A DNA stretch of 64,000 nucleotides from assembly GCA_021778415.1 (NCBI GenBank), contig JAJYCL010000001.1:62001-126000 (forward strand), read 5' to 3'. Positions 1 to 64,000 of the stretch are shown here, in pieces. Position numbers and translations under genes: made by a program. The notes beneath the pieces are model-generated. The model did no database searches. It was not told the origin of the DNA and saw nothing but the letters and a program-made list of their open reading frames with translations. The number at the start of each line of letters is the position of its first letter. Positions within the stretch are counted from its first letter, which is position 1. The DNA is from a bacterium. GTDB lineage: Bacteria; Vulcanimicrobiota; Vulcanimicrobiia; Vulcanimicrobiales; Vulcanimicrobiaceae.

Positions 1-2
1 TA

Positions 3-182
3 GTCCCCTTTTTCAGGCAGAGGAGAAATCGCGGATCGCTGACCATATGGTCAATTAGCTGTCTCCTGTTCGCGCTGCTTTTTATGCCTCAACTGCAGCA
101 ATTTTCACTCGCTCTTAGCATTTGCGCGATCGTCGGCTTTTCTGCTTACTTGTTTTCATTACGATCTACAAGGTTACATTAG
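3..182 (+). CDS. C-terminal end of a membrane protein (partial)
   Basis: The frame is open from the window edge to TAG at 180-182, giving 59 residues. After a basic stretch (RQRRNRG) there are two hydrophobic segments, roughly residues 13-28 and 33-50, separated by a short polar turn, and a basic tail (SLRSTRLH). This looks like the last two helices of an integral membrane protein whose 5' part lies outside the window. The family cannot be recognised. It could be a chance frame, but the hydrophobic pattern ending in positive charges is typical of real proteins. Confidence 0.4.
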   Translation, partial: VPFFRQRRNRGSLTIWSISCLLFALLFMPQLQQFSLALSICAIVGFSAYLFSLRSTRLH

Positions 183-602
183 GGCGAGATGCCTCGATTT
201 CGTAGAGACGGAGTTAATTCAAGTCGAGTTCGCACTTAAAATCGCGAACTCGACGATCCGATCTTCGAGGCGCGCGAATCGGCGCGCGCGGTCATTTTCG
301 AATATATTGAGATCTGGCACAATCGCCAACGACGACATACGACGCTCGGACATGGCAGCCCCGTGCGGTTCGAAGAAGATCAGGCTGCATAAACTCCGTG
401 TCTACGAGCACCTCACTGTTCTCCGCTGGCGCACAGATTCTCGCCGCAAAGCACGTTTCCATGAAACGGCGCAATCGATTTTCTGCCCGATTTCTATATC
501 ATCAAAAAAATGGCCGTGTACGGATATAACGCCGATGATCAAAACGAGAAAATCAACTAACATCAAGCTTTTCCGCTCGTGATCGCATAGAAATGCATTC
601 GA
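183..602. other. Intergenic stretch without a convincing gene
   Basis: No frame here has convincing coding character. The only notable content is a 19-bp sequence (375-393) repeated near 2.8 kb and, after it, an AT-rich stretch leading into the palindromic terminator. I see no promoter that I would defend. Confidence 0.5.
375..393 (+). repeat. Direct repeat copy A (possible insertion-sequence end)
   Basis: The 19 bases starting GAAGATCAGGCTGC are identical to 2814-2832, and similarity continues a little to the right (CGTGTCT shared). The second copy lies just downstream of an IS3-family transposase relic, so both copies may be remnants of an insertion-sequence end. The two copies bracket two broken genes and the relic. 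Confidence 0.55.
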
Positions 603-638
603 ATAAATCGCGCCTCGAGGCGCGATTTATTTTATAAC
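603..638 (+). terminator. Rho-independent terminator, perfect palindrome
   Basis: Bases 603-630 form a perfect 28-nt palindrome (arms ATAAATCGCGCC and its complement around a TCGA centre), followed by a T-rich run. The GC-rich stem followed by T residues is the classical intrinsic terminator. Since the stem is symmetrical and preceded by A residues, it could act on transcription from either side. Confidence 0.75.
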
Positions 639-681
639 GACGTATTCTTGAGTTTTTCACGCGGCGATTTTGCGCGATCAG

Positions 682-744
682 TTGCCCTTACGCTCATTCA
701 TATAGTGGAATAACCGATTAAAATGGTTTCCACTCGAAGGGCAA
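682..744 (+). other. Two-tier hairpin upstream of the broken lipoprotein gene
   Basis: TTGCCCTT at 682-689 pairs with AAGGGCAA at 737-744. Inside, AGTGGAA at 704-710 pairs with TTCCACT at 728-734, with ACC/GGT pairs continuing inward. An A-run, not a T-run, follows, so it is not an intrinsic terminator on the plus strand. It sits about 70 bases upstream of the probable start of the lipoprotein pseudogene and may be a structured leader or a small mobile repeat. Confidence 0.4.
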
Positions 745-816
745 AAAAAATGCCGCTAACCTGATTTCGGATTATCGTCTGCTATCGGTTTTCTGCCTTT
801 TTATTTTGTGGGAATT

Positions 817-1721
817 TTGAATCGTAAGTTTTTTCTATTGCAGCGGCAGCGCTTGCCTGTTCGTTGTTTGCTGGATGCTCCGTAGGGGCTGCAAATACGC
901 TCATTGACACCGCCTCGCTAGCGAGCGTGCCAACACAGCAAAACTGTCACATTGTTCCTAATGCATCACAGCACGATGTCGTATTCGCATCGTGTACGGA
1001 TACGGATTTTCCATGTACGACAAGCCAACCGAATATGTCATGCGAGGGGACTACCGTAATCTATGATCCATCTGGCAACCCCGGTCGAGGATCGCCGTGT
1101 AGTTTGCCGCCCGGAGGCGCCATTGAACCGCCAAATGCGCCAAGACCTCCCGGCCCGATTCACAAGCCATTACTGCATAAATCGGCGCTTCTCTTATTAT
1201 CCGAAAAACTCGCGGCGGCCGGCATTGTTCGCGCTACTGTAAGCGCTCAAATAGCCAATAATGCCGTGCAGAAGTTCTAAAATCTCACTGACGCCGAATC
1301 CCAAGACGCTTTTGCTGATACGAGCGTATTTTCAACAACGTCAACTTTAGAGCTTTGGAAAACGCTCTCGCCGGCTGGAAGTCCTGCACTTTGCGGCCCG
1401 TTTTTTACCACGGTCTCATCCCTCATCAATTCCGATGGAAGCCTGATGACCGTTTCCGAAATTCAGCAGTCTTTTGCACTACCTCAAACTCCAACGGCGG
1501 TGAGCATCGTGTCCGGCTACGCCCCGGGAGGAACTGCTTATGTGGGAACCGCTGCAAGTAATACATTTGGCCCGGGTGGCGGTCTTCAAATTTTCGGAGG
1601 GTCCAAAGCGACACTGGCGGAAGATTCGACTGTCTCGACGGAATCTGCCCTATCAAGTCTTGGCGAGGCGTTGGAATCGCTAATTGAAGCCCTGCACACC
1701 GCTCATTGTCATGCCCAGTAA
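817..1721 (+). pseudogene. Secreted lipoprotein gene, disrupted
   Basis: A TTG at 817 begins MNRKF and would run into SIAAAALACSLFAGCS, a good lipoprotein signal peptide with cleavage before the Cys of FAGC. The T-run at 829-834 has six T where seven are needed, so the signal is out of frame with the body. The body frame then runs to an in-frame TAA at 1278-1280 and continues open to TAA at 1719-1721. The combined product would be about 300 residues: Cys-rich after the lipobox, a proline/glycine-rich stretch, then Ser/Thr/Gly-rich. No family recognised. Either a decaying gene or one with base-call errors. Six bases separate it from the next gene, suggesting an operon. Confidence 0.55.
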
Positions 1722-1727
1722 AATTAG

Positions 1728-2359
1728 GTGAACGATTTGCGTCCAGCCAACGAGTCTTTAGTCTCCGTAATAGACGACGGCAAATTCGCTCGGCGCATAC
1801 TCGTGTTGCCCGATCGAAGGAAGAGCGTCCAGCACACAATTAAACGATTCGATATATATGGCCAGCGAGTACTCGTTCGATTCCAAACAACTATCCCAAA
1901 AATGGATTTGATTGGCGTATGCCCGCTAACCGTTGCCGGGTTTCATGCCGAATTCCCAAACGCGGAATCACCGTCAATGAGGGGCTATATCGACGAATCG
2001 AAAGAACTACGATTGGTTCCCGGCGATCTCAAGGCATTTATCAGTCCAACTGGGGCATCATTCGCGTTCCAGACGACAATTTTTTCTTTAAGGCAATGCC
2101 TGATGGGTTTCTCGTACTCTTGCCTCGTGTCTGGGAAGAACCGCGTAACCTCTACTTTTACGAGTTCGATGGAACGCTTCGCTGGAGAGTCGCGAAGAAT
2201 CCATGGAAGCAAACGGGACAATTTATAAACACTGAGATATTGAATGATGAGCGAATTTTCGGAATGCTGGATCCGTATATCGGTGACATTTTTGAAATAG
2301 ATCGCATGACCGGGGAAATCATCGGTCATGAGCATGACCCCAAACGGTGCTATTACTAA
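1728..2359 (+). pseudogene. Unrecognised cytoplasmic protein gene with a frameshift
   Basis: A GTG at 1728 opens a frame reading MNDLRPANESLV through a charged, mixed alpha/beta-looking sequence to about residue 100. Natural-looking sequence then moves to the +2 frame near 2025-2045 (YQSNWGIIRVPDDNFFFK and on), ending at TAA 2357-2359 after a Trp/Tyr-rich stretch (FYEFDGTLRWRVAKNPW). The reconstructed product is about 210 residues without signal peptide or membrane segment. I do not recognise the family. It follows the broken lipoprotein gene by six bases, so the two probably formed an operon and are decaying together. Confidence 0.45.
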
Positions 2360-2394
2360 GAGACCTACCCCGACGACGCCAAATGCGGTTGGAC

Positions 2395-2700
2395 ATCCAG
2401 TCTCGCTCGTGGTCGCGAGATCGCTCGACTTGGGTCCGAGCTTTCTGTACGCCTGGATCCTGCAGTTCAAGACCGAAGTCGGCGAGTCGTTTTGCGGCAA
2501 CGGGAACCTTACATCACAGATATGAAGAGCTGCGCAAACTGCGCCGCGAGAATACTCGGCTACGCGAAGCGCGAGATATCCTAAGAAAGCGACCGCCTTC
2601 TTTGCCAAAGAATCACCTTCTCAATCGAAATTTTTCGCCAATAGAACTTGACACAACGAATCGCGGCTGGACTGGCTTTACTTGGCGGTCGTTCTCGGCG
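2395..2700 (+). mobile_element. IS3-family transposase relic
   Basis: Three pieces in different frames follow the order of an IS3 element. An OrfA helix-turn-helix part (VVARSLDLG then LYAWI) lies near 2400-2475. The OrfA leucine-zipper tail (ELRKLRRENTRLREARDILR) is at about 2524-2583. A short OrfB integrase-core piece (WLYLAVVL) is at 2673-2696. The frames are broken and most of OrfB is missing, so the element is dead. Terminal repeats are not clear, although the short repeat at 2814-2832 may mark one end. Confidence 0.7.
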
Positions 2701-2813
2701 CGGTGCTCTCCCATAGCGCCGTGGTTGCAAGTTTCTTCAACTGACGCAATCGCGAGCTCGAGGATACCATTTTCGATTCGTGAAAAATCGCATAAGCGAT
2801 GCTCTTCGAATAC

Positions 2814-2832
2814 GAAGATCAGGCTGCATAAA
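2814..2832 (+). repeat. Direct repeat copy B (possible insertion-sequence end)
   Basis: Identical over 19 bases to 375-393 and in the same orientation. It lies about 115 bases downstream of the last recognisable transposase fragment, where an IS3 right end would be expected. Confidence 0.55.
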
Positions 2833-3179
2833 TTTCGTGTCTGCGAAACCGGGACCATCGCATCGAGCTTCTGAACTGCAGTGCTGGCCCGGAAACCAAG
2901 GTGCATGCTTAAACAAGTAGCGTTTTCGCATTTCCTACGGTGCCTGAGCTATCCGCGCATTTCGAACAACGAGCAAAGCAGTCGCGTGTTGATCGATGCT
3001 CTCAGGGCCGCCGGTTGAGACTTCATCTTCGAATTAAGAGCCTTGGTAAGCAAATCGGCCGTCCGAAGTGACTCACCAAGGTGAAGGCACGAGAAGCCCA
3101 AGAAAATGCTCGAACCTGAGGCTAATCGTACCCACCGTCGCAGAGGAGTTCCTGGACGAACGCCTCATTCTTGGGCTCT
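2833..3179. other. Intergenic stretch before the 2-oxoacid dehydrogenase genes
   Basis: About 350 bases without a credible gene. It should contain the promoter of the E1-alpha/E1-beta run, but no clear -35/-10 pair is visible. A weak inverted repeat (CCTTGGT at 3041-3047, ACCAAGG at 3075-3081) is the only structure noted. Confidence 0.4.
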
Positions 3180-4220
3180 GTGAAAACCGATTCAAGCGTG
3201 TGGAACCGCGAGGGCCTTTCCGACGAGCAACTCGTGACGCTCTTGCGCACGATGTTGCTGCACCGGCTTCTCGAGGCTCGCGGCTTCCAACTCAACCGCC
3301 AGGGGAAAATCCCATTTGCCTCCGCAGGCGAGGGCCACGAGGCCGTCCAAGCCGGGGCTGCGCTGGCCTTTACGCGCGGCAAAGATATCTTCTTCCCGTA
3401 CTATCGCGACGTCGGCCTCAATCTCGGCATCGGTCTTTCCCCCTATGAGGTCATGCTTTCGCTCTTCGGCCGTGCGGCCGATCACTCCGGGGGGCGGCAA
3501 TTCCCACACCATTACGCCAGCCGAGCGCTTGGCATCGCGACGATCTCCTCCATCATCGCCGCCCAACTCAGCCACGCCGTCGGCGCGGCATATGCCATGC
3601 AGCTTCGTGGTGAGCGCGACCGGGCGGTCCTGACGACCTTCGGCGACGGCTGCACCAGCGAAGGCGAGTGGCACGAGTCGCTCAACTTTGCCGCCGTTCA
3701 CCGCCTCCCCGTCGTTTTTCTGTGCGAAAACAACCAGTGGGCCATCTCCACCCCGCTTCAACACCAGATGGCCCAGCCGGATATTTGGCGTCGCGCCGAA
3801 GGCTACGGCATCCCCGGTCGCAGCGTCGACGGCTTCGATCCGATTGCGTGCTATGCGGCCGTCCGCGAAGCGTTCGACCGTGCCCGTTCAGGTGGCGGGC
3901 CGACCCTCGTCGAGGCGAAATGCTACCGCTACCTCGCCCACACCACCGACGACGACGACCGGACCTATCGCTCCCGCGAAGAGGTCGCCGCGGCCCGGCA
4001 ACACGACCCGGTTCCAAATTTCGAGCAACTCCTCATCGACCGCGGCCTGCTGAGCGCAGCATCGGCCACAGCCCTCAAGGCCGCGATTTTGAACGAAATT
4101 AACGAAGCGACCGATCGGGCCGAGGCGATGCCCTACCCCGCCGCCGAAGAGTTATATGCTCGGGTCACGGCGGATGCGCACGAACCCTGGCGTTCGTCGT
4201 CCCCACCTCACTCAATATAA
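3180..4220 (+). CDS. 2-oxoacid dehydrogenase E1 component, alpha subunit (first copy)
   Basis: Thiamine-diphosphate-dependent alpha subunit of a pyruvate or branched-chain 2-oxoacid dehydrogenase, about 346 residues from GTG 3180. A TTG at 3171 is an alternative; neither has a clear ribosome site. The ThDP motif is intact: GDG at 155-157 and NN at 184-185 (CENNQWAIS), with the YYRD and HYASR segments of the family. It is followed after 9 bases by a second alpha subunit that aligns almost without gaps. This copy has visibly more G/C at third codon positions than the second, suggesting a different history, such as gain from a relative rather than a recent local duplication. Substrate (pyruvate or branched-chain) cannot be decided from sequence. 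Confidence 0.88.
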   Translation: MKTDSSVWNREGLSDEQLVTLLRTMLLHRLLEARGFQLNRQGKIPFASAGEGHEAVQAGAALAFTRGKDIFFPYYRDVGLNLGIGLSPYEVMLSLFGRAADHSGGRQFPHHYASRALGIATISSIIAAQLSHAVGAAYAMQLRGERDRAVLTTFGDGCTSEGEWHESLNFAAVHRLPVVFLCENNQWAISTPLQHQMAQPDIWRRAEGYGIPGRSVDGFDPIACYAAVREAFDRARSGGGPTLVEAKCYRYLAHTTDDDDRTYRSREEVAAARQHDPVPNFEQLLIDRGLLSAASATALKAAILNEINEATDRAEAMPYPAAEELYARVTADAHEPWRSSSPPHSI

Positions 4221-4229
4221 GGAACGAGA

Positions 4230-5258
4230 ATGGCAAAGTCCGCACCCCCCGCCCGCGAGGGTCTCGACAAACGCGGCCTCACCGATGAGCAATTGCGCGC
4301 AATATTTCGCAATATGCTCTTGCAGCGCGCCCTCGATAATCGTGGCTTTCAACTGAATCGCCAAGGCAAAGTCCCGTTCGCGCTCGGCTCGGAAGGCCAT
4401 GAAGCCCTGCAAGCCGGAGCCGCGATGGCCTTTTCGCGCGGCAACGATATTCTTGCTCCCTACTATCGCGATCTCGGGTTAGCACTCGGCATCGGACTCT
4501 CGCCGTACGAGATTTTGCTCTCGATTTTTGCGCGCGCCGCAGATCATAACGGTGGGCGTCAATTTCCGAACCACTATAGTTCTAAGCGCGCCGGCGTCAT
4601 GTCGTTCTCCTCGATTCTTGCGGCGCACATTCCGCATGCAGTTGGTGCAGCCTACGCAATGAAATTGCGCGGCGAAAAAAATCGCGCGGTGCTCGTTACG
4701 TGCGGCGATGGAACGACGAGTGAAGGCGAGTGGCATGAATCGATGAACTTTGCCGCCATTCACAAGCTCCCAGTGGTCATGCTCGTTGAAAACAACGAAT
4801 GGGCCATCTCCACACCGCTCGATAAACAAATGGGTCAACCCGAAATTTGGAAGCGCGCTGCAGGGTATGGAATGCCCGGCGTTCGCTTCAATGGATTTGA
4901 CCCGATTGAAACGTATGCGGTTGTCAAAAACGCACTCGACCGCGCGCATCGCGGCGAGGGCCCGTCGCTGATTGAAGGCGTCTGCTATCGTTTTCTCGCG
5001 CACTCCACCGACGACAACGATCTTACGTATCGAACCAAAGAGGAAGTCACCGAGCATCGCAAAGACGATCCGGTACCCGGTTTTGAACGCATTCTCACCG
5101 GCGCCGGCGTGATGACTGTCGCCGATGTTGAAGCGATGAAGAAAGATGTCTTGCGAGAGACCAACGAGGCGACCGATCACGCCGCAGCGATGCCATATCC
5201 CGTCGCGTCGGATCTCTATACACACGTTTACGAAGGGGCGTATCAACCGTGGCTGTGA
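4230..5258 (+). CDS. 2-oxoacid dehydrogenase E1 component, alpha subunit (second copy)
   Basis: Second E1-alpha, 342 residues, starting at ATG 4230 behind AAGGAAC. GDG at 159-161 and the asparagine pair at 188-189 form the ThDP-binding motif. It decarboxylates the 2-oxoacid and transfers the acyl group to lipoylated E2 together with E1-beta. The next gene overlaps its stop codon, so this copy is more likely to be translationally coupled to E1-beta and to be the original partner. The basic alpha-beta-E2 order matches branched-chain-type complexes. No E3 (dihydrolipoyl dehydrogenase) gene is in the window. Confidence 0.9.
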   Translation: MAKSAPPAREGLDKRGLTDEQLRAIFRNMLLQRALDNRGFQLNRQGKVPFALGSEGHEALQAGAAMAFSRGNDILAPYYRDLGLALGIGLSPYEILLSIFARAADHNGGRQFPNHYSSKRAGVMSFSSILAAHIPHAVGAAYAMKLRGEKNRAVLVTCGDGTTSEGEWHESMNFAAIHKLPVVMLVENNEWAISTPLDKQMGQPEIWKRAAGYGMPGVRFNGFDPIETYAVVKNALDRAHRGEGPSLIEGVCYRFLAHSTDDNDLTYRTKEEVTEHRKDDPVPGFERILTGAGVMTVADVEAMKKDVLRETNEATDHAAAMPYPVASDLYTHVYEGAYQPWL

Positions 5259-6256
5259 GCACTCAAGAACAGACGACAACGATGAACAACGTCGAGGCCG
5301 TTCGTCACACGCTCTATGAAGCGATGAAAAACGACGATCGCACGGTTATTCTCGGCGAAGACGTCGGCGCGCGCGGCAACGTCTTTCTGATCACCAAAGA
5401 TTTCATCGAAGAATTCGGTGCGCAGCGCGTGATCGATACGCCGATCGCCGAAGCCTCCATCGTCGGCATAGCAATCGGCATGGCGATGGAAGGCTTACGC
5501 CCCATCGCCGAAATTCAGTTTGCCGATTTCATCTATCCGGCATTCAATCAAATCGTCGGCGAAGCGGCAAAAACGCGCTACCGCAGCAACGGCGAATACA
5601 CATGTCCGATGGTCATCCGCACGCCCTACGGCGGTGGTGTCCGCGGCGCGCTCTCGCACTCCATCTCGATTGAGGCGCTGTTCTATCACGTTCCGGGATT
5701 AAAAATCGTCGCGCCCGCGTTTCCGGCCGATATCAAAGGCTTACTCAACGCCGCAATCGACGATCCGGATCCGGTCCTCTTCCTCGAACACAAGAAAACC
5801 TATCGTCTCATCAAGGGCGAAGTGCCGACCGGCCATTATACGATTCCGCTGGGCAAAGCCAACGTCGTACGCCCGGGAACGCAACTCACCGTTGTCTCCT
5901 ACGGACTTTACGTCCACTGGGCCCTCGATGCGGCAAACGCGCTCGCAAACGAAGGCTACGATGTCGAAGTGATCGATTTGCGTTCGATTCGTCCGATGGA
6001 TAAAACGACGATTCTCACCTCCGTTGAAAAGACGCGCAAACTGCTCATTATTCACGAAGACAATAAATTCGGCGGCATCGGCGCCGAAATTTCGGCGATG
6101 GTTGCCGAAGAGGCGCTCTTTAGCTTGGATGCGCCGATTCGTCGCCACTGTGCGCCCGATGTTCCGGCCATGGGCTACGCCGAACCGCTCGAACACGAAT
6201 ATATGTCGTCGCCAACTAAGATGGCCGACGCAATGCGCGAATTGGTGAGATTTTGA
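5255..6256 (+). CDS. 2-oxoacid dehydrogenase E1 component, beta subunit
   Basis: Beta subunit of the E1 heterotetramer, about 333 residues. The family pattern is complete: VRHTLYEAM and ILGEDVG at the N-terminus, PIAEASIVG, the pyrimidine-binding segment with FADFIYPAFNQI, and the C-terminal transketolase half (VIDLRSIRPMD, LIIHEDNKFGG). GTG 5255 overlaps the stop of the alpha gene and was chosen for coupling; GTG 5249 and ATG 5282 are alternatives. Its stop codon lies within the left arm of a large inverted repeat that separates it from the E2 gene. Confidence 0.9.
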   Translation: MSTQEQTTTMNNVEAVRHTLYEAMKNDDRTVILGEDVGARGNVFLITKDFIEEFGAQRVIDTPIAEASIVGIAIGMAMEGLRPIAEIQFADFIYPAFNQIVGEAAKTRYRSNGEYTCPMVIRTPYGGGVRGALSHSISIEALFYHVPGLKIVAPAFPADIKGLLNAAIDDPDPVLFLEHKKTYRLIKGEVPTGHYTIPLGKANVVRPGTQLTVVSYGLYVHWALDAANALANEGYDVEVIDLRSIRPMDKTTILTSVEKTRKLLIIHEDNKFGGIGAEISAMVAEEALFSLDAPIRRHCAPDVPAMGYAEPLEHEYMSSPTKMADAMRELVRF

Positions 6257-6403
6257 CGAACACCATGCTAGGCTCCCGACGAGGGACGCGCGCATTTTTA
6301 CCTCCTGTAAAAATGCTACTCGGTTCGCACGTGCTCCCGCCATCCTGGCTCCGCACGTGCCTCACACGCCCTCGACGAGAGCCTAGCATGGCGCTCGTCA
6401 AAA
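6251..6403. repeat. Large nested inverted repeat between E1-beta and E2 genes
   Basis: The outer arms 6251-6285 and 6369-6403 are 35 bases each and complementary at 31 positions (left arm begins TTTTGACGAACACCATGC). Inside are two further hairpins: CATTTTTAC/GTAAAAATG around the loop CTCCT (6293-6315), and a pair of GCACGTGC octamers (6327-6334 and 6353-6360). The whole would fold into a cloverleaf-like structure. On the minus strand the central hairpin reads AGGAGG followed by ATG. It is not a simple terminator, having no T-run after the outer stem. It may be a non-autonomous repeat element or an mRNA-stabilising structure. Confidence 0.75.
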
Positions 6404-6431
6404 GCACACTTTCTCATTGGGTTGGATAGAG

Positions 6432-7802
6432 ATGGCTACAACGATTACGATGCCGCAGTTAGGCGAAACCGTCACCGAGGGAACCGTCGCGCAATGGCTC
6501 AAGAAGCCCGGCGATGCGGTTGATAAGTATGAACCGTTCGTCGAAGTGTCGACGGATAAAGTGAACGCAGAAGTGCCATCGCCGGTCACGGGAACGATAC
6601 GCGAATTGCTCGTCAAAGAAGGCGAAACCGTTCCGACGGGCGCGCCGATTGCGATCATCGATGAAGTTGGCGCTGCCGCCGGTACCAATGCGGCGGGCAC
6701 ATCGCCGACTGAGCAAGTCGCCCATGCGGCGAGTGCGCCGACCACGACAGCACCATCGACAAACGGCAACGGCAAGCACACCGCACCGTCGCCGGCCGCA
6801 CATGCTCCGGCACCGTTGGACATGGCTGGACTTGAAGCTGCGCTACGCAAAGCCTCGCCTGCCGTGCGTCGTCTTGCGCGCGAACATAACATCGATATTC
6901 GCGCGCTGCACGGCAGCGGCGAACACGGACGTGTGACGGCGAACGATGTTCTCACCGCATCGGCGATGGGGCCGGCAGCAGCCGTCGGGCAAGCGATTGC
7001 CGTTGGCACCAATTTCGGTGCGACGGGAGCACCCGCCGCGATGCCTCCGGCAGCCAGCAAACCGCCGATTCCAGCGTCGGGAACCTCGACCTATGGCGAG
7101 CCGATTCCCGGCACGATGATTCCGCTGAATCAAGCGCGACGCATTATCGCGCAGCGAATGGTCGAATCAAAACACAACGCACCGCATGCGTGGTCTATGG
7201 TTGAAGTCGATGTCACCAACGTGTGGAAATGGCGCACCCGCGAAAAGGATCGCTTCGAACGCGAAACCGGGTATAAGCTCACGTTGATGCCGTTTTTCAT
7301 GCGCGCGGTCGTCGAATCGCTGTCCGTATTTCCGCTTATGAACGCGAAATTCACGCCGGACGGCATTCTCGTTGAGCGCGAGATGAATATCGGAATCGCA
7401 ATCGGCCTGGCAACGAACCTTGTCGTGCCCGTGGTCAAGCGCGCCGACGAACTCTCGATTAAAGGCTTGGCACTTGCTTCGGGTGCGCTCATCGACAAGG
7501 CACGCAAAGGCAAACTTGGCGTCGACGATCTTGCCGGTGGAACGTTTACCGTGAACAATAACGGAGCGAACGGCTCGTATGCATCGGCACCGATTATCAA
7601 TGCGGGTCAAGCCGGTATCGTTACCATGGAGACCGTCGTGAAGAAGCCGGTGGTGACCGCAGATGATGCCATTGCGATTCGTCAGATGATGAACGTCTGT
7701 CTCTCGCTCGATCATCGGGTCGTCGATGGCTACGTCGCCAGCGGTTTCCTCGCCGATCTCAAAAAACGCCTCGAAGCCATGGGCCCAACCGGAACGCTGT
7801 AG
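6432..7802 (+). CDS. Dihydrolipoamide acyltransferase E2 (lipoyl domain protein)
   Basis: Core acyltransferase of the 2-oxoacid dehydrogenase complex, 456 residues from ATG 6432 behind GGATAGAG. There is one lipoyl domain at about residues 3-76, with Lys43 in STDKV as the lipoylation site. An Ala/Pro/Thr-rich linker follows, then a peripheral subunit-binding domain (SPAVRRLAREHNID to GRVTANDV). A second Ala/Pro-rich linker precedes the catalytic domain, which ends in SLDHRVVDG with the catalytic His and Asp. The gap from E1-beta is filled by the nested inverted repeat, so E2 may be expressed at a different level from E1. Confidence 0.92.
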   Translation: MATTITMPQLGETVTEGTVAQWLKKPGDAVDKYEPFVEVSTDKVNAEVPSPVTGTIRELLVKEGETVPTGAPIAIIDEVGAAAGTNAAGTSPTEQVAHAASAPTTTAPSTNGNGKHTAPSPAAHAPAPLDMAGLEAALRKASPAVRRLAREHNIDIRALHGSGEHGRVTANDVLTASAMGPAAAVGQAIAVGTNFGATGAPAAMPPAASKPPIPASGTSTYGEPIPGTMIPLNQARRIIAQRMVESKHNAPHAWSMVEVDVTNVWKWRTREKDRFERETGYKLTLMPFFMRAVVESLSVFPLMNAKFTPDGILVEREMNIGIAIGLATNLVVPVVKRADELSIKGLALASGALIDKARKGKLGVDDLAGGTFTVNNNGANGSYASAPIINAGQAGIVTMETVVKKPVVTADDAIAIRQMMNVCLSLDHRVVDGYVASGFLADLKKRLEAMGPTGTL

Positions 7803-7809
7803 CGACGAG

Positions 7810-8166
7810 CTAGAGATCGAGTATGGCGCGCAGTCCCTTGTCGATGAGCGACATGGTCTGCGCGTCAAGGGACGCGACTCGATGCCCGACGATGCGCCGT
7901 TTGTCGATGCTACGAACCTGATTGCATACGACCAGCGAGTCGTGCGCGATTCCGCTTGCAGCGCTCACGAAAACATTGAGCACATTTGCATCCGCCTGAG
8001 ATCCCGACGTTATCGGGCAAACGATCGTCGTTGGCGAGCGGTGGTTTGCCGCATCTCTTTGCACGACGACACATGGACGCGTTTTGCGAAGCTCCGAGCC
8101 GATGACCGGATCCAGCGTTACGTTCCAAATTTCACCCCGCAGAATATCAGGCTTCAAGTCCGTCAC
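7810..8166 (-). CDS. MazF/PemK-family endoribonuclease toxin
   Basis: Type II toxin of the MazF/PemK fold, predicted to cut mRNA and to be neutralised by the preceding gene product. The family signature is clear: RGEIWNVTLDP, then GSELRKTRPCVVVQ, and a central VCPIT strand. About 118 residues from GTG 8166, which has GGGAAG nine bases upstream and overlaps the antitoxin gene by 20 bases. TTG 8157 and an ATG near 8202 are alternatives. The gene converges on the E2 gene with only 7 bases between the stops. Confidence 0.88.
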   Translation of the reverse strand: MTDLKPDILRGEIWNVTLDPVIGSELRKTRPCVVVQRDAANHRSPTTIVCPITSGSQADANVLNVFVSAASGIAHDSLVVCNQVRSIDKRRIVGHRVASLDAQTMSLIDKGLRAILDL

Positions 8167-8374
8167 CGATCGCAGCTTCCCATTCGTCGTTGATGTTCGC
8201 ATCTCGCGTTGCAGTCTGTGAACAAATGGCGGCAATTTCGGCATCTTCTATCAGGCGCCGACGCACGTGTGCCGCCGCAACGGCGGCCTCAACCATGAAT
8301 GCCGTGCGGTTTTCGGCGACGGAATCGATCAGCGCCAGCGCCTCGTCCGGAACGAGCATCGATATTTTGGGCAT
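8147..8374 (-). CDS. Antitoxin paired with the MazF-like toxin
   Basis: Small protein of 75 residues beginning MPKISMLVPDEALALID, which fits a ribbon-helix-helix DNA-binding N-terminus. It is followed by an acidic C-terminal tail (EDAEIAAI, NDEWEAAIGDGLEA) of the kind that wraps around the toxin. Its overlap with the MazF-like gene and shared promoter make the antitoxin role likely even though the sequence is not a textbook MazE. It probably represses its own promoter. Confidence 0.8.
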   Translation of the reverse strand: MPKISMLVPDEALALIDSVAENRTAFMVEAAVAAAHVRRRLIEDAEIAAICSQTATRDANINDEWEAAIGDGLEA

Positions 8375-8380
8375 ACTTTT

Positions 8381-8408
8381 AGTATAGATGGTTTATCCAT
8401 AAAAACAA
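8381..8408 (-). promoter_or_regulatory. Promoter and possible operator of the toxin-antitoxin pair
   Basis: On the minus strand a -35 like TTGTTT (8403-8408) and a perfect -10-like TATACT (8381-8386) are separated by 16 bases. The spacer contains the imperfect palindrome ATGGATAAACCAT, and TTTATCC occurs twice in the surrounding 30 bases. Such an operator in the spacer would let the antitoxin block RNA polymerase. The TATACT box ends only six bases before the antitoxin ATG, so the transcript would have almost no leader. Confidence 0.5.
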
Positions 8409-8424
8409 GCCATATGCTTTATCC

Positions 8425-9291
8425 TTAACGCAAATTCAGGATGCTCGCGAGATTGGCGGTGGGGTCGATATGAACGTCGATGGCACCGGACGTCGAGGTG
8501 AGCAAAGTTGAGACGCCGGGGCCGTGTCCGGCGACGAAGCTTCGACCGTGGACGACAACGCCGACAGAGATGGCGCCGCTGCGGTAAATGCGTCCGAACG
8601 AATTATCGGCATCGGCAATGGCCACGATATCGCCGAGTCGCAGATCCCTCAGGCCGTATTGTTCGGCCATCGCGTCATCGAAGGTCTGAATATCGTAATC
8701 GCCGCGAACCACGGTTGCCCGGCCCAGGCCCGAGCCCATCACGGCCGCCGGAACGATCTTGGCCACCCGCGCCTGAACGCGACCCGCCTTCACCGCTATG
8801 CCCCAGGCATCGAGCAGATCGGGATCGGCATTAAAGACTTTCACCTGGGGAGCCTCAAGCAGGCGCAGGCCCAAGCCACAGCCCCAAACTTGAATCTTGT
8901 CGCCGATGCACATGCGCCGCATGATCTCCGGCGCGAAATCGATCATCACATGCTCAACGCCGCCGTGCTTGCCCGTTACCCGGCCCCGCTCACCCTTGGC
9001 ATCGCCGCTGACGATCACGGCTTCGTTGCCGACGCACGAGAGCACGGTAAAGCCCAAATTCGTTCGATCGTCGGTATGCCGCGCCGAAACGCCGGGCTCG
9101 ATATGATCGGCCAGAAAAGCAAAGGCCGAATCCCCAACCCGGACGTTCGGGTTGATCCCCCCAACCGAAGGCAAGATCAGCGGCTCACCTTCAAACGAAA
9201 CATCGTACAAGCCGGAATTGATCAGGGCCGGTGCAGCTTCGCCAAGAACGGCCGAGATCACGAGTTCATCGCGGTTGGTGAGAACGGGCAT
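8425..9291 (-). CDS. DUF4438 domain protein
   Basis: A 288-residue cytoplasmic protein starting MPVLTNRDELVISAVLGEAAP, with GAGAGGAAG upstream of the ATG. The Gly/Val-rich pattern (GVSARHTDDRTNLGFTVLSCVGNEAVIVSGDAKG, GVEHVMIDF, VWGCGLGLRLLEAPQVKVFN) is characteristic of the DUF4438 family, whose function is not established. Only 32 bases separate its start from divergent queD, so the two promoters must overlap. No catalytic site can be named. Confidence 0.75.
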   Translation of the reverse strand: MPVLTNRDELVISAVLGEAAPALINSGLYDVSFEGEPLILPSVGGINPNVRVGDSAFAFLADHIEPGVSARHTDDRTNLGFTVLSCVGNEAVIVSGDAKGERGRVTGKHGGVEHVMIDFAPEIMRRMCIGDKIQVWGCGLGLRLLEAPQVKVFNADPDLLDAWGIAVKAGRVQARVAKIVPAAVMGSGLGRATVVRGDYDIQTFDDAMAEQYGLRDLRLGDIVAIADADNSFGRIYRSGAISVGVVVHGRSFVAGHGPGVSTLLTSTSGAIDVHIDPTANLASILNLR

Positions 9292-9323
9292 AGACTTCCT
9301 CTCCGTCGAAAAATTAAAACGAT

Positions 9324-9689
9324 ATGCAGATTCGCAAGCACTTCCGCTTTGAGGCCGCTCATGTCCTGGCACATCACGCCGGGAAATGCGCTCGCATGCA
9401 CGGACATTCGTATCGCCTCGAAGTTGCGGTGAGCGGAACCCTGCAAACGGACGGCCCGGCAACGGGAATGGTCATGGATTTCGATACGATCAAAGAACTC
9501 GTCAAAACGCGCGTCATCGATGTCCTCGATCATACGACGCTCAACGACACGATTGAGAATCCCACCTGCGAGCGAATCGTGCTATGGATTTGGGAGCACC
9601 TTGCAGCCGGGTTGTCAGGTCTTGATGAACTCGTCCTCTGGGAAACAGCCAATTCATGCGCGATCCTGCGCGCATCCGATTTCCGCTAA
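9324..9689 (+). CDS. queD: 6-carboxy-tetrahydropterin synthase QueD
   Basis: Converts dihydroneopterin triphosphate to 6-carboxytetrahydropterin, the second step toward preQ0 and queuosine. The 121 residues match the family. Zinc ligands are His13 (EAAH) and His26/His28 (MHGHSY), catalytic Cys22 sits four residues before that motif, and WETANS near the C-terminus supplies the substrate-binding Glu. The next gene is queE, the following enzyme. There is no Shine-Dalgarno sequence before ATG 9324 and the upstream gap is tiny, so the mRNA may be leaderless. Confidence 0.93.
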   Translation: MQIRKHFRFEAAHVLAHHAGKCARMHGHSYRLEVAVSGTLQTDGPATGMVMDFDTIKELVKTRVIDVLDHTTLNDTIENPTCERIVLWIWEHLAAGLSGLDELVLWETANSCAILRASDFR

Positions 9690-9694
9690 CAACA

Positions 9695-10270
9695 ATGCTC
9701 CAGCTCAGCGAAATTTTTTATTCGATTCAAGGAGAAGGCACATGGTCGGGAACTCCGGCCGTCTTTATTCGCCTCGCCGGCTGCAATCTTTCGTGCGCAT
9801 TTTGCGATACCGATTACGCCACGAAATTTCTCGCTTCCGTCGACGATGTCGTCGCTCACGTTCGCAGCGTCGGCCGGAATTGTCCGATGGTCATTCTCAC
9901 CGGAGGCGAACCGCTGGCACAATCGCTCACCGGCGATCTTATTCTCGCCTTGCAGCGCGATGGCCGGCGCGTTCACATCGAGAGCAATGGCACGATTTTT
10001 GCCGAACTCGATGCAAGCGTGTGGCTCTGCGTTTCGCCCAAAGAACGCGTCGATCCACGCATGGCGGCACGAGCCAACGAAGTCAAGCTCATCGTCGATA
10101 CCCGCGTTCCCGTAGAACACCTCACGCTCTTCAGCGAGAAATCGACAATTCTCTTGCAACCGGAAGGCAATAAACCGGAAAATATTCGCCTCTCGCTCGA
10201 GTACGCGCTCGAGCATCCGGAGCGGTTTCGTCTCAGTCTTCAAACGCATAAAATGATCGGAGTTCGATGA
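9695..10270 (+). CDS. queE: 7-carboxy-7-deazaguanine synthase QueE (radical SAM)
   Basis: Radical SAM enzyme converting 6-carboxytetrahydropterin to 7-carboxy-7-deazaguanine. About 191 residues from ATG 9695, five bases after queD; an in-frame start upstream inside queD is possible. It has the EIFYSIQGEG opening, the iron-sulfur motif CNLSCAFCD with QueE-type CxxxCxxC spacing, LTGGEPL for SAM binding and QTHK near the end. QueC and QueF are not in the window. The stop overlaps the start of the futalosine hydrolase gene (ATGA), although the pathways differ. Confidence 0.93.
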   Translation: MLQLSEIFYSIQGEGTWSGTPAVFIRLAGCNLSCAFCDTDYATKFLASVDDVVAHVRSVGRNCPMVILTGGEPLAQSLTGDLILALQRDGRRVHIESNGTIFAELDASVWLCVSPKERVDPRMAARANEVKLIVDTRVPVEHLTLFSEKSTILLQPEGNKPENIRLSLEYALEHPERFRLSLQTHKMIGVR

Positions 10271-10884
10271 TTCTCCTGGTTGCCGCGACACCGCAAGAAC
10301 TCGATTTTCCCTACGACACGACGCACATCGAAACGCTGATTTGCGGTATCGGCCCGGTTGAGGCCGCCATTGCCGTTGCGCGCGAACTCGCGCGGACACG
10401 CTATCGCTTGGTCATCAACGTCGGCATTGCCGGCGCACTTCCGCATTGCGGGGCCGTTGGCGACGCCGTTGTCGTTGCCGAAGAGTTGTTTCCTTTGGAA
10501 CTCGAAACGGGCGCTGCGCTTTCATTACCGCCTGAGCTTGCGCTGGCGACACGGGCGCAATCCGATCCGCATCTCGTCGCCGCACTGCAGCATCGCGGTT
10601 TCCAGGCGGTGCGCGGCCTCACGGTAAGCCGCGTGACCGCGACGGAAGCGACGGCCGAACGCATTGCTTCGCATCAAGTCGGCATTGAAAGCATGGAAGG
10701 GTATGCGGTGCTTCGCGCCGCCGAAAGAGCGGGCATTCCGGCCGTTGAAGTTCGCGGCATCTCCAATCGCGTCGGGAGCCGAGAGCAAAGCGGCTGGAAT
10801 TTCTCAGCAGGCGTTCAGGCAAGTAAGCGCATCCTAGACGAACTTTTGTCACACCTTGCTCAGGATGAACATCATGGAGAGTAG
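10267..10884 (+). CDS. mqnB: Futalosine hydrolase MqnB
   Basis: Nucleosidase that cleaves futalosine to dehypoxanthine futalosine and hypoxanthine in the futalosine route to menaquinone. It is a 205-residue phosphorylase/nucleosidase-fold protein: LLVAATPQEL at the start, CGIGPVEAA, NVGIAGAL, and the substrate-binding SMEGYAV and GISNRVG segments. The ATGA overlap with queE and the direct connection to mqnD support coupled translation and the menaquinone role rather than a generic nucleosidase. Confidence 0.9.
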   Translation: MILLVAATPQELDFPYDTTHIETLICGIGPVEAAIAVARELARTRYRLVINVGIAGALPHCGAVGDAVVVAEELFPLELETGAALSLPPELALATRAQSDPHLVAALQHRGFQAVRGLTVSRVTATEATAERIASHQVGIESMEGYAVLRAAERAGIPAVEVRGISNRVGSREQSGWNFSAGVQASKRILDELLSHLAQDEHHGE

Positions 10885-11710
10885 TCTCTCACTTGCGTAT
10901 TCACCGTGCCCCAACGATACCTATATATTTGCGGCGCTTACCAACGGGATGCTTGCCGATGCTCCCAAGGTCAACGTCACGCTGCTCGATATCGACGAGC
11001 TCAATGCCGCTGCCGCCGCCGGCACCTACGATCTCATCAAAGTCAGCTACGGGGCCATTCCGTATCTCATGGATCATTACCGCATTTTGCGTTCGGGCGG
11101 AGCCCTCGGTCGCGGCTGCGGCCCGCTCATCGTGGCGCTACCGGGAAAATTCGGTTCGCTGAACGATGCCAACACTGCTCGCTTTGCAATTCCCGGCGAG
11201 CGAACGACCGCGTTTCTTCTCCTCCAACTCGCGCTCGGGCTTCGACCTGCGACAACAATCCTACGCTTCGATGAAATCGTCGAAGCTGTTGCCCGCGGAC
11301 GCGTCGATGTCGGGCTCATCATCCACGAATCCCGCTTCACCTATGCCAACGACGGCCTCATTCAAGTGGAAGATTTAGGTGCCTGGTGGGAACGCGCTAC
11401 GGGGCATCCCATTCCGCTGGGCGCAATCCTCATTCGCAACCGTGTCTTGGATGCCGCGCGCATCGATCGCCTGATTCGCGCAAGTCTCGGCTTTGCGCGC
11501 GAGAACGAAGCCAAGATCATGCCCTATGTGCGTGCCCACGCATTCGAGATGTCCGACGACGTTATGCGCTCGCACATCAAACTCTACGTCAACGAGTTTA
11601 GCGACGATCTCGGCGAGACGGGCGTTACCGCCGTTCGCGATTTGTTCGAACGCGCACAGAAAGCCGGGCTCATTCCGGCGACGCAACCGATATTTGTGGA
11701 GCAGCGATGA
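10874..11710 (+). CDS. mqnD: 1,4-dihydroxy-6-naphthoate synthase MqnD
   Basis: Converts cyclic dehypoxanthine futalosine to 1,4-dihydroxy-6-naphthoate. The 278-residue periplasmic-binding-protein-like fold begins LAYSPCPNDTYIFAAL and has the family segments YDLIKVSYGAIPYL, LGRGCGPL and GERTTAFLLL, with the HESRFTY catalytic-pocket motif. ATG 10874 is preceded by AGGA eight bases upstream and overlaps mqnB by 11 bases; ATG 10865 is the alternative. MqnA, MqnC and MqnE are not in the window. Confidence 0.92.
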   Translation: MESSLSLAYSPCPNDTYIFAALTNGMLADAPKVNVTLLDIDELNAAAAAGTYDLIKVSYGAIPYLMDHYRILRSGGALGRGCGPLIVALPGKFGSLNDANTARFAIPGERTTAFLLLQLALGLRPATTILRFDEIVEAVARGRVDVGLIIHESRFTYANDGLIQVEDLGAWWERATGHPIPLGAILIRNRVLDAARIDRLIRASLGFARENEAKIMPYVRAHAFEMSDDVMRSHIKLYVNEFSDDLGETGVTAVRDLFERAQKAGLIPATQPIFVEQR

Positions 11711-12942
11711 AACGAACAGCTTTTCTCGGTGCCCTCGCCGCGGCGACGCTGACACCGACACTCGGGTACGCAGCGTCACCTCCTCGCTCGCGCATCGAAC
11801 TGGGCGATGATGTCCTCGTCGCCGATGCCTGGCATGCACTGCGCGGGCGACGCATCGGCATTATCACCAATCAAAGTGGCGTAACATCGGAGCTCATCTC
11901 AGTCGTCGATGCCGTGCATCGCAAGACATCGCTTCATATTACGGCGCTTTTCGCGCCCGAGCATGGGCTTCGCGGCGACCAACCTGCCGGACACTACGTT
12001 GCGTCGTATCGCGATCCGCAAACGGATCTTCCGGTCTATAGTTTGTATGGGCCGACGCGCATCCCGAATGCATCGATGCTTGCCGATGTCGATGTATTGC
12101 TCTTCGATATTCAAGATGTCGGAGATCGTGCCTACACATTTATTTCGACCATGGCCGAGGCGATGAAGGCGGCGAAGGCTCACGGAAAGGAGCTTTGGAT
12201 TCTCGATCGGCCGAATCCGATCGGCGGGCATCTTGTCGAGGGTCCGGTTCTCGAACCCGCGTATGAATCGTTTATCGGCATGTATCCGATTGCCATGCGC
12301 CACGGCATGACGATCGGCGAACTCGCTCAACTCTATAACGGGCATTTCGGCATCGGCTGCGCCCTGCATGTCGTACCGATGCGCGGTTGGCAGCGCACGA
12401 TGCTCTGGAACGACACCGGTTTAGCCTGGGTCGCAACATCGCCGATGATTCCCACCTGGGAGACGACGCTCGTCTATCCGGGTACCGGACTGATCGATAA
12501 TGCAGGCATCAATAATGGCGTTGGCACGGCAAAACCATTTTTTTACGCCGGTGGCTACGAATTTGATTCCGCGGCATTCGCGCGCCGCTTAAATGCGCGC
12601 AATCTTCCGGGCGTCTATTTTCGCGAAGCTGCGTGGTCGCCGTTTGCAGGCTTCTGGAAGAACAAAGAACTACGCGGCGTCGAACTGACGATTACCGATC
12701 CGAAAACGTTTTTATCCGTGCGTACCGGCCTTGAAATCATTGCTGCCGCACACGCCATTGCACCGCACGGACTGCGATGGAATGTCCATGGCATCGATTT
12801 GGATTGGGGCACCGATTCCGTTCGTCGCGGCATTCTCGCCAACGAGAGCCCCGAGCAGATCGAAGCGTCGTGGAGCCATCGACTCGCCGATTTTCGGACG
12901 GTGCGAGCGAAGTACGTGATAACGGCCTACGGCAACGCGTAA
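11707..12942 (+). CDS. NamZ-type exo-beta-N-acetylmuramidase (DUF1343)
   Basis: Secreted protein of 411 residues with a signal peptide (MKRTAFLGALAAATLTPTLGYAA). The body has the DUF1343 motifs GIITNQSGV, FAPEHGLRG, YSLYG, FDIQDVGDRAYTF, LDRPNPIGG and GTGLID. Members of the family release N-acetylmuramic acid from the ends of peptidoglycan fragments, so a periplasmic wall-recycling role is likely. The ATGA overlap with mqnD puts it in the same transcription unit. It converges on the PilZ gene with an 8-base gap. Confidence 0.85.
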   Translation: MKRTAFLGALAAATLTPTLGYAASPPRSRIELGDDVLVADAWHALRGRRIGIITNQSGVTSELISVVDAVHRKTSLHITALFAPEHGLRGDQPAGHYVASYRDPQTDLPVYSLYGPTRIPNASMLADVDVLLFDIQDVGDRAYTFISTMAEAMKAAKAHGKELWILDRPNPIGGHLVEGPVLEPAYESFIGMYPIAMRHGMTIGELAQLYNGHFGIGCALHVVPMRGWQRTMLWNDTGLAWVATSPMIPTWETTLVYPGTGLIDNAGINNGVGTAKPFFYAGGYEFDSAAFARRLNARNLPGVYFREAAWSPFAGFWKNKELRGVELTITDPKTFLSVRTGLEIIAAAHAIAPHGLRWNVHGIDLDWGTDSVRRGILANESPEQIEASWSHRLADFRTVRAKYVITAYGNA

Positions 12943-12950
12943 GCGCTGCG

Positions 12951-13463
12951 CTAATCTAAATCGCTTCGCCGATTTCGAATAAAATTGAGTTGCCACAGAT
13001 GAATGAACCGCTGTAATTCTTCACGCATCTCATCTTCGATCTCGGTAAACGACATACCGAATGCAAAACGTTTATCGGCCTTATCGAAAAACGGTGAGAG
13101 AATTTTCGCTTGCATGGCAAACTGGCCAAATCCCGGCGGTTGCACTCGCACCGTCTCGGTACGAGGGCCAAATGGCGTAATTTCCGTGATCTCTTTCTCG
13201 ACCGTCATATCTTCGAGAAACTCTTCGGGCAATTTAAAACTCAGATCGAGCAACGATTCGCGCAGAAAATCCTCGTCGCAAATAAGGCGCAAACCGCCCG
13301 ACGAAAGATCGATGGCCCGTGCGGTCCGTCGTCCAGCACGTCCTTCGAGAATATAAATGACCTCGAAGGAAACGGGCATACGATAAGACGTCCGCTTCTG
13401 TTCAGCGAGCTTTGCAGGATTATAGAGACGCTTACCGCCTTTTTTTTTGCCGAAGAGGAACAC
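12951..13463 (-). CDS. PilZ-domain protein
   Basis: A 170-residue cytoplasmic protein from GTG 13463 behind GAGGGAG. The PilZ pattern is visible: KRTSYRMPVSFEVIY gives the RxxxR-type c-di-GMP-binding motif, and IDLSSGGLRLI is the (D/N)xSxxG motif. A basic N-terminus (KKKGGKRLYNPAK) precedes it and a C-terminal helical tail follows. It probably binds cyclic di-GMP and regulates motility or envelope processes. No enzyme of c-di-GMP turnover is in the window. Confidence 0.8.
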   Translation of the reverse strand: MFLFGKKKGGKRLYNPAKLAEQKRTSYRMPVSFEVIYILEGRAGRRTARAIDLSSGGLRLICDEDFLRESLLDLSFKLPEEFLEDMTVEKEITEITPFGPRTETVRVQPPGFGQFAMQAKILSPFFDKADKRFAFGMSFTEIEDEMREELQRFIHLWQLNFIRNRRSDLD

Positions 13464-13484
13464 GGTACTCCCTCGATTGCTTTG

Positions 13485-13506
13485 GGGCAGGCCCCGCTTC
13501 CTGCCC
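13485..13506 (+). promoter_or_regulatory. Hairpin in the glcD leader, alternative foldings
   Basis: GGGCAGG (13485-13491) pairs with CCTGCCC (13500-13506) around an 8-base loop. GGGGC (13484-13488) can instead pair with GCCCC (13491-13495). The two folds exclude each other. The structure ends nine bases before the perfect AGGAGG ribosome site (13515-13520) of glcD, so it could influence translation. It is also only about 20 bases from the start of the divergent PilZ gene. Confidence 0.3.
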
Positions 13507-13525
13507 GGCAAACCAGGAGGACGAC

Positions 13526-14902
13526 GTGATACAACGCCTGACCGACGCCCTTGGGGCCGACAGCGTCTTACATGCACCGGAAGATCTTGCCGTTTATCGG
13601 TTTGACGGCTACGCGACCGGGGCGACCCCCGGCGTGGTCGTCCTGCCGAGAACAACGCGCGACATCTGTGCGGTGATGAAAGTCGCAAAGGAGTTTGGCG
13701 TTCCCGTTGTCGCACGCGGCGCGGGAACCGGCCTCTGCGGCGGTGCCACGCCCGGTTTGGGCGCCATCGTCGTTTCCTTCGCGCGCATGAATCGCATTCT
13801 CGAACTTGATATCGCTCGCCGCCGCGTGCGCGTCCAGCCCGGCGTCGTCAATCTCGATCTCTCAACCGACGTCGCACGCCATCGCCTTTTTTATGCTCCC
13901 GATCCCGCATCGCAACGGAGTTGCACCATCGGCGGCAATATCGGAACGAATGCCGGCGGACCGCATTGTCTGGCATACGGAACGACGACATCGCATGTCC
14001 TCGGCCTCGAAGTTGTCGACGAACACGGCGAGGTGTTCACGACGCACATCGACGATATCGGCTACGACCTCACCGGTGCACTCGTAGGAGGCGAAGGCAC
14101 GCTGGGCATGGTTTCTTCGGCATGGCTTCGCCTTACGCGCATGCCGCAGAGCGTTCGCGTCTGGCTCGTCGCATTCGGTGATATCGATTCGGCATCGGAG
14201 ACGGTAAGCGCAATCCTTGCTGCGGGCATTGTGCCAACCGCTCTCGAGATGATGGACGCGACGATTATCTCGGCGGTGGAAGCCGTCTACCACGCCGGTT
14301 ACCCAACCGATGCTGCCGCCGTCCTGTTGATTGAAAGTGCGGGATTCGAAGAAGATATGGAACGCTGCCAAACAGATATCGCCCGTATTGCCCGCGATCA
14401 CGGCGCGCTTTCCTGGCATGCAGCATCGTCTCAACGCGAACGTGATGCTCTCTGGTTAGGACGTAAATCCGCCGCCGGTGCGATCGGATCGATGACGCCG
14501 AACTACTACATTCAAGATGTCACCGTCCCGCGAACCAAACTCCCACACGCGCTGCGTGCCGTTGAAGAGGCCGTTCGCGCGAATGGGCTCCGTGTCGGCA
14601 ACGTTTTTCACGCTGGCGACGGAAATCTTCATCCGCTCATCATGTACGACAAACGCAACGCGTACGAAGTCGCCGCCGTCGTCGAAGCCGGAACGCAGAT
14701 TCTTACGACGGCTATTGCCTTAGGTGGAACGATTTCAGGCGAACACGGCATCGGATCGGAGAAACGCGAAACATTGGGACTCGTGTACTCAAGCGATGAT
14801 CTCGATCCCATGTTGCGCTTACGAGATGTCTTTAACGCATCCGGTTTGCTCAATCCCGAAAAAATTTTCCCAAGCGGAGCGCGTTGCGCTGAGGTTCGAT
14901 AG
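13526..14902 (+). CDS. glcD: FAD-linked oxidase, glycolate oxidase subunit GlcD type
   Basis: Flavin subunit oxidising a 2-hydroxyacid such as glycolate or D-lactate. 458 residues from GTG 13526 behind AGGAGG. It has the VAO/PCMH FAD-binding domain (VVARGAGTGLCGGATP, SCTIGGNIGTNAGG, LVGGEGTLG) and the C-terminal FAD-oxidase domain with HAGDGNLHP and SGEHGIGSEK. The stop overlaps the start of glcE. The third subunit, iron-sulfur GlcF, is absent from the expected position downstream. Confidence 0.88.
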   Translation: MIQRLTDALGADSVLHAPEDLAVYRFDGYATGATPGVVVLPRTTRDICAVMKVAKEFGVPVVARGAGTGLCGGATPGLGAIVVSFARMNRILELDIARRRVRVQPGVVNLDLSTDVARHRLFYAPDPASQRSCTIGGNIGTNAGGPHCLAYGTTTSHVLGLEVVDEHGEVFTTHIDDIGYDLTGALVGGEGTLGMVSSAWLRLTRMPQSVRVWLVAFGDIDSASETVSAILAAGIVPTALEMMDATIISAVEAVYHAGYPTDAAAVLLIESAGFEEDMERCQTDIARIARDHGALSWHAASSQRERDALWLGRKSAAGAIGSMTPNYYIQDVTVPRTKLPHALRAVEEAVRANGLRVGNVFHAGDGNLHPLIMYDKRNAYEVAAVVEAGTQILTTAIALGGTISGEHGIGSEKRETLGLVYSSDDLDPMLRLRDVFNASGLLNPEKIFPSGARCAEVR

Positions 14903-16134
14903 TGCCAGACCGTAAACGTTCGCGCGTCGCGCCCACGACCATTACCATGCTCCAGGAGGCGGTGATCTCGGCACGAGATCACAGCTATGCACTTTGCATT
15001 CGCGGTGCCGGAACATTGGACGGAATGGGCGGTCGCGTCACGGCCGATCTTGACATCCATATGACCCACCTCAAAGGCATTGCCGCGTTCGAACCAGGCG
15101 ATCTCACCATCGGCACGTTTGCCGGAACAACGCTCGCCGAGCTTACGGCGGTGCTGCGCGAACACCGACTGATGGCCGTACTCGATGCCCCGCACCCGCA
15201 GCAGGCGACCATCGGCGGAACGCTCGCGGGTGGTTGGCTCGGTCCACGTCGGCATCGGTTTGGGCGTCCGCGCGATGCGGTGATCGGAACGACCGTCGTC
15301 ATGGCCGACGGACGGATCGCAAGCTCCGGCGGCATGGTCGTCAAAAATGTCACCGGGTACGATCTCTCAAAACTGTACATCGGTTCCTTTGGTACGCTCG
15401 GCATTCTCGCCCGCGTGAATTTCAAAGTGCAACCCATCCCGGCGCGCATTCGCGCCATTTCTGCACGATTGCCGGAACATACGCGAGAGCGCGTGATCGA
15501 ACGCATGCAAGGCCTGAGTGGACAGATCAGCGCTGCGCTACTCATCGACGGTTTCCATCGAGAAATCGACGGTGAAGATGGAAGCGACGGACGCCTCGTC
15601 GTCCTTTTGGAAACCTCGGAGATTCTACTGGAACAGGCCACGCGAGATACCCGCGGAGCACTCGGTCAGGCCGGTGTTCCCGAAGCGACGATCGTCGATC
15701 TGGGCCCGATGGATCATCTGCAACGCATCATCGACGCCGGAGTGGCAACGATCGGTGAACGCAGTATCACCTATCGCGTTCTCGGGGATGCCGACGATCA
15801 TGAACGGCGCTCGTCGCAGCTCAGCGCAGACCTGTCGCGCACGGGACTGCGCATGGAGCGCATTGTCGATGCGTGCAATGGGGATTTGTTCGTGCGCCTG
15901 TCCGACCGCGATTCCCGGAGTTTTGCCGGCAAACTCGCCGATTGCGATGAAATCGTGCATCAGCACTTTCCGCGCGCAATCGTCGTCGCGTGCACGAGTC
16001 CGATTCGCGATCAACTCACGATCTGGGGCGAGCATCCCGCGGCAATCGAAAAAATGCATCTGCTCAAATCCGCGTTCGACCCGGACCATCGGCTCAATCC
16101 CGGACGATTCCTTGAAGCCACGACCAATGGTTAA
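14902..16134 (+). CDS. glcE: FAD-binding subunit, glycolate oxidase GlcE type
   Basis: Second flavin-binding subunit, 410 residues from GTG 14902, which shares a base with the glcD stop. The FAD-binding half shows IRGAGTLDGMGG, HPQQATIGGTLAGGWLG, GGMVVKNVTGYDLSKLYIGSFGTLGI; the C-terminal half ends in KSAFDPDHRLNPGR. It probably forms the membrane-peripheral oxidase with GlcD. Its last codons overlap the start of the YtpB-like gene, which takes the place where glcF usually lies. Confidence 0.85.
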   Translation: MPDRKRSRVAPTTITMLQEAVISARDHSYALCIRGAGTLDGMGGRVTADLDIHMTHLKGIAAFEPGDLTIGTFAGTTLAELTAVLREHRLMAVLDAPHPQQATIGGTLAGGWLGPRRHRFGRPRDAVIGTTVVMADGRIASSGGMVVKNVTGYDLSKLYIGSFGTLGILARVNFKVQPIPARIRAISARLPEHTRERVIERMQGLSGQISAALLIDGFHREIDGEDGSDGRLVVLLETSEILLEQATRDTRGALGQAGVPEATIVDLGPMDHLQRIIDAGVATIGERSITYRVLGDADDHERRSSQLSADLSRTGLRMERIVDACNGDLFVRLSDRDSRSFAGKLADCDEIVHQHFPRAIVVACTSPIRDQLTIWGEHPAAIEKMHLLKSAFDPDHRLNPGRFLEATTNG

Positions 16135-17185
16135 CGAAATCGGTCCGGCGGTACGACGTGTCCTGCGATCAAAAGAACGCATCGGCATTCTTCTCGGCGA
16201 TGGCGGAAATACGGCGTGGAATCTTGCTCGGTTTCTCCGCGTGATTGTCCCTTTGGCTCGCCGTGAACTACAAGGAATCGCCGCACGCGCCGCACACATT
16301 CCCGATCCCGACCTGCGTGAACAAGCGCTTGCATCAATTCGCTTCAAAGCGTTTCATGCCGCAGGAGCGTGCATTCATGCAACGTTTCTCAACCGCCACG
16401 ATGCTGAACACTTTGTCCGTATCGTCGTACCGCTCGAATCGATTTACGATTATCTCGATAATCTTTGCGATCGCCATCCGGCTGTTTCAACGGATGCGTA
16501 TCCCGTATTGCATGACGCGATTTGCGACGCGCTGGATCCCAATGCACCGTTGCGCGACTATTACCGTGCCGGGCCAAGCGGCGATGACGGCGGCTACCTT
16601 GCGGATCTTGTGCGGCAAGTGCAGCGCGAACTTGCTCCGTTACATCGTTATTCACGCTTAGCGGTTCACTTTGCACGCGTATCCAAGCTGTACGCTCGCA
16701 TGCAAAGTACCGTTCACCTCCCGAGTTCTTCGCGGGTCGCCGCGGTTGTGGCGTGGTACGAATCCGAATGTGCGTCGTTTCCGGCGCTTGATTGGCACGA
16801 ATTTGCCTGCTCGGCGGGATCCCAATTCCAAGTCTATGCGCCACTGTACGCGGCATTTGCGGCACCCGATGAAATCGATGCGACCTTCGAGGCCTATTTT
16901 CCCTGGCTTAGCGCGCTGCATGTGCTCTTTGATTCATTTATCGATCGCGAGGAAGATGCGGCATCCGGCGATCTCAATTTCGCCGAGGTCTACGCCAATC
17001 CGAAGGCGTTGCGCGAGCGCGCAGCCTGGCTCGCCGATTCGGCACGCCGTCGCTTTACCGCCCTTAGCTTCTCGTCGCGCCATCGCTTCATGCTCAATAC
17101 CATGGCACTCTTCTACCTGTCACACCCGAAGTTGGATAGCCGCGCAAAAGAGGCGACCATGTTACTCAAGGCCATCGCTAGGTAA
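16127..17185 (+). CDS. YtpB/DUF2600-family protein, tetraprenyl-beta-curcumene synthase-like
   Basis: About 352 residues from ATG 16127, overlapping the glcE stop by 8 bases. The sequence matches the DUF2600 pattern: VPLARRELQ, then VVPLESIYDYLDNLCDR (Asp-rich motif DYLDN at residues 108-112) and a second acidic pair in LFDSFIDREED. In Bacillus this family (YtpB) cyclises C35 tetraprenyl diphosphate to tetraprenyl-beta-curcumene, an unusual large-terpene synthase. The fold assignment is fairly sure; the substrate here is unknown. No prenyl diphosphate synthase is nearby. A role in modifying a menaquinone-like or membrane terpenoid is only a guess. Confidence 0.72.
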   Translation: MVNEIGPAVRRVLRSKERIGILLGDGGNTAWNLARFLRVIVPLARRELQGIAARAAHIPDPDLREQALASIRFKAFHAAGACIHATFLNRHDAEHFVRIVVPLESIYDYLDNLCDRHPAVSTDAYPVLHDAICDALDPNAPLRDYYRAGPSGDDGGYLADLVRQVQRELAPLHRYSRLAVHFARVSKLYARMQSTVHLPSSSRVAAVVAWYESECASFPALDWHEFACSAGSQFQVYAPLYAAFAAPDEIDATFEAYFPWLSALHVLFDSFIDREEDAASGDLNFAEVYANPKALRERAAWLADSARRRFTALSFSSRHRFMLNTMALFYLSHPKLDSRAKEATMLLKAIAR

Positions 17186-17203
17186 CGCACGAAGCGACCT
17201 CTT

Positions 17204-19060
17204 GTGAAAACAGCGGTGAATCGACGATTCGCTCTTGCACTTGCGTCCTCGCTGGTGCTTGGTGCCGGGGTGGCAGCAGCCGCCGGCCCCGATGAAGGCC
17301 TCCTCATCAACATTCCCACGGCATCCGGCGCCATGATCGATACCGTTCGTATCGATCGCGATGTCCATCGCCCGGGGAGCCCCGGCGATCATCTGCTCGC
17401 CCTATGGATGCAGCACCAACTTCAATCCTATGGATTCCGCGTTCACCAAGAAGCCTTTCGAGCCCGAACCACGGCGCCGAAACGCTTGGTCCTCGCTCTC
17501 CTGACCTCCGCAAAAAAACCGGAGGGATTCACCTTACGCGAAGGACCTATCGCAAACGACCCACTCGGCTATCGCGACGATGCCGGCCTTCCCTTTCTCG
17601 ATGGCTCCGGCGACGGCAACGTTACCGCATCGATGGTCTATGCCAATCATGGGCTCACTGCCGATTACGCCTCCCTGCAAACGCGAGGCGTGCGCATTTC
17701 CGGGCGCATCGTCTTAATTCGTGATGGCCTCGAACCCCGTGGCCAACTCGGCCGTCGCGCGCAGAAGTATGGCGCAGCCGGAATTCTTTTCTACAGCGAT
17801 CCGGCGGATCGCGGTACCGGGCGCGGACAAACCTATCCCGATGGCCCGTGGCAGCCGCGCGATGTCGTGCGCCGCGGCTCTCTCGGCTATCCGGATCTCC
17901 GCATACCGGCGCTGCCGATTTCCGCCGCAAATGCGCAACAACTGCTCAACGATATGCGCGGGCTTGCAGCTCCGGCAAACTGGATCGGCGGATTAGAGGC
18001 TCCCTATACGATCGGCCTGACACAGCACAAGGTGCATCTCCAAGTGGTTCTTGCCCGCTATTTCACGACGATGTGGAACACCGTTGCCACGCTTCGCGGC
18101 ACGCATCCGGATTCGCGCGTTATTCTCGGCGCCCATCGTGATGCGTGGGTCACCGGTGCAACGGCCAATGGCTCCGGCATCTCGATCATCATGGAAGTCG
18201 CCCGCGCTCTCGGCTATCTTCATGCTACGGGTTGGCAACCGCGACGCTCGATCACGATCATCGGCTTTGACGGAGAGACCGTTGGTACCGTCGGCAGTTC
18301 GTGGTACGTCTACGATCACCAACGTGAACTCGAACATGGAGCCGTCGCCTATCTTAATGCCGATACGGCGACAACCGGCACTACGCTGACGGGAAATGCT
18401 GTTGCGGCCTTATTGCCCAGTGCATTTTCAGCACTGCAAAAAATCCCCGATCCCGCGAAATCAACGAGTATGCTCAGCGAGCGTCCGGGGGCGAACCTGT
18501 TCGCCCCACCGGCTGGAGGAAGCGATTTCGAACCGTTTCTCTACAACCTTGGTATTCCAACGATGCAGTTTGCTTTTTCAGGCCCGTTCGGCGTCGACAA
18601 CTCATCGTACGACGATCTCAACTATGCCGAGCGCATCGCCGATCCGTCCTTTGCGAACCACCGCGCCTTGGCCCAGCTCTACGCCCTCCTTGCCGTCCGC
18701 CTCGCGCAAGCCTCTCGCGTTCCGTATTCGTTCAGTTCCTACGTGGGAGCCCTTCGTCTAGGACTCATGCGAGCAACCCGGGGCCATGGATCGCTCATCT
18801 CGGCGACCTCACCCGTCAACGCGGCAATCTCTCGCTTTGCCCAAGCAGCAGCCAGATACGATCGCCGCCCGTTAAGCGACCAGCAGTCGCTTGACGCCGT
18901 TCATATCCTCAATCGCCTCCTCTATGGGCGTCAAGGCTATGCATCCGTCGCCTTCCCAGCCCTCGCCAAAGCGCTCGAGACCGGAAACGGCGCAACGGTC
19001 GGCTCCGTGGCGATGCAGACCGCTCGGCAACTCGATGCGGTCAGTACGTTGTTACGCTAA
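17204..19060 (+). CDS. M28B-family (glutamate carboxypeptidase II-like) secreted protein, zinc site incomplete
   Basis: 618 residues from GTG 17204 with a signal peptide (to about residue 27), a PA insert domain (RGVRISGRIVLIRDG, KYGAAGILFYSDP), an M28 core and a C-terminal TFR-dimerisation-like helical domain. Aligned to human GCPII, the zinc ligands His377 and Asp453 are kept (His311, Asp387), as is catalytic Glu424 (Glu358). Asp387 becomes Ala321, Glu425 becomes Thr359 and His553 becomes Asn466. Three of five ligands are therefore missing, as in transferrin receptors. The protein may bind rather than cleave. It lies four bases before pepP. Confidence 0.8.
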   Translation: MKTAVNRRFALALASSLVLGAGVAAAAGPDEGLLINIPTASGAMIDTVRIDRDVHRPGSPGDHLLALWMQHQLQSYGFRVHQEAFRARTTAPKRLVLALLTSAKKPEGFTLREGPIANDPLGYRDDAGLPFLDGSGDGNVTASMVYANHGLTADYASLQTRGVRISGRIVLIRDGLEPRGQLGRRAQKYGAAGILFYSDPADRGTGRGQTYPDGPWQPRDVVRRGSLGYPDLRIPALPISAANAQQLLNDMRGLAAPANWIGGLEAPYTIGLTQHKVHLQVVLARYFTTMWNTVATLRGTHPDSRVILGAHRDAWVTGATANGSGISIIMEVARALGYLHATGWQPRRSITIIGFDGETVGTVGSSWYVYDHQRELEHGAVAYLNADTATTGTTLTGNAVAALLPSAFSALQKIPDPAKSTSMLSERPGANLFAPPAGGSDFEPFLYNLGIPTMQFAFSGPFGVDNSSYDDLNYAERIADPSFANHRALAQLYALLAVRLAQASRVPYSFSSYVGALRLGLMRATRGHGSLISATSPVNAAISRFAQAAARYDRRPLSDQQSLDAVHILNRLLYGRQGYASVAFPALAKALETGNGATVGSVAMQTARQLDAVSTLLR

Positions 19061-19063
19061 TCG

Positions 19064-20380
19064 ATGTCTGAAATATCCCTCGAAGAATTTCGCTCACGTC
19101 GAGCGCGTGCGTTTGCAGCCCTCGACGGAGGTGCCGCAATCGTTCCATCGGCGACGGTGTTGCTACGCAACGGCGACAGTGATTATCCGTTCCGACAAAA
19201 TTCCGATTTTCTCTATCTCACCGGATTTACCGAGCCCGATGCCGTTCTCGTCTTGCTTGGCGATCACCGAAGCGTCCTATTTATGCGCCCGAAAGATCGA
19301 GCGTCAGAAGTATGGACCGGGCATCGTTTGGGTTTGGATGACGCTCCGGCAACGCTCGGCGTCGATATCGCGCTGGACATTGCGACCTTCGAAGAAAAAC
19401 TCCCCGAATTGCTCGTTGGCTGCGAGCACCTCTCCTACGATTTCGGCAATGATGAAGCACGAGATCGCAGCATTTTTGCTGCGATTCGCGCAGCGCGCGG
19501 ATTGACCCGGCGCAAAGGAGTTGCCCCGCACACGCTTCATGGATTGAATACGTGGATCGCTGAGTTACGACGAATAAAATCTCCGGCAGAGATCGAACGT
19601 ATGCGCACGGCAGCCGCGATCACACGTCGCGGTCATATTGCGGCAATGCAGGCGGTGACGCCGGGCATGCATGAATACGATCTTCAAGCGATCCTGGAGT
19701 ACGAATATCGACGTGCCGGAGCGCAAGGAATCGCCTATGAATCGATTGTTGCAACAGGGGCGAACGCGACGGTTTTGCACTACGTTGAAAACCGACATCG
19801 TATCGCCGATGGCGACTTGGTACTTATCGACAGCGGCGCAGAATATCATGGCTATGCCGCAGATGTCACGCGAACATTTCCCGCGAACGGCCGCTTCACG
19901 TCCGAGCAACGCGCACTCTATGAGATCGTACTGCAAGCCATGAACGATGCATTTGCGCACGTGCGACCGGGAGTCGCTCGAACGGCGTATCATGATCGCG
20001 CCGTCGCGACGATCACGCAAGGGCTCCTGGATCTCGGGATTTTGCACGGCTCCTTCGACGAAGCGATCGAAACGCAAGCCTACCAAGAATACTACATGCA
20101 CGGCACCGGCCACTGGCTTGGCCTCGACGTTCATGATGCCGGTCGGTATCGCGATCATGACGACACGCCGACGCGTTTAGAACCCGGTATGGCATTGACC
20201 GTCGAGCCCGGAATCTACGTGCGACATGACGCTCCCTGCGATCCACGTTTTCACGGCATCGGCATTCGTATCGAAGACGATCTTCTCGTCACCGGCGACG
20301 GACACGAAAATCTCACCGCATCGATTCCAACATCGATCGACGATATTAGCGCCATTATGCGCGAAAAAGTCTCCGCATGA
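19064..20380 (+). CDS. pepP: Xaa-Pro aminopeptidase (M24B)
   Basis: Cytoplasmic aminopeptidase P releasing residues N-terminal to proline. 438 residues with the creatinase-like N-domain (RQNSDFLYLTGF, VLFMRPKD) and a pita-bread M24 domain carrying the dinuclear metal ligands in LIDSGAEYHGYAADVTRTFP, HGTGHWLGLDVHD, TVEPGIY and GIRIEDD. All ligands look present. Only three bases separate it from the preceding M28B gene, and its stop overlaps the next start (ATGA). Confidence 0.93.
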   Translation: MSEISLEEFRSRRARAFAALDGGAAIVPSATVLLRNGDSDYPFRQNSDFLYLTGFTEPDAVLVLLGDHRSVLFMRPKDRASEVWTGHRLGLDDAPATLGVDIALDIATFEEKLPELLVGCEHLSYDFGNDEARDRSIFAAIRAARGLTRRKGVAPHTLHGLNTWIAELRRIKSPAEIERMRTAAAITRRGHIAAMQAVTPGMHEYDLQAILEYEYRRAGAQGIAYESIVATGANATVLHYVENRHRIADGDLVLIDSGAEYHGYAADVTRTFPANGRFTSEQRALYEIVLQAMNDAFAHVRPGVARTAYHDRAVATITQGLLDLGILHGSFDEAIETQAYQEYYMHGTGHWLGLDVHDAGRYRDHDDTPTRLEPGMALTVEPGIYVRHDAPCDPRFHGIGIRIEDDLLVTGDGHENLTASIPTSIDDISAIMREKVSA

Positions 20381-21222
20381 AGATCGGTATTATCGGCGCA
20401 TCGGGGTTCATCGGCAAACATCTCGCCGCGGCAGTAACGGCGCGCGGCGATACGGTCGTCCATGCATCCATCCGCGGGGATCTGCGGACGGCCGCGCAAG
20501 CGGTGCAGGGGTGCGACGTCGTTGTGAATCTGGCCGGAGAATCCGTCGCCCAGCGTTGGACGCCGGACGTAAAGCAGCGGATTGCCGATTCGCGCATCAC
20601 GGCCGCTCGCGGGCTCATTGCCGCCTTAAGCGAGTTCGAACGCAAACCGCGACGCTATATTAGCGCGTCGGCAGTCGGCTATTACGGGCCGTCCGTCGAC
20701 GCGACATTCACCGAAGCGAGCCCCGTCGGCAAAGATTTCCTCGCCGGAGTGTGTTTGGAATGGGAGACGGAAGCCTATAAAGCCACGCAAGCCGGGATGG
20801 CCGTTGCGTTGCTGCGCACCGGGCTCGTCCTCGGAACCGATGGCGGCGCGCTGCCGCAACTCCTTACGCCGTTTCGTCTTGGGCTAGGCGGCATCGTCGG
20901 CTCGGGGCAACAATGGACCTCGTGGATTCATATCGACGACATTGTCGGGCTCTATCTCCTGGCCATCGATGGGGCGGACGGCATTTTTAACGCGACGGCG
21001 CCGAATCCGGTTCGTAATCGTGATTTCACCACTGCACTCGCGCATGCGTTGCATCGCCCCGCGATAATACCGGTTCCGGCATTGGCGATGCATCTGCTCT
21101 TTGGCGAAGGAGCGACCATCGTACTCGATGGCCAACGCGTACTTCCCGCGCGCGCACAACAGATCGGGTACCGCTTCCGCCATGAGACGATCGACTCGGC
21201 GTTGACGGCATTAGTGAGCTAG
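20377..21222 (+). CDS. TIGR01777-family NAD(P)-dependent sugar-epimerase-like protein
   Basis: 281 residues of the extended SDR type. IGASGFIGKHL is the nucleotide-binding motif, VVNLAGESV and SASAVGYYG are signatures of the TIGR01777 (YfcH/SDR39U1) family, and the C-terminus ends in the DUF1731-like VPVPALAMHLLFGEGATIVLDGQRVLP. Cellular role uncertain; some relatives affect division or plastid functions. ATGA overlap with pepP. The stop converges with and overlaps the next gene on the minus strand by 12 bases. Confidence 0.85.
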   Translation: MKIGIIGASGFIGKHLAAAVTARGDTVVHASIRGDLRTAAQAVQGCDVVVNLAGESVAQRWTPDVKQRIADSRITAARGLIAALSEFERKPRRYISASAVGYYGPSVDATFTEASPVGKDFLAGVCLEWETEAYKATQAGMAVALLRTGLVLGTDGGALPQLLTPFRLGLGGIVGSGQQWTSWIHIDDIVGLYLLAIDGADGIFNATAPNPVRNRDFTTALAHALHRPAIIPVPALAMHLLFGEGATIVLDGQRVLPARAQQIGYRFRHETIDSALTALVS

Positions 21223-22533
21223 ACGTGCAGCGTCCAACAATGCCTCCGTTGTAACAAATTTTTCGCGAGGCTTGGGATGCGTTGCGTTGGCAACCTCCGC
21301 TGCATCGATACGACGCCACGCTTCGAAATCAACCACCTGGACAGCACGTTCGGCCAAGAGACGATCGACATACGCGCCCCCGGGCTTGCCGGGCGACCGC
21401 GGTGTCTGCTCCAGATCGGCGGCAATGCGTTTGATCAATGCCGTTGCGTCGGTACGATTCGTTCCGACGACTCCACGTGGACCATGCTGACACCACCCCG
21501 ATGCATAGACTCCGTCTTCAACAAGCCCGTCGGTGTTCGCAATGACACCGCGCTTTTCATCGAAGGGAACGCCCGGGGGTGAAACGGTACGGTACCCCGT
21601 CGCGGCGATCACGGTATCAACGGCAAGTTCGAATTGCTCCCCGGTGCGTAGGGCGTTTCCGCCTTCCAAGCGCGTCCGATCGAGCAGAAGACCGCGCACG
21701 TGATCATCTCCCACGATGGAGCTTGGTGCGGCGTAAAAAAGAATATGAATGCGCATCGTTGCAGCATCGATCGTGCGCTCCGAAAATCCGCGTAAAATAT
21801 CCAAATTCCGTTGTCGCACTTTTATCTCTTTTTCGGGAACATGCGCTCCGACGGTGGCGGAAAGTGCAGCGGGATCGACGAGTGTGACGCACCTTTGCAA
21901 CTCGCCGAGTTCGGCCAATTCGATCGGCGTAAAACTCGCTTCGACCGGCCCGCGGCGACCGATTAAATAGAGATCCCGAATGCTGGAATTGGCGATGGCG
22001 TGCGCCGCGTGCGAGCTCAGATCCGACGTGGCAAGCTCCGTCGGCGTCTTAGCCAGTAGCCGAACGATATCGAGGGCGACATTTCCGTTGCCGATCACGG
22101 CAAGCGATGCCCCGCCGAGATAGGGATTGAGGTTCCGATACCGGGGATGCCCGTTATACCAGCCCACGAACGCGGCCGAACCGTAGACCTCCGGCAATTG
22201 TTCTCCTGGGATCCCAAGCGGCCGATCATGCTCGGCACCAACGCTCAGAATGACGAGATCATACGCGCCTTTTAGCTCGTCATACTGAAGATCGCGACCG
22301 ATTTCAACGTTGCCGAAGAATCGAGTTCCATCGCGGGCCAGCGTGCGTTCGAGTGCGCGAATGACGGCTTTGGTGTTTTGATGATCGGGCGCAATTCCGC
22401 CTCGGACCAAACCATACGGCGTGGGTAAAGCATCGAAGACATCGACGCTCGCATCCGGCCATTGCCGCACGAGTGCATCGGCAACATAGAGTCCGGACGG
22501 CCCACTGCCGACAACAGCAATCGCGTATTTCAA
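21211..22533 (-). CDS. Ferredoxin-NADP+ reductase of the adrenodoxin-reductase type (FprA-like)
   Basis: 440-residue flavoprotein. FAD is bound by VVGSGPSGLYVADAL, NADP by LAVIGNGNVALDIVRLL, and the family motif GLVRGGIAPDHQNTK and the C-terminal SGWCQHGPRGVVGTNR match mycobacterial FprA and mitochondrial adrenodoxin reductase. It should move electrons between NADPH and a ferredoxin. The start is TTG 22533 with GGGGGTAT upstream. No ferredoxin gene is close. Confidence 0.87.
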   Translation of the reverse strand: MKYAIAVVGSGPSGLYVADALVRQWPDASVDVFDALPTPYGLVRGGIAPDHQNTKAVIRALERTLARDGTRFFGNVEIGRDLQYDELKGAYDLVILSVGAEHDRPLGIPGEQLPEVYGSAAFVGWYNGHPRYRNLNPYLGGASLAVIGNGNVALDIVRLLAKTPTELATSDLSSHAAHAIANSSIRDLYLIGRRGPVEASFTPIELAELGELQRCVTLVDPAALSATVGAHVPEKEIKVRQRNLDILRGFSERTIDAATMRIHILFYAAPSSIVGDDHVRGLLLDRTRLEGGNALRTGEQFELAVDTVIAATGYRTVSPPGVPFDEKRGVIANTDGLVEDGVYASGWCQHGPRGVVGTNRTDATALIKRIAADLEQTPRSPGKPGGAYVDRLLAERAVQVVDFEAWRRIDAAEVANATHPKPREKFVTTEALLDAARLAH

Positions 22534-22557
22534 AGGAATACCCCCAGTTATCGCGTG

Positions 22558-24561
22558 CTATTCAGCCTCCGGGCTTCGGGTTCCGTTCGAGGCACGTGCA
22601 GAAAAACGTTCGACAATCGATTGTAACGCATCGACCTGGCCCTTCACCTCCCGCGCACTCTTGCCAACGTAGCCGGCAACCAGAGCAAAACGATCGATCA
22701 CGTCCGATAAGCCGATGGCCGCTTGAGCGCTCCCATGGGAGGCTTCACCGAGAGGCGCAAATTCAGCCACGGCGCTGCGCAGCGTCGATAACATGGCCGA
22801 TGATTGCTGGGTATTCTGCTCAACGACGGCGCTCACCGAATCGATCCGTTCGGAAACGCGGGAACTCATCGCATTCATGCGGACGGCCCGCCCGGCAACA
22901 TCGGTCGCGGCATCCGAGGCTGCGCCAATTCGCGTTAAAAGTTCTTCAAACGCCAGCTGGGTGCGGGTCGCAAGGGAGACGCCCTCGTTCATTCCCCGCG
23001 ATGCCGAACCGGCCAGATCTAACGCTTTGCGCGAATCCGCACGAATGGCAGAGAGGATACTTGCAATTTCGCGGGTTGAAATCGCCGACTGCTCGGCGAG
23101 CTTGCGCACTTCACCGGCAACGACGGCAAAGCCGCGACCGTTCTCTCCTGCGCGAGCGGCTTCAATTGCGGCGTTGAGAGCCAGGAGATTGGTTTGGTCG
23201 GCAATGGTATCGATGGTGTTCACGATGGCTTCGATGGTAGCGGATCGCTTTTCGAGATCTCGCATGACACCTTCGACATCTCGTGCCGTACTCTGTAACC
23301 GCAACATCGTGGAACTTGATTCATCCGTCGCGGCGCGTCCGGTCTGCGCATGTTCTCGTGCTTCGCGCGCCAAACGATCCATATCAGCGCCGGACTGAGT
23401 CACGACACGAATTTCTTCATTCAGCGTGCGCACTTCATCAAAAATCGACATCAACGCGCGACCCTGGTGATCCGACCCTTTGGCAATTTCCTCAACGGAG
23501 CGAGAGAGCTCATCAAAGGCTCCGCTAACGCTAGCGACCCGTTGGCGCTGATCCAAGGCGTTACTCGACATCTGCGTTGCGGTGGCACCGATCATCATCG
23601 ATTCTTCATGGATTTGTTCGACATTTTTCTGATTGGTAACGCCGGTATTCGTTAATTCTTTGACCGACGACTCAATGAGATTTACCGACTCGATCAGCCC
23701 TCCGGTCATTGCAGAAAACTCGTTGCCAATAGCGACCAAACCGTCAGCCAGCGTATTGTAGCGCTCGCCTAAACGCCCGATTTCGTCGTGCCCCAAAGGC
23801 CCAACGCGTTCGTTCTGCGGAGAAAATTTCGCGCCGAGATCGCCTCGTGCCAATCGTCTGAAAGCTTGGATAAGCGCATCGAATTCGTGATCGACAACTT
23901 TGCCGATCGCGGTTTCAACAACGCCGAGGCGTCGTGAAATCGATGAACTCAAACGGATCGCAAAAAATAGTGTTACGAGCAGCGCGAGAGCAGCCGCAAC
24001 GATCGTCGATGCAATCGCCGTAACACGAGCGTATTCGAAATCTTGCATAGCCGCATCCACCGAACGCTGCGCTTGCGTAACGATTTTCCCGGTAATATCG
24101 CGGAACGCATCGGTTTCCGATTTCCCTTTGATAAGGTTTTTGGCAGCTAGCGCAGCTTGTTTTTCATCGACGAGTGTCGTTTCGTCGTCGAGAAATGATT
24201 GGACATGGCGTGCATCGCGCATAAATGTCGACATCATCGCCGTAAGCTTCTTTTGCCCGACGGTATGATCGTTGAGATAATCGATATCTTTGGTGATTTC
24301 AAGCTGCGCAGTATTCGAGTATTCGAGAAATTGAGGATTGCCCGTCGCAACGTAGCCTCGAACTCCCGACTCTTCGTTGACAAGTTGCGTGAGCACATCA
24401 TGGGCCGCCGTTAGCAGGGGAACCGATGCGGCGATTGCCAGCGTACGAGATCGCATGCGTTGCATTTGCACGAGCGACACCGACGCGAGAAGGAGTAATA
24501 GGAGCAATGAGGCCGCGAACCCGGCACCGATTTTCCATACAATGCGAGAGCGCAGCCTCAT
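22558..24561 (-). CDS. Methyl-accepting chemotaxis protein with CHASE3 domain
   Basis: 667-residue chemoreceptor. A transmembrane helix at about 10-30 and a CHASE3 extracytoplasmic domain (about 38-180; [23 protein letters not shown]) are followed by a second helix (about 185-207), HAMP, and a cytoplasmic coiled-coil signalling domain. The hairpin tip [19 protein letters not shown] is near-canonical. No che genes are in the window. It follows the secreted-protein gene by 26 bases on the same strand. No clear ribosome site precedes ATG 24561. Confidence 0.93.
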
Positions 24562-24587
24562 GTCGTTGAAACGTCCGTTTCTACTTC

Positions 24588-25175
24588 TTAGAAACCGTAG
24601 ACTGATTTGAGATCGGTCATTGCCGTTTGCAAGACTTTGTGATAATTCGCGTCGGCTGGACGGCCGTATTTTTTATCGATATCATCCATGACCTGGACGT
24701 GAATGCCATGCGAGACGAGGCCATCGAGCATATACTCGACATCAAAATTGCCGCTTCCGTATTCGCCAAGCCGGTAAAGCGCTGCGGCCAAGGCCTTTCC
24801 GTTCGACGGAGCGGGTTTTGGCGCCGCCGGTAGTGCGATATGCTTGGCTTGGACGATCGCTAATGCATCGGAAATGACGTAATCAAAAACGGTGAGAAAG
24901 GATGCCACATTCTTCTGCCCATACTCATTCGTTAATTTTGCGACCTCGGCTTTCGTTTTCGATCCGGCAAGCAAGCTGACGAGTTTGATCGTCTGAAACT
25001 TCCCCGGACCGCCACCGGCGATGACCATTGAAAGGGTAACGGGAAGCGTCGGCTGCCCCGTGTAGCTTGGAGCATCGCTGTAGCGAGCATGAGGAGCAGC
25101 CAGTGAGGCAAGCGGAAAAGCTGCTATGGTGAGCGCAGCAACGGCGCTCAAAGAAAATCGCGATAGGACGTTCAT
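24588..25175 (-). CDS. Secreted protein of unknown function
   Basis: 195 residues from ATG 25175, preceded by AGGAGAAAAC. A clear signal peptide ([28 protein letters not shown]) leads into a mostly helical sequence with [26 protein letters not shown], Lys/Asp-rich helices and a C-terminal [22 protein letters not shown]. No family recognised. Its neighbour downstream is the chemoreceptor, so a periplasmic sensing partner is conceivable but unproven. Confidence 0.7.
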
Positions 25176-25297
25176 AACCGGTCGTTTTCTCCTACGAGTT
25201 CGATGTAGTTGCACGTGAGCCGGTGAAGTATCAACCGGCTCCATACGGGAGAAAAGACGAGTCAGCAACGTTCCTGGATTGGCGCTTAGCCTAAACT

Positions 25298-26230
25298 TTA
25301 CGTAACCGATACCTCGAACTCTAACGACTCCAGGTACTTCTCGGCATCCATTGCCGCGCGGCAGCCGGCAGCCGATGCTGTAATAGCCTGGCGATACCGG
25401 ACATCGCTCACATCACCCGCAACGAACACTCCATCGACTGACGTTAAGACGCCATCCGGCGTATCGATGTAGCCCTTCTCATCGAGTGCGACTTGACCGC
25501 GAAATATCTGCGTATTCGGCGTGTGTCCAACGGCTATAAAGACCGCATCGCAATCAAAATCGGTCGTGCTTCCATCGATCGTATTTTGCAACGTGACACT
25601 CGTGAGTTTTTCTTGCCCGTGGGCTTCAACGACGGCGGAGTTCCAAACGAATTCAATTTTTGGATGGGCTTTGGCTCGTTCAACCATGATTTTGCTCGCA
25701 CGCAACGTATCGCGACGATGAACGACGGAGACTTTCTTGCCGAAGCGGGTGAGAAACAAGGCCTCTTCCATTGCCGAATCGCCCCCACCGACAACGACGA
25801 TATGCTTGTCGCGAAAAAATGCACCATCGCAGGTTGCGCACGTCGAAACACCGCGCCCGCGCAAATGCGTCTCGCCGGGAACATTGAGCCAAAGCGCCGA
25901 TGCGCCGGTCGCGAGAACAACACACTGCGTGTGGTAGGTTTCGTCGGACGTCTTCACCACGAAAGGTTTGCCCGAGAAATCAACGTCCGTCACATCGACG
26001 TTTTCAATGCGGGCGCCGAAGCGCTCGGCCTGTGCGCGAAACTTTTCCATGAGCTCCGGCCCCATAATTCCATCGGGGAATCCGGGAAAGTTCTCCACCT
26101 CGGTCGTGAGCATCAATTGACCACCGTAGAGGCCTCCGGCCAAGACCAGTGGTTGAAGATTCGCGCGCGCGGCATAGATTGCGGCGGTGAGTCCGGCTGG
26201 GCCCGAGCCGATGATGATCAAACGTTCCAT
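25298..26230 (-). CDS. trxB: Thioredoxin reductase
   Basis: 310-residue NADPH-dependent flavoenzyme. It has the FAD motif IIGSGPAGLTAAIYAARA, the redox-active CATCDGAFF, the NADP motif VVVGGGDSAMEEALFL, HRRDTLRA for the NADPH phosphate, and the closing GVFVAGDVSDVRYRQAITAS. The shortest start fitting the family is ATG 26230. It is divergent from the HTH-metallo-beta-lactamase gene with 59 bases between them. Confidence 0.94.
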   Translation of the reverse strand: MERLIIIGSGPAGLTAAIYAARANLQPLVLAGGLYGGQLMLTTEVENFPGFPDGIMGPELMEKFRAQAERFGARIENVDVTDVDFSGKPFVVKTSDETYHTQCVVLATGASALWLNVPGETHLRGRGVSTCATCDGAFFRDKHIVVVGGGDSAMEEALFLTRFGKKVSVVHRRDTLRASKIMVERAKAHPKIEFVWNSAVVEAHGQEKLTSVTLQNTIDGSTTDFDCDAVFIAVGHTPNTQIFRGQVALDEKGYIDTPDGVLTSVDGVFVAGDVSDVRYRQAITASAAGCRAAMDAEKYLESLEFEVSVT

Positions 26231-26289
26231 AGCATTCCAATTCGACCCAATCGGCGGAGGTTCCGGTTGCAGCGACGAACGTCGCAACG

Positions 26290-27129
26290 ATGCTTCCGCT
26301 TGAAGACGACCCCGGGGACATTCTTCGCAAAGCCATGAACGGCAGGCGTTTTACTGCCGATCATCTTGCCCACGGCAGTGGAGTTCCAGCTCACCGAATC
26401 TCCGCGTGGATACGCGGAGAGCCATGCGATGCGACGCGCGAAGAGTGCGACGCCATCGCGCACATCCTCGATCTCAAACCGTCGGCATTTGCCGATGCCG
26501 TTGCTCGCCGTTGGTCTCCGCATTCGATCGTACACCCGCACATTGATACGCACGTTCAAGCTCCGCATCCGTCCAACGGTTATGTGTATTTTTTGGATTC
26601 GTGCAAACGAGCGATCTTAGTGGATCCCGCCGGCATCGCCGAACCGATTTTTCGCGTCTTAGCCGACAAGGCATATCATCTGCAATACATTCTTGTCACG
26701 CACAAACACGCCGATCACTGCGATGCCGTGGCGGAGATAGCGCACGCATTCCCCGACGCGCGCATCGTGATGCATCCGCTCGATGCCCACGCGCTCGGCC
26801 CACTCGAAGCATCGGTCTTACGCGTACGGGATGGCGATACGATTCCGGTAGGTGACGAGACCGTCATTCGCGCCTTGCATACGCCTGGGCACACGGATGG
26901 ATCCACGTCGTATCTGCTCCAGTCGACGCTCTTTTCCGGCGACACGCTCTTTGCCGGGTCCGTCGGCGGAGCCTATGGCGAGCTTTCCACCTATGATGAT
27001 ATCTTGCACAGTATCGAAGGTCGCCTCTTTACGCTTCCCGAGGAGACTATCGTTATGCCCGGGCACGGTCCGCCGACGACGATCGCGGAAGAGCGCATTC
27101 ATAATCCATTTTTCCCACACCATTTATGA
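26290..27129 (+). CDS. HTH domain fused to a metallo-beta-lactamase-fold hydrolase
   Basis: 279 residues. The first 70 look like an XRE-type helix-turn-helix (ADHLAHGSGVPAHRISAWIRG, then EECDAIAHILDLKPSAFADAV). From about 75 on is a glyoxalase-II-like metallo-beta-lactamase domain with the metal motif THKHADH (137-143), HTPGHTDGS, FSGDTLF and PGHG. It may sense a metabolite and hydrolyse a thioester or other substrate, but neither is known. The divergent trxB suggests redox or detoxification context. Its stop overlaps the next gene (ATGA). Confidence 0.82.
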   Translation: MLPLEDDPGDILRKAMNGRRFTADHLAHGSGVPAHRISAWIRGEPCDATREECDAIAHILDLKPSAFADAVARRWSPHSIVHPHIDTHVQAPHPSNGYVYFLDSCKRAILVDPAGIAEPIFRVLADKAYHLQYILVTHKHADHCDAVAEIAHAFPDARIVMHPLDAHALGPLEASVLRVRDGDTIPVGDETVIRALHTPGHTDGSTSYLLQSTLFSGDTLFAGSVGGAYGELSTYDDILHSIEGRLFTLPEETIVMPGHGPPTTIAEERIHNPFFPHHL

Positions 27130-27803
27130 GCCCATGGTGGTACCGCCAGCGCATCCTCGTGCTTTTTGCTCTTGCACTTATCGCTCAGATGATAGGGCTC
27201 TGGCTTTGGCACGCACTCGGCTATCGCGTGACGATCGGCCAGATCATCGTTCTACGTTTCGGTGAATGGGGAGCGCAATGTGCCATTCTCACCTCGCTGC
27301 TCCTTGGTAGCGCGGGTGTCGGATTACGCATTTGGGGATCGGGCTATCTTCACGCCGATACCGTCTGGTCGGCGGATGTCACGGCTCGTCACTTGATCAT
27401 TGCCGGCCCATTTCGCTGGATGCGCAATCCTCTCTACGTCGGCAATATACTGTTCTTCTGCGCCTTCCTGATTTTTGCCACACCGCCAGGTGCAATCGGA
27501 CTTCTCGTCGTCGTTATCGGCTTTAGTATTCTTCTCATCAAGCACGAGTATGCGCATTTGCGAACGATCTTCGGCGACGCCTACCTCACCTATACGCAGC
27601 GCGTTCCGGCTCTGTATCCAAGAGTTTTGCCGATTCCCGGCAACGGTGCACCGTTTAATCTCCTCACCGGGCTGCGGTCAGAGATCTTCATGTTTGGACT
27701 GTTCATCGGACTCATCGCGTATTTGAGCGGTTCGAGCTACGCACTCTGGATCTGGGGTATCGGCTTTCTCCTTGGCGCTTTTCTGCAACGGCGCGCACTC
27801 TAA
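27126..27803 (+). CDS. ICMT/PEMT-like membrane methyltransferase family protein (first of two)
   Basis: 225-residue multispanning membrane protein. The signature of the isoprenylcysteine carboxyl methyltransferase-like family is present: GPFRWMRNPLYVGNILF, preceded by WGSGYLHADTVW and followed by KHEYAHLRTIFGDAYLTYTQRVP. About five hydrophobic helices. Bacterial members methylate small or lipid substrates; the substrate here is unknown. Translationally coupled to the HTH-hydrolase gene and followed after two bases by a paralogue. Confidence 0.8.
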   Translation: MSPWWYRQRILVLFALALIAQMIGLWLWHALGYRVTIGQIIVLRFGEWGAQCAILTSLLLGSAGVGLRIWGSGYLHADTVWSADVTARHLIIAGPFRWMRNPLYVGNILFFCAFLIFATPPGAIGLLVVVIGFSILLIKHEYAHLRTIFGDAYLTYTQRVPALYPRVLPIPGNGAPFNLLTGLRSEIFMFGLFIGLIAYLSGSSYALWIWGIGFLLGAFLQRRAL

Positions 27804-27805
27804 CC

Positions 27806-28603
27806 ATGCAGTTCTGGTATCGTTATCGCATCGTTACCTTCACCGTTGCACTTTGGATCGGAGGAGCGATTGGCACCGCGATCAATGCGCGTTTTTTTGG
27901 AACCACGCTTCCCATCTACATGGATGTTGCCTGGAATTGGGGGGCTTTGGCCGCTCGCCTAACGATTTTCGGTGGTGCGTGCATTGCGCTTCTCGGTGCT
28001 CTCGTACGCCTTTGGGGCTCGTCATATCTTGGCGGAGCGTCGGTATGGAGCACTACGCCGCACACGCAGGCGTTCGTCACCGCTGGCCCATTTGCGTGGG
28101 TTCGCAACCCGCTTTATCTCGGCAATTTTCTCATTATTCTTGGTTTTTTCGCCAACGCCACACCGCTTGGGCTCCTCGGAAGCATCATCGGATTAGCCGT
28201 TGCGCAACACTATGCAGTCATCACCGAGGAACGCATGCTCCTCATCGCTCACGAGCACGATTTTCGCTCCTACGAGCAGTCCGTTGCACGATGGATACCG
28301 CGCATTCCGCAGCACGCGTCGAGCCCGATAACCCCGTCACTGCGCTTGGGTTTCCTCGCTGAAATCTACACGTTCGGCATTGTCCTTGCGCTGTTTCTCT
28401 GGGCGCTTGGACCTCCTTCGCACGGTAGGCTTCCACTTCTCGCTCTTCTGCTGGGGATCGTCGCGCAAATCGCCATCAATGTGCGGCGCCGAGCGATGGA
28501 GCCTACGATTCGTCCGCTCTTAGGTCCGGAGTTTATATCCGATGGCAACCATACGCCAGGCTATTGCCAAACCGAGCAATGCGAGGAAGCCAATCGCTCC
28601 TAA
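27806..28603 (+). CDS. ICMT/PEMT-like membrane methyltransferase family protein (second of two)
   Basis: 265 residues, paralogous to the previous protein: GPFAWVRNPLYLGNFL and EERMLLIAHEHDFRSYEQSVARWIP occupy equivalent places. The C-terminus extends beyond the paralogue, and its last 28 codons overlap the end of the ABC permease gene on the opposite strand by 84 bases. That tail (HTPGYCQTEQCEEANRS) looks unlike a membrane protein, so a recent loss of an earlier stop is possible. Function in methyl transfer is inferred from family only. Confidence 0.78.
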   Translation: MQFWYRYRIVTFTVALWIGGAIGTAINARFFGTTLPIYMDVAWNWGALAARLTIFGGACIALLGALVRLWGSSYLGGASVWSTTPHTQAFVTAGPFAWVRNPLYLGNFLIILGFFANATPLGLLGSIIGLAVAQHYAVITEERMLLIAHEHDFRSYEQSVARWIPRIPQHASSPITPSLRLGFLAEIYTFGIVLALFLWALGPPSHGRLPLLALLLGIVAQIAINVRRRAMEPTIRPLLGPEFISDGNHTPGYCQTEQCEEANRS

Positions 28604-29293
28604 CGACAGCCACAACGGTAAAAAACTCTCACCGGTATAACTGCGTCGGAACGCATCGATCGTATAGAACATCGGATTGAACAGTTCCAGCGTTCGCAAT
28701 GGTACTGGAAGCAACGTCGCCGGCGTAAACACTCCGCCGACGAATGTCAACGGTGTGATAACGAACGTCGTGAGAATGGCGATGTGATCGAATTTTTCGG
28801 CCATCAATCCAAAAATGATGCCAAGCGACGAAAACAGCAACGACACTTCAAAGATCGTGAAGATCGCCAATAGCCAATTCTGCGGTACCGCATGAACGGT
28901 AAGGACGCCGACGATCCCGATTAACACGGCAATCAAGAATGCACGCACGACGCTTCCAAAAATAAATCCGGCAACAAACTCGAAGGGAGAGATCGGCGCA
29001 ATGAGTACTTCTTGAATCGCATTCAAGAAGCGTCCTTGAAAAACCGACGATGAACACTCATCATATGTGGCGGCAATCACTTGGAGCATAATTAAACCGG
29101 GAATCAAAAATTCAGCATACGAGACGCCTTGAATTTTGGCGATCTTCCCGCCAAGTGAAAAACCGATCACCACAACATACAAAACGGTGGTAATAATCGG
29201 AGGCCAGATGACTTGATTGATCACCTTGAGGCTACGCACCATTTCGCGTTTTACCAGCGTCGTTAAACCGACGAAATTCATATCGGCGATCAT
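28520..29293 (-). CDS. ABC-2 type exporter permease
   Basis: 257-residue permease of the ABC-2 (DrrB/NodJ/YadH) type, with six hydrophobic helices. Family segments are VYVVVIGFSLG-like helix 1-2 (LYVVVIGFSLGGKI), FLIPGLIMLQVIAAT, ECSSSVFQGRF and LTFVGGVFTPATLLP. Its start overlaps the ATPase stop by 4 bases (ATGA). It is the last gene of the long minus-strand run and overlaps the convergent ICMT-like gene by 84 bases. Substrate unknown. Confidence 0.88.
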   Translation of the reverse strand: MIADMNFVGLTTLVKREMVRSLKVINQVIWPPIITTVLYVVVIGFSLGGKIAKIQGVSYAEFLIPGLIMLQVIAATYDECSSSVFQGRFLNAIQEVLIAPISPFEFVAGFIFGSVVRAFLIAVLIGIVGVLTVHAVPQNWLLAIFTIFEVSLLFSSLGIIFGLMAEKFDHIAILTTFVITPLTFVGGVFTPATLLPVPLRTLELFNPMFYTIDAFRRSYTGESFLPLWLSLGAIGFLALLGLAIAWRMVAIGYKLRT

Positions 29294-30207
29294 CGGCGCG
29301 TGAGCTCCAAAAAGACGTCTTGCAAGCTGCTTCGCTTAAACTCAAGTTCGGAGACGCGCAGACCTGCTCCATCCAAAGCCCCGAGGACACTCGTTATCTG
29401 CGAAGGGTTTATGCCTTCCAAGCAGATCGTCGCATCACCCGGCGTATGAAACGCTCCAAGTAATGCCGGATGATCGGGCAGCGCGCGTAGCGGTTCATCG
29501 ACAACGATCACGAGCGTCGCCTCTGCTTCGTGATTCAGCAACGATTTCGTTGGAGCGCTAGCGACGATTTTCCCCTCGCGGATGATCGCAATATTTTTGC
29601 ATAACGCCTCGGCCTCTTCCAAATAATGAGTCGTCAGAATAATCGTCGTTCCGGCTGCGTTGAGTTCGCGAACGAAATCCCATAGCTCGAGGCGCAGTTC
29701 AACGTCAACTCCAGCCGTCGGTTCGTCCAAGATGAGCAGCTTCGGCTCGTGGATGAGTGCTCGCGCTAATGTTAGCCGACGTTTCATTCCACCGGAAAGC
29801 TTCATATATTCGTCGTTAATTTTCGAGGTCAAACCGAATCGCTCGATCAACGCATCGGCGCGCGCTCGTACGGCTTTTGGCGGCAAACCAAAATACCCGG
29901 CCTGATAGATCAGGATATCGCGAAGCGAGAGATACCGATCGAAATTATATTCTTGCGGAGCAAGACCGACGAGCGCTCGCGCTGCCCGCCAATCGTGATC
30001 GACATCGTGCCCAAAAACACTGATTGAACCGGATGTCTTCTTGACGAGCGATACCACGGCATTAATCGTTGTCGTCTTACCCGCGCCATTCGGCCCGAGA
30101 AATCCAAAAAAATCTCCCGGTTCAACGCGCAACGTAACGTCATCGACGGCGACAAGGTCGCCGTAACGCTTTACGAGATGCGAAATTTCTAAAGCAGCAA
30201 TACTCAT
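29290..30207 (-). CDS. ABC-2 type exporter ATPase
   Basis: 305-residue ATP-binding subunit. Walker A GPNGAGKTTTI, Q-loop GLAPQEYNF, signature LSGGMKRRL, Walker B LLILDEPTAGVD and H-switch TTHYLEEAE are intact. A C-terminal DrrA-like extension of about 80 residues follows. It powers the permease encoded directly downstream. Related pairs export lipids, drugs or polysaccharides. Overlaps the phosphoesterase gene upstream by 4 bases. Confidence 0.92.
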   Translation of the reverse strand: MSIAALEISHLVKRYGDLVAVDDVTLRVEPGDFFGFLGPNGAGKTTTINAVVSLVKKTSGSISVFGHDVDHDWRAARALVGLAPQEYNFDRYLSLRDILIYQAGYFGLPPKAVRARADALIERFGLTSKINDEYMKLSGGMKRRLTLARALIHEPKLLILDEPTAGVDVELRLELWDFVRELNAAGTTIILTTHYLEEAEALCKNIAIIREGKIVASAPTKSLLNHEAEATLVIVVDEPLRALPDHPALLGAFHTPGDATICLEGINPSQITSVLGALDGAGLRVSELEFKRSSLQDVFLELTRR

Positions 30208-30929
30208 GGCACAATTCCCGCTATCTTTTTGTAGCGATGACGCCGAAAGGTTGCAATCAGATCGTCGGCCCCAGGTATTCCGCAGTCGATCAGCTGTTTT
30301 GCGACACGTTTGGTATCGAAGGGAACCCGGCGGTGCTTAACCTGCCATCCTCCGCTTCGTAACGTGAGAAGCGCGTAGGACGCCCGTGGATCCCCGTCTT
30401 TGGGGAGTCCGGCCGAGGCCACGTTGACGAGCATACGACCGCGCCACAGGCGCACATACGGCAAATGAACGTGGCCGAAGGCGATCACTTTCGCCTGCTC
30501 GTTGCCAAGCAAGCGTTCGAGCAGATCGTCGCTCGCATCCGGCCAGAGATGTTCGTCGTCGTTCGTCGGGTTGGCATGGACGACGAGCAGTTGGTTCTCC
30601 GCGTCCCCAAAGCGCAATTCGACGGGAAGTTCGCTGAGCCAACGAAGGCGCTTTTCGCCCAACGCGGCTCGCGTCCAGAGCATCTGCTCCTGTTCAAGGC
30701 CGACGAGTTCATCCTTGGCCTGGCAAAGATAGCGGTCGGTGTTCCCACGAACGCCAATCGCCTCAAGCTCGATTAAGCGGTCGACGACTTTTTTTGGACG
30801 CGGACCGTCCATACAGAGATCGCCGGCAACGACGATGGTGTCGGCGCCGCCCTGCACCTGCAGATCGGCTAAGCATGCGTCGAGCGCGACACTATTTCCG
30901 TGAATATCGGAGAGAATCGCTAAACGCAC
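30204..30929 (-). CDS. Calcineurin-like metallophosphoesterase (YfcE/MJ0936 type)
   Basis: 241-residue phosphodiesterase. Metal-binding motifs are in order: DIHGN, GDLCMDGP, RGNTD, VHANP and GHVH. This is the fold of small bacterial phosphodiesterases with broad in vitro activity, so the natural substrate is uncertain. It lies between the DDAH-like gene (7-base gap) and the ABC ATPase (ATGA overlap) in a tightly packed operon. Confidence 0.87.
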   Translation of the reverse strand: MRLAILSDIHGNSVALDACLADLQVQGGADTIVVAGDLCMDGPRPKKVVDRLIELEAIGVRGNTDRYLCQAKDELVGLEQEQMLWTRAALGEKRLRWLSELPVELRFGDAENQLLVVHANPTNDDEHLWPDASDDLLERLLGNEQAKVIAFGHVHLPYVRLWRGRMLVNVASAGLPKDGDPRASYALLTLRSGGWQVKHRRVPFDTKRVAKQLIDCGIPGADDLIATFRRHRYKKIAGIVP

Positions 30930-30936
30930 GTCGTTC

Positions 30937-31773
30937 CTAGGCGCGACGAAGGGCGAGGAGCATCCGCGACGGCGTTATGCCGACTTTTGCAAACTCATAG
31001 AGATCGAGAGATTCAACGCGAATGCCGGCTTTGCGTAACCGGCGCAGCGACGCGCCGAAGCGCATATCGGCAGCGACATGCATCGGCCCGAGCGTTAGCA
31101 CGCCGGCTCCCATCGATTCACCGGGATCGAGGACAAAAACGCGAAATCCGTGCATGAGCCCGTGATCAAAGGCATTGTCGGCAACGACAACCACGTCGTC
31201 GGCAACGGCAGCACAGACAGCGGAGAGAGACGGCACCCACGATGCCAGAGGAAGTTCGACGACTGCCAAGCCATGCGCTCTGGCGACTTGAGCAAACCCT
31301 TGCCGTCCGATGTCATTTCCGCGCCGGCCAACGCCGATAAAGGCCGTTTTCCCGGCGACAACCACATCCCCGCCGTCAAAGAGTCCTGGGGCCGCGATAT
31401 GCCCGGCGATGGGAACGTCGATGCGCGAAAACAGGGACTGCAATCGATCGGATTCTGCGCGGCGCGCCATCGCTGTCGGTCGCGTGAGCAACGCTCCATT
31501 TTCAAAGAGCACGGCCGCATCGGTGACGGCCGTTTCGTACGGATCATCGACATGCGAATCCATCACTTCCACGACGATGCCAAACGATTCCATCAATTTC
31601 ACAAACGTGGCGTGTTGTTCCAACGCCCGCTCGACGATTGCTCCCGGTTCACTGGGTAGCGGAGTCGCTCGCGCAATTGCCGCCGTCGGCCGTACGGTCA
31701 ACGCTCGGTGAAGCGTCCCACACGAACTTCCGAGGAGCCGCGGACCAAAGGAAATACTGCCTGAAGCGCTCAT
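30937..31773 (-). CDS. DDAH/amidinotransferase-fold protein lacking catalytic residues
   Basis: 278 residues aligning with dimethylarginine dimethylaminohydrolase over most of the length: LHRALTVRPTAAI at the start, LLTRPTAMARRAE, APGLFDGGDVVVAGKTAFIGVGRRGN (substrate-site EGGD-like motif). The region where DDAH has catalytic His (VLHLK) reads WVPSLSAV with no His. The C-terminal GGVSC-type catalytic Cys motif is replaced by KVGITPSRM. No Cys lies near the expected place. It is probably a non-hydrolytic relative or an enzyme with different chemistry. Coupled by ATGA overlap to the propeller protein gene. Confidence 0.7.
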   Translation of the reverse strand: MSASGSISFGPRLLGSSCGTLHRALTVRPTAAIARATPLPSEPGAIVERALEQHATFVKLMESFGIVVEVMDSHVDDPYETAVTDAAVLFENGALLTRPTAMARRAESDRLQSLFSRIDVPIAGHIAAPGLFDGGDVVVAGKTAFIGVGRRGNDIGRQGFAQVARAHGLAVVELPLASWVPSLSAVCAAVADDVVVVADNAFDHGLMHGFRVFVLDPGESMGAGVLTLGPMHVAADMRFGASLRRLRKAGIRVESLDLYEFAKVGITPSRMLLALRRA

Positions 31774-34109
31774 TGCGTCCTTTTCATTGAGGTTGGTGCT
31801 GCACTGGATTGCAGCGGTGTAAAAAGATCGGAGAGATCGCTGGCAAGCAAATCGTTGAGCGAAAGTGCAGGCAATCCCAAAGCTTCTTCTTCCGTTTTCA
31901 CGACGCTGGCGATGGAAACGTGAACATCGCTCACATACCCCGGCTTGGTCAGCGGAGAGACGGCCAAGAGAAATCCACGCTGCGGATGGATGGAATCACC
32001 CAGCCGCCCGGTCCCGCCCGGTACGATCAGAACAACCGTCGATCCCCATGTCGGCAATTTTTCGACCGCATCGACAATCGTTCCAACAGCCGAATCAAGG
32101 TGCGACATCGAGAGGGCATCGGCCGTGTTCGCCGTTTCATCCGGCAAGTTCACAAAGGCAAAATCCGGTGCAGCGGCAGTATTTGAAAGCGTCCCGTAAT
32201 CTCGGACAAACTCTTTTGCTAAGACCATATCGTTAGGGTGTCTTCCAACGACATAGGCAAGATCGGTGCGATCGCGCAACGATGCCAGCGCTGGAATATC
32301 CATCGTGTAACGCCCGGCATCCGTTAAGCCGGTGAGGTCCAAAAGACCGCCATAATTGCGAACAAGCAAACTCGCCTGCGAGGCCGTATCGAAAAGATAA
32401 CCTTGACGTGGATAATCGCCGGGATCATCGGTGCCGGAAAGCGGCGTGCCGGGAAGATTGATCAACGACGCATTGGCTAAGTACGGTGTTGCGATGCCCC
32501 CCAAGAGCATGGCACGATCGACGCGTCCGGATGACGACTCTTCGTAGAAGTTTCGCGAACTCGCGAAGCGCAAGGCCAACGAGTGAAACACCGGTGTGAG
32601 ATGCTCAGGCCATGTACGACGCGCCGCCGATCCAAAGATTGCATCGTACGTGGCTTGCCCGGCGACGATACAGATCACATGCGTAATCGCCTGCGAGCGA
32701 ACGCCCGTTCCAAGCTGCGGCAGTAATGGATTCGGCGCGGGGTGGGCTTCGTCTCGCGCGTAGCGCAGAGCCGAATAGGTTGCTCGCAACAACGTTGCAT
32801 GCTCGGGAGCAAATTCCGCGAGCGAAATTCGCTCCAACGTCGACCATCCAATGCCGTAGCCATCGGAATCCACAACGCTCAAAAATTTTCCGTCTTTACG
32901 GATCGCAAGTGCCGTTGGCGCTGCACCCGTTGGAATCAGCCCTAGGCGATGCAGATCACTCGGCTTGCTCGCATCGAGCACGGCAACGGCATTAAAGCCA
33001 CGCAATGCGACATACAAACGCTTGCCGTGCGGGCCGAGGGCCAGCGCGACCGGCTGTGTACCGTACGGAGAGCCGGGATAGAAACGCAAATCCAAGCCGC
33101 CGATTACATGCGGCGCAGGCAACGAATCGATGACGGCGACTCGATCGATATTCGCAAAGGCGACGAACGCGTATCGGCCGTCATGACTTCGCACGACTGC
33201 CGTTGGATGTGCGCCGCCGATAATGAAGCCTTGCGGCATGGGGTCCAAGGCAAGAGCTTGCGCGGAATCAAACGACTGCGGACTATTCTCGGGCAGAATA
33301 GCCAGCGACGATGAATGACCGACGACGAACGTCGGCGCCGCAAATGCCGGAAGCGCGACCGGCACGCCAAGGGAACGATAGGCGGCTAGGCCTTCATCTG
33401 CCACATACAAATTTGCGTGGGCAACGGAAATTCCAACCGGCTCAAAACCAACCGGCAAGGTGGCAACGACCCGACGGGTCGCAACATCCACGACATCGAC
33501 CGCGTCGCCATTCCGATCGCTCACATACAGCGTACTTTCATCATCGCTTGCCGCAATCGCCGATACATAGGCTCCGGAGAGGAGCGGAAAGCGCGGAGCA
33601 CTCGGTTTCGGTAAGGCGATGTTTCCCGCGGCCGCGATTTGTCCGTTCGCTGAAATCGTCGCCTGAAAGAGCGATCCGCTGGCGGCATCGCCAACGAAGG
33701 CCTGCGCGGAACCGTCGAGCCCTTTTAGCACAACGAGGCCACCGCTAAAGGCAGATTTCGGTTCGGCAAGGACGCCGCTGACGTGCATCGTGGCCAAATC
33801 GACGACCGTCATCGTTGAGCCCCCGGTCACGCCGTCGGGCCACGAGCCGCCGCCGGCGAAGGCGCGTTTTCCCGATGCGACAACGGCAAATCGACCGTTT
33901 GGCGTCAGCGCGACGGCAAAAGAGCCCGTGCCTACCTCGGTTGAGACACCGACCGGTGCAACGGTCCTCCCGTCGGGCAAAATCGCGGCAAAGCGATCGG
34001 CCACATGCGGGCTACCGGCTGGGCGATTCCCCGCTGGAGCGGAAAAGGACGGCGAAATGCCGAGCAGCGCGAGTGCGAACCCCGCCGCGCAAAGTCGAAT
34101 ACGAACCAC
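31770..34109 (-). CDS. Secreted YncE-like beta-propeller fused to a phosphoesterase-like domain with degraded active site
   Basis: 779 residues from GTG 34109 with a signal peptide (to about residue 24). Residues 40-430 are a beta-propeller with repeated patterns such as VVDLATMHVSGVL, LYVSDRNGDAVDVVDVATRRVVATLPVG and LYVALRGFNAVAVLDASKP. Residues 470-775 resemble the PF04185 phosphoesterase/acid phosphatase family (TPVFHSLALRF, NFYEESS, ALSMSHLDSAVGTIVDAVE, AVSPLTKPGYVSD). The family's ENRTYD metal/nucleophile motif reads GQATYD, and the DD/DHxDxHR region reads VPGGTGRLGDS. Metal ligands appear lost. Likely a periplasmic binding or scaffold protein. Confidence 0.75.
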   Translation of the reverse strand: MVRIRLCAAGFALALLGISPSFSAPAGNRPAGSPHVADRFAAILPDGRTVAPVGVSTEVGTGSFAVALTPNGRFAVVASGKRAFAGGGSWPDGVTGGSTMTVVDLATMHVSGVLAEPKSAFSGGLVVLKGLDGSAQAFVGDAASGSLFQATISANGQIAAAGNIALPKPSAPRFPLLSGAYVSAIAASDDESTLYVSDRNGDAVDVVDVATRRVVATLPVGFEPVGISVAHANLYVADEGLAAYRSLGVPVALPAFAAPTFVVGHSSSLAILPENSPQSFDSAQALALDPMPQGFIIGGAHPTAVVRSHDGRYAFVAFANIDRVAVIDSLPAPHVIGGLDLRFYPGSPYGTQPVALALGPHGKRLYVALRGFNAVAVLDASKPSDLHRLGLIPTGAAPTALAIRKDGKFLSVVDSDGYGIGWSTLERISLAEFAPEHATLLRATYSALRYARDEAHPAPNPLLPQLGTGVRSQAITHVICIVAGQATYDAIFGSAARRTWPEHLTPVFHSLALRFASSRNFYEESSSGRVDRAMLLGGIATPYLANASLINLPGTPLSGTDDPGDYPRQGYLFDTASQASLLVRNYGGLLDLTGLTDAGRYTMDIPALASLRDRTDLAYVVGRHPNDMVLAKEFVRDYGTLSNTAAAPDFAFVNLPDETANTADALSMSHLDSAVGTIVDAVEKLPTWGSTVVLIVPGGTGRLGDSIHPQRGFLLAVSPLTKPGYVSDVHVSIASVVKTEEEALGLPALSLNDLLASDLSDLFTPLQSSAAPTSMKRTQ

Positions 34110-34115
34110 GAGCCT

Positions 34116-34808
34116 CTACTTTTTGTCTAAACGGTAGCCAATGCCACGCACCGAAGCAATTTCGATGGGCGCGTTAATCTCGGCAAGTTTTTTGCGAATC
34201 GACGCGATGTGCACATCGACAACGCGAGTGGGAACGCCGGAATTATCATTCCATACCTGCTCAAGAATTTGAGCGCGGGTGAGCAGGCGCCCCTCAGCCT
34301 CACCCAGGTGCCACAACAAACGAAATTCCAATGCTGTTAGTTGCACAGGTTTTCCGGCGGCCATGAGCGTGTGTAAATCACGATTGAGCAACGCATCGCC
34401 AAAACGAAGCACGGACTCGGATTCTCTCGTCGAGACGGCCTTTTCCCGGCGCCGCAAAAATGAAGCGACGCGGGCGACAAGCTCATTTCCGGAAAATGGT
34501 TTGGTGATATAATCATCGGCACCAAGCCCAAGACCGAGCAAGATATCCTGTTCTCGCGAGTGCCCGCTCACCATCAGGATATAGGCGTTGTTCGTGTTGG
34601 AAATCGATGTACACACGTCCAAACCGGAAATATCCGGCAAGCCAACGTCGAGCAGGACGACGTCGGGCTTGTAGGCAGCAGCCTGTTCAAGTCCTTCGGC
34701 TCCCGTGCCGGTAACGCGCACTTCATACCCGGCCCGCTCTAGGACCGTCTTTTCTAACTGGGCAACATCGTCGTCATCTTCGATGACCAGAATACGGGCA
34801 ACAGACAT
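34116..34808 (-). CDS. OmpR-family response regulator
   Basis: 230 residues: a receiver domain (acidic pocket EDDDD, phosphoacceptor Asp54 in LLDVGLP, switch residues in MVSGHS and KPF) followed by a winged-helix DNA-binding domain (LTALEFRLLWHL, RVVDVHIASIRKKL, VRGIGYRL). No histidine kinase is next to it. It lies 6 bases before the propeller-phosphoesterase gene and 9 bases after the malic enzyme gene, so it may regulate its own operon. Confidence 0.93.
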   Translation of the reverse strand: MSVARILVIEDDDDVAQLEKTVLERAGYEVRVTGTGAEGLEQAAAYKPDVVLLDVGLPDISGLDVCTSISNTNNAYILMVSGHSREQDILLGLGLGADDYITKPFSGNELVARVASFLRRREKAVSTRESESVLRFGDALLNRDLHTLMAAGKPVQLTALEFRLLWHLGEAEGRLLTRAQILEQVWNDNSGVPTRVVDVHIASIRKKLAEINAPIEIASVRGIGYRLDKK

Positions 34809-34817
34809 ACGCTCTCC

Positions 34818-36242
34818 TTAGACCACGGACGTTGCGTCCTCTTCTTGCTCTGATATTGGCGTGCGGCGTGCGATGCCCTCGGAGGTGGCCGCAACAGCGA
34901 CAGCCGAGGCCACGGCTTCGACGACGCGATGGTCGAAAATTGAGGGCACAATATACTCAGGCCCAAGTTCACGATCCGAGACCGAGGCCGCAATCGCCCT
35001 TGCGGCAGCGACTTTCATCGCATCGCTGATTCGCGTTGCGCGCGCGTCGAGCGCTCCTCGAAAAATGCCGGGAAACGAGAGCAAATTATTGATTTGATTG
35101 GGGTAATCCGAACGTCCCGTAGCCAGTACGGCGGCCACATCTCCGGCTTCCTCCGGCATGATCTCCGGCGTGGGGTTGGCCAGAGCGAAAACGATCGGAT
35201 CCTTCGCCATACACCGGATCATATCGACCGTCAAGGTTCCGGGTGCGGAGACACCGATGAAGGCGTCGGCGCCCTCAAGCACATCGCCGAGCGAGCCGCT
35301 GCGATTCCGGCTATTGGTATGCTCGGCTAGCCAGCTCCAATGCGAACGATCATACCGTTCGCCGCGCCGTAGCGCGCCATTACGATCAACGGGAATAATA
35401 TCACCGACACCAAGATGCAAGAGCATTTTCATCGTCGCCGTTCCCGCCGCTCCCGTTCCGGCGACGACGATCGTCATATCGGAAAGTTTTTTCCCGACGA
35501 CACGGCTTGCATTCATCAAAGCGGCCACGACGACGACGGCTGTTCCATGTTGGTCGTCATGCATCACCGGAATATCCAGACGCCCTTGCAATCGCTCTTC
35601 AATTTCAAAGCATCGCGGTGCGGAAATATCTTCGAGATTGATTCCACCGAACACCGGCGCGATATGAACGACCGTATCGACAATTTCATCAACATTCATC
35701 GTATCGATGCAAATGGGAAACGCATCGATATTGGCAAATCGCTTAAACAGCATCGCTTTGCCTTCCATGACCGGAATGGCACCAAGCGCACCGATTTCAC
35801 CTAAGCCGAGAACGGCGCTCCCATCGGTGACGACGGCGACGCAATTGCGTTTCATCGTGAGCGCATGAGCTTTGCGGGGATCCGCGGCGATGGCCATTGC
35901 AACGCGCGCAACACCGGGCGTATAGAGCATTGCAAGATCGGCCCGTGTCTTTATTGGAATCTTCGGTTCGATCGAAAGTTTCCCGCCGAGATGCGCTAAG
36001 AACGTCGAATCGGAAAAACTGACAATGCGCATATCCGGGAGGGCACGAATCGACCGTTGCAATTCGCGCACCAAATGCTCGGATGGTATGGTAACGGTAA
36101 TATCTCGAATCACTCGCGAATGTGAGGCGCTTCGCATATCGACGCCCTGCACGCTCGCTCCGGCATCGCTCATGGCTGCAGCCAACGCCGCGAACGCCCC
36201 GGGCTGAGCATTCATTTCGATGCGCAGCGTCATCGTTACCAC
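34818..36242 (-). CDS. NAD(P)-dependent malic enzyme with N-terminal ACT domain
   Basis: Decarboxylates malate to pyruvate. 474 residues: an N-terminal ACT domain (about 1-85, LRIEMNAQPGAFAALAAAM), then the malic enzyme domain (KIPIKTRADLAMLYTPGVARV, KRNCVAVVTDGSAVLGLG, VMEGKAMLFKRFA, DIPVMHDDQHGTAV) and the NAD-binding domain (IVVAGTGAAGTATMKMLL, FALANPTPEI). The ACT domain suggests allosteric control by an amino acid or other small ligand. GTG 36242 and ATG 36233 are both possible starts. It is packed between tldE and the regulator gene. Confidence 0.92.
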   Translation of the reverse strand: MVTMTLRIEMNAQPGAFAALAAAMSDAGASVQGVDMRSASHSRVIRDITVTIPSEHLVRELQRSIRALPDMRIVSFSDSTFLAHLGGKLSIEPKIPIKTRADLAMLYTPGVARVAMAIAADPRKAHALTMKRNCVAVVTDGSAVLGLGEIGALGAIPVMEGKAMLFKRFANIDAFPICIDTMNVDEIVDTVVHIAPVFGGINLEDISAPRCFEIEERLQGRLDIPVMHDDQHGTAVVVVAALMNASRVVGKKLSDMTIVVAGTGAAGTATMKMLLHLGVGDIIPVDRNGALRRGERYDRSHWSWLAEHTNSRNRSGSLGDVLEGADAFIGVSAPGTLTVDMIRCMAKDPIVFALANPTPEIMPEEAGDVAAVLATGRSDYPNQINNLLSFPGIFRGALDARATRISDAMKVAAARAIAASVSDRELGPEYIVPSIFDHRVVEAVASAVAVAATSEGIARRTPISEQEEDATSVV

Positions 36243-36244
36243 AA

Positions 36245-37582
36245 TTATGCGCCGCCTATAGACATCTCGTGAACGCGAAACGACGGCGAGACGATACTCG
36301 CATCGTAGATGAGATCGCTTCCGACGGCATCGATTCCCATAAGCATGTGACCCATTTCCGAGGCGATGGTAAATTCCTCAACCGGATAGGCGATCTCACC
36401 GTTTTCAATATAGAGGCCTCGGGCTCCCCGCGAATAGCTTCCGCTTGCATGTTCGTGAGCGAATCCGATGATATCGAGTACCAAAATGCCTCGTTTTGTC
36501 GTCGCGATCAGCTCATCGAGTGCCGATGTGCCAACAGCGAGAGCGAAGGTTGTCGGGCCAACGCCCCCGCCGGACGCGTTTCCTGTCGATGTGATGCCGA
36601 GTTTCCGCCCATAGTACGTATCGCTGAGAAACGAACGCAGTATTCCATTTTCGAGAACAACCGTCTCTTGCGTTGCAACCCCTTGTGCATCGAATGGGCT
36701 ACTCCCCAAGGCTCGTGGAATCCGGCCATTGTCCGTGATGTGCACCAGCGAACTCCCGACACGCTCGCCGATTTTATCGGCCAACCAAGAATTTCCAATA
36801 GCAACATTAGCGGCACTACACGCAGAAAAAAGATCGCCGAGCACGGCGGCAGCAACATCGCGCTCGAAGATCACCGACATGGCGCCGGTCGGTGCTTTTC
36901 GTGCACCAAAGAGCTCCGTTGCTCGCCGCGCCGCCATGGTAGCAACCGACGCGCAAGAATCCAATGCATCCAGATATCGGGCTGCCGTTCCAAAATGGGC
37001 GGTGCGTTTTGTCTGCCCGTCGAGGGCCAGCGGCGAGGCCGAGCGGCTCGCGCGCGTCGCGGTATAGGCTCTCGCAAAACCCGCAGAATTTGCCAGAGCA
37101 ACACCGATCGTGGCATCGCTATAGTACGAGGAACCACCATCGACGATACGCCGATCCGCTTGCCGCAAAGCACGTTCCATCTCCAACGCGTCGAATAAGC
37201 GATCATCGTCGGCTCGTTCGTCTACAGCCCGATCGAAAAGTTGTAATGCTTCGCCATCATCCTGAGCAAAAGAATCGGGAAGGCCGAGCAAGGGATCGAT
37301 ACCAACATATTCGGCTGCCCGTACGGCGCGTTCGACGATCGCATCGAGTTGCGTCGGATCAACCTCCGTCGTCGATAACGTAGCACGCCGCCCGTTGCAC
37401 ATCACGCGCAACGTTAACGTACTTGTATCGGAGCGATTAAGGGAGAGAATGCGTTCCCCGCGCGCCTCAGCCGAAAAGCGACGAGCAGTCGTCACCTCGG
37501 CTTCGGCTTGATCGGCACCCTTCGCTCGTGCGCGACGAATGGCATCGACGGCACGCTCGAGCGCAACATCGGCCTTACGCAT
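36245..37582 (-). CDS. tldE: TldE/PmbA-family protein (metalloprotease partner)
   Basis: 445 residues of the PmbA/TldD fold without the HExxH zinc motif, as expected for the TldE subunit. Recognisable segments include EVTTARRFSAEARGERI, SDTYYGRKLGITSTGNASGG and ENGEIAYPVEEFTIASEMGHML. With TldD it forms a heterodimeric peptidase that degrades unfolded peptides or matures modified peptides such as microcins. No RiPP precursor was seen nearby. Overlaps tldD by 8 bases. Confidence 0.88.
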   Translation of the reverse strand: MRKADVALERAVDAIRRARAKGADQAEAEVTTARRFSAEARGERILSLNRSDTSTLTLRVMCNGRRATLSTTEVDPTQLDAIVERAVRAAEYVGIDPLLGLPDSFAQDDGEALQLFDRAVDERADDDRLFDALEMERALRQADRRIVDGGSSYYSDATIGVALANSAGFARAYTATRASRSASPLALDGQTKRTAHFGTAARYLDALDSCASVATMAARRATELFGARKAPTGAMSVIFERDVAAAVLGDLFSACSAANVAIGNSWLADKIGERVGSSLVHITDNGRIPRALGSSPFDAQGVATQETVVLENGILRSFLSDTYYGRKLGITSTGNASGGGVGPTTFALAVGTSALDELIATTKRGILVLDIIGFAHEHASGSYSRGARGLYIENGEIAYPVEEFTIASEMGHMLMGIDAVGSDLIYDASIVSPSFRVHEMSIGGA

Positions 37583-38966
37583 CGGCCGTGCCTCCGACGG
37601 TGACGGCTGAAATTTTCACCGTGGGCATTCCGACACCAACGGGAACGTACTGTCCATTTTTTCCACACGTATAATGCCTTCGTGCCAATTGCGCATCGTG
37701 CCCGACGGCGGTCACGCGCGTCATGATGTCCGGCCCGTTGCCAATGATCGTGGCGTTCTTTATCGGCGCAGTAATCCGGCCATCTTCCACAAGATACCCC
37801 TCGGCGATCATAAAGACGAAATCTCCGCGGCTAATTTCAACTTGCCCACCGGCAAACGATTTTGCGTAGATGCCATGTTTTGTGGAAGAGATAATCTCAT
37901 CAAGCGTGGACGTACCGGCCGGCATATACGTGTTGCACATACGCGGTAGCGGCAAATGAGCAAACGATTGTCGTCGCCCGTTACCCGTGCGGGCCATGCC
38001 CAGTACTCCGGCGTTAATTTCATCGAGCAGATACCCGCGTAAAATTCCGTTTTCCACGAGCACGGTATGTGCCCCCGGATTCCCCTCATCATCGCAGGCG
38101 ATGCTGCCACGTTCTTCGGGAAGATTGCCGTCGTCGTAGATTGTGACCAAGTCACTCGCGACGCGCTCTCCGATCCGGCCGGCATAGAGCGACGTTCCTT
38201 TGGCGTTGAAATCGCCTTCTAAGCCGTGTCCAACGGCCTCATGAAGCAAGACGCCACCGCCACCGGCACCGACGATCATCTCCATTTCCCCCGACGGCGC
38301 GGGACGCGCATCCATATTCAAGAGGGCGATACGCGCCGCATCGGCTGCCAATTCTTCAACGGGATGCGTCGTAAAATACTCGAGGCTCGTTCGACCACCA
38401 TCGGCGGCGTAGCCCGATCCGCGTTGGCCTCCCGATCCCGCGATCGCTTGCACGCCGAAGGTCAACATCGGTCGACGATCATGCACGCGACGCCCGTCGC
38501 TTGTGGCAATCCAGATTTCTTGCACTTCATCGGCAACGTGAGCGTTCACCGCGGAGATGCGCGAATCGGCGGCACGCGCGGTGGATTCCGCGCGCTCAAG
38601 AAGTTTGGCAAATGCGGCAGCATCACCAAGTGATTCACGTTGCGGATACAACGTTGGCAGGTGCCCAGCAATGCGCGCAGCACGAGCGCTTCCGGCGGGT
38701 GAGTGACGAGCGATGAGCGATGCCGATTGTGCGGCCGCCAAAAGTGCCGCCTCGGAAATATCCTCGGAGTAAGCGTACCCTGCCGACTCGCCGCAGACAA
38801 CACGAATCCCGACGCCCGTACTCGCGACAACAATGCCCTCATGAACCTGACCATTCTGCAACCGAAAGGCCAGCGTCGAACGACGCTCTGCAAAGACATC
38901 GGAAAATTCCCCGCCGTAGCGCAGAGCGGCTTGGAATATCCGCGCCAAAAGGGCTTCATCGATCAT
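37575..38966 (-). CDS. tldD: TldD-family metalloprotease
   Basis: 463 residues from ATG 38966 with AAGGAG seven bases upstream. The zinc-binding HEAVGHGLEGD is intact, and TSLYAGRIGERVASDLVTIYDDG, RMCNTYMPAG and FVFMIAEGYLVEDGRI match the family. This is the catalytic partner of the adjacent TldE. Substrate unknown; peptides from the many peptidases around it are possible clients. Confidence 0.92.
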   Translation of the reverse strand: MIDEALLARIFQAALRYGGEFSDVFAERRSTLAFRLQNGQVHEGIVVASTGVGIRVVCGESAGYAYSEDISEAALLAAAQSASLIARHSPAGSARAARIAGHLPTLYPQRESLGDAAAFAKLLERAESTARAADSRISAVNAHVADEVQEIWIATSDGRRVHDRRPMLTFGVQAIAGSGGQRGSGYAADGGRTSLEYFTTHPVEELAADAARIALLNMDARPAPSGEMEMIVGAGGGGVLLHEAVGHGLEGDFNAKGTSLYAGRIGERVASDLVTIYDDGNLPEERGSIACDDEGNPGAHTVLVENGILRGYLLDEINAGVLGMARTGNGRRQSFAHLPLPRMCNTYMPAGTSTLDEIISSTKHGIYAKSFAGGQVEISRGDFVFMIAEGYLVEDGRITAPIKNATIIGNGPDIMTRVTAVGHDAQLARRHYTCGKNGQYVPVGVGMPTVKISAVTVGGTADA

Positions 38967-38980
38967 ACCCGGCTCCTTCG

Positions 38981-40369
38981 CTACCAACGAGCAATCGCAT
39001 CCAACACGTGCGCAAAGGCCGTATCTGGATCGTTTTGTGACGCATCGACGGCGAATGCGAACACAACCGTTCCATGGTGAGCAGTGCGCAGATAACCGAC
39101 GAGTGCGCTCACTCCATCGAGATGCCCCGTTTTGGCGCGAAGTCGCCCATCCGCCGCACCGAAATCATCGTCTTGTAGGGTTCCGTGACCGCTCCCCGGG
39201 AGCAATCCTTGCAGTTCATACCGCTCTCGAACGAGCAGAAACGCCAACGCGCGCATGGTGATGCGATTTTGATGCGATAGCCCGCTTCCGTCGATAAGAC
39301 GAAAACCTCGTAACGGAATTCCGAGGTGCCGAAGATAGCCCAGCTCATACTTCAGACCGATGCGGTCATTTCCGATACCACCGATGCGACGCGAAATGGC
39401 AACAAGCACTTGCTCGGCGATGTGGTTATTGGATTCGAGTAACATCCGGCGCAACACCGCTCGCAGTGGAAGGCCGCGATGCGTCCAGAGCACTTGTCCG
39501 CCCCAACCGGATGAACCGATAACGCGTTTGGGACCAACATGAATGCCCGCCTGCACGAGCATTGCGTGCAATACGGAGAGCAGATCATGCGGCATTCCGT
39601 GCAACGGAAGCCAAAACTGCCGATGTTCGTTTGGAGCAATCGTCCCGCTCAACGTATACCTGTTGGGACCATCCGGAACAACATCCACGCTTCCCGGTAC
39701 TGCGCTGGAAAGAACACCATTGCGAATGGTAACGAGACTGCCGTCCGGATGCACGGTGATACGCGCCTTCATGCCCAACCTTGCGGCAGTAACATGCACT
39801 TCTACGGTATCCTGATCTAACGACAATCCACTTGTTGGGGCTTGAAAGCCTTCATCGTCATCCTCCGGGTTCCAAGTGGGATTCAGCTCCGGCGTCGTTA
39901 CGGCAGTACCATCGACGCCGATGCCGGCGATCTGGCGAACGCCCTCCCGAACGAGTTCGCGCACACCGGCTCGCAATGTTTGGCGCGTCAAGAGCGGGTC
40001 TCCCGATCCGACGAACCACAGCATCGGAGCACCATCCGGCGTGGGCATGGCAATGAAACGGCTCGCGAAGCGAAATTGAGGACCAAGGACGTGCAACGCG
40101 GTAACGGTGACCAGGAGTTTTTGCGTCGATGCGGCGACGAGCGGCGTTACCGACGCGTCGTTATACAGCAATCGGCCATCGGATGAAAGCACGACCAAAC
40201 CGTGACGGGAACTGCCAACCAACGCGGGCGAAAAAAGCGCACGGTACGGCGGCGCGCTGCCAAGTAGCAGCGCGGCAAGGACAACGACGAACGCCTTCCC
40301 GACCGAGTTAGCGAGGATCGAGGGCTGCAATCCGTTCAGCAAGCTTTCTGTTTTCGGTGCGAAGTGCAT
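38981..40369 (-). CDS. dacB: D-alanyl-D-alanine carboxypeptidase/endopeptidase (PBP4/DacB, S13)
   Basis: Penicillin-binding protein of the PBP4 class, acting on periplasmic peptidoglycan. Active-site motifs are complete: SxxK as ASTQK, SxN as SNN (LLESNNHIAEQ) and KTG (LRAKTGHLDG). A hydrophobic signal segment (VGKAFVVVLAALLLGSA) precedes the domain. ATG 40369 is one start; TTG 40330 would give a more normal signal peptide. Both overlap the end of the M1 aminopeptidase gene. The stop is 14 bases before tldD. Confidence 0.88.
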   Translation of the reverse strand: MHFAPKTESLLNGLQPSILANSVGKAFVVVLAALLLGSAPPYRALFSPALVGSSRHGLVVLSSDGRLLYNDASVTPLVAASTQKLLVTVTALHVLGPQFRFASRFIAMPTPDGAPMLWFVGSGDPLLTRQTLRAGVRELVREGVRQIAGIGVDGTAVTTPELNPTWNPEDDDEGFQAPTSGLSLDQDTVEVHVTAARLGMKARITVHPDGSLVTIRNGVLSSAVPGSVDVVPDGPNRYTLSGTIAPNEHRQFWLPLHGMPHDLLSVLHAMLVQAGIHVGPKRVIGSSGWGGQVLWTHRGLPLRAVLRRMLLESNNHIAEQVLVAISRRIGGIGNDRIGLKYELGYLRHLGIPLRGFRLIDGSGLSHQNRITMRALAFLLVRERYELQGLLPGSGHGTLQDDDFGAADGRLRAKTGHLDGVSALVGYLRTAHHGTVVFAFAVDASQNDPDTAFAHVLDAIARW

Positions 40370-42866
40370 CGAGATCGGAGCGTAATGCTTCAACTTGCGC
40401 CGGAACGCTACGAGCTTCTTGAATACGCAGAATGGCTTCGGCGGCATCGCGACGGACTCGCCCATCGAAGCCGGAGACGGAAAGCCGCGACAGCGACGGA
40501 ATGAGGCGCGCATCCCCTAGGGACTCGGCAGCGGCAATCGCTCCCAACTGGACAAGAAATTGGGCATCATCGAGCAGAAGATCCAAGGCTTGAACCACGG
40601 TACTCCGCTGGTTCTCGATGAGCGCCCCTATGCGCGCTAACGCTCCGGGCACTGCTCGACGCAACCCTTCGTCGCGACCGGGATCGGCACAGAGAATCGC
40701 ACTATCGATAACTCGTTCATCTGCAAGTTCGGCCATACCGCGCAACGCGGCCGCTTCGATCGTGCCATTCCAACTGTGTTCCGAAACAAACGACTGCAGC
40801 ACATCAAACGCTCGCTCATCGCGAGTCTTTCCAAGCGATGTCAGTGCGGCAGCTTGCACAAAATACGACGCATCGCCTTTGGCAACGGGGAGTAGCGCAT
40901 CGGCTGCCGTCGCATCGCGGAAATTCCCGAGTCCTTGCGCAGCCGCACGGCGCACCTTCGGATGTGCGTGAGTAAGGGCAGTCATTAACAGTTCTTGAGC
41001 CCACGGTGCCCGCGTCTTTGCCAGCGCAGAACACAGTTCGTCGAGCACGCCCCAGAACGGTTCGTTGCGCAGCGCATCGGCGAGCGCCGTGCGTGCTTTT
41101 GCACTACCATCCTTGCAGAGCGCCCGGGCCGCGCGAATACGAGCGATCGGATCGGGATCGTGTGCAAGAATAGCGATCAGATCATCTGCGCCGAATACGA
41201 ACGTCATTTCCGACAGCACATAGGCTCCCGGATCCAAGCGAACGAGTTTCGGACGGCTCGGTGCATGAATTGCCAGTGTCGTGTGTGGGCCGTCGATATG
41301 CATGGCGACGCGACGTTCATCGCCGATTGCATCGGGGCCGACATTGGACAGCCCGCCGTCGCTCAGACTTTGGCACGAACCAACGATGAGATCGAACGTA
41401 AATGCCGGATGGGTATCATCGATTGTTTGCTTTTGATCGACGGTGACGATCAGCACACGTCGTTCTTCATCCCAGCGAAGATCGATGTCGAGTTGCGGAT
41501 GCCCGGCATCGAAAACCCAACGATCGAAGAATCCTCGCATATTGCGCCCGGTCGACGTTTCAATCGCTCGAATGAGATCGATTGTCTCAACGTTTTTCGT
41601 TGCATTGCTGGCAACATAGGTTTGAATCGCTCGCCAAAACCGTGCCTCGCCGAGTTCACCGCGCAACATATGCAAGACGGCGCCACCCTTCTCGTACAAA
41701 TGGCGATCGAACAGTTCGATGGGATCACGGAAGCGATTGCATACGATTGGACGACGATAGCGATCGGAATCCTCATCGACGTAGCGCGCAACGCAGCCGA
41801 AGACATCATACAGATACTCATCCCAGCCCAGATCCGCCTCGCGCCATACGCATTCAAAATAGGTGGCAAAGCCTTCGTTAAGCCAGGCATGCGACCAATC
41901 GCGACAAGTGAGCAGATCGCCGAACCATTGGTGGGCTAGTTCGTGCGAAACCAACGGATCCGATGAGAAATCCAGGTGAGCTCGTGCATCGTGGAGCGTT
42001 CGATCCGTCTGCGTCGTCGCCGATGTATTTTCCATGCCGCCGAAGATAAACTCGGCGACGGCAATTTGCGTGTACCGTGCATACGGATACGGCATCGCTG
42101 TTTTCTTTTCGAAACATTCGATCATCGCCGGAGTTGCGCCGAACGAACGTTTCCCATCTTCTTGTCGCCCAGGAAGCACGGAAAACGAAACAGGGACAGC
42201 GTTCTTTCCCGCCGTTCCTTGCTCGATTTCAGCGAAGGGACCAACGACGAGCGTCAGCAGATACGTGCTATGGGGAACATGTTGTTCGTACCGATACGTC
42301 GTCGTATCGCCCTCATCGCGTTTTTCCATGAGCGCGCCGTTGGATAGCGCATAAAGCCCTTTGGGGACAATGATCGTCGCCGATGTCGTCTGCTTTTCAT
42401 GCGGATAATCAAAGCATGGCAACCAATAGCGCGCATTCTCATCTTGACTCTGCGTCCACGCATGCGCGGGGCGTTGCGGATGATCGTCATCGGGGAGAAT
42501 AAAAAACAACCCGGCGCGCGGATTGCTCACCGAGTAGGTGATCGCAACATTGCCTTGCGCTCCGGCTGGAATGGCTGGAGAAAAATGCACGTGAAGGCGA
42601 TCATCGCGATGTTCGAACGTGCAGCCGTATCCGGGCGCCTCAACCTGTGCGATACGAAGATCGACGGCATCGAGTTCTACGCGTTCAACCGGTTCATCGA
42701 GGGCACGAATGGTCGTCGTACAGACACCTTCGAGGCGGCGCTCGGCGAGGAATGGTCGCAGATGAAGATCGATGTGTTCGACGCGGACGCGCTTATCCGG
42801 GCCGTAATTGGATCGCGCGCCGGGCAGCGCAAACGCACGGTGGGAATCGTTCAAAACTCTCTTCAT
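40308..42866 (-). CDS. M1-family zinc aminopeptidase with HEAT-like repeats
   Basis: 852 residues. N-terminal beta domain, then the gluzincin core with the exopeptidase motif GGMEN and HELAHQWFGD followed by NEGFATYFE, so all zinc and catalytic residues are present. From about residue 560 on are helical HEAT/ARM-like repeats (ILAHDPDPIARIRAARALC, THAHPKVRRAAAQGLGNFRD), ending in a coiled coil (ALRTENRKLAERIAAL). No signal peptide. It would trim N-terminal residues from peptides, consistent with the peptide-use theme of the region. Confidence 0.92.
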   Translation of the reverse strand: MKRVLNDSHRAFALPGARSNYGPDKRVRVEHIDLHLRPFLAERRLEGVCTTTIRALDEPVERVELDAVDLRIAQVEAPGYGCTFEHRDDRLHVHFSPAIPAGAQGNVAITYSVSNPRAGLFFILPDDDHPQRPAHAWTQSQDENARYWLPCFDYPHEKQTTSATIIVPKGLYALSNGALMEKRDEGDTTTYRYEQHVPHSTYLLTLVVGPFAEIEQGTAGKNAVPVSFSVLPGRQEDGKRSFGATPAMIECFEKKTAMPYPYARYTQIAVAEFIFGGMENTSATTQTDRTLHDARAHLDFSSDPLVSHELAHQWFGDLLTCRDWSHAWLNEGFATYFECVWREADLGWDEYLYDVFGCVARYVDEDSDRYRRPIVCNRFRDPIELFDRHLYEKGGAVLHMLRGELGEARFWRAIQTYVASNATKNVETIDLIRAIETSTGRNMRGFFDRWVFDAGHPQLDIDLRWDEERRVLIVTVDQKQTIDDTHPAFTFDLIVGSCQSLSDGGLSNVGPDAIGDERRVAMHIDGPHTTLAIHAPSRPKLVRLDPGAYVLSEMTFVFGADDLIAILAHDPDPIARIRAARALCKDGSAKARTALADALRNEPFWGVLDELCSALAKTRAPWAQELLMTALTHAHPKVRRAAAQGLGNFRDATAADALLPVAKGDASYFVQAAALTSLGKTRDERAFDVLQSFVSEHSWNGTIEAAALRGMAELADERVIDSAILCADPGRDEGLRRAVPGALARIGALIENQRSTVVQALDLLLDDAQFLVQLGAIAAAESLGDARLIPSLSRLSVSGFDGRVRRDAAEAILRIQEARSVPAQVEALRSDLDALRTENRKLAERIAALDPR

Positions 42867-42883
42867 GGAAGCGCCCCTGTTCG

Positions 42884-43618
42884 TTAGCGACTAGGGAGCA
42901 CCCCGCCATCGACGGCTAAGACCGCGCCTGTTACGAAACTCGCCTCCGCTGCGACAAAAAACCGAACCGCATCCGCGATATCTTCAAAGCTTCCGATCCC
43001 GCGGGCGCGAGCGGCTTCTCTCGTCAGGTCCTTTTCACGAATATCGCCGGGTTCGAGCATGTTGAGCGTGATGCCGTTTGCGGCTTCTTCGACGGCGATT
43101 GTTCGGCCCAGGGCAACGAGCGCGCTCTTGGCCGCCAGATGCAAGCCGAAGGCCGGCATCGGTTGCGTCTGCGCCGATCCGTGCATGCCAAAGAGGACGA
43201 TCCGGCCGAACTGCGCGGCCCGCATGGCCGGAAGCACCGCTTGCAGAGCCAACATCGCGCTGCGCACGTTGCCATCGAACATCGCCTGATAATCGTCCAC
43301 GGTCGTTTTAGCAAATCGCGCAATATGTAACGGCCCGACGCCGTGCACCAGGGTATCGAACGGCCCTTCGGCTTGCACAAACGCCGCAAGTTCACGGACG
43401 ATCTCATCGGCAGGAGCAAAAAAATCGATCTGCGTCGAGGAAGCCGATGCCCCGGCGGCGTGTAATTCCGCGAGGACGCGGTCCGGCGACGTGCGATAGT
43501 GCGTCATCGCGACGTGCGAAAATCCATTTCGCGCCAACGCAACGGCAACGCCCGCGCAGAGCCCGGACGCGGCTCCCGTTACAAGCGCACGACGAAGATG
43601 TGGCGCATTCGCTGGCAC
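42884..43618 (-). CDS. Short-chain dehydrogenase/reductase-fold protein with altered catalytic Tyr
   Basis: 244 residues with the SDR glycine motif VTGAASGLCAG, the NAG-like segment VHGVGPL, and the C-terminal ASFVTGAVLAVDGGV. It resembles FabG/FabI-like reductases. At the usual YxxxK site the sequence reads HLAAK, so Tyr is His, and the catalytic Ser region reads LFGMHGSAQ. Lys is kept. The reductase activity is therefore doubtful or the mechanism differs. It sits between the RND gene (3-base gap) and the M1 aminopeptidase gene. Confidence 0.78.
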   Translation of the reverse strand: MPANAPHLRRALVTGAASGLCAGVAVALARNGFSHVAMTHYRTSPDRVLAELHAAGASASSTQIDFFAPADEIVRELAAFVQAEGPFDTLVHGVGPLHIARFAKTTVDDYQAMFDGNVRSAMLALQAVLPAMRAAQFGRIVLFGMHGSAQTQPMPAFGLHLAAKSALVALGRTIAVEEAANGITLNMLEPGDIREKDLTREAARARGIGSFEDIADAVRFFVAAEASFVTGAVLAVDGGVLPSR

Positions 43619-43621
43619 GCC

Positions 43622-46600
43622 CTAGGCGTTCGCAACGACCGGTGAAAGCTCCGCCTGTACCGCTTTTCGATCGGCGACGCGCTGGGCAAACCCAAGCCAC
43701 GTGTTATAGATCATCGGCACGAGGAAAAGCGTGAGGATGAGCGAGGAGAGTAAACCACCGATAATGACGGTGCCCATCGATTGTCGCCATTCGGCACCTT
43801 CGGCAAATCCGAGCGCAAGCGGCAACATGCCGAACACCATCGCGCTCGTCGTCATCACAATCGGTCGGAAGCGCGTTGCGGCGGCTTCAAGCACCGCCTC
43901 TTTCACGCGCATGCCGCGTTTACAAAGCGTATTCGAGTAATCGACGAGCAAAATGCCATTCTTTGCAACGAGACCGAAGAGCATGATAATGCCGATCATC
44001 GAAATGAGATTCAGCGATTGCGCACCTTCATGATTGAGCAACTGCGCAATGCCAAGGCCAATGAGTGCACCGACGATAGCGACGGGAACCGAAAACATCA
44101 CGATTAAGGGTTCGACGAACGAGCCGTAGAGAATAACCATCAACATATAGACCAGCATGAAGGAAACCAACAGGGCGATCCCCATGTTTGCCACGGTCTC
44201 CATCATATATTGCGTATCGCCTTGCGCTTTTAACTGCACGCCCGGGGGAAGAAATCCGGGCTGATGCAAGGCCGCCTCGAGCGGCTGCGTGACCGAACCC
44301 AGGGAATAGCCAGGAAGCGTACCACCATAGATGTTCACAACGCGTTGCCGATTGAGACGCTCGATTCGTGTTGGTGCCGTCGTCCACGTAAACGTCGCGA
44401 CCGAGCCGACCGGAACGAGCGTTCCGTCGCTGGCGCGAACGCGAACATTACGAAGCGTCGATTCATCCGCGCGCAAGGCGCGCGGAAACTCGACACGTAC
44501 ATCGACGAGTCCGTTTTCCGTACGCACTTTCGTAGCGACGGCACCGTCGATGGCTAAACGAGCAGCCAAAGCAGCGGCACCGGGCGAGACGCCGAGCACG
44601 GCGCACTTTGCGCGATCGATCTGCACATTCAAGCGCGGCGCACCATTCTCCGCGCTCGTTTGCACGTTGACGGATCCCGGAATAGCGCGAAGGTAATTGG
44701 CAACTTTCTCCGCAGCACCATTGATTTGTGAATCAGGTCCAGTGAGCGCATAGAAAATTTGTGTTCCCGAACCGCCGCCTCCGTCGCCCGAGACTTCGAA
44801 ATCGCCGCCCGGAGCAAATGATGTCAGCGCGCGAATTTTTTCGATGATCGCATTGGTGTTACTGCGCTGCGCTTTTGTCGTTTGCGCGTTGAGCACGGCA
44901 TAATTCCCACCGACGGAGCTTCCCCAGCCGGACGGCTTGCGCCCGACGGTTGATGAGATCGATTCGATTCCCGGAATTTTCATAATTTGCGTACTCAGCG
45001 CATCGGCATATTTGGATGTCTCGTCGATTGGCGTCCCCGGCGGATACGTCAGCGTCATTGAGATCGCGCCGGTCTGCGATTGCGGCACAAAATCAAAAGC
45101 GATTTTCCCGAGCAATGGCATCGTCAACGCGAGCGCTAACGGCACGCCGAACGTGGCCGCGAGCACGCGACGATTGGAGAGCATGTGCGCCGACGAGCGC
45201 AATAAGAATTTGAGGTAATTGCGCGCCGCCGCAAACCATATAAATCGACGATGTCCGTTGCGATGAACCCGGTCAAACGCACCAACGCACGCAACGATAT
45301 GCGAAAGCAAGATTTGCGGAGCCGACGCCATTCCTTCGGTGTAATTCACTGCAACAAGCTTGCCACGGCGATCCAACGCTCGGGCAAATGGCGAAAGGAG
45401 CAGGCCAAGACCCAGCACGATGATTACCATGATATCGACAACGGCTGAGATCGTTCCGCCGCCGATCAACAGAATCGCGTTGATGGTAAGTAAGGCGCAA
45501 ACGAATCCGACAAAATATCCATGGCGCAAAGCAGCGGGCAAGGCTCTTTTATGATAGAACCCGAGAATGTCGTCGTAACGAGCGACGATGGCATTGAGTA
45601 CGACCAACGCGCCAAGAATGATGCCGATGACGCGGCCGTAGGTCCATGGCAGAAAGAACATACCGATGGCGGCTGCAATGAGAGCGGCGGAAAGACGCCA
45701 ATCTTTGAGCGGCTCCAGCCAATTCGGCAACCCCTGTTCGCGCTTTTTCACCGACCATGTCGCCGCCAGTAGCGGGGTGAGCGTGAACGATACGAACAGC
45801 GAAAACAGCGTTGCGATGACGACAACTGCTCCGAACTCCATAAGATAACGTCCGACGATTCCCGGCAAGAACGCAATCGGGAGAAACACGACGACATCGA
45901 CCATGGTGATCGCGACGGCCGCGCCACCGATTTCATTGCGCCCATTGATGGTGGCCTCGGCGGCAGATTCACCCATGTCTCGATGTCGCGTAATATTTTC
46001 TAAAACAACAATCGAATCGTCGACAAGAATACCGATAATCAGCGATAATCCCATCAACGACATCATATCGAGGTGGAAACCAAAGAGCTGCATGACGATA
46101 AACGTCGAGAAAATCGAACTCGGAATCGCAATGAGCACGACGGCAGCATTGCGCCACGCATGAAGGAACAGCATCATCACGATGGCGGTGAGGATGATGC
46201 CTTCGATCAAGGATTGCCAAACGCCGTTGAGTGAATCCGCCGTATAATCGGCTGGAGCGTCGATCTCGTGAAACGACAGTTGCGGGAACTGCTTTTCGAT
46301 AATCGCAAGTTGGGCGCGGGCAATTGCCGTCGCGCTAATTTCATCCGACGTAATCGTGCGGCCGAGGCTCACATACAACCGCGGCTGACCATCATATTTT
46401 GAGATGTAGCGCTGGGTTGTGTGGCCGTCGTCCGTTTGGGCGACATCGCCGATGCGTAGCGTGCGATTCGAGTTCCCCGGAATCGGCAACGCGATACCCG
46501 CAAGATCTGCCGCAGTGTTGACATCGGCGTGAACGGAAACGGAGACTTCGCGCGTCGGCTGTTGCAAGAGACCGCCGGGAAGATTCGAGTTATTCTGCGA

Positions 46601-47221
46601 GACGGCATTAAAAATATCGGAAAGCGTCCCGTTAACGGCGATGAGCGCCGCCGGATCGGGATAGACATGAAACTCCCGCGTTTGTTCGCCAAAAACATCA
46701 ACGGTCTGAACATTCGGAATCGCCTTAAGCACCGGCTTGAGGCGATTATCGACGACATCGGCGAGTTGCGTGGGACTCAATTCATTTGAACTCACCGCAA
46801 GATCGAGCAACGGCTGCGTTGAGCCGTTTTTAAACACATAGGGTGGATCGAGATCGTTGGGCATGAAAACGCGCGCTGCATCAACGGCGCGCTGCACATT
46901 GATAGAGGCGAGATTGAGATCGGTACCGAGATTAAACTGCACGACGACGGATGCCGTGGACTCCTGCGCCGTCGCCGTCACTTGATCGACATCATCGATG
47001 CCATCGAGTTGATCTTCAATCGGCTTGACGATGAGTTTGGTCATCTCATCCGGAGAAGCGCCCGCATAGTTTGCCTGAACGACGACCACCGGAAATGCCG
47101 TATTCGGCGGATCTTGGCTGCGCCCGAGCTTAAAGAACGAGATCGTCCCGAAGACCGCCAACGCGATGAAGAGCATGGCGGTGATAACGGGTCGACTGAT
47201 TGCAAAGCGGGTGAGCCACAT
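43622..47221 (-). CDS. RND-family (HAE1/AcrB-like) transporter with extra membrane segments
   Basis: 1199 residues, longer than the roughly 1030-1050 typical of the family. Both halves are typical: N-terminal FAISRPVITAMLFIALAVFG, porter domains, proton-relay DD in GILVDDSIVVLENI, and the second half with LFGLVAKNGILLVDYSN. Between TM6 (SFTLTPLLAATW) and TM7 (FGVPLALALTMPLLG) lie about 218 residues where about 60-70 are usual, containing four extra hydrophobic stretches. No membrane-fusion protein or TolC-type gene is adjacent. It heads the 14-gene minus-strand run. AAAGGAC precedes the ATG. Confidence 0.9.
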   Translation of the reverse strand: MWLTRFAISRPVITAMLFIALAVFGTISFFKLGRSQDPPNTAFPVVVVQANYAGASPDEMTKLIVKPIEDQLDGIDDVDQVTATAQESTASVVVQFNLGTDLNLASINVQRAVDAARVFMPNDLDPPYVFKNGSTQPLLDLAVSSNELSPTQLADVVDNRLKPVLKAIPNVQTVDVFGEQTREFHVYPDPAALIAVNGTLSDIFNAVSQNNSNLPGGLLQQPTREVSVSVHADVNTAADLAGIALPIPGNSNRTLRIGDVAQTDDGHTTQRYISKYDGQPRLYVSLGRTITSDEISATAIARAQLAIIEKQFPQLSFHEIDAPADYTADSLNGVWQSLIEGIILTAIVMMLFLHAWRNAAVVLIAIPSSIFSTFIVMQLFGFHLDMMSLMGLSLIIGILVDDSIVVLENITRHRDMGESAAEATINGRNEIGGAAVAITMVDVVVFLPIAFLPGIVGRYLMEFGAVVVIATLFSLFVSFTLTPLLAATWSVKKREQGLPNWLEPLKDWRLSAALIAAAIGMFFLPWTYGRVIGIILGALVVLNAIVARYDDILGFYHKRALPAALRHGYFVGFVCALLTINAILLIGGGTISAVVDIMVIIVLGLGLLLSPFARALDRRGKLVAVNYTEGMASAPQILLSHIVACVGAFDRVHRNGHRRFIWFAAARNYLKFLLRSSAHMLSNRRVLAATFGVPLALALTMPLLGKIAFDFVPQSQTGAISMTLTYPPGTPIDETSKYADALSTQIMKIPGIESISSTVGRKPSGWGSSVGGNYAVLNAQTTKAQRSNTNAIIEKIRALTSFAPGGDFEVSGDGGGGSGTQIFYALTGPDSQINGAAEKVANYLRAIPGSVNVQTSAENGAPRLNVQIDRAKCAVLGVSPGAAALAARLAIDGAVATKVRTENGLVDVRVEFPRALRADESTLRNVRVRASDGTLVPVGSVATFTWTTAPTRIERLNRQRVVNIYGGTLPGYSLGSVTQPLEAALHQPGFLPPGVQLKAQGDTQYMMETVANMGIALLVSFMLVYMLMVILYGSFVEPLIVMFSVPVAIVGALIGLGIAQLLNHEGAQSLNLISMIGIIMLFGLVAKNGILLVDYSNTLCKRGMRVKEAVLEAAATRFRPIVMTTSAMVFGMLPLALGFAEGAEWRQSMGTVIIGGLLSSLILTLFLVPMIYNTWLGFAQRVADRKAVQAELSPVVANA

Positions 47222-47525
47222 GGCGGGAGTCCTTTCGGCGTTCGTACGTGGCAGAATACGCCTCGACTAGCCTACATGTTTCGCCTGACACCCCGCAATC
47301 ACTCGCGCCCGCTCGCTGCCCGGGCCGTAAAATGCGCTCGCTAAATAAGATCGGCGGCGACGAGCTATTCGCGCATAAGTGAGCGACTGGCCATTCGTCG
47401 CCATCCACTGCGTGTACTCGTTTTCTTCAAGCGCGGTCGGCGGGTTGCCGTGGCAAAAAAAACGTGACGGGCATGCGGCCTACGTATCGCACTCCGGCCG
47501 AACGTAGTGGGCAGCCCATTGGCGG
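47222..47525. other. Intergenic stretch upstream of the RND gene
   Basis: About 300 bases without a credible gene. It should contain the promoter of the long minus-strand run, but I see no defensible -35/-10 pair. It lies at the border of the accessory patch to the right. Confidence 0.4.
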
Positions 47526-48284
47526 TCATGGCGCTGGTGTTTCGGGGGGCATCGTTGGCCTCGGCATTTGGAGCGAGGATTCAAGGCGATCGAGAAGCCT
47601 TCTAAGTTGCAGACCTATGCTGCGCTCAAGACCGAGCGCGACGTCCGGTCGCTTGTCTAGAAATGTCTGAAGGACCCGACGCTGCCAACACATCACGCGA
47701 GTTGGAACCCGAACGATCACATCCATATCGACTCGGTCGTCTACACGCGCGTCAATTTCCCCAATGAACTGCCCCTCTCCGAGTTCGGCCACGGTCATGC
47801 CGCCTTGTCTAACGTCTGCGATCCCGGAAAATATCACCGAAAAGCGATCACTGCCGCGATCGTGTTCGACGAGCGAAGCGCCAGGGGGGATGTTTTCCCA
47901 CGCCCCAAGTCTGTACAGGTTAAGCGCTTCTCTCCGCGTCAGAGAAGGAAACGCTATCTGTCGAAGGCGTTCTTGATCGGCGGTAAGATGGACCGGTCGC
48001 CGCTCAAAAAGGAGCCGCACGACCCAGGCCGCGTTGATAGCACAAAAACCGATATTCCATGCGATCGGCGCAGTCAGGGGCGTTGGCTGTAGGTAATAGT
48101 ATTCAATGATGAAAACAGCGCCTATGATTGACAAAACGCGCAACCAGAGTATGTCGTGCACGACATACGACGCAAGGTAAAGGAGATTCGCGCATGTCAA
48201 CCACGCGTTTGCTGGAAACAAGCCGTTCATTGCATCTACCTGCTCCTGAAGCTGGCCCGCTTTCGCGGAGAATTTTTGCTTAGA
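47526..48284 (-). CDS. Popeye-type membrane protein with cyclic-nucleotide-binding-like domain
   Basis: 252 residues from ATG 48284. Three hydrophobic helices at about 28-45, 48-64 and 72-92 are followed by a CNB-like beta-barrel (LGAWENIPPGASLVEHDRGSDRFSVIFSGIADVRQGG, LGEGQFIGEI). That is the layout of the Popeye (POPDC) family, whose animal members bind cAMP. The phosphate-binding cassette is not the CRP-type GExA/R sequence, as is also true of Popeye proteins. The ATG overlaps the stop of an IS3 transposase fragment, so the upstream region was replaced by an insertion. Confidence 0.7.
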   Translation of the reverse strand, partial: SKQKFSAKAGQLQEQVDAMNGLFPANAWLTCANLLYLASYVVHDILWLRVLSIIGAVFIIEYYYLQPTPLTAPIAWNIGFCAINAAWVVRLLFERRPVHLTADQERLRQIAFPSLTRREALNLYRLGAWENIPPGASLVEHDRGSDRFSVIFSGIADVRQGGMTVAELGEGQFIGEIDARVDDRVDMDVIVRVPTRVMCWQRRVLQTFLDKRPDVALGLERSIGLQLRRLLDRLESSLQMPRPTMPPETPAP

Positions 48285-48391
48285 CATCAGGCGGCGTGAC
48301 TCATGCGCCACTCGAATTCCATCGGCGAGATGTTGCTGATCGACATATGCCGACGCCGTGGATTGTAGAAACTCTCGATAATCTCGAAGAC
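48284..48391 (-). mobile_element. IS3-family transposase C-terminal fragment
   Basis: Read on the minus strand, this piece encodes VFEIIESFYNPRRRHMSISN and then SPMEFEWRMSHAA followed by TGA. It is the standard end of IS3-family OrfB (FEYIEVFYNxxRRHSxLGYxSPxEFE). A stop lies directly upstream of the fragment, so nothing longer survives here. Its stop overlaps the Popeye gene start by one base. Confidence 0.8.
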
Positions 48392-48683
48392 CTTTTACGC
48401 AAAAAATATCCACGGAACCGGGCCAGCTTCAAATATTCGAATGACTAAAACGTGTTCGTTTCCGACGCCTAAGTGGATGCCGCAAGCGTGGCGGTTTCGA
48501 TCGTGCCGCATCGCCCACACGAGGAATAAAGTAACGCCTTCGCGTTAGACGAAATAGCAACGACAACGTGATTGTCGACGTGCTTCACTTCGCGATGCAT
48601 CGCGATGCTTCACAATGCTTGCTCCGACCATCACGATGCACACCTGCAGCGCCGTCCGTTTTAGGTAAATACCGTCTGTGGTG
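48392..48683. other. Intergenic stretch with small palindromes
   Basis: About 290 bases between the IS3 fragment and the SnoaL gene with no credible gene. It holds a perfect 16-bp palindrome TCGCGATGCATCGCGA (48590-48605), a small AACGC-CTTC-GCGTT hairpin (48533-48546) and a CGACAA/TTGTCG hairpin. These may be terminators, protein sites or insertion debris. Confidence 0.4.
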
Positions 48684-49115
48684 TCAGGAAACGCCAATTT
48701 GCTTAAGCAAGCCAACTAAATCGTAGAATAATTTCTCTTCGACGATTTCGCCGTTAACCCAATGAGCGACGGTACAAAACTCGATATGAAAACTCTTGTT
48801 GGTTGCCGGAATCATCTTCCCATCCGCTCCCTTCATCGGACCTTTCATCGTTCCGGTGAAGTCGGCAACGGTGCAGGTCCAGTCGCCCTGGGCAATTTCC
48901 ACTTTGTACGGATGGTTAATGAGGTGATTGTCCGGAAAAGTTTTAAAAAATTCGATCGACTCCGCTTTATGGTTTGCCCGTCCCCGTGTCGCTTCGGGCT
49001 GTCCCGGCCAAAAAACGGCGGTGTCGGCCGAATGACGCTTTTCGAAGGTCTCCCAGTCTTGTCCATTCCAAGCATCGTCAAGGGTTCGCATGAGTTCGAG
49101 GTTGCCTTCTGCCAT
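48684..49115 (-). CDS. SnoaL-like polyketide-cyclase/ester-cyclase family protein
   Basis: 143 residues with the NTF2-like fold of the SnoaL family: DDAWNGQDWETFEKRHSADTAVFWPGQPE, FFKTFPDNHL, FTGTMKGPMKG and EEKLFYDLVGLLKQIG. Such proteins form a small alpha+beta cone, some cyclising polyketide esters, many with unknown roles. The gene is flanked by IS3 fragments on both sides, so it is probably part of the accessory patch. No ribosome site of note precedes the ATG. Confidence 0.8.
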   Translation of the reverse strand: MAEGNLELMRTLDDAWNGQDWETFEKRHSADTAVFWPGQPEATRGRANHKAESIEFFKTFPDNHLINHPYKVEIAQGDWTCTVADFTGTMKGPMKGADGKMIPATNKSFHIEFCTVAHWVNGEIVEEKLFYDLVGLLKQIGVS

Positions 49116-49149
49116 AATGGTGCTCCGTTCGTTCTACGCGAATTCGGCT

Positions 49150-49283
49150 TTGATTGGCATTGTACCCTCGACGTCTATTTCAATAATGAGAACATCTACG
49201 TCAGCGATAAACGGGTGGCGAGATTGATGCGCGAGCACAACATCCAGCGCGCCAGCCGCCGTCCGGATTACCGGAAGAAATTA
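49150..49283 (+). mobile_element. IS3-family transposase fragment (OrfB N-terminal region)
   Basis: The plus strand encodes NENIYVSDKRVARLMREHNI followed by QRASRRPDYRKK, matching the HTH_21 part of IS3 OrfB just before the integrase core. Upstream sequence still hints at the GTYGSPR motif in shifted frames. The fragment is in the opposite orientation to the one at 48.3 kb and ends at the stop codon of the neighbouring secreted-protein gene. Confidence 0.75.
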
Positions 49284-49907
49284 GTTGTCGAAACCCGCGT
49301 TGGTGGTGGATTTTTGCGTCGCGTTGACGTGGATATCATGATCGACAAACACATGAAAATCTTTGGTCGTGGGAATGGTGACGTCTTTGCCGCGAACGAA
49401 ATTGTGGGCAAAAAGCCCAAGCGGGCCAAGCAGAACGTAGGTTAAAATTGTCGCAGTCGATGACGCACCCTTTTTACTACTTCCTGCGCCCGCTGCGTGA
49501 TTGACGTCCGAAAGCAATATTTTGCCGTGGTCTGCGCTGAACACCCAGTTCATGGCAATACCGAGTTTGCCGCCATGCCCGTTCCCGCCGGCATGGTCAA
49601 CAAGGGTAACCGTTGCTTCGCCGTTAGCCCCTTTGGGGATAACCACAAAGCCACTAGCGTCGACTTCCTTATCCACGGTTATTGGGACAATATCCCCCAC
49701 CTTCGCCGAGTTCGACGAGACTGACTCAGACAAGGATACTTCCACGCTTGTTCCGCCGCCGACAAGAACGGACGTCGTAGGTTGCGCCGGAAGTGGCGTC
49801 GCGGCGGGATCGAAGGCCGCTGGAGTTGCCAAAGGCTGCGGTGCCTGTTGCGCCATTGCCGGAGCCATGAGCGCTGAAATGAGGAGAATAAAGAGAAGTT
49901 TTTTCAT
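49281..49907 (-). CDS. Secreted beta-rich protein, paralogue of the 61.1 kb protein
   Basis: 208 residues from ATG 49907, with a signal peptide (MKKLLFILLISALMAPAMAQ) and a Pro/Ala-rich linker. The core (SVEVSLSESVSSNSAKVGDIVPITVDKEV, VVIPKGANGEATV, LGLFAHNFVRGKDVTIP) parallels that of the protein encoded at 61.1 kb. No enzyme motif is evident; the pattern suggests a small beta-barrel. The stop lies at the edge of an IS3 fragment, so the C-terminus may have been altered by the insertion. Confidence 0.72.
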   Translation of the reverse strand: MKKLLFILLISALMAPAMAQQAPQPLATPAAFDPAATPLPAQPTTSVLVGGGTSVEVSLSESVSSNSAKVGDIVPITVDKEVDASGFVVIPKGANGEATVTLVDHAGGNGHGGKLGIAMNWVFSADHGKILLSDVNHAAGAGSSKKGASSTATILTYVLLGPLGLFAHNFVRGKDVTIPTTKDFHVFVDHDIHVNATQKSTTNAGFDN

Positions 49908-49987
49908 AACGGTGGCCTTCCAAAGAGTTGCGTTGGGCGAGGAGGCAAAGGTGCACAAAACGAGCCTGTTAGGGCTCGTTTTCTTTA

Positions 49988-50074
49988 TGGTGCGCAAGAC
50001 TGGACTCGAACCAGCACGCCGTTGCCAGCGCTAGCACCTCAAGCTAGTGCGTCTACCAATTCCGCCACTCGCGC
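49988..50074 (-). tRNA. tRNA-Leu (anticodon GAG)
   Basis: On the minus strand the gene starts GCGCGAGTGGCGGAATTGG and ends CTTGCGC-A-CCA, with the CCA encoded. The acceptor stem pairs 7/7 with one G-T. The anticodon stem CTAGC/GCTAG encloses TTGAGGT, giving anticodon GAG (plus-strand CTC at 50038-50040). A long variable arm, as expected for a leucine tRNA, and a T-arm GGTTCGAGTCC are present. Confidence 0.95.
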
Positions 50075-50117
50075 ATGAGGTTTTTCGCCTACTAAGAAAG
50101 CATGGCGAACGTCCGTG

Positions 50118-50147
50118 ATTCTGCGGCTTCACGTCTGCCCCTGTCAA
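50118..50147 (-). promoter_or_regulatory. Probable promoter of the tRNA-Leu gene
   Basis: On the minus strand a perfect TTGACA (50142-50147) is followed after 18 bases by CAGAAT (50118-50123), a four-of-six match to TATAAT. Transcription would start about 35 bases before the mature tRNA. Confidence 0.45.
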
Positions 50148-50161
50148 GCCCCTAAGAAGCT

Positions 50162-51010
50162 TTGACGGCGCAATCCGGGGATGTCTCCGATTCGCTTGTA
50201 CCGAAAACGCACGGCATGGCCAAGCAGCCGATAGTCGGCCCTGCGGTGCTCGCCCGAGGGTTCATCGGGCGCTCCATGTACGGATTTGCCGCGATTGCAC
50301 TGGGGACGTGCGCGATCGCCTGGCAGAGCGGTGATATTTGGCAACCGATCAACGGGCTTTCGGATGCTCCGATTCACCAAGCTTTCGCCATCATCGTCGG
50401 GAGCATAGAGATTCTTGGCGGCGCGGCCATGCTGTCGCCGAGGACTGCGCGGTGGGGCGCCATCGCACTTGGGGCGATCGCATTCCTGTTGACCGTGCTT
50501 GGGCTGCCGCTCGTTTTTGCACAACCGCTCGTCTACAACGGCTACGGCAATGTTTTCGACCAGCTCTCGCTCGTATCGGCCGCGCTCGTTCTCTTTGCGT
50601 CGCTCAGTCCCGATGCGTCATCCACATTCGATGGCATAGCAAAGATCGGCTACGTGTTGTTTGCCGTTTGCGTCGTCTCGTTTGGACTCGAGCAGCTGTT
50701 CTATCTCCCTCAGACGGCAAGCCTCGTTCCGAAATGGTTGCCACCTGGACAACTGTTCTGGGCGATTGCAACCACCATCGCGTTCTTTCTTGCGGCAATC
50801 GCTATGCTTACCGGATGTCTGGCCCGCTTAGCGTCGCAGTTGACCACTGCAATGCTCGCAAGTTTCGGCGTCATCGTTTGGCTACCGATCCTCTTTGCAG
50901 ATTCCCATAGTATCCCACATTGGACGGAAGCCGTGGAAACATTCGCGATCGCCGCATCCGCGTGGGTGATCACCGATTATCTCAGTAGCCGCAGTCTATC
51001 AAAGCCCTAG
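50162..51010 (+). CDS. DoxX-like integral membrane protein
   Basis: 282 residues from TTG 50162; ATG 50216 would give 264. Seven or so hydrophobic helices with the DoxX-type opening ARGFIGRSMYGFAAIALGTCAI and EILGGAAMLSPRTARWGAIALG. The second half repeats a similar helix pattern, suggesting an internal duplication. DoxX relatives are poorly understood membrane proteins, some linked to redox metabolism. It stands alone between the tRNA and the convergent permease gene. Confidence 0.7.
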   Translation: MTAQSGDVSDSLVPKTHGMAKQPIVGPAVLARGFIGRSMYGFAAIALGTCAIAWQSGDIWQPINGLSDAPIHQAFAIIVGSIEILGGAAMLSPRTARWGAIALGAIAFLLTVLGLPLVFAQPLVYNGYGNVFDQLSLVSAALVLFASLSPDASSTFDGIAKIGYVLFAVCVVSFGLEQLFYLPQTASLVPKWLPPGQLFWAIATTIAFFLAAIAMLTGCLARLASQLTTAMLASFGVIVWLPILFADSHSIPHWTEAVETFAIAASAWVITDYLSSRSLSKP

Positions 51011-51019
51011 GACAGCGCG

Positions 51020-51961
51020 CTACTTCATATTGGGATCGAGCGCGTCGCGGAGGCCGTCGCCCATATAGTTGATGGCGAGGACGGTCACAAAAATGCAAAG
51101 TCCCGGAAACACGGCAATCCACCAGGCTTGTTCAAGATTAGCCACGGCGTTCGCCAGCATATTGCCCCATGATGCGTCCGGCGGCTGAATGCCCGATCCC
51201 AAAAACGAGAGCGTCGATTCGGTGATGATGACGCCGGCGATATCCAACGTCGCTTGCACGATCACGGGCGCAACGGTGTTGGGCATCAAGTGCCGGAAAA
51301 TAATCCGCAGATCGCCGTTGCCGACGGCGCGTGCCGCCTCGGCGAACTCACGCTCGCGCAAACTTAAGAAAGCACCACGCACCAAACGCGCAACGGACGG
51401 CCAAGAGAGCGCACCGATAATCAACACGATGCTAAAGAAATTCAAACTCGCTCGCGACGAGGACATCGCGACAATTCCGGTGAGCACGAGTAACAGCGGT
51501 AAAAGCGGTATCGAAAGAAAGACATCGACAAGACGCATCAGGACGTAGTCGACCCACCCACCGAAATACCCGGCGATTGCCCCGATAAATGCTCCGATGA
51601 GCACTTCGATAAGCACCGTAACGAGTCCGACGGTTAACGAAATACGCGCGCCGAAAAGCAAGCGCGAGAGCAAGTCGCGTCCGACTTCGTCGGTGCCGAG
51701 GAGATGGTGCGCGCATTGCACGGAATCAACGAAACACGGTGGCAACGGCGGTCCGTGCCAATGCGCGTTGTCGATGGCCGTCGGACTAAACGGTGCGAGA
51801 AACGGCGCGAAGACCGCACCCAGCACCAATGCAAGCAAGACCGCTGCGCCGACAATAGCCAGGCGATGACGACGAAAGCGCATCCACGTCGTGACGCGGA
51901 CGAACTCCATGTCGTTTTCAGTCGCCGGATCCGGTGCCGGTTCGAGCATAGTAAATGTCAT
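51020..51961 (-). CDS. Dipeptide/oligopeptide ABC transporter permease (DppC-like)
   Basis: 313 residues. It has an N-terminal cytoplasmic helix and first membrane span (WMRFRRHRLAIVGAAVLLALVLGAVFAPFLAPFSPT), the HLLGTDEVGRDLLSRLLFGARISL signature, and the ATPase-coupling EAARAVGNGDLRIIFRHLMPN loop. It partners the DppB-like protein encoded 9 bases upstream. No solute-binding protein or DppD/DppF ATPases are in the window, so these must come from elsewhere. Confidence 0.9.
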   Translation of the reverse strand: MTFTMLEPAPDPATENDMEFVRVTTWMRFRRHRLAIVGAAVLLALVLGAVFAPFLAPFSPTAIDNAHWHGPPLPPCFVDSVQCAHHLLGTDEVGRDLLSRLLFGARISLTVGLVTVLIEVLIGAFIGAIAGYFGGWVDYVLMRLVDVFLSIPLLPLLLVLTGIVAMSSSRASLNFFSIVLIIGALSWPSVARLVRGAFLSLREREFAEAARAVGNGDLRIIFRHLMPNTVAPVIVQATLDIAGVIITESTLSFLGSGIQPPDASWGNMLANAVANLEQAWWIAVFPGLCIFVTVLAINYMGDGLRDALDPNMK

Positions 51962-51970
51962 CGACGGCCC

Positions 51971-52996
51971 CTAGTCGTACCGCACGCGCGGATCGAGCCA
52001 CGCATACGCTAAATCAGCGGACAAATTCGTGAAGACGACCAAAAACGCCACCATGCAGAGGTAACCCATCATCAACGAGACGTCTTGTTGCTGCAGGCCA
52101 TTAAAGAAGAGCCGCCCCATGCCCGGCCAGGCAAAGATCGTCTCAGTCACAACGGCGCCCGAAACGAGCCCCGGTAGGCTTAACGCCGCAACCGTAACGA
52201 GCGGCACGACGGCATTTTTCAGTCCGTGTTTTAGCAACACGGTGCGAAAATCGAGACCTTTTGCCAAGGCCGTGCGCATGTAATCGGTCTTGAGCACTTC
52301 GAGCATCGAACTTCTTGCAAAACGGCTAAACGTAGCAAGCTGCAAGAGCCCGAGAACGATAGCCGGCAAAATCAAATGACTTATTCGACTCCCAAGATTA
52401 AAGGAATCGCCTTCGCCCAAACCCGATGATGGAAGCTTGATTTGGTAGCCGAACGGCAGCGGAATGCCGTGGACGGAAAACAGCAACTGCATCATCAGCG
52501 CAAACCAGAACACCGGCATCGACTGCCCGAAAAACGCGAATGTCGTAATGAAATAGTCGGCAAACGAATAGGGCCGAAGCGACGAGAAAATTCCCGCTCC
52601 CACACCGACGATGACTGCCAGCAAAAATGCCGTCGTCGTCAATTCCAGCGTGGCCGGGAAGCGTTCCCAAATGGCCTGAAGTACGGGTTCGGCATTCGAC
52701 GTGGAATAACCGAAATCGCCGGTGAGCACTTTACCCAGCCAGCGAACATACTGAACGATAAACGGCTGATCGGCACCCAAATTATGCTTGAGGCGAATGA
52801 GATCCGCCGGCGTAATATGCGGGTTCGCCAAGTACGGCCCGAGTACGCCACCCGGCGCTTTCGAGAGTATAAAGTAGATGATCAGCGAGATAACGAGCAA
52901 AAGCGGGATCGCTTCGAGCGATCGGCGCAAGGCATAAGTTCCCAGTGTAATCCCCCCGGAGCGTGACCGCTCGCGATTAGGCGGCCCCGATGGCAT
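51971..52996 (-). CDS. Dipeptide/oligopeptide ABC transporter permease (DppB-like)
   Basis: About 341 residues from ATG 52996, overlapping the Kce-like gene by 20 bases. The conserved start of the family is at LRRSLEAIPLLLVISLIIYFIL, so a later start (for example CTG behind GGGGGG, 6 bases away) is possible. Other motifs are GQSMPVFWFALMMQLLF, the EAA-type loop DYMRTALAKGLDFRTVLLKHGLKNA and VTETIFAWPGMGRL. With the DppC-like protein it would import peptides or related amines; its location suggests substrates feeding the adjacent amino-acid degradation enzymes. Confidence 0.88.
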   Translation of the reverse strand: MPSGPPNRERSRSGGITLGTYALRRSLEAIPLLLVISLIIYFILSKAPGGVLGPYLANPHITPADLIRLKHNLGADQPFIVQYVRWLGKVLTGDFGYSTSNAEPVLQAIWERFPATLELTTTAFLLAVIVGVGAGIFSSLRPYSFADYFITTFAFFGQSMPVFWFALMMQLLFSVHGIPLPFGYQIKLPSSGLGEGDSFNLGSRISHLILPAIVLGLLQLATFSRFARSSMLEVLKTDYMRTALAKGLDFRTVLLKHGLKNAVVPLVTVAALSLPGLVSGAVVTETIFAWPGMGRLFFNGLQQQDVSLMMGYLCMVAFLVVFTNLSADLAYAWLDPRVRYD

Positions 52997-53825
52997 CTCC
53001 TTGCGGCCGCCGCATAGCCCCAAGGCCAAGTATGGTGCGGGCCTGTTCCGGCGTAGCCACCGGGCGCCCCGCTTCCTTCGCGATTCGCGCGACCCTGGCC
53101 ACGAGGGCCTCATTCGTCGCCAGCTCGCCTTTGCTGTAGTACAGATTATCTTCGAGTCCGACGCGCACGTGCCCGCCCATGGCGATAGCCACGAGGGCTA
53201 GATGAAGTTGCATTCGGCCGATTCCGGCGACCGTCCACGTGCAGCCAGGCGGCAAATCGGCCACGAGCTGGCAAAGGTTTTCGACCGTCGCTTCCATACC
53301 GCCCGGAACGCCAAGCACGAAATCGACATGCTGGGGAAGGCTCAAGACGCCTTCTTTTGCCAGGCGGCGCGCATTGGCAATATGGCCCTTATCGAAAATT
53401 TCGAGTTCCGGACGAATATCGTAGGTTTTCATCGCAGCTAAAATACCGCGCATGATGGGGAAACTGTTTTCGAAAATATCATCGCCGAAATTCACACTAC
53501 CGCAGGTGAGCGTCGCCATCTCCGGCTTCAAGGATAACGGCGCGCTACGTTCTTGCGGCGACATGCCGATGGCCCCACCGGAAGAAAACTGCACGATCAG
53601 ATCCGAGGCACTGCGAATTTCCCCGTATGCCTGCGCGAAGCGCGCAACATCGTGGGTGTTACTTCCGTCGTCATTGCGACAATGGACGTGAATGATCGAG
53701 GCTCCGGCTGCGCGGATGGCCGCCGCCGTTTTGCCGAGTTGTTGCGGAGTCACGGGAAGATGCGGGGTCTGATCCGGCATCACTTCGCCGCCGACCGGCG
53801 CACAGGTAATTATCAGCGGTTCCAT
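52977..53825 (-). CDS. kce: 3-keto-5-aminohexanoate cleavage enzyme-like protein (BKACE, DUF849)
   Basis: 282 residues from ATG 53825. It belongs to the beta-keto acid cleavage family, which condenses a beta-keto acid with acetyl-CoA to give acetoacetate and an acyl-CoA. The zinc-ligand motif IHVHCR puts His46 and His48 at the same numbers as in the characterised Kce enzymes, with Glu in GLEDNLYYSKG as the third ligand. Family members differ in substrate, but the adjacent kamB/kamC-like genes favour 3-keto-5-aminohexanoate from lysine fermentation. Confidence 0.8.
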   Translation of the reverse strand: MEPLIITCAPVGGEVMPDQTPHLPVTPQQLGKTAAAIRAAGASIIHVHCRNDDGSNTHDVARFAQAYGEIRSASDLIVQFSSGGAIGMSPQERSAPLSLKPEMATLTCGSVNFGDDIFENSFPIMRGILAAMKTYDIRPELEIFDKGHIANARRLAKEGVLSLPQHVDFVLGVPGGMEATVENLCQLVADLPPGCTWTVAGIGRMQLHLALVAIAMGGHVRVGLEDNLYYSKGELATNEALVARVARIAKEAGRPVATPEQARTILGLGAMRRPQGDAIGAA

Positions 53826-53868
53826 GGCATCGGTGCTTCGACGTTGTCGCGCCGGCGACTCTTCGCAG

Positions 53869-55485
53869 TTACGCCTTTTCGTCATGCGCGGCGTTGAATG
53901 CCGCATAGGCTTCGTTGATAATCCGGGCGTCGATGCCGAGTAAGCCGGCGAGGGCGATGGCATCGGCATGCGATGCATCCGCACGCGCAACCCGAGAAAT
54001 CCGATAATCCATCGCATCCCCGAGCGCCGAGAGCACGGCCGCGAGATCCTGCGATGCAGCGTGTTTTGGAACGTCGCGTAATCCACGCACCGCAAAGTGA
54101 GCGGTGTCGGCTGCCGCAGCGATACCGGCAAGATGCGTGGCAACGAATCCAATGCAACCACGACGACGCAACGAGGCAATAATCGCAACGAGTAAGGCGA
54201 CACCTTCGGCGGGATTCGTCGTGCGCGCAAACTCGTCGATGAAGATCAGTCCGTTTTCGCTCATCGTTGAAAGCAGATCGCGTAGGCGCAAAACTTCACC
54301 GGCAAATGCGGAGAATAAGCCGCCGTGTGCCGATTCGGCTCCGATGCCCAACCAAGCTATCGAGGTGAAGAGTCCGATGCGCGCTGAATCGGCGGGCACC
54401 GGCAAACCGAATGCCGCCAAGAACGCAATCGATGCGCAGGTCCGCAAACACACCGATTTTCCACCCATGTTCGGGCCGGTCAACACGGCGAGCGTATCGA
54501 GATCCACATCGATTTTCACATAGTGGCGCCCTTGCGCGCGCAATTCATCATGGAGCGGAAGATAGCGTCCACCCACAAACGCAACGTTCGCCTCGGCGCA
54601 AAAGTCGGGCGCGACGCAACCGAAGCGGCGCGTAAACCTCACCTGCGCGACGAGAAGATCGATCTCACCGAGCCGAGTGAGCGCCGCGTCAAGCCCGTCG
54701 AGATAGGCGCGAATCTGCGCGCCGATGCGGTCGCGAACTGCCGTTTCTTCTTGCGCAACGGTAGCCAAAGCGGCATCGCGAGCAGCGAGTAAAACGATTG
54801 CCGCTTCGTCAAGTTCGAGTTCGCACAAAAAATACGTCGGAGCTTCGCGAATAATATGCACCGACTGCGGCAGCCCATTGGTAAGCGTATCGCGCATCAC
54901 AATGAACTCATCGCTTTCGATGCGTTCCCGCCCAAGATGTTGAGCGACTCCGCTTGCGATTCGACTGCGCGCCAATTCAAAGGCACTGGCTGCGGCCTCA
55001 TACGCGATCCGCGCCTCGCGCAATCGATCATCGAAGGTCGCATCTAAATAAAACCCGTAGCGACCGGATCGCCCGCGTTCGATCAGCGCGCTGAGTGCCC
55101 GGGTTGCATCGCTGCCGCACGGAGCGCAGAACGGCGCCACTAAGATATCGACGCGGCTCATCGCATCGCAAGCGCGTAAGAGGAGCAGCAAATCCGAATC
55201 CAGCGGAACCCGTCCCACGGAGATGCGCGCAATGCTATCGCTGATTTCCGGCGTCTGAGCGAGACATTCGCGCAACGCATCGATGCGTTCGTCATCCAAT
55301 TGCGTTGCGAGATCGGCGATGCGTCGCGCCGATGTTGCCGCCGCCTGTTGTTGGCCGGGCCCAAACGGTTGCATCGCCTCGAACGCGCGCCGCCCGTACT
55401 CGCTGGCCGGAAGCAAGGCGTTGCGGAACCAGGCAACGTCGATCGCTTGCGCACTTGCGTCGTCGAGGAATCCCGTAAGTTTCAT
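53869..55485 (-). CDS. kamC: MutS-like ATPase, probable aminomutase reactivase KamC
   Basis: 538 residues. The C-terminal MutS-type ATPase has Walker A TGPNMGGKS (336-344), Walker B LIFIDEF and the DEFARTTNP loop, but there is no mismatch-recognition domain and the protein is much shorter than MutS or MutS2. This matches KamC of lysine fermentation clusters, proposed with KamB to reactivate B12- and PLP-dependent lysine 5,6-aminomutase. It overlaps kamB by 4 bases and precedes the kce-like gene by 43 bases. KamD/KamE are not in the window. Confidence 0.78.
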   Translation of the reverse strand: MKLTGFLDDASAQAIDVAWFRNALLPASEYGRRAFEAMQPFGPGQQQAAATSARRIADLATQLDDERIDALRECLAQTPEISDSIARISVGRVPLDSDLLLLLRACDAMSRVDILVAPFCAPCGSDATRALSALIERGRSGRYGFYLDATFDDRLREARIAYEAAASAFELARSRIASGVAQHLGRERIESDEFIVMRDTLTNGLPQSVHIIREAPTYFLCELELDEAAIVLLAARDAALATVAQEETAVRDRIGAQIRAYLDGLDAALTRLGEIDLLVAQVRFTRRFGCVAPDFCAEANVAFVGGRYLPLHDELRAQGRHYVKIDVDLDTLAVLTGPNMGGKSVCLRTCASIAFLAAFGLPVPADSARIGLFTSIAWLGIGAESAHGGLFSAFAGEVLRLRDLLSTMSENGLIFIDEFARTTNPAEGVALLVAIIASLRRRGCIGFVATHLAGIAAAADTAHFAVRGLRDVPKHAASQDLAAVLSALGDAMDYRISRVARADASHADAIALAGLLGIDARIINEAYAAFNAAHDEKA

Positions 55486-56372
55486 GCGGCCGCTCCCGCA
55501 TAGACATCGAACGTCGGCAGTTGCGTGCGTCGGGCGACTCCATGCAAAAATTCTCGCGGAGCAAAAGTCCGGTCGCGACCGATGGAAGCAATACTCACGG
55601 CGATCACGCGCAACGGACGTTCGACGCGTACATCGAGTCGATCGAACAGCCCTAAAAGCGCCTTGCCGGAAAGCGCCACCTGCGTGGGATCGCGCACAAC
55701 GACGACCGCATCACGATGATCGCGCGCGATTTCCATTGCCCGCGCCGCAGTCAGCGCACCGTCGAGGCGCACGGCCACGCGATCGGGATCGGGCGGCGGC
55801 AACGACAATTTGGCAACAAGCGCAGCGATATCGTCGAGGGCTTCACCAAGCGTACTCACTCCGCTTGCGCCCACCGCGACCACCACCGCTTCGCTTCCAC
55901 CGGCAAGCGCCGCGACGCGATCCAATGCACCGTCGAGGATCGTTCGTGTTGCACCGCACCGATGCAAGCGGCGCAGCGCGTCGCGAATGCCGGCTGCCGT
56001 CGGAGGCCCGACAAGTTCAACGAAGCCGTCGGTCCGAAGGCGAGCAATAGCAAGCGTCCCGGCGGCCGTCACGCGATCGGTGATATCCAAGAATTCCAAT
56101 GCCGGCGAAGGCGAAAAAACGCCGAGCGCCGTGGCGACAAGAGCGCCGCGTTGAAGATACAATCGCGGCTTACGTCCATTATCGCTGCTATCGACGGCTT
56201 CGCCGTCGCGGCCGATCGAGGTGACGCCGATGACATCGCCACGCAGTTGCGCGGCCTGCATGATCGCCTTCGCCGTCACCGTCTTACCCGCGTTTTTTGC
56301 CGTTCCAACGACGGCGAGATCGACGCACGCAGCGCGCTCGGCAAGAGCCAAAAGCGCTTCGCCAACCATCAT
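55482..56372 (-). CDS. kamB: P-loop protein, probable aminomutase reactivase KamB
   Basis: 296 residues. The unusual Walker A GTAKNAGKT (23-31), the TSIGRDGE motif (51-58), then KPRLYLQRGALVATA match KamB of lysine degradation clusters. KamB and KamC are annotated as a reactivase for adenosylcobalamin-dependent 5,6-aminomutases, exchanging damaged cofactor. A related role for ornithine 4,5-aminomutase is an alternative. The start is either of two consecutive ATG codons. It lies 13 bases after mntP in the same direction. Confidence 0.78.
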   Translation of the reverse strand: MMVGEALLALAERAACVDLAVVGTAKNAGKTVTAKAIMQAAQLRGDVIGVTSIGRDGEAVDSSDNGRKPRLYLQRGALVATALGVFSPSPALEFLDITDRVTAAGTLAIARLRTDGFVELVGPPTAAGIRDALRRLHRCGATRTILDGALDRVAALAGGSEAVVVAVGASGVSTLGEALDDIAALVAKLSLPPPDPDRVAVRLDGALTAARAMEIARDHRDAVVVVRDPTQVALSGKALLGLFDRLDVRVERPLRVIAVSIASIGRDRTFAPREFLHGVARRTQLPTFDVYAGAAA

Positions 56373-56385
56373 GATGTGCGCTTCG

Positions 56386-56946
56386 CTATCCCCAATGTAG
56401 CGCCTTGCCCAGGAGAAAAACGATACCCGTCAACATCAGCAGAACACCGCCGAGAAGCTCGGCCCGACTCTCCACCGCTGCACCCAAGCGACGTCCGAAA
56501 TAGAGGCCTGCCGCCGTTGCGGCAATCGAACAGGCAAAAATCGCAGAGAGTGAGACCGGTATCGGAACACCGATATAGGCCAATGAAAAACCGATGCCCA
56601 ACGAATCCAAGCTAATCGAGAGTGAAGCCACAAAGAGCGGCCAGCCGCTGGAAAGATCCATCTTCTCGCCCTCGTCACGATGGACACTCTCATAGCACAT
56701 GTAGAGGCCGACGCCGATGAGCGCCATAAAGCCAAGATCGCCGGCAAAATCCCCGAGTAATCTCCCGGTAACGGCACCTAAGCCGACGCCGACGAGATTC
56801 ATCAGGACTTCGGCTGAGGCAAACGCAAGGCCAATACGCCATCGCATTTTCGCCGTCACGCCACGCATGCCGACACCGACACACACGGCAAAGACATCGA
56901 GCGAAAGGGATAGCGCTATAAGCGCTACCTTCAGAGCTGCATGCAC
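56386..56946 (-). CDS. mntP: Manganese efflux pump MntP
   Basis: 186-residue, six-helix inner-membrane protein with two inverted halves. The paired motifs ALSLSLDVFAVCVGVGM and SLSISLDSLGIGFSL carry the membrane-embedded Asp residues typical of MntP. It expels Mn2+ and protects against manganese stress. No yybP-ykoY-type riboswitch was recognised in the 13 bases before it; it appears co-transcribed with the receiver-protein gene upstream. Confidence 0.92.
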   Translation of the reverse strand: MHAALKVALIALSLSLDVFAVCVGVGMRGVTAKMRWRIGLAFASAEVLMNLVGVGLGAVTGRLLGDFAGDLGFMALIGVGLYMCYESVHRDEGEKMDLSSGWPLFVASLSISLDSLGIGFSLAYIGVPIPVSLSAIFACSIAATAAGLYFGRRLGAAVESRAELLGGVLLMLTGIVFLLGKALHWG

Positions 56947-56959
56947 GGGTTAGCCGAAG

Positions 56960-57352
56960 TTACCCTACGGACGAGTCAGTCAACAGTTGATTGACAGCCG
57001 TGCGCAGTTGCGAAATCGTGAAAGGTTTGTTGAGAAACAAATTCGCGCCGGCGTTCTTGGCCCGGCCGTCCATCGCGTAATTCGTGTGACCGCTCACCAT
57101 GAGAATAGGAACACGGCGCGTTTTCTCGTTGCTCCGAATGCGCTCGATGAGATCGAGCCCGGAAATCCCGGGCAGCATGAAATCACAGATGATGATGTCG
57201 AACGGAGCATCGCGATTGATCGTGACCAACGCCGATTCGGCATCGTTACAGACCACCATCTCGTAAGGACCCTTACGAAGGACCGTGTCGATGAGCGTGC
57301 AGATCGCCGGATCATCGTCGGCGATGAGCACGCGCCAATTACGTTGGGTCAT
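56960..57352 (-). CDS. Single-domain response regulator (receiver protein)
   Basis: About 130 residues from ATG 57352: only a CheY-like receiver domain. The acidic pocket ADDD, phosphoacceptor Asp57 (IICDFMLPG), MVSGH and NKPF switch motif are present. No output domain and no kinase beside it. It leads a minus-strand run into mntP, kamB and kamC. A role as phosphorelay or chemotaxis adaptor is possible. Confidence 0.9.
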   Translation of the reverse strand: MTQRNWRVLIADDDPAICTLIDTVLRKGPYEMVVCNDAESALVTINRDAPFDIIICDFMLPGISGLDLIERIRSNEKTRRVPILMVSGHTNYAMDGRAKNAGANLFLNKPFTISQLRTAVNQLLTDSSVG

Positions 57353-57424
57353 ATCTGACGCGTCATTCGAGAGAGTTCCGTGCGCGCCTCGCACATTTTC
57401 GGAAAGGCTGGGTAAATTTTTCGC

Positions 57425-58192
57425 GTGAAGCGATTCTCTCCGCTGGCTCTTGGCACGCTCATCATCCTGCTCATTGCCCTGCTCTCACCGCTGGCGGCAT
57501 TGCTGTGGACGGTGCCGCCGAGCGCCGTTCTAGCGGCCTACGCCCGGCCCGAAATTCGCTCGGCCCTCGGTGTTTCAGTCGGCGCGTCGCTGCTCTCCAC
57601 CCTAATCGCCGCGTGTCTCGGGATCCCCGCCGGATATTACCTGGCCGGCCTGCCTCGCCGCGTGGCCTTTCTGCCGCTCACCCTCATGGCGCTGCCTCCG
57701 GCGTTCCCGCCGGTGGCCTCCGGGATCATGCTCTTGGCCCTTACCGGAGCCCAAGCACCGCTGGGGATATGGCTCGCGCACCTCGGGCTGACGATTCCCG
57801 ATTCGTATCTCGGCGTCGTCGCAGCAGAATTTTTCGTTTCCGCCTCCTTCGTTGCGCTCGCCGCCTACGCAGCCTTCGCGTCGCTCGATCCACGTGCTGC
57901 CGATGCGGTCCGGACGCTCGGAGTCGGCGAAGCCCGCATTTTCTGGCGGGTGGCCCTGCCGCAGGCGTCCGGCATGATCGCCGCCGGAGTCGCGTTTGCC
58001 TGGCTTCGCGCCATCGGCGAGTATGGGGCGACCTCGATCCTCGCCTATCACCCAGCCTCGCTGCCCATTGCCCTCTCGATCACCCTCGCGGCGCGTGGGG
58101 TCGTCGATGCGCTGGCCCTGTGCGCGGGATTCGTCGCTCTGGCTGGAGCAGTGCTAGTTTTGCAGTACGTCGTTCGACGTCGAATCGTATAA
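57425..58192 (+). CDS. Molybdate/tungstate/sulfate-type ABC transporter permease (ModB-like)
   Basis: 255 residues from GTG 57425, six hydrophobic helices. The binding-protein-dependent permease loop DAVRTLGVGEARIFWRVALPQ and the following AWLRAIGEYGATSIL are typical of the ModB/CysT/WtpB group. No substrate-binding protein or ATPase lies beside it. The sequence is visibly GC-richer than the following proline dehydrogenase gene. Substrate cannot be decided. Confidence 0.82.
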   Translation: MKRFSPLALGTLIILLIALLSPLAALLWTVPPSAVLAAYARPEIRSALGVSVGASLLSTLIAACLGIPAGYYLAGLPRRVAFLPLTLMALPPAFPPVASGIMLLALTGAQAPLGIWLAHLGLTIPDSYLGVVAAEFFVSASFVALAAYAAFASLDPRAADAVRTLGVGEARIFWRVALPQASGMIAAGVAFAWLRAIGEYGATSILAYHPASLPIALSITLAARGVVDALALCAGFVALAGAVLVLQYVVRRRIV

Positions 58193-58203
58193 CAAGGAAG
58201 ACC

Positions 58204-59097
58204 ATGGCCGTCATTGATCGCATTCTCGCCCCCAACTCGTCGTTCCAAAAGAACTTCTTTTTCCTAGCGAAACGTTTTGTTGCCGGCGAACATATCGCCC
58301 AGGCACTCACTGCCGTGTCCGATCTCAATGCGATCGGCATGAGTGCAACGCTCGATTTCTTGGGCGAAGACGTCTTAGACCGCGAATCGGCCGTCAAGAC
58401 GCGCGAAACGTATATCCGTATGCTCGACGAGATTGGCAAAGCCGGCCTCAATACGAACGTCTCGATCAAACTTACCGCGATGGGTCTGCTCATCGACGAG
58501 TCCTTTGCGCTTGAAAATCTCCTCATGGTCCTCGAAGCGGCAAAAGAGAACAGCGATCCATTTGTGCGCATCGATATGGAAGGCAGTTCCGTCACGGATG
58601 CCACATTGCGCGTCGTCGATCAGGCGTTCCACTCGCATTCCAACGTCGGCCCAGTGTTACAAGCGTACCTCAAGCGTACGCCGAACGATGTCGAACATGC
58701 TATCGCACTCAATCAGCGCGTGCGCCTCTGCAAGGGTGCCTACAACGAACCCGCCGAGATTGCGATCAAAGATATGGCGACGATACAACGCGAATATCTC
58801 ACCATGGCGAAAGCTCTTCTGACGCGCGGTAATTATCCCGGTCTTGCAACGCACGATCGTATTCTCGTCGAAGCGCTGCGCGGATTTATCGAAGAGAACG
58901 CAATTTCACACGATTCCTTCGAATTTCAAATGCTCTACGGGTGTCGCCCGCAGTTGCAGCGCGAACTGGTGCGCGACGGCTATCGCATGCGCGTCTATGT
59001 ACCGTTCGGCACCCATTGGGCGGGATATTTCTATCGACGCGTCATGGAACGGCGCGAAAATGCGATATTCGCGCTCTCCTCAATGTTCGCAAAATAG
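58204..59097 (+). CDS. Proline dehydrogenase
   Basis: Monofunctional FAD enzyme of 297 residues oxidising proline to pyrroline-5-carboxylate. ATG 58204 has AAGGAAG upstream. Family motifs are SIKLTAMGL, FVRIDMEGS, RVRLCKGAYNEP, YGCRPQLQRELVRDGYRMRVYVPFG and YFYRRVMERREN at the end. No pyrroline-5-carboxylate dehydrogenase is nearby. Fits the amino-acid catabolic tone of the region together with pepP. Confidence 0.93.
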   Translation: MAVIDRILAPNSSFQKNFFFLAKRFVAGEHIAQALTAVSDLNAIGMSATLDFLGEDVLDRESAVKTRETYIRMLDEIGKAGLNTNVSIKLTAMGLLIDESFALENLLMVLEAAKENSDPFVRIDMEGSSVTDATLRVVDQAFHSHSNVGPVLQAYLKRTPNDVEHAIALNQRVRLCKGAYNEPAEIAIKDMATIQREYLTMAKALLTRGNYPGLATHDRILVEALRGFIEENAISHDSFEFQMLYGCRPQLQRELVRDGYRMRVYVPFGTHWAGYFYRRVMERRENAIFALSSMFAK

Positions 59098-59546
59098 TGC
59101 GTGCCGTCGTCACCCGCGTCACGCGCGCAAGCGTACGCGTTGACGACCGACTCGTAGGCGAGGTCGGCCAAGGGTATCTCGTGCTTCTGGGCGTTTCCCG
59201 CGACGACACCGATGACGATGCCCGCTGGATGGCCGCAAAAATTTCCGGCTTGCGTATTTTTACCGATCCAGAAGGCGCGATGAACTGCGATCTTGCCAGC
59301 GTCAAGGGCGCAGTGCTGCTTATCTCACAGTTCACGTTGCACGGCGATGCGCGCAAAGGTCGACGGCCATCGTTCATCGATGCAGCCGCAGAACCGCTTG
59401 CGCGCCCGCTCTACCTCCGCGTCGGAGAATTGCTCGAACGCGAGAAACATCCGGTCGCTTATGGAGAGTTCGGCGCGACCATGGCCGTCGAATCGATCAA
59501 CGACGGCCCCGTTACGATTCTCCTCGACTCCAAAAAATTATTCTGA
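59097..59546 (+). CDS. dtd: D-aminoacyl-tRNA deacylase
   Basis: Proofreading enzyme removing D-amino acids (and glycine from tRNA-Ala). 149 residues from GTG 59097, which shares a base with the preceding stop. The two active-site motifs are present: SQFTLHGDARKGRRPSF and the cis-Pro motif DGPVTILLDS. Cytoplasmic housekeeping gene coupled to proline dehydrogenase. Its end overlaps the convergent cyclophilin gene by 9 bases. Confidence 0.95.
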   Translation: MRAVVTRVTRASVRVDDRLVGEVGQGYLVLLGVSRDDTDDDARWMAAKISGLRIFTDPEGAMNCDLASVKGAVLLISQFTLHGDARKGRRPSFIDAAAEPLARPLYLRVGELLEREKHPVAYGEFGATMAVESINDGPVTILLDSKKLF

Positions 59547-61013
59547 CCCGTCGCTGATGCGCTCGATGCGGATCACAGAATCCGCTTCGGTGAGATGCGC
59601 GAGGACATCGGCCCCGGCGATGACGCGGCCGAAGACGGTGAAATCTCGATCGAGATGGAGTTGCGGGGAAAGCGTTATGTAATATTGCGTTCCGGCCGAG
59701 TCTCGCTCCGGCGCATTCTTGTCGTAGTTGAGACCCATGGAGATGACGCCGGAATATTGCATCATCGGGTTCTCTTCCGCCGGAATCGTATATCCGGCGT
59801 CGCCGTTTCCGTCGCCCTTCGGGTCGCCGGTTTGCACCACGAAATCAGGGACGACGCGAAACCATGGATTCTTGTCGTAATAGCCCTCATTCACAAGATT
59901 CAGAAAATTTGCAACCGTGAGCGGCGCCCATTCGGGGAAGAGCATCACGTAGAGATTCCCTTGCGTCGTCACGATACGAACGCGGGGATGCATTCCCGCT
60001 GCCGGGCCATCCATTTCCGCGGCCGTCCTTGGATCCAATCGAGGCGAGAGTATCGCCTGCTCGGCAGTCGGCGCCGTGGGTTTTGCACGATCCGGCGTAC
60101 GGGCAAGCGCGGCAAGTCGATCAAGAGCGGAGGGAACAACCTTGGGCAGATGCACCGGATGCGGAATCGCCTTCCAATGATCGGTCATGGTGAGATGCTC
60201 GACGAGACGCAGCGATTCGCCGGCCTGCTCTTGCACGCGCCACGATGGATCATTTTTCGCGATCTGCGCCAAAAATTTTGCCTGCGACGCCGCGGCCCGC
60301 GAACCGAGTGCGCGCACCGCTTCGATGCGCACGACGTCATCATGATCGGTCGCCGCAACGGTGAAATACGTAAGCGGTGCTGTTTTTGCAAACCCGCGGA
60401 ACAACGACCACATCGCCGTGCGACGCACGCGCGTATTGGTATCGTCATCGACGGCACGATGGAGCGCTGCGATTGTAATGTGCTGCATCGTTCCGGGTGC
60501 GGAGAAGCCCTCCAACGCTTCGGCGGCATGGGCACGCACGATGGGATCATGATGCTCGCGGAGGAGCGCAAGTAACGAGCGTTGCGCCGCACGTTCGAAA
60601 GCGCCGAGATGCCCGGCCGTTTCGTATCGGTCGATCGCATCGGTTGCGGCAACTTGTACGGCACCATTGCGATCCTTTAAGGCCGCGACCACCGCTGCGG
60701 CATCGGCAGGACGTCCGATGAGTCCCAGCCCGAAGACGGCCATGGCTCGCACCGCGGGACGAGCATCCGCCACGTGCGCGAGCAGCAGCTCGGCTCCGGC
60801 GGCACGTTTCGTTCGGCCGATCGCGAGCGCTGCCCGAACCGCGATCTCCTCATCGGCGCTGCCTAACCATGTGGCCAACGCACCATCGCCAAGGGAGCGA
60901 TGCCCCTCAAAAGCCAGCATCTGCCGATAGGGGTCGGTCGGGGCCGCTCCGAGGGGAGCGACCACCAGCAAACACGCGAGCGCGGCAAGAAGAGCGCGTT
61001 GAAAATGCTTCAT
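59538..61013 (-). CDS. Secreted HEAT-repeat protein with C-terminal cyclophilin-type peptidyl-prolyl isomerase
   Basis: 491 residues from ATG 61013 with a signal peptide (MKHFQRALLAALACLLVVAP). Residues about 40-300 are HEAT-type repeats (EEIAVRAALAIGRTKRAAGAELLL, ARPAVRAMAVFGLGLIG). The last 150 are a cyclophilin domain (VRIVTTQGNLYVMLFPEWAPLTVANFLNLVNEGYYD, FRVVPDFVVQTGDPKGDG, GTQYYITLSPQLHLDRDFTVFGRV). The usual FHR reads WFRV, keeping the catalytic Arg. It probably folds exported proteins, with the HEAT part recruiting clients. Confidence 0.85.
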   Translation of the reverse strand: MKHFQRALLAALACLLVVAPLGAAPTDPYRQMLAFEGHRSLGDGALATWLGSADEEIAVRAALAIGRTKRAAGAELLLAHVADARPAVRAMAVFGLGLIGRPADAAAVVAALKDRNGAVQVAATDAIDRYETAGHLGAFERAAQRSLLALLREHHDPIVRAHAAEALEGFSAPGTMQHITIAALHRAVDDDTNTRVRRTAMWSLFRGFAKTAPLTYFTVAATDHDDVVRIEAVRALGSRAAASQAKFLAQIAKNDPSWRVQEQAGESLRLVEHLTMTDHWKAIPHPVHLPKVVPSALDRLAALARTPDRAKPTAPTAEQAILSPRLDPRTAAEMDGPAAGMHPRVRIVTTQGNLYVMLFPEWAPLTVANFLNLVNEGYYDKNPWFRVVPDFVVQTGDPKGDGNGDAGYTIPAEENPMMQYSGVISMGLNYDKNAPERDSAGTQYYITLSPQLHLDRDFTVFGRVIAGADVLAHLTEADSVIRIERISDGSE

Positions 61014-61101
61014 ACGTGCACTTTCGCGGCCTAGGCATCGTTTCACTAGCATTCGACAAAGATGGGCCGCGCATGAAGCGGCGAATCGAAACGAGGTCAC
61101 T

Positions 61102-61857
61102 ATGAAGATATCCCGTTTAAAATTTCCATTCCACCATGCGGCGCTACTCGGTGTTGCGTTCGCCGTTGTTGCGGCACCCCAGCCGGGGTTTGCGATCGCG
61201 ATTCCCTCGCCGAGTCCGAATCCGGTGTCGTCGCCGACCATCGCTGCGCCCTCGCGCGTTCTTCGCTATGGAACGACTTTGGAATTCACCTTAGATAAAA
61301 CGATGAGTTCCGCAAAACTCAAACACGGAGATCTGATTCCGATCTCGCTGGTAAAACCGATCATTCTCGGTGGTGTGACGGTTGCCCCGAGCGGTGCGCA
61401 CGCATCGCTACGAGTCATCGATGCGCAGCACGCTGCTGCCGGCGATATCCAAGGGTATTTCGATGTCGAAGTCACCTCGTTAACGCTTGCCGACGGACAG
61501 CGGCTTCCGCTGCTCAACGATCGATCGCACTTTTCCAATCGCGATACCTCGGGCCATGAATCCACGGTCGGTGTCGAAGATACCGTGGGAAGCATGACGC
61601 TGCCGTTCTACACCATTTTTGCGGCGCTGCGCCGCGGCCGAGAAGTCACCTATCCGGCCGGCACGAAAATTGCCGCGCGAATCGGTGCAACACTGAGTGT
61701 CGATGATGCTGGTCGCCCGTTGATTGCCTTGCCCTCCCCGCCGCCCGTCGCACTGAGCACACCGTCATCGGCATTTCCCGTCGCGCCGATCTATACGCCG
61801 ACTCCGCCACCGACACCGAAACCGACCCCAACTCCCGCACCCACGGCATCGCCGTAA
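61102..61857 (+). CDS. Secreted beta-rich protein with proline-rich tail
   Basis: 251 residues with a signal peptide (to about residue 33). The core (TLEFTLDKTMSSAKLKHGDLIPISLVKPI, VTVAPSGAHASLRV, TIFAALRRGREVTYPAGTKIAARIG) is homologous in layout to the protein at 49.3 kb. The C-terminus is a Pro/Thr/Ala-rich tail with PTPPPTPKPTPTPAPT, perhaps wall- or membrane-associated. No function assigned. Eighteen bases before another secreted protein gene, probably one operon. Confidence 0.7.
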   Translation: MKISRLKFPFHHAALLGVAFAVVAAPQPGFAIAIPSPSPNPVSSPTIAAPSRVLRYGTTLEFTLDKTMSSAKLKHGDLIPISLVKPIILGGVTVAPSGAHASLRVIDAQHAAAGDIQGYFDVEVTSLTLADGQRLPLLNDRSHFSNRDTSGHESTVGVEDTVGSMTLPFYTIFAALRRGREVTYPAGTKIAARIGATLSVDDAGRPLIALPSPPPVALSTPSSAFPVAPIYTPTPPPTPKPTPTPAPTASP

Positions 61858-61875
61858 CTCGGAGGTAGCCCCATC

Positions 61876-62562
61876 ATGCAACAACGTGCACGCAACACGG
61901 CGATCCTTGCCGTTCTCGTCGGCTCGCTGCTCCTCACCCTCGGCAGCGCAAAACTTTTTGCTGCTCCCAAACTCAGTCCCAAGCCGCAAGGCGCGGAAAT
62001 TGCTTTCGTTGCCGGGCTTCAAGCCGATCTCGGCAAACGTTTTGCCACGATCGCCGAGGCAGAAAAAGCCGGCTACTTCCGGTATACCAACGAAGACAAC
62101 ACGGGTTCGATCAGCTACGCAAATCTTTCATGGACGAGCGCGGATCCGGCGCATCCGAGCCAATTGTGGTATGACGTCCACGGGAATTTTCTCGGCGCCG
62201 ATTTCTCGGTTCCGTTCGTGAAGGGCAAACGACCGACGCTTTGGGGCGTCAATCCGGCGCGTTGGATGCACTTCGGCGAGCATTTGCATTACATACTGCG
62301 CGGTGCCGATGGCAAAGATATCTACCACGGCACATCGCTGAAAAAATTCGTTGCGGCAGGCGGTAGCGCCACCGCACCGGCGGCAACGACGCTCGTCTCG
62401 ATGGGCCTTGCGAAAAGCGCATCGGACGTCGTTCGCGTCTTTGTCTTTCCGAATATTTGGGACTTGGTGGTTTGGGTCAAGCCGAATCCGTCAGGCGCGT
62501 TTGCCGACATGAATCCGCTCGTCAAGCCGAGTAAAGGCGCCGGGATGGACGACGGAATGTAA
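61876..62562 (+). CDS. Secreted protein of unknown function
   Basis: 228 residues from ATG 61876 behind CGGAGGTAG. A signal peptide or membrane anchor (AILAVLVGSLLLTLGSAKLFA) is followed by a Trp/His/Asp-rich body: AEAEKAGYFRYTNEDNTGSISYANLSW, PSQLWYDVHGNFLGADFSVPF, WMHFGEHLHYIL. The pattern HxxLWYDxxGNxLGAD may be a conserved core. Not recognised. It converges on rpoD with 9 bases between stops. Confidence 0.68.
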   Translation: MQQRARNTAILAVLVGSLLLTLGSAKLFAAPKLSPKPQGAEIAFVAGLQADLGKRFATIAEAEKAGYFRYTNEDNTGSISYANLSWTSADPAHPSQLWYDVHGNFLGADFSVPFVKGKRPTLWGVNPARWMHFGEHLHYILRGADGKDIYHGTSLKKFVAAGGSATAPAATTLVSMGLAKSASDVVRVFVFPNIWDLVVWVKPNPSGAFADMNPLVKPSKGAGMDDGM

Positions 62563-62571
62563 CCTCCGTCG

Positions 62572-63765
<1,194 letters not shown>

Positions 63766-63785
63766 CAGTGTTCGCTCACCTCCTT

Positions 63786-64000
63786 TCAACCTTTTAACCG
63801 CGCGACGAGTTCGGAGAACTCCTCGCGTATTTCCTGTGGGACGGGCTGCCCCGCTCCCACAAAACCATCAATTCGCTCTGAGAGTTCACGATACCGCCGC
63901 TCGTAACCCTCACGCTCTAACCACCCGACGATCCGTTCGAGATGCGCAACCCGATCGTCTCTCGATCCATACCTCACTCGCGAACTTCTGTCTCGGCGCA
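63786..64000 (-). CDS. dnaG: DNA primase DnaG, C-terminal end (partial)
   Basis: The minus-strand frame is open from the window edge to the stop at 63786, about 71 residues. The helical sequence [27 protein letters not shown] with a basic lead fits a primase C-terminus, and the position directly before rpoD is the usual dnaG place. The catalytic part lies outside the window, so the assignment rests mainly on synteny. Confidence 0.6.

Follow-up and report, generated by a model that had tools for sequence, protein, structure and literature searches.

The window, a 64,000-nucleotide stretch of bacterial DNA, carries on its plus strand a glcD-like FAD-linked oxidase gene with FAD_binding_4 and FAD-oxidase_C domains (13526–14902; start codon uncertain), a glcE-like gene for a FAD-binding subunit (14902–16134), the gene of a class IB (DUF2600/YtpB-like) large-terpene synthase (16127–17185), whose start is overlapped by glcE over 8 nt, an M28 peptidase with a PA domain (17204–19060), an M24 peptidase of the aminopeptidase P-like type (19064–20380), and an NAD-dependent epimerase with Epimerase and DUF1731 domains (20377–21222). 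The synthase reading frame is full length; it begins with an ATG at 16127, its stop codon ends at 17185, and it encodes 352 amino acids. The GlcD and GlcE proteins match the GlcD and GlcE models at scores below the NCBI equivalog cut-offs, and their best-matching models are those of glycolate oxidase. No glcF accompanies the two genes (13526–16134), which stand side by side; the genome encodes a glcF-like iron-sulphur protein on another contig (L098, 726–2042).

The assignment to the DUF2600/YtpB family, made in a first-pass annotation of this DNA, is borne out by the Pfam profile PF10776 (DUF2600), which matches residues 42–341 of the synthase over profile positions 1–302 of 328 (E 2e-82) and scores 277 bits, the cut-off being 25 bits. 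In a phmmer search, the sole solved-structure sequence matched by the protein was BalTS (5yo8, 6loo and 6lop; E 9e-49, residues 36–339), whose entries carry the name tetraprenyl-beta-curcumene synthase; none of the NCBIfam models matched. An AlphaFold2 model built on a 43-row alignment of relatives (pLDDT 95.6, pTM 0.94) has a class I alpha-helical fold that is closest to BalTS: Foldseek returned E-values below 0.001 solely for class IB entries (TM 0.84–0.86), and VIA-align gave Z-scores of 41.8 to 6loo and 40.7 to 5yo8, the next structure being a diterpene synthase at 19.7. The first-pass annotation had left room for a protein lacking the class I fold or the Asp-rich motifs; the Foldseek and VIA-align results decide this in favor of the family. 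The synthase is a new member of the known class IB (DUF2600) family, and both its fold and its family are secure; the Bacillus enzymes to which it is related make terpene hydrocarbons out of isoprenoid chains of 25 to 35 carbons. An N-terminal helical extension of approximately 24 residues (16127–16198) precedes the part that aligns with BalTS, since the model aligns to 6loo from residue 25; its strong amphipathic character (the hydrophobic moment reaches 0.70) goes with a possible contact with the membrane.

Class IB enzymes are marked by the motif pair DYLDNLxD and DY(F,L,W)IDxxED (PMC7839719), and both acidic motifs that had been claimed for the window's synthase are present, with all six motif aspartates. 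The first, DYLDNLCD (residues 108–115; 16448–16471; DYLDNLCDR when read through residue 116), matches the published form exactly; the second, DSFIDREED (residues 269–277; 16931–16957), keeps every acidic position and has Ser270 instead of the published Tyr. Among 43 relatives, D108, D111 and D115 are invariant, and D269, D273, E276 and D277 are at least 90% conserved. In the alignment with BalTS, DYLDNLCD lies opposite an identical motif and DSFIDREED opposite DYFIDQEED, a correspondence that would place both motifs in the pocket. The second position of motif 2 is Tyr in all 31 Bacillota homologs examined, and also in the Eremiobacterota family f3 and in a Vulcanimicrobium-like clade; in most of the clade that contains the window's synthase it is Ser, Ala or Asp. 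The Tyr-to-Ser change could alter or weaken catalysis. One Eremiobacterota genome (G107; loci L064 and L065) carries two class IB copies, with Ala at this position in one and Ser in the other.

The source genome is that of a soil bacterium, and the nearest named loci belong to Candidatus Eremiobacterota, in agreement with the earlier view that the host is not a member of the Firmicutes. The search covered 388 related genomes, 149 from Eremiobacterota and 239 from other phyla. The class IB family occurs in 66 of the 149 Eremiobacterota genomes (approximately 44%) and in 30 of 70 genera; the 239 other genomes, a thin sample of those phyla, yielded a single match above the cut-off, in genome G200, which is itself assigned to Bacillota because an Anoxybacillus protein nests among the sequences of its phylum. 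Within the phylum of G200, the family was found in 77 of 199 genomes. In the protein tree, a single branch with 100/100 support splits 45 Eremiobacterota proteins from 31 of Bacillota, and inside Eremiobacterota the families f3 and f1 separate from each other in accordance with their taxonomy. Mapped onto a tree built from six linked genes, the presence and absence of the synthase requires 6 changes in 49 genomes, compared to 11.7 in shuffles. The small number of changes on the gene tree and the split between the clades fit vertical inheritance with repeated loss; the synthase looks like an old gene in Eremiobacterota that has been inherited mainly vertically and lost several times. The description of the gene as standing outside its usual setting, with its suggestion of an odd or transferred gene, gives way to that of an old, mostly vertical gene of its class. 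Horizontal acquisition from Firmicutes is unsupported, with Eremiobacterota and Bacillota on opposite sides of the fully supported branch; an ancient transfer between the two lineages, in either direction, is possible. The window's gene is an unremarkable representative of a rare class of enzymes, in a host lineage that is unexpected but long-established.

A scan of viral contigs with the family alignment found no relative, and a plasmid search found matches limited to an Anoxybacillus gene and a truncated piece in Calothrix. The former (L095) is part of an alpha/beta hydrolase-ytpB pair on the 258-kb Anoxybacillus amylolyticus plasmid NZ_CP015439.1, where it is adjoined by genes for a methyltransferase, YtzC and leuS that are usually chromosomal. 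The latter (L096, 4001–4336), on a plasmid of Calothrix sp. NIES-4101, is annotated as hypothetical and lies near a phage integrase; it keeps DYLDNLCD, and the second motif was not found in this locus. This truncated plasmid copy indicates that rare occurrences exist in other phyla.

For the potential substrates, the isoprenoid genes of the source genome and its phylum provide context. The source genome contains two PF00348 trans-prenyl diphosphate synthases. One of these (on contig C52) adjoins a ubiE/menG-like methyltransferase and a cytochrome bc region; its best matches are octaprenyl (C40), decaprenyl, hexaprenyl and HepT-type enzymes, and it resembles C30–C50 synthases. The other matches GGPP/FPP synthases; the carotenoid-like cluster to which it belongs also holds a single SQS_PSY (phytoene-synthase-like) gene and a pair of crtI-family desaturases. 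The first-pass annotation had pointed to heptaprenyl diphosphate synthase and squalene-hopene cyclase as the partners to look for in the genome; HepS (PF07307) is absent from all 149 Eremiobacterota genomes in a search that detected the B. subtilis positive control, and no full-length squalene-hopene cyclase (SHC) was found in the source genome, which is 95.6% complete, so that a cyclase could lie in the missing part. The sole SHC-type match there is a 463-aa protein with a partial, 38-bit match to SQHop_cyclase_C. This protein (L077, 8702–10093; 68.7–70.1 kb on contig C32 of the source genome) reads DLDT where a DxDD motif is expected; among solved structures it is closest to a 361-aa chain that bears the name squalene-hopene cyclase (8pak). 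It adjoins two tandem phytanoyl-dioxygenase-like proteins, and the same contig carries a 2310-aa open reading frame (L077, 9979–16911) that is rich in LamG-like concanavalin repeats and has a PQQ-like stretch. Several near-complete genomes (for example G035, G055, G056, G057, G084, G086, G088 and G097) keep the synthase without SQS_PSY or a full-length SHC match, so that the substrate in these genomes must come straight from prenyl diphosphate synthases.

Taken together, the gene probably encodes an active class IB synthase that converts a quinone-chain prenyl diphosphate of approximately C35, made without HepS, to an acyclic or monocyclic hydrocarbon, perhaps the final lipid. The family assignment, the class I fold, both motifs and the conservation within a deep clade were computed; the chain length, the product and the function are inferred from the family and from the genome. 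As in the family generally, the motif aspartates would hold Mg2+ and the diphosphate group of a long all-trans polyprenyl diphosphate; ionisation of this substrate would give an allylic cation, and the hydrocarbon released would be either acyclic (beta-prene) or monocyclic (curcumene-type). Based on the genome, the most likely substrate would be the menaquinone-chain prenyl diphosphate of approximately C35, supplied by the synthase beside ubiE/menG and tapped directly without HepS. Mg2+-dependent conversion of C20–C35 prenyl diphosphates is the activity predicted for a member of this family; as the sequence does not fix the chain length of the substrate, C20 or C40–C45 is possible, and an FPP/GGPP-type synthase could be an alternative source. 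For Vulcanimicrobium alpinus, a cultured species of the same phylum that carries the gene if G118 is its genome, Table 1 of PMC9758169 lists MK-7 as the quinone but the text names MK-9, so that the quinone data published for the phylum contradict one another and the chain may have either length. The cyclic product proposed in the first-pass annotation cannot be assumed; since the deposited entry of the solved homolog names it a beta-C25/C30/C35-prene synthase, acyclic and cyclic products are equally plausible. With no full-length squalene-hopene cyclase found in the source genome, an SqhC-like enzyme probably does not act on the product, which may already be the end lipid of the membrane or surface. 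In a bolder version, put forward tentatively and with some doubt, the deep, independent Eremiobacterota branch would turn menaquinone-chain diphosphate into an end-product terpene without HepS or SqhC, and the Ser or Ala in motif 2 would change the product or the chain length.

A tetraprenyl-beta-curcumene synthase in the strict sense of YtpB, which takes C35 heptaprenyl diphosphate to a monocyclic curcumene that a squalene-hopene-type cyclase then converts to a polycyclic C35 terpene, would share the Pfam family and the fold of the window's protein, and the source genome offers candidate partners in the 463-aa protein with its partial cyclase match and in the long-chain prenyl synthase, which also matches the HepT model. 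This role appears unlikely given the phylum-wide absence of HepS and the lack of a full-length SHC match in the source genome; moreover, the presence of the synthase and that of SHC change independently on the tree, SHC shares a contig with two SQS_PSY genes in several relatives (G110:C291, G082:C10), as in the squalene/hopene pathway, and the 463-aa protein sits in a separate cluster with its two dioxygenase-like neighbors. It is quite unlikely that the enzyme uses a shorter substrate (C15–C25) supplied by the FPP/GGPP-type synthase in the carotenoid-like cluster; such a synthase is present in the source genome, and the deposition of the solved relative as a C25/C30/C35-prene synthase indicates a promiscuous class, but the chains described for class IB enzymes are long (PMC7839719), and the synthase gene is unlinked to the carotenoid-like cluster. 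That the synthase replaces hopanoids where squalene-hopene cyclase is missing is improbable: among near-complete f1 genomes both were lost in only 2 of 57 (p 0.003, uncorrected for kinship), yet a tree-based paired test shows no association, and over the whole class the association vanishes (p 0.22). Hopanoid replacement was rejected, as the association in f1 genome counts is gone on the tree.

The common gene order in family f1 is queD-queE-mqnB-like-mqnD-namZ-(pilZ)-glcD-glcE-[synthase]-[M28]-[M24]-epimerase...trxB; the M28 gene occupies a variable slot between glcE and the epimerase, the M24 gene is patchy in it, and in genomes that lack the synthase (G042, G050, G051, G101 and G105, among others) glcE is followed immediately by the epimerase, with similar spacing. 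In most of the loci measured, the synthase gene starts no more than 17 nt before or after the glcE stop. In family f3, the synthase gene adjoins RapZ, CofD-like and glycerate kinase genes, with an iron-dependent repressor in some loci; no terpene gene adjoins the synthase in any locus examined, and in the window no lipid-biosynthesis gene adjoins it. Of the translational coupling to glcDE that had been noted previously, the 8-nt overlap and the conservation of the coupling in f1 stand, in a slot that sits in a block of housekeeping genes; a functional reading of it is unsupported, as glcDE stays where the synthase is missing. Evidence for a pathway shared by glcDE and the synthase was not found, and the link is positional as far as it can be tested. 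It is therefore highly improbable that the FAD-linked oxidase pair oxidises the terpene and that the three genes form one pathway, even with the close adjacency of glcE and synthase in most family members examined, the retention of glcD-glcE-synthase in genome G035 within a different surrounding block, and the position of glcF on another contig than glcDE: synthase-less genomes keep glcDE with the next gene directly after glcE, f3 places the synthase elsewhere, glycolate oxidase models give the best matches to GlcD and GlcE, and the genome has a glcF-like gene at another site. The functional link was rejected on account of the synthase-less genomes and the f3 placement.

To our knowledge, class IB enzymes have so far been characterised from Bacillus and its relatives only. 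A literature search of partial coverage returned no paper naming both curcumene and Eremiobacterota, and mentions of DUF2600 within that coverage were limited to an unrelated context. The Eremiobacterota genes represent a second, old reservoir of class IB enzymes, in a Gram-negative phylum; lacking the usual partners and carrying a natural motif change, these enzymes offer a handle on chain length and cyclisation. If the product of the active class IB synthase proposed here is a bulk lipid, it would be a possible biomarker for Eremiobacterota.

Among known systems, BalTS of Bacillus alcalophilus (5yo8, 6loo, 6lop) resembles the window's synthase in its full-length homology (E 9e-49), in its fold (Z 41.8, rmsd 1.9 Å over 323 residues), in its identical motif 1, and in a motif 2 that has all acidic residues in common; the two differ in sequence (approximately 29% identity in the structural alignment), in the Ser for Tyr in motif 2, in the N-terminal helical extension before the aligned part, and in phylum and gene neighbors. 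YtpB of Bacillus subtilis likewise has the DUF2600 domain in common with the window's protein. The B. subtilis pathway uses heptaprenyl diphosphate supplied by HepS/HepT; YtpB turns it into tetraprenyl curcumene, from which SqhC makes sporulene, and tetraprenyl curcumene itself renders the spores hydrophobic when glycans are missing (PMC11708026). In contrast, HepS is absent here and a full-length SHC was not found, and whereas the gene follows an alpha/beta hydrolase in Bacillaceae (Anoxybacillus), the window's synthase gene follows glcE. Canonical class I terpene synthases and trans-prenyl diphosphate synthases share the overall alpha-helical fold (Z up to 19.7), but the window's synthase has no significant sequence match outside class IB, and the class IB motif pair takes the place of DDxxD and NSE/DTE.
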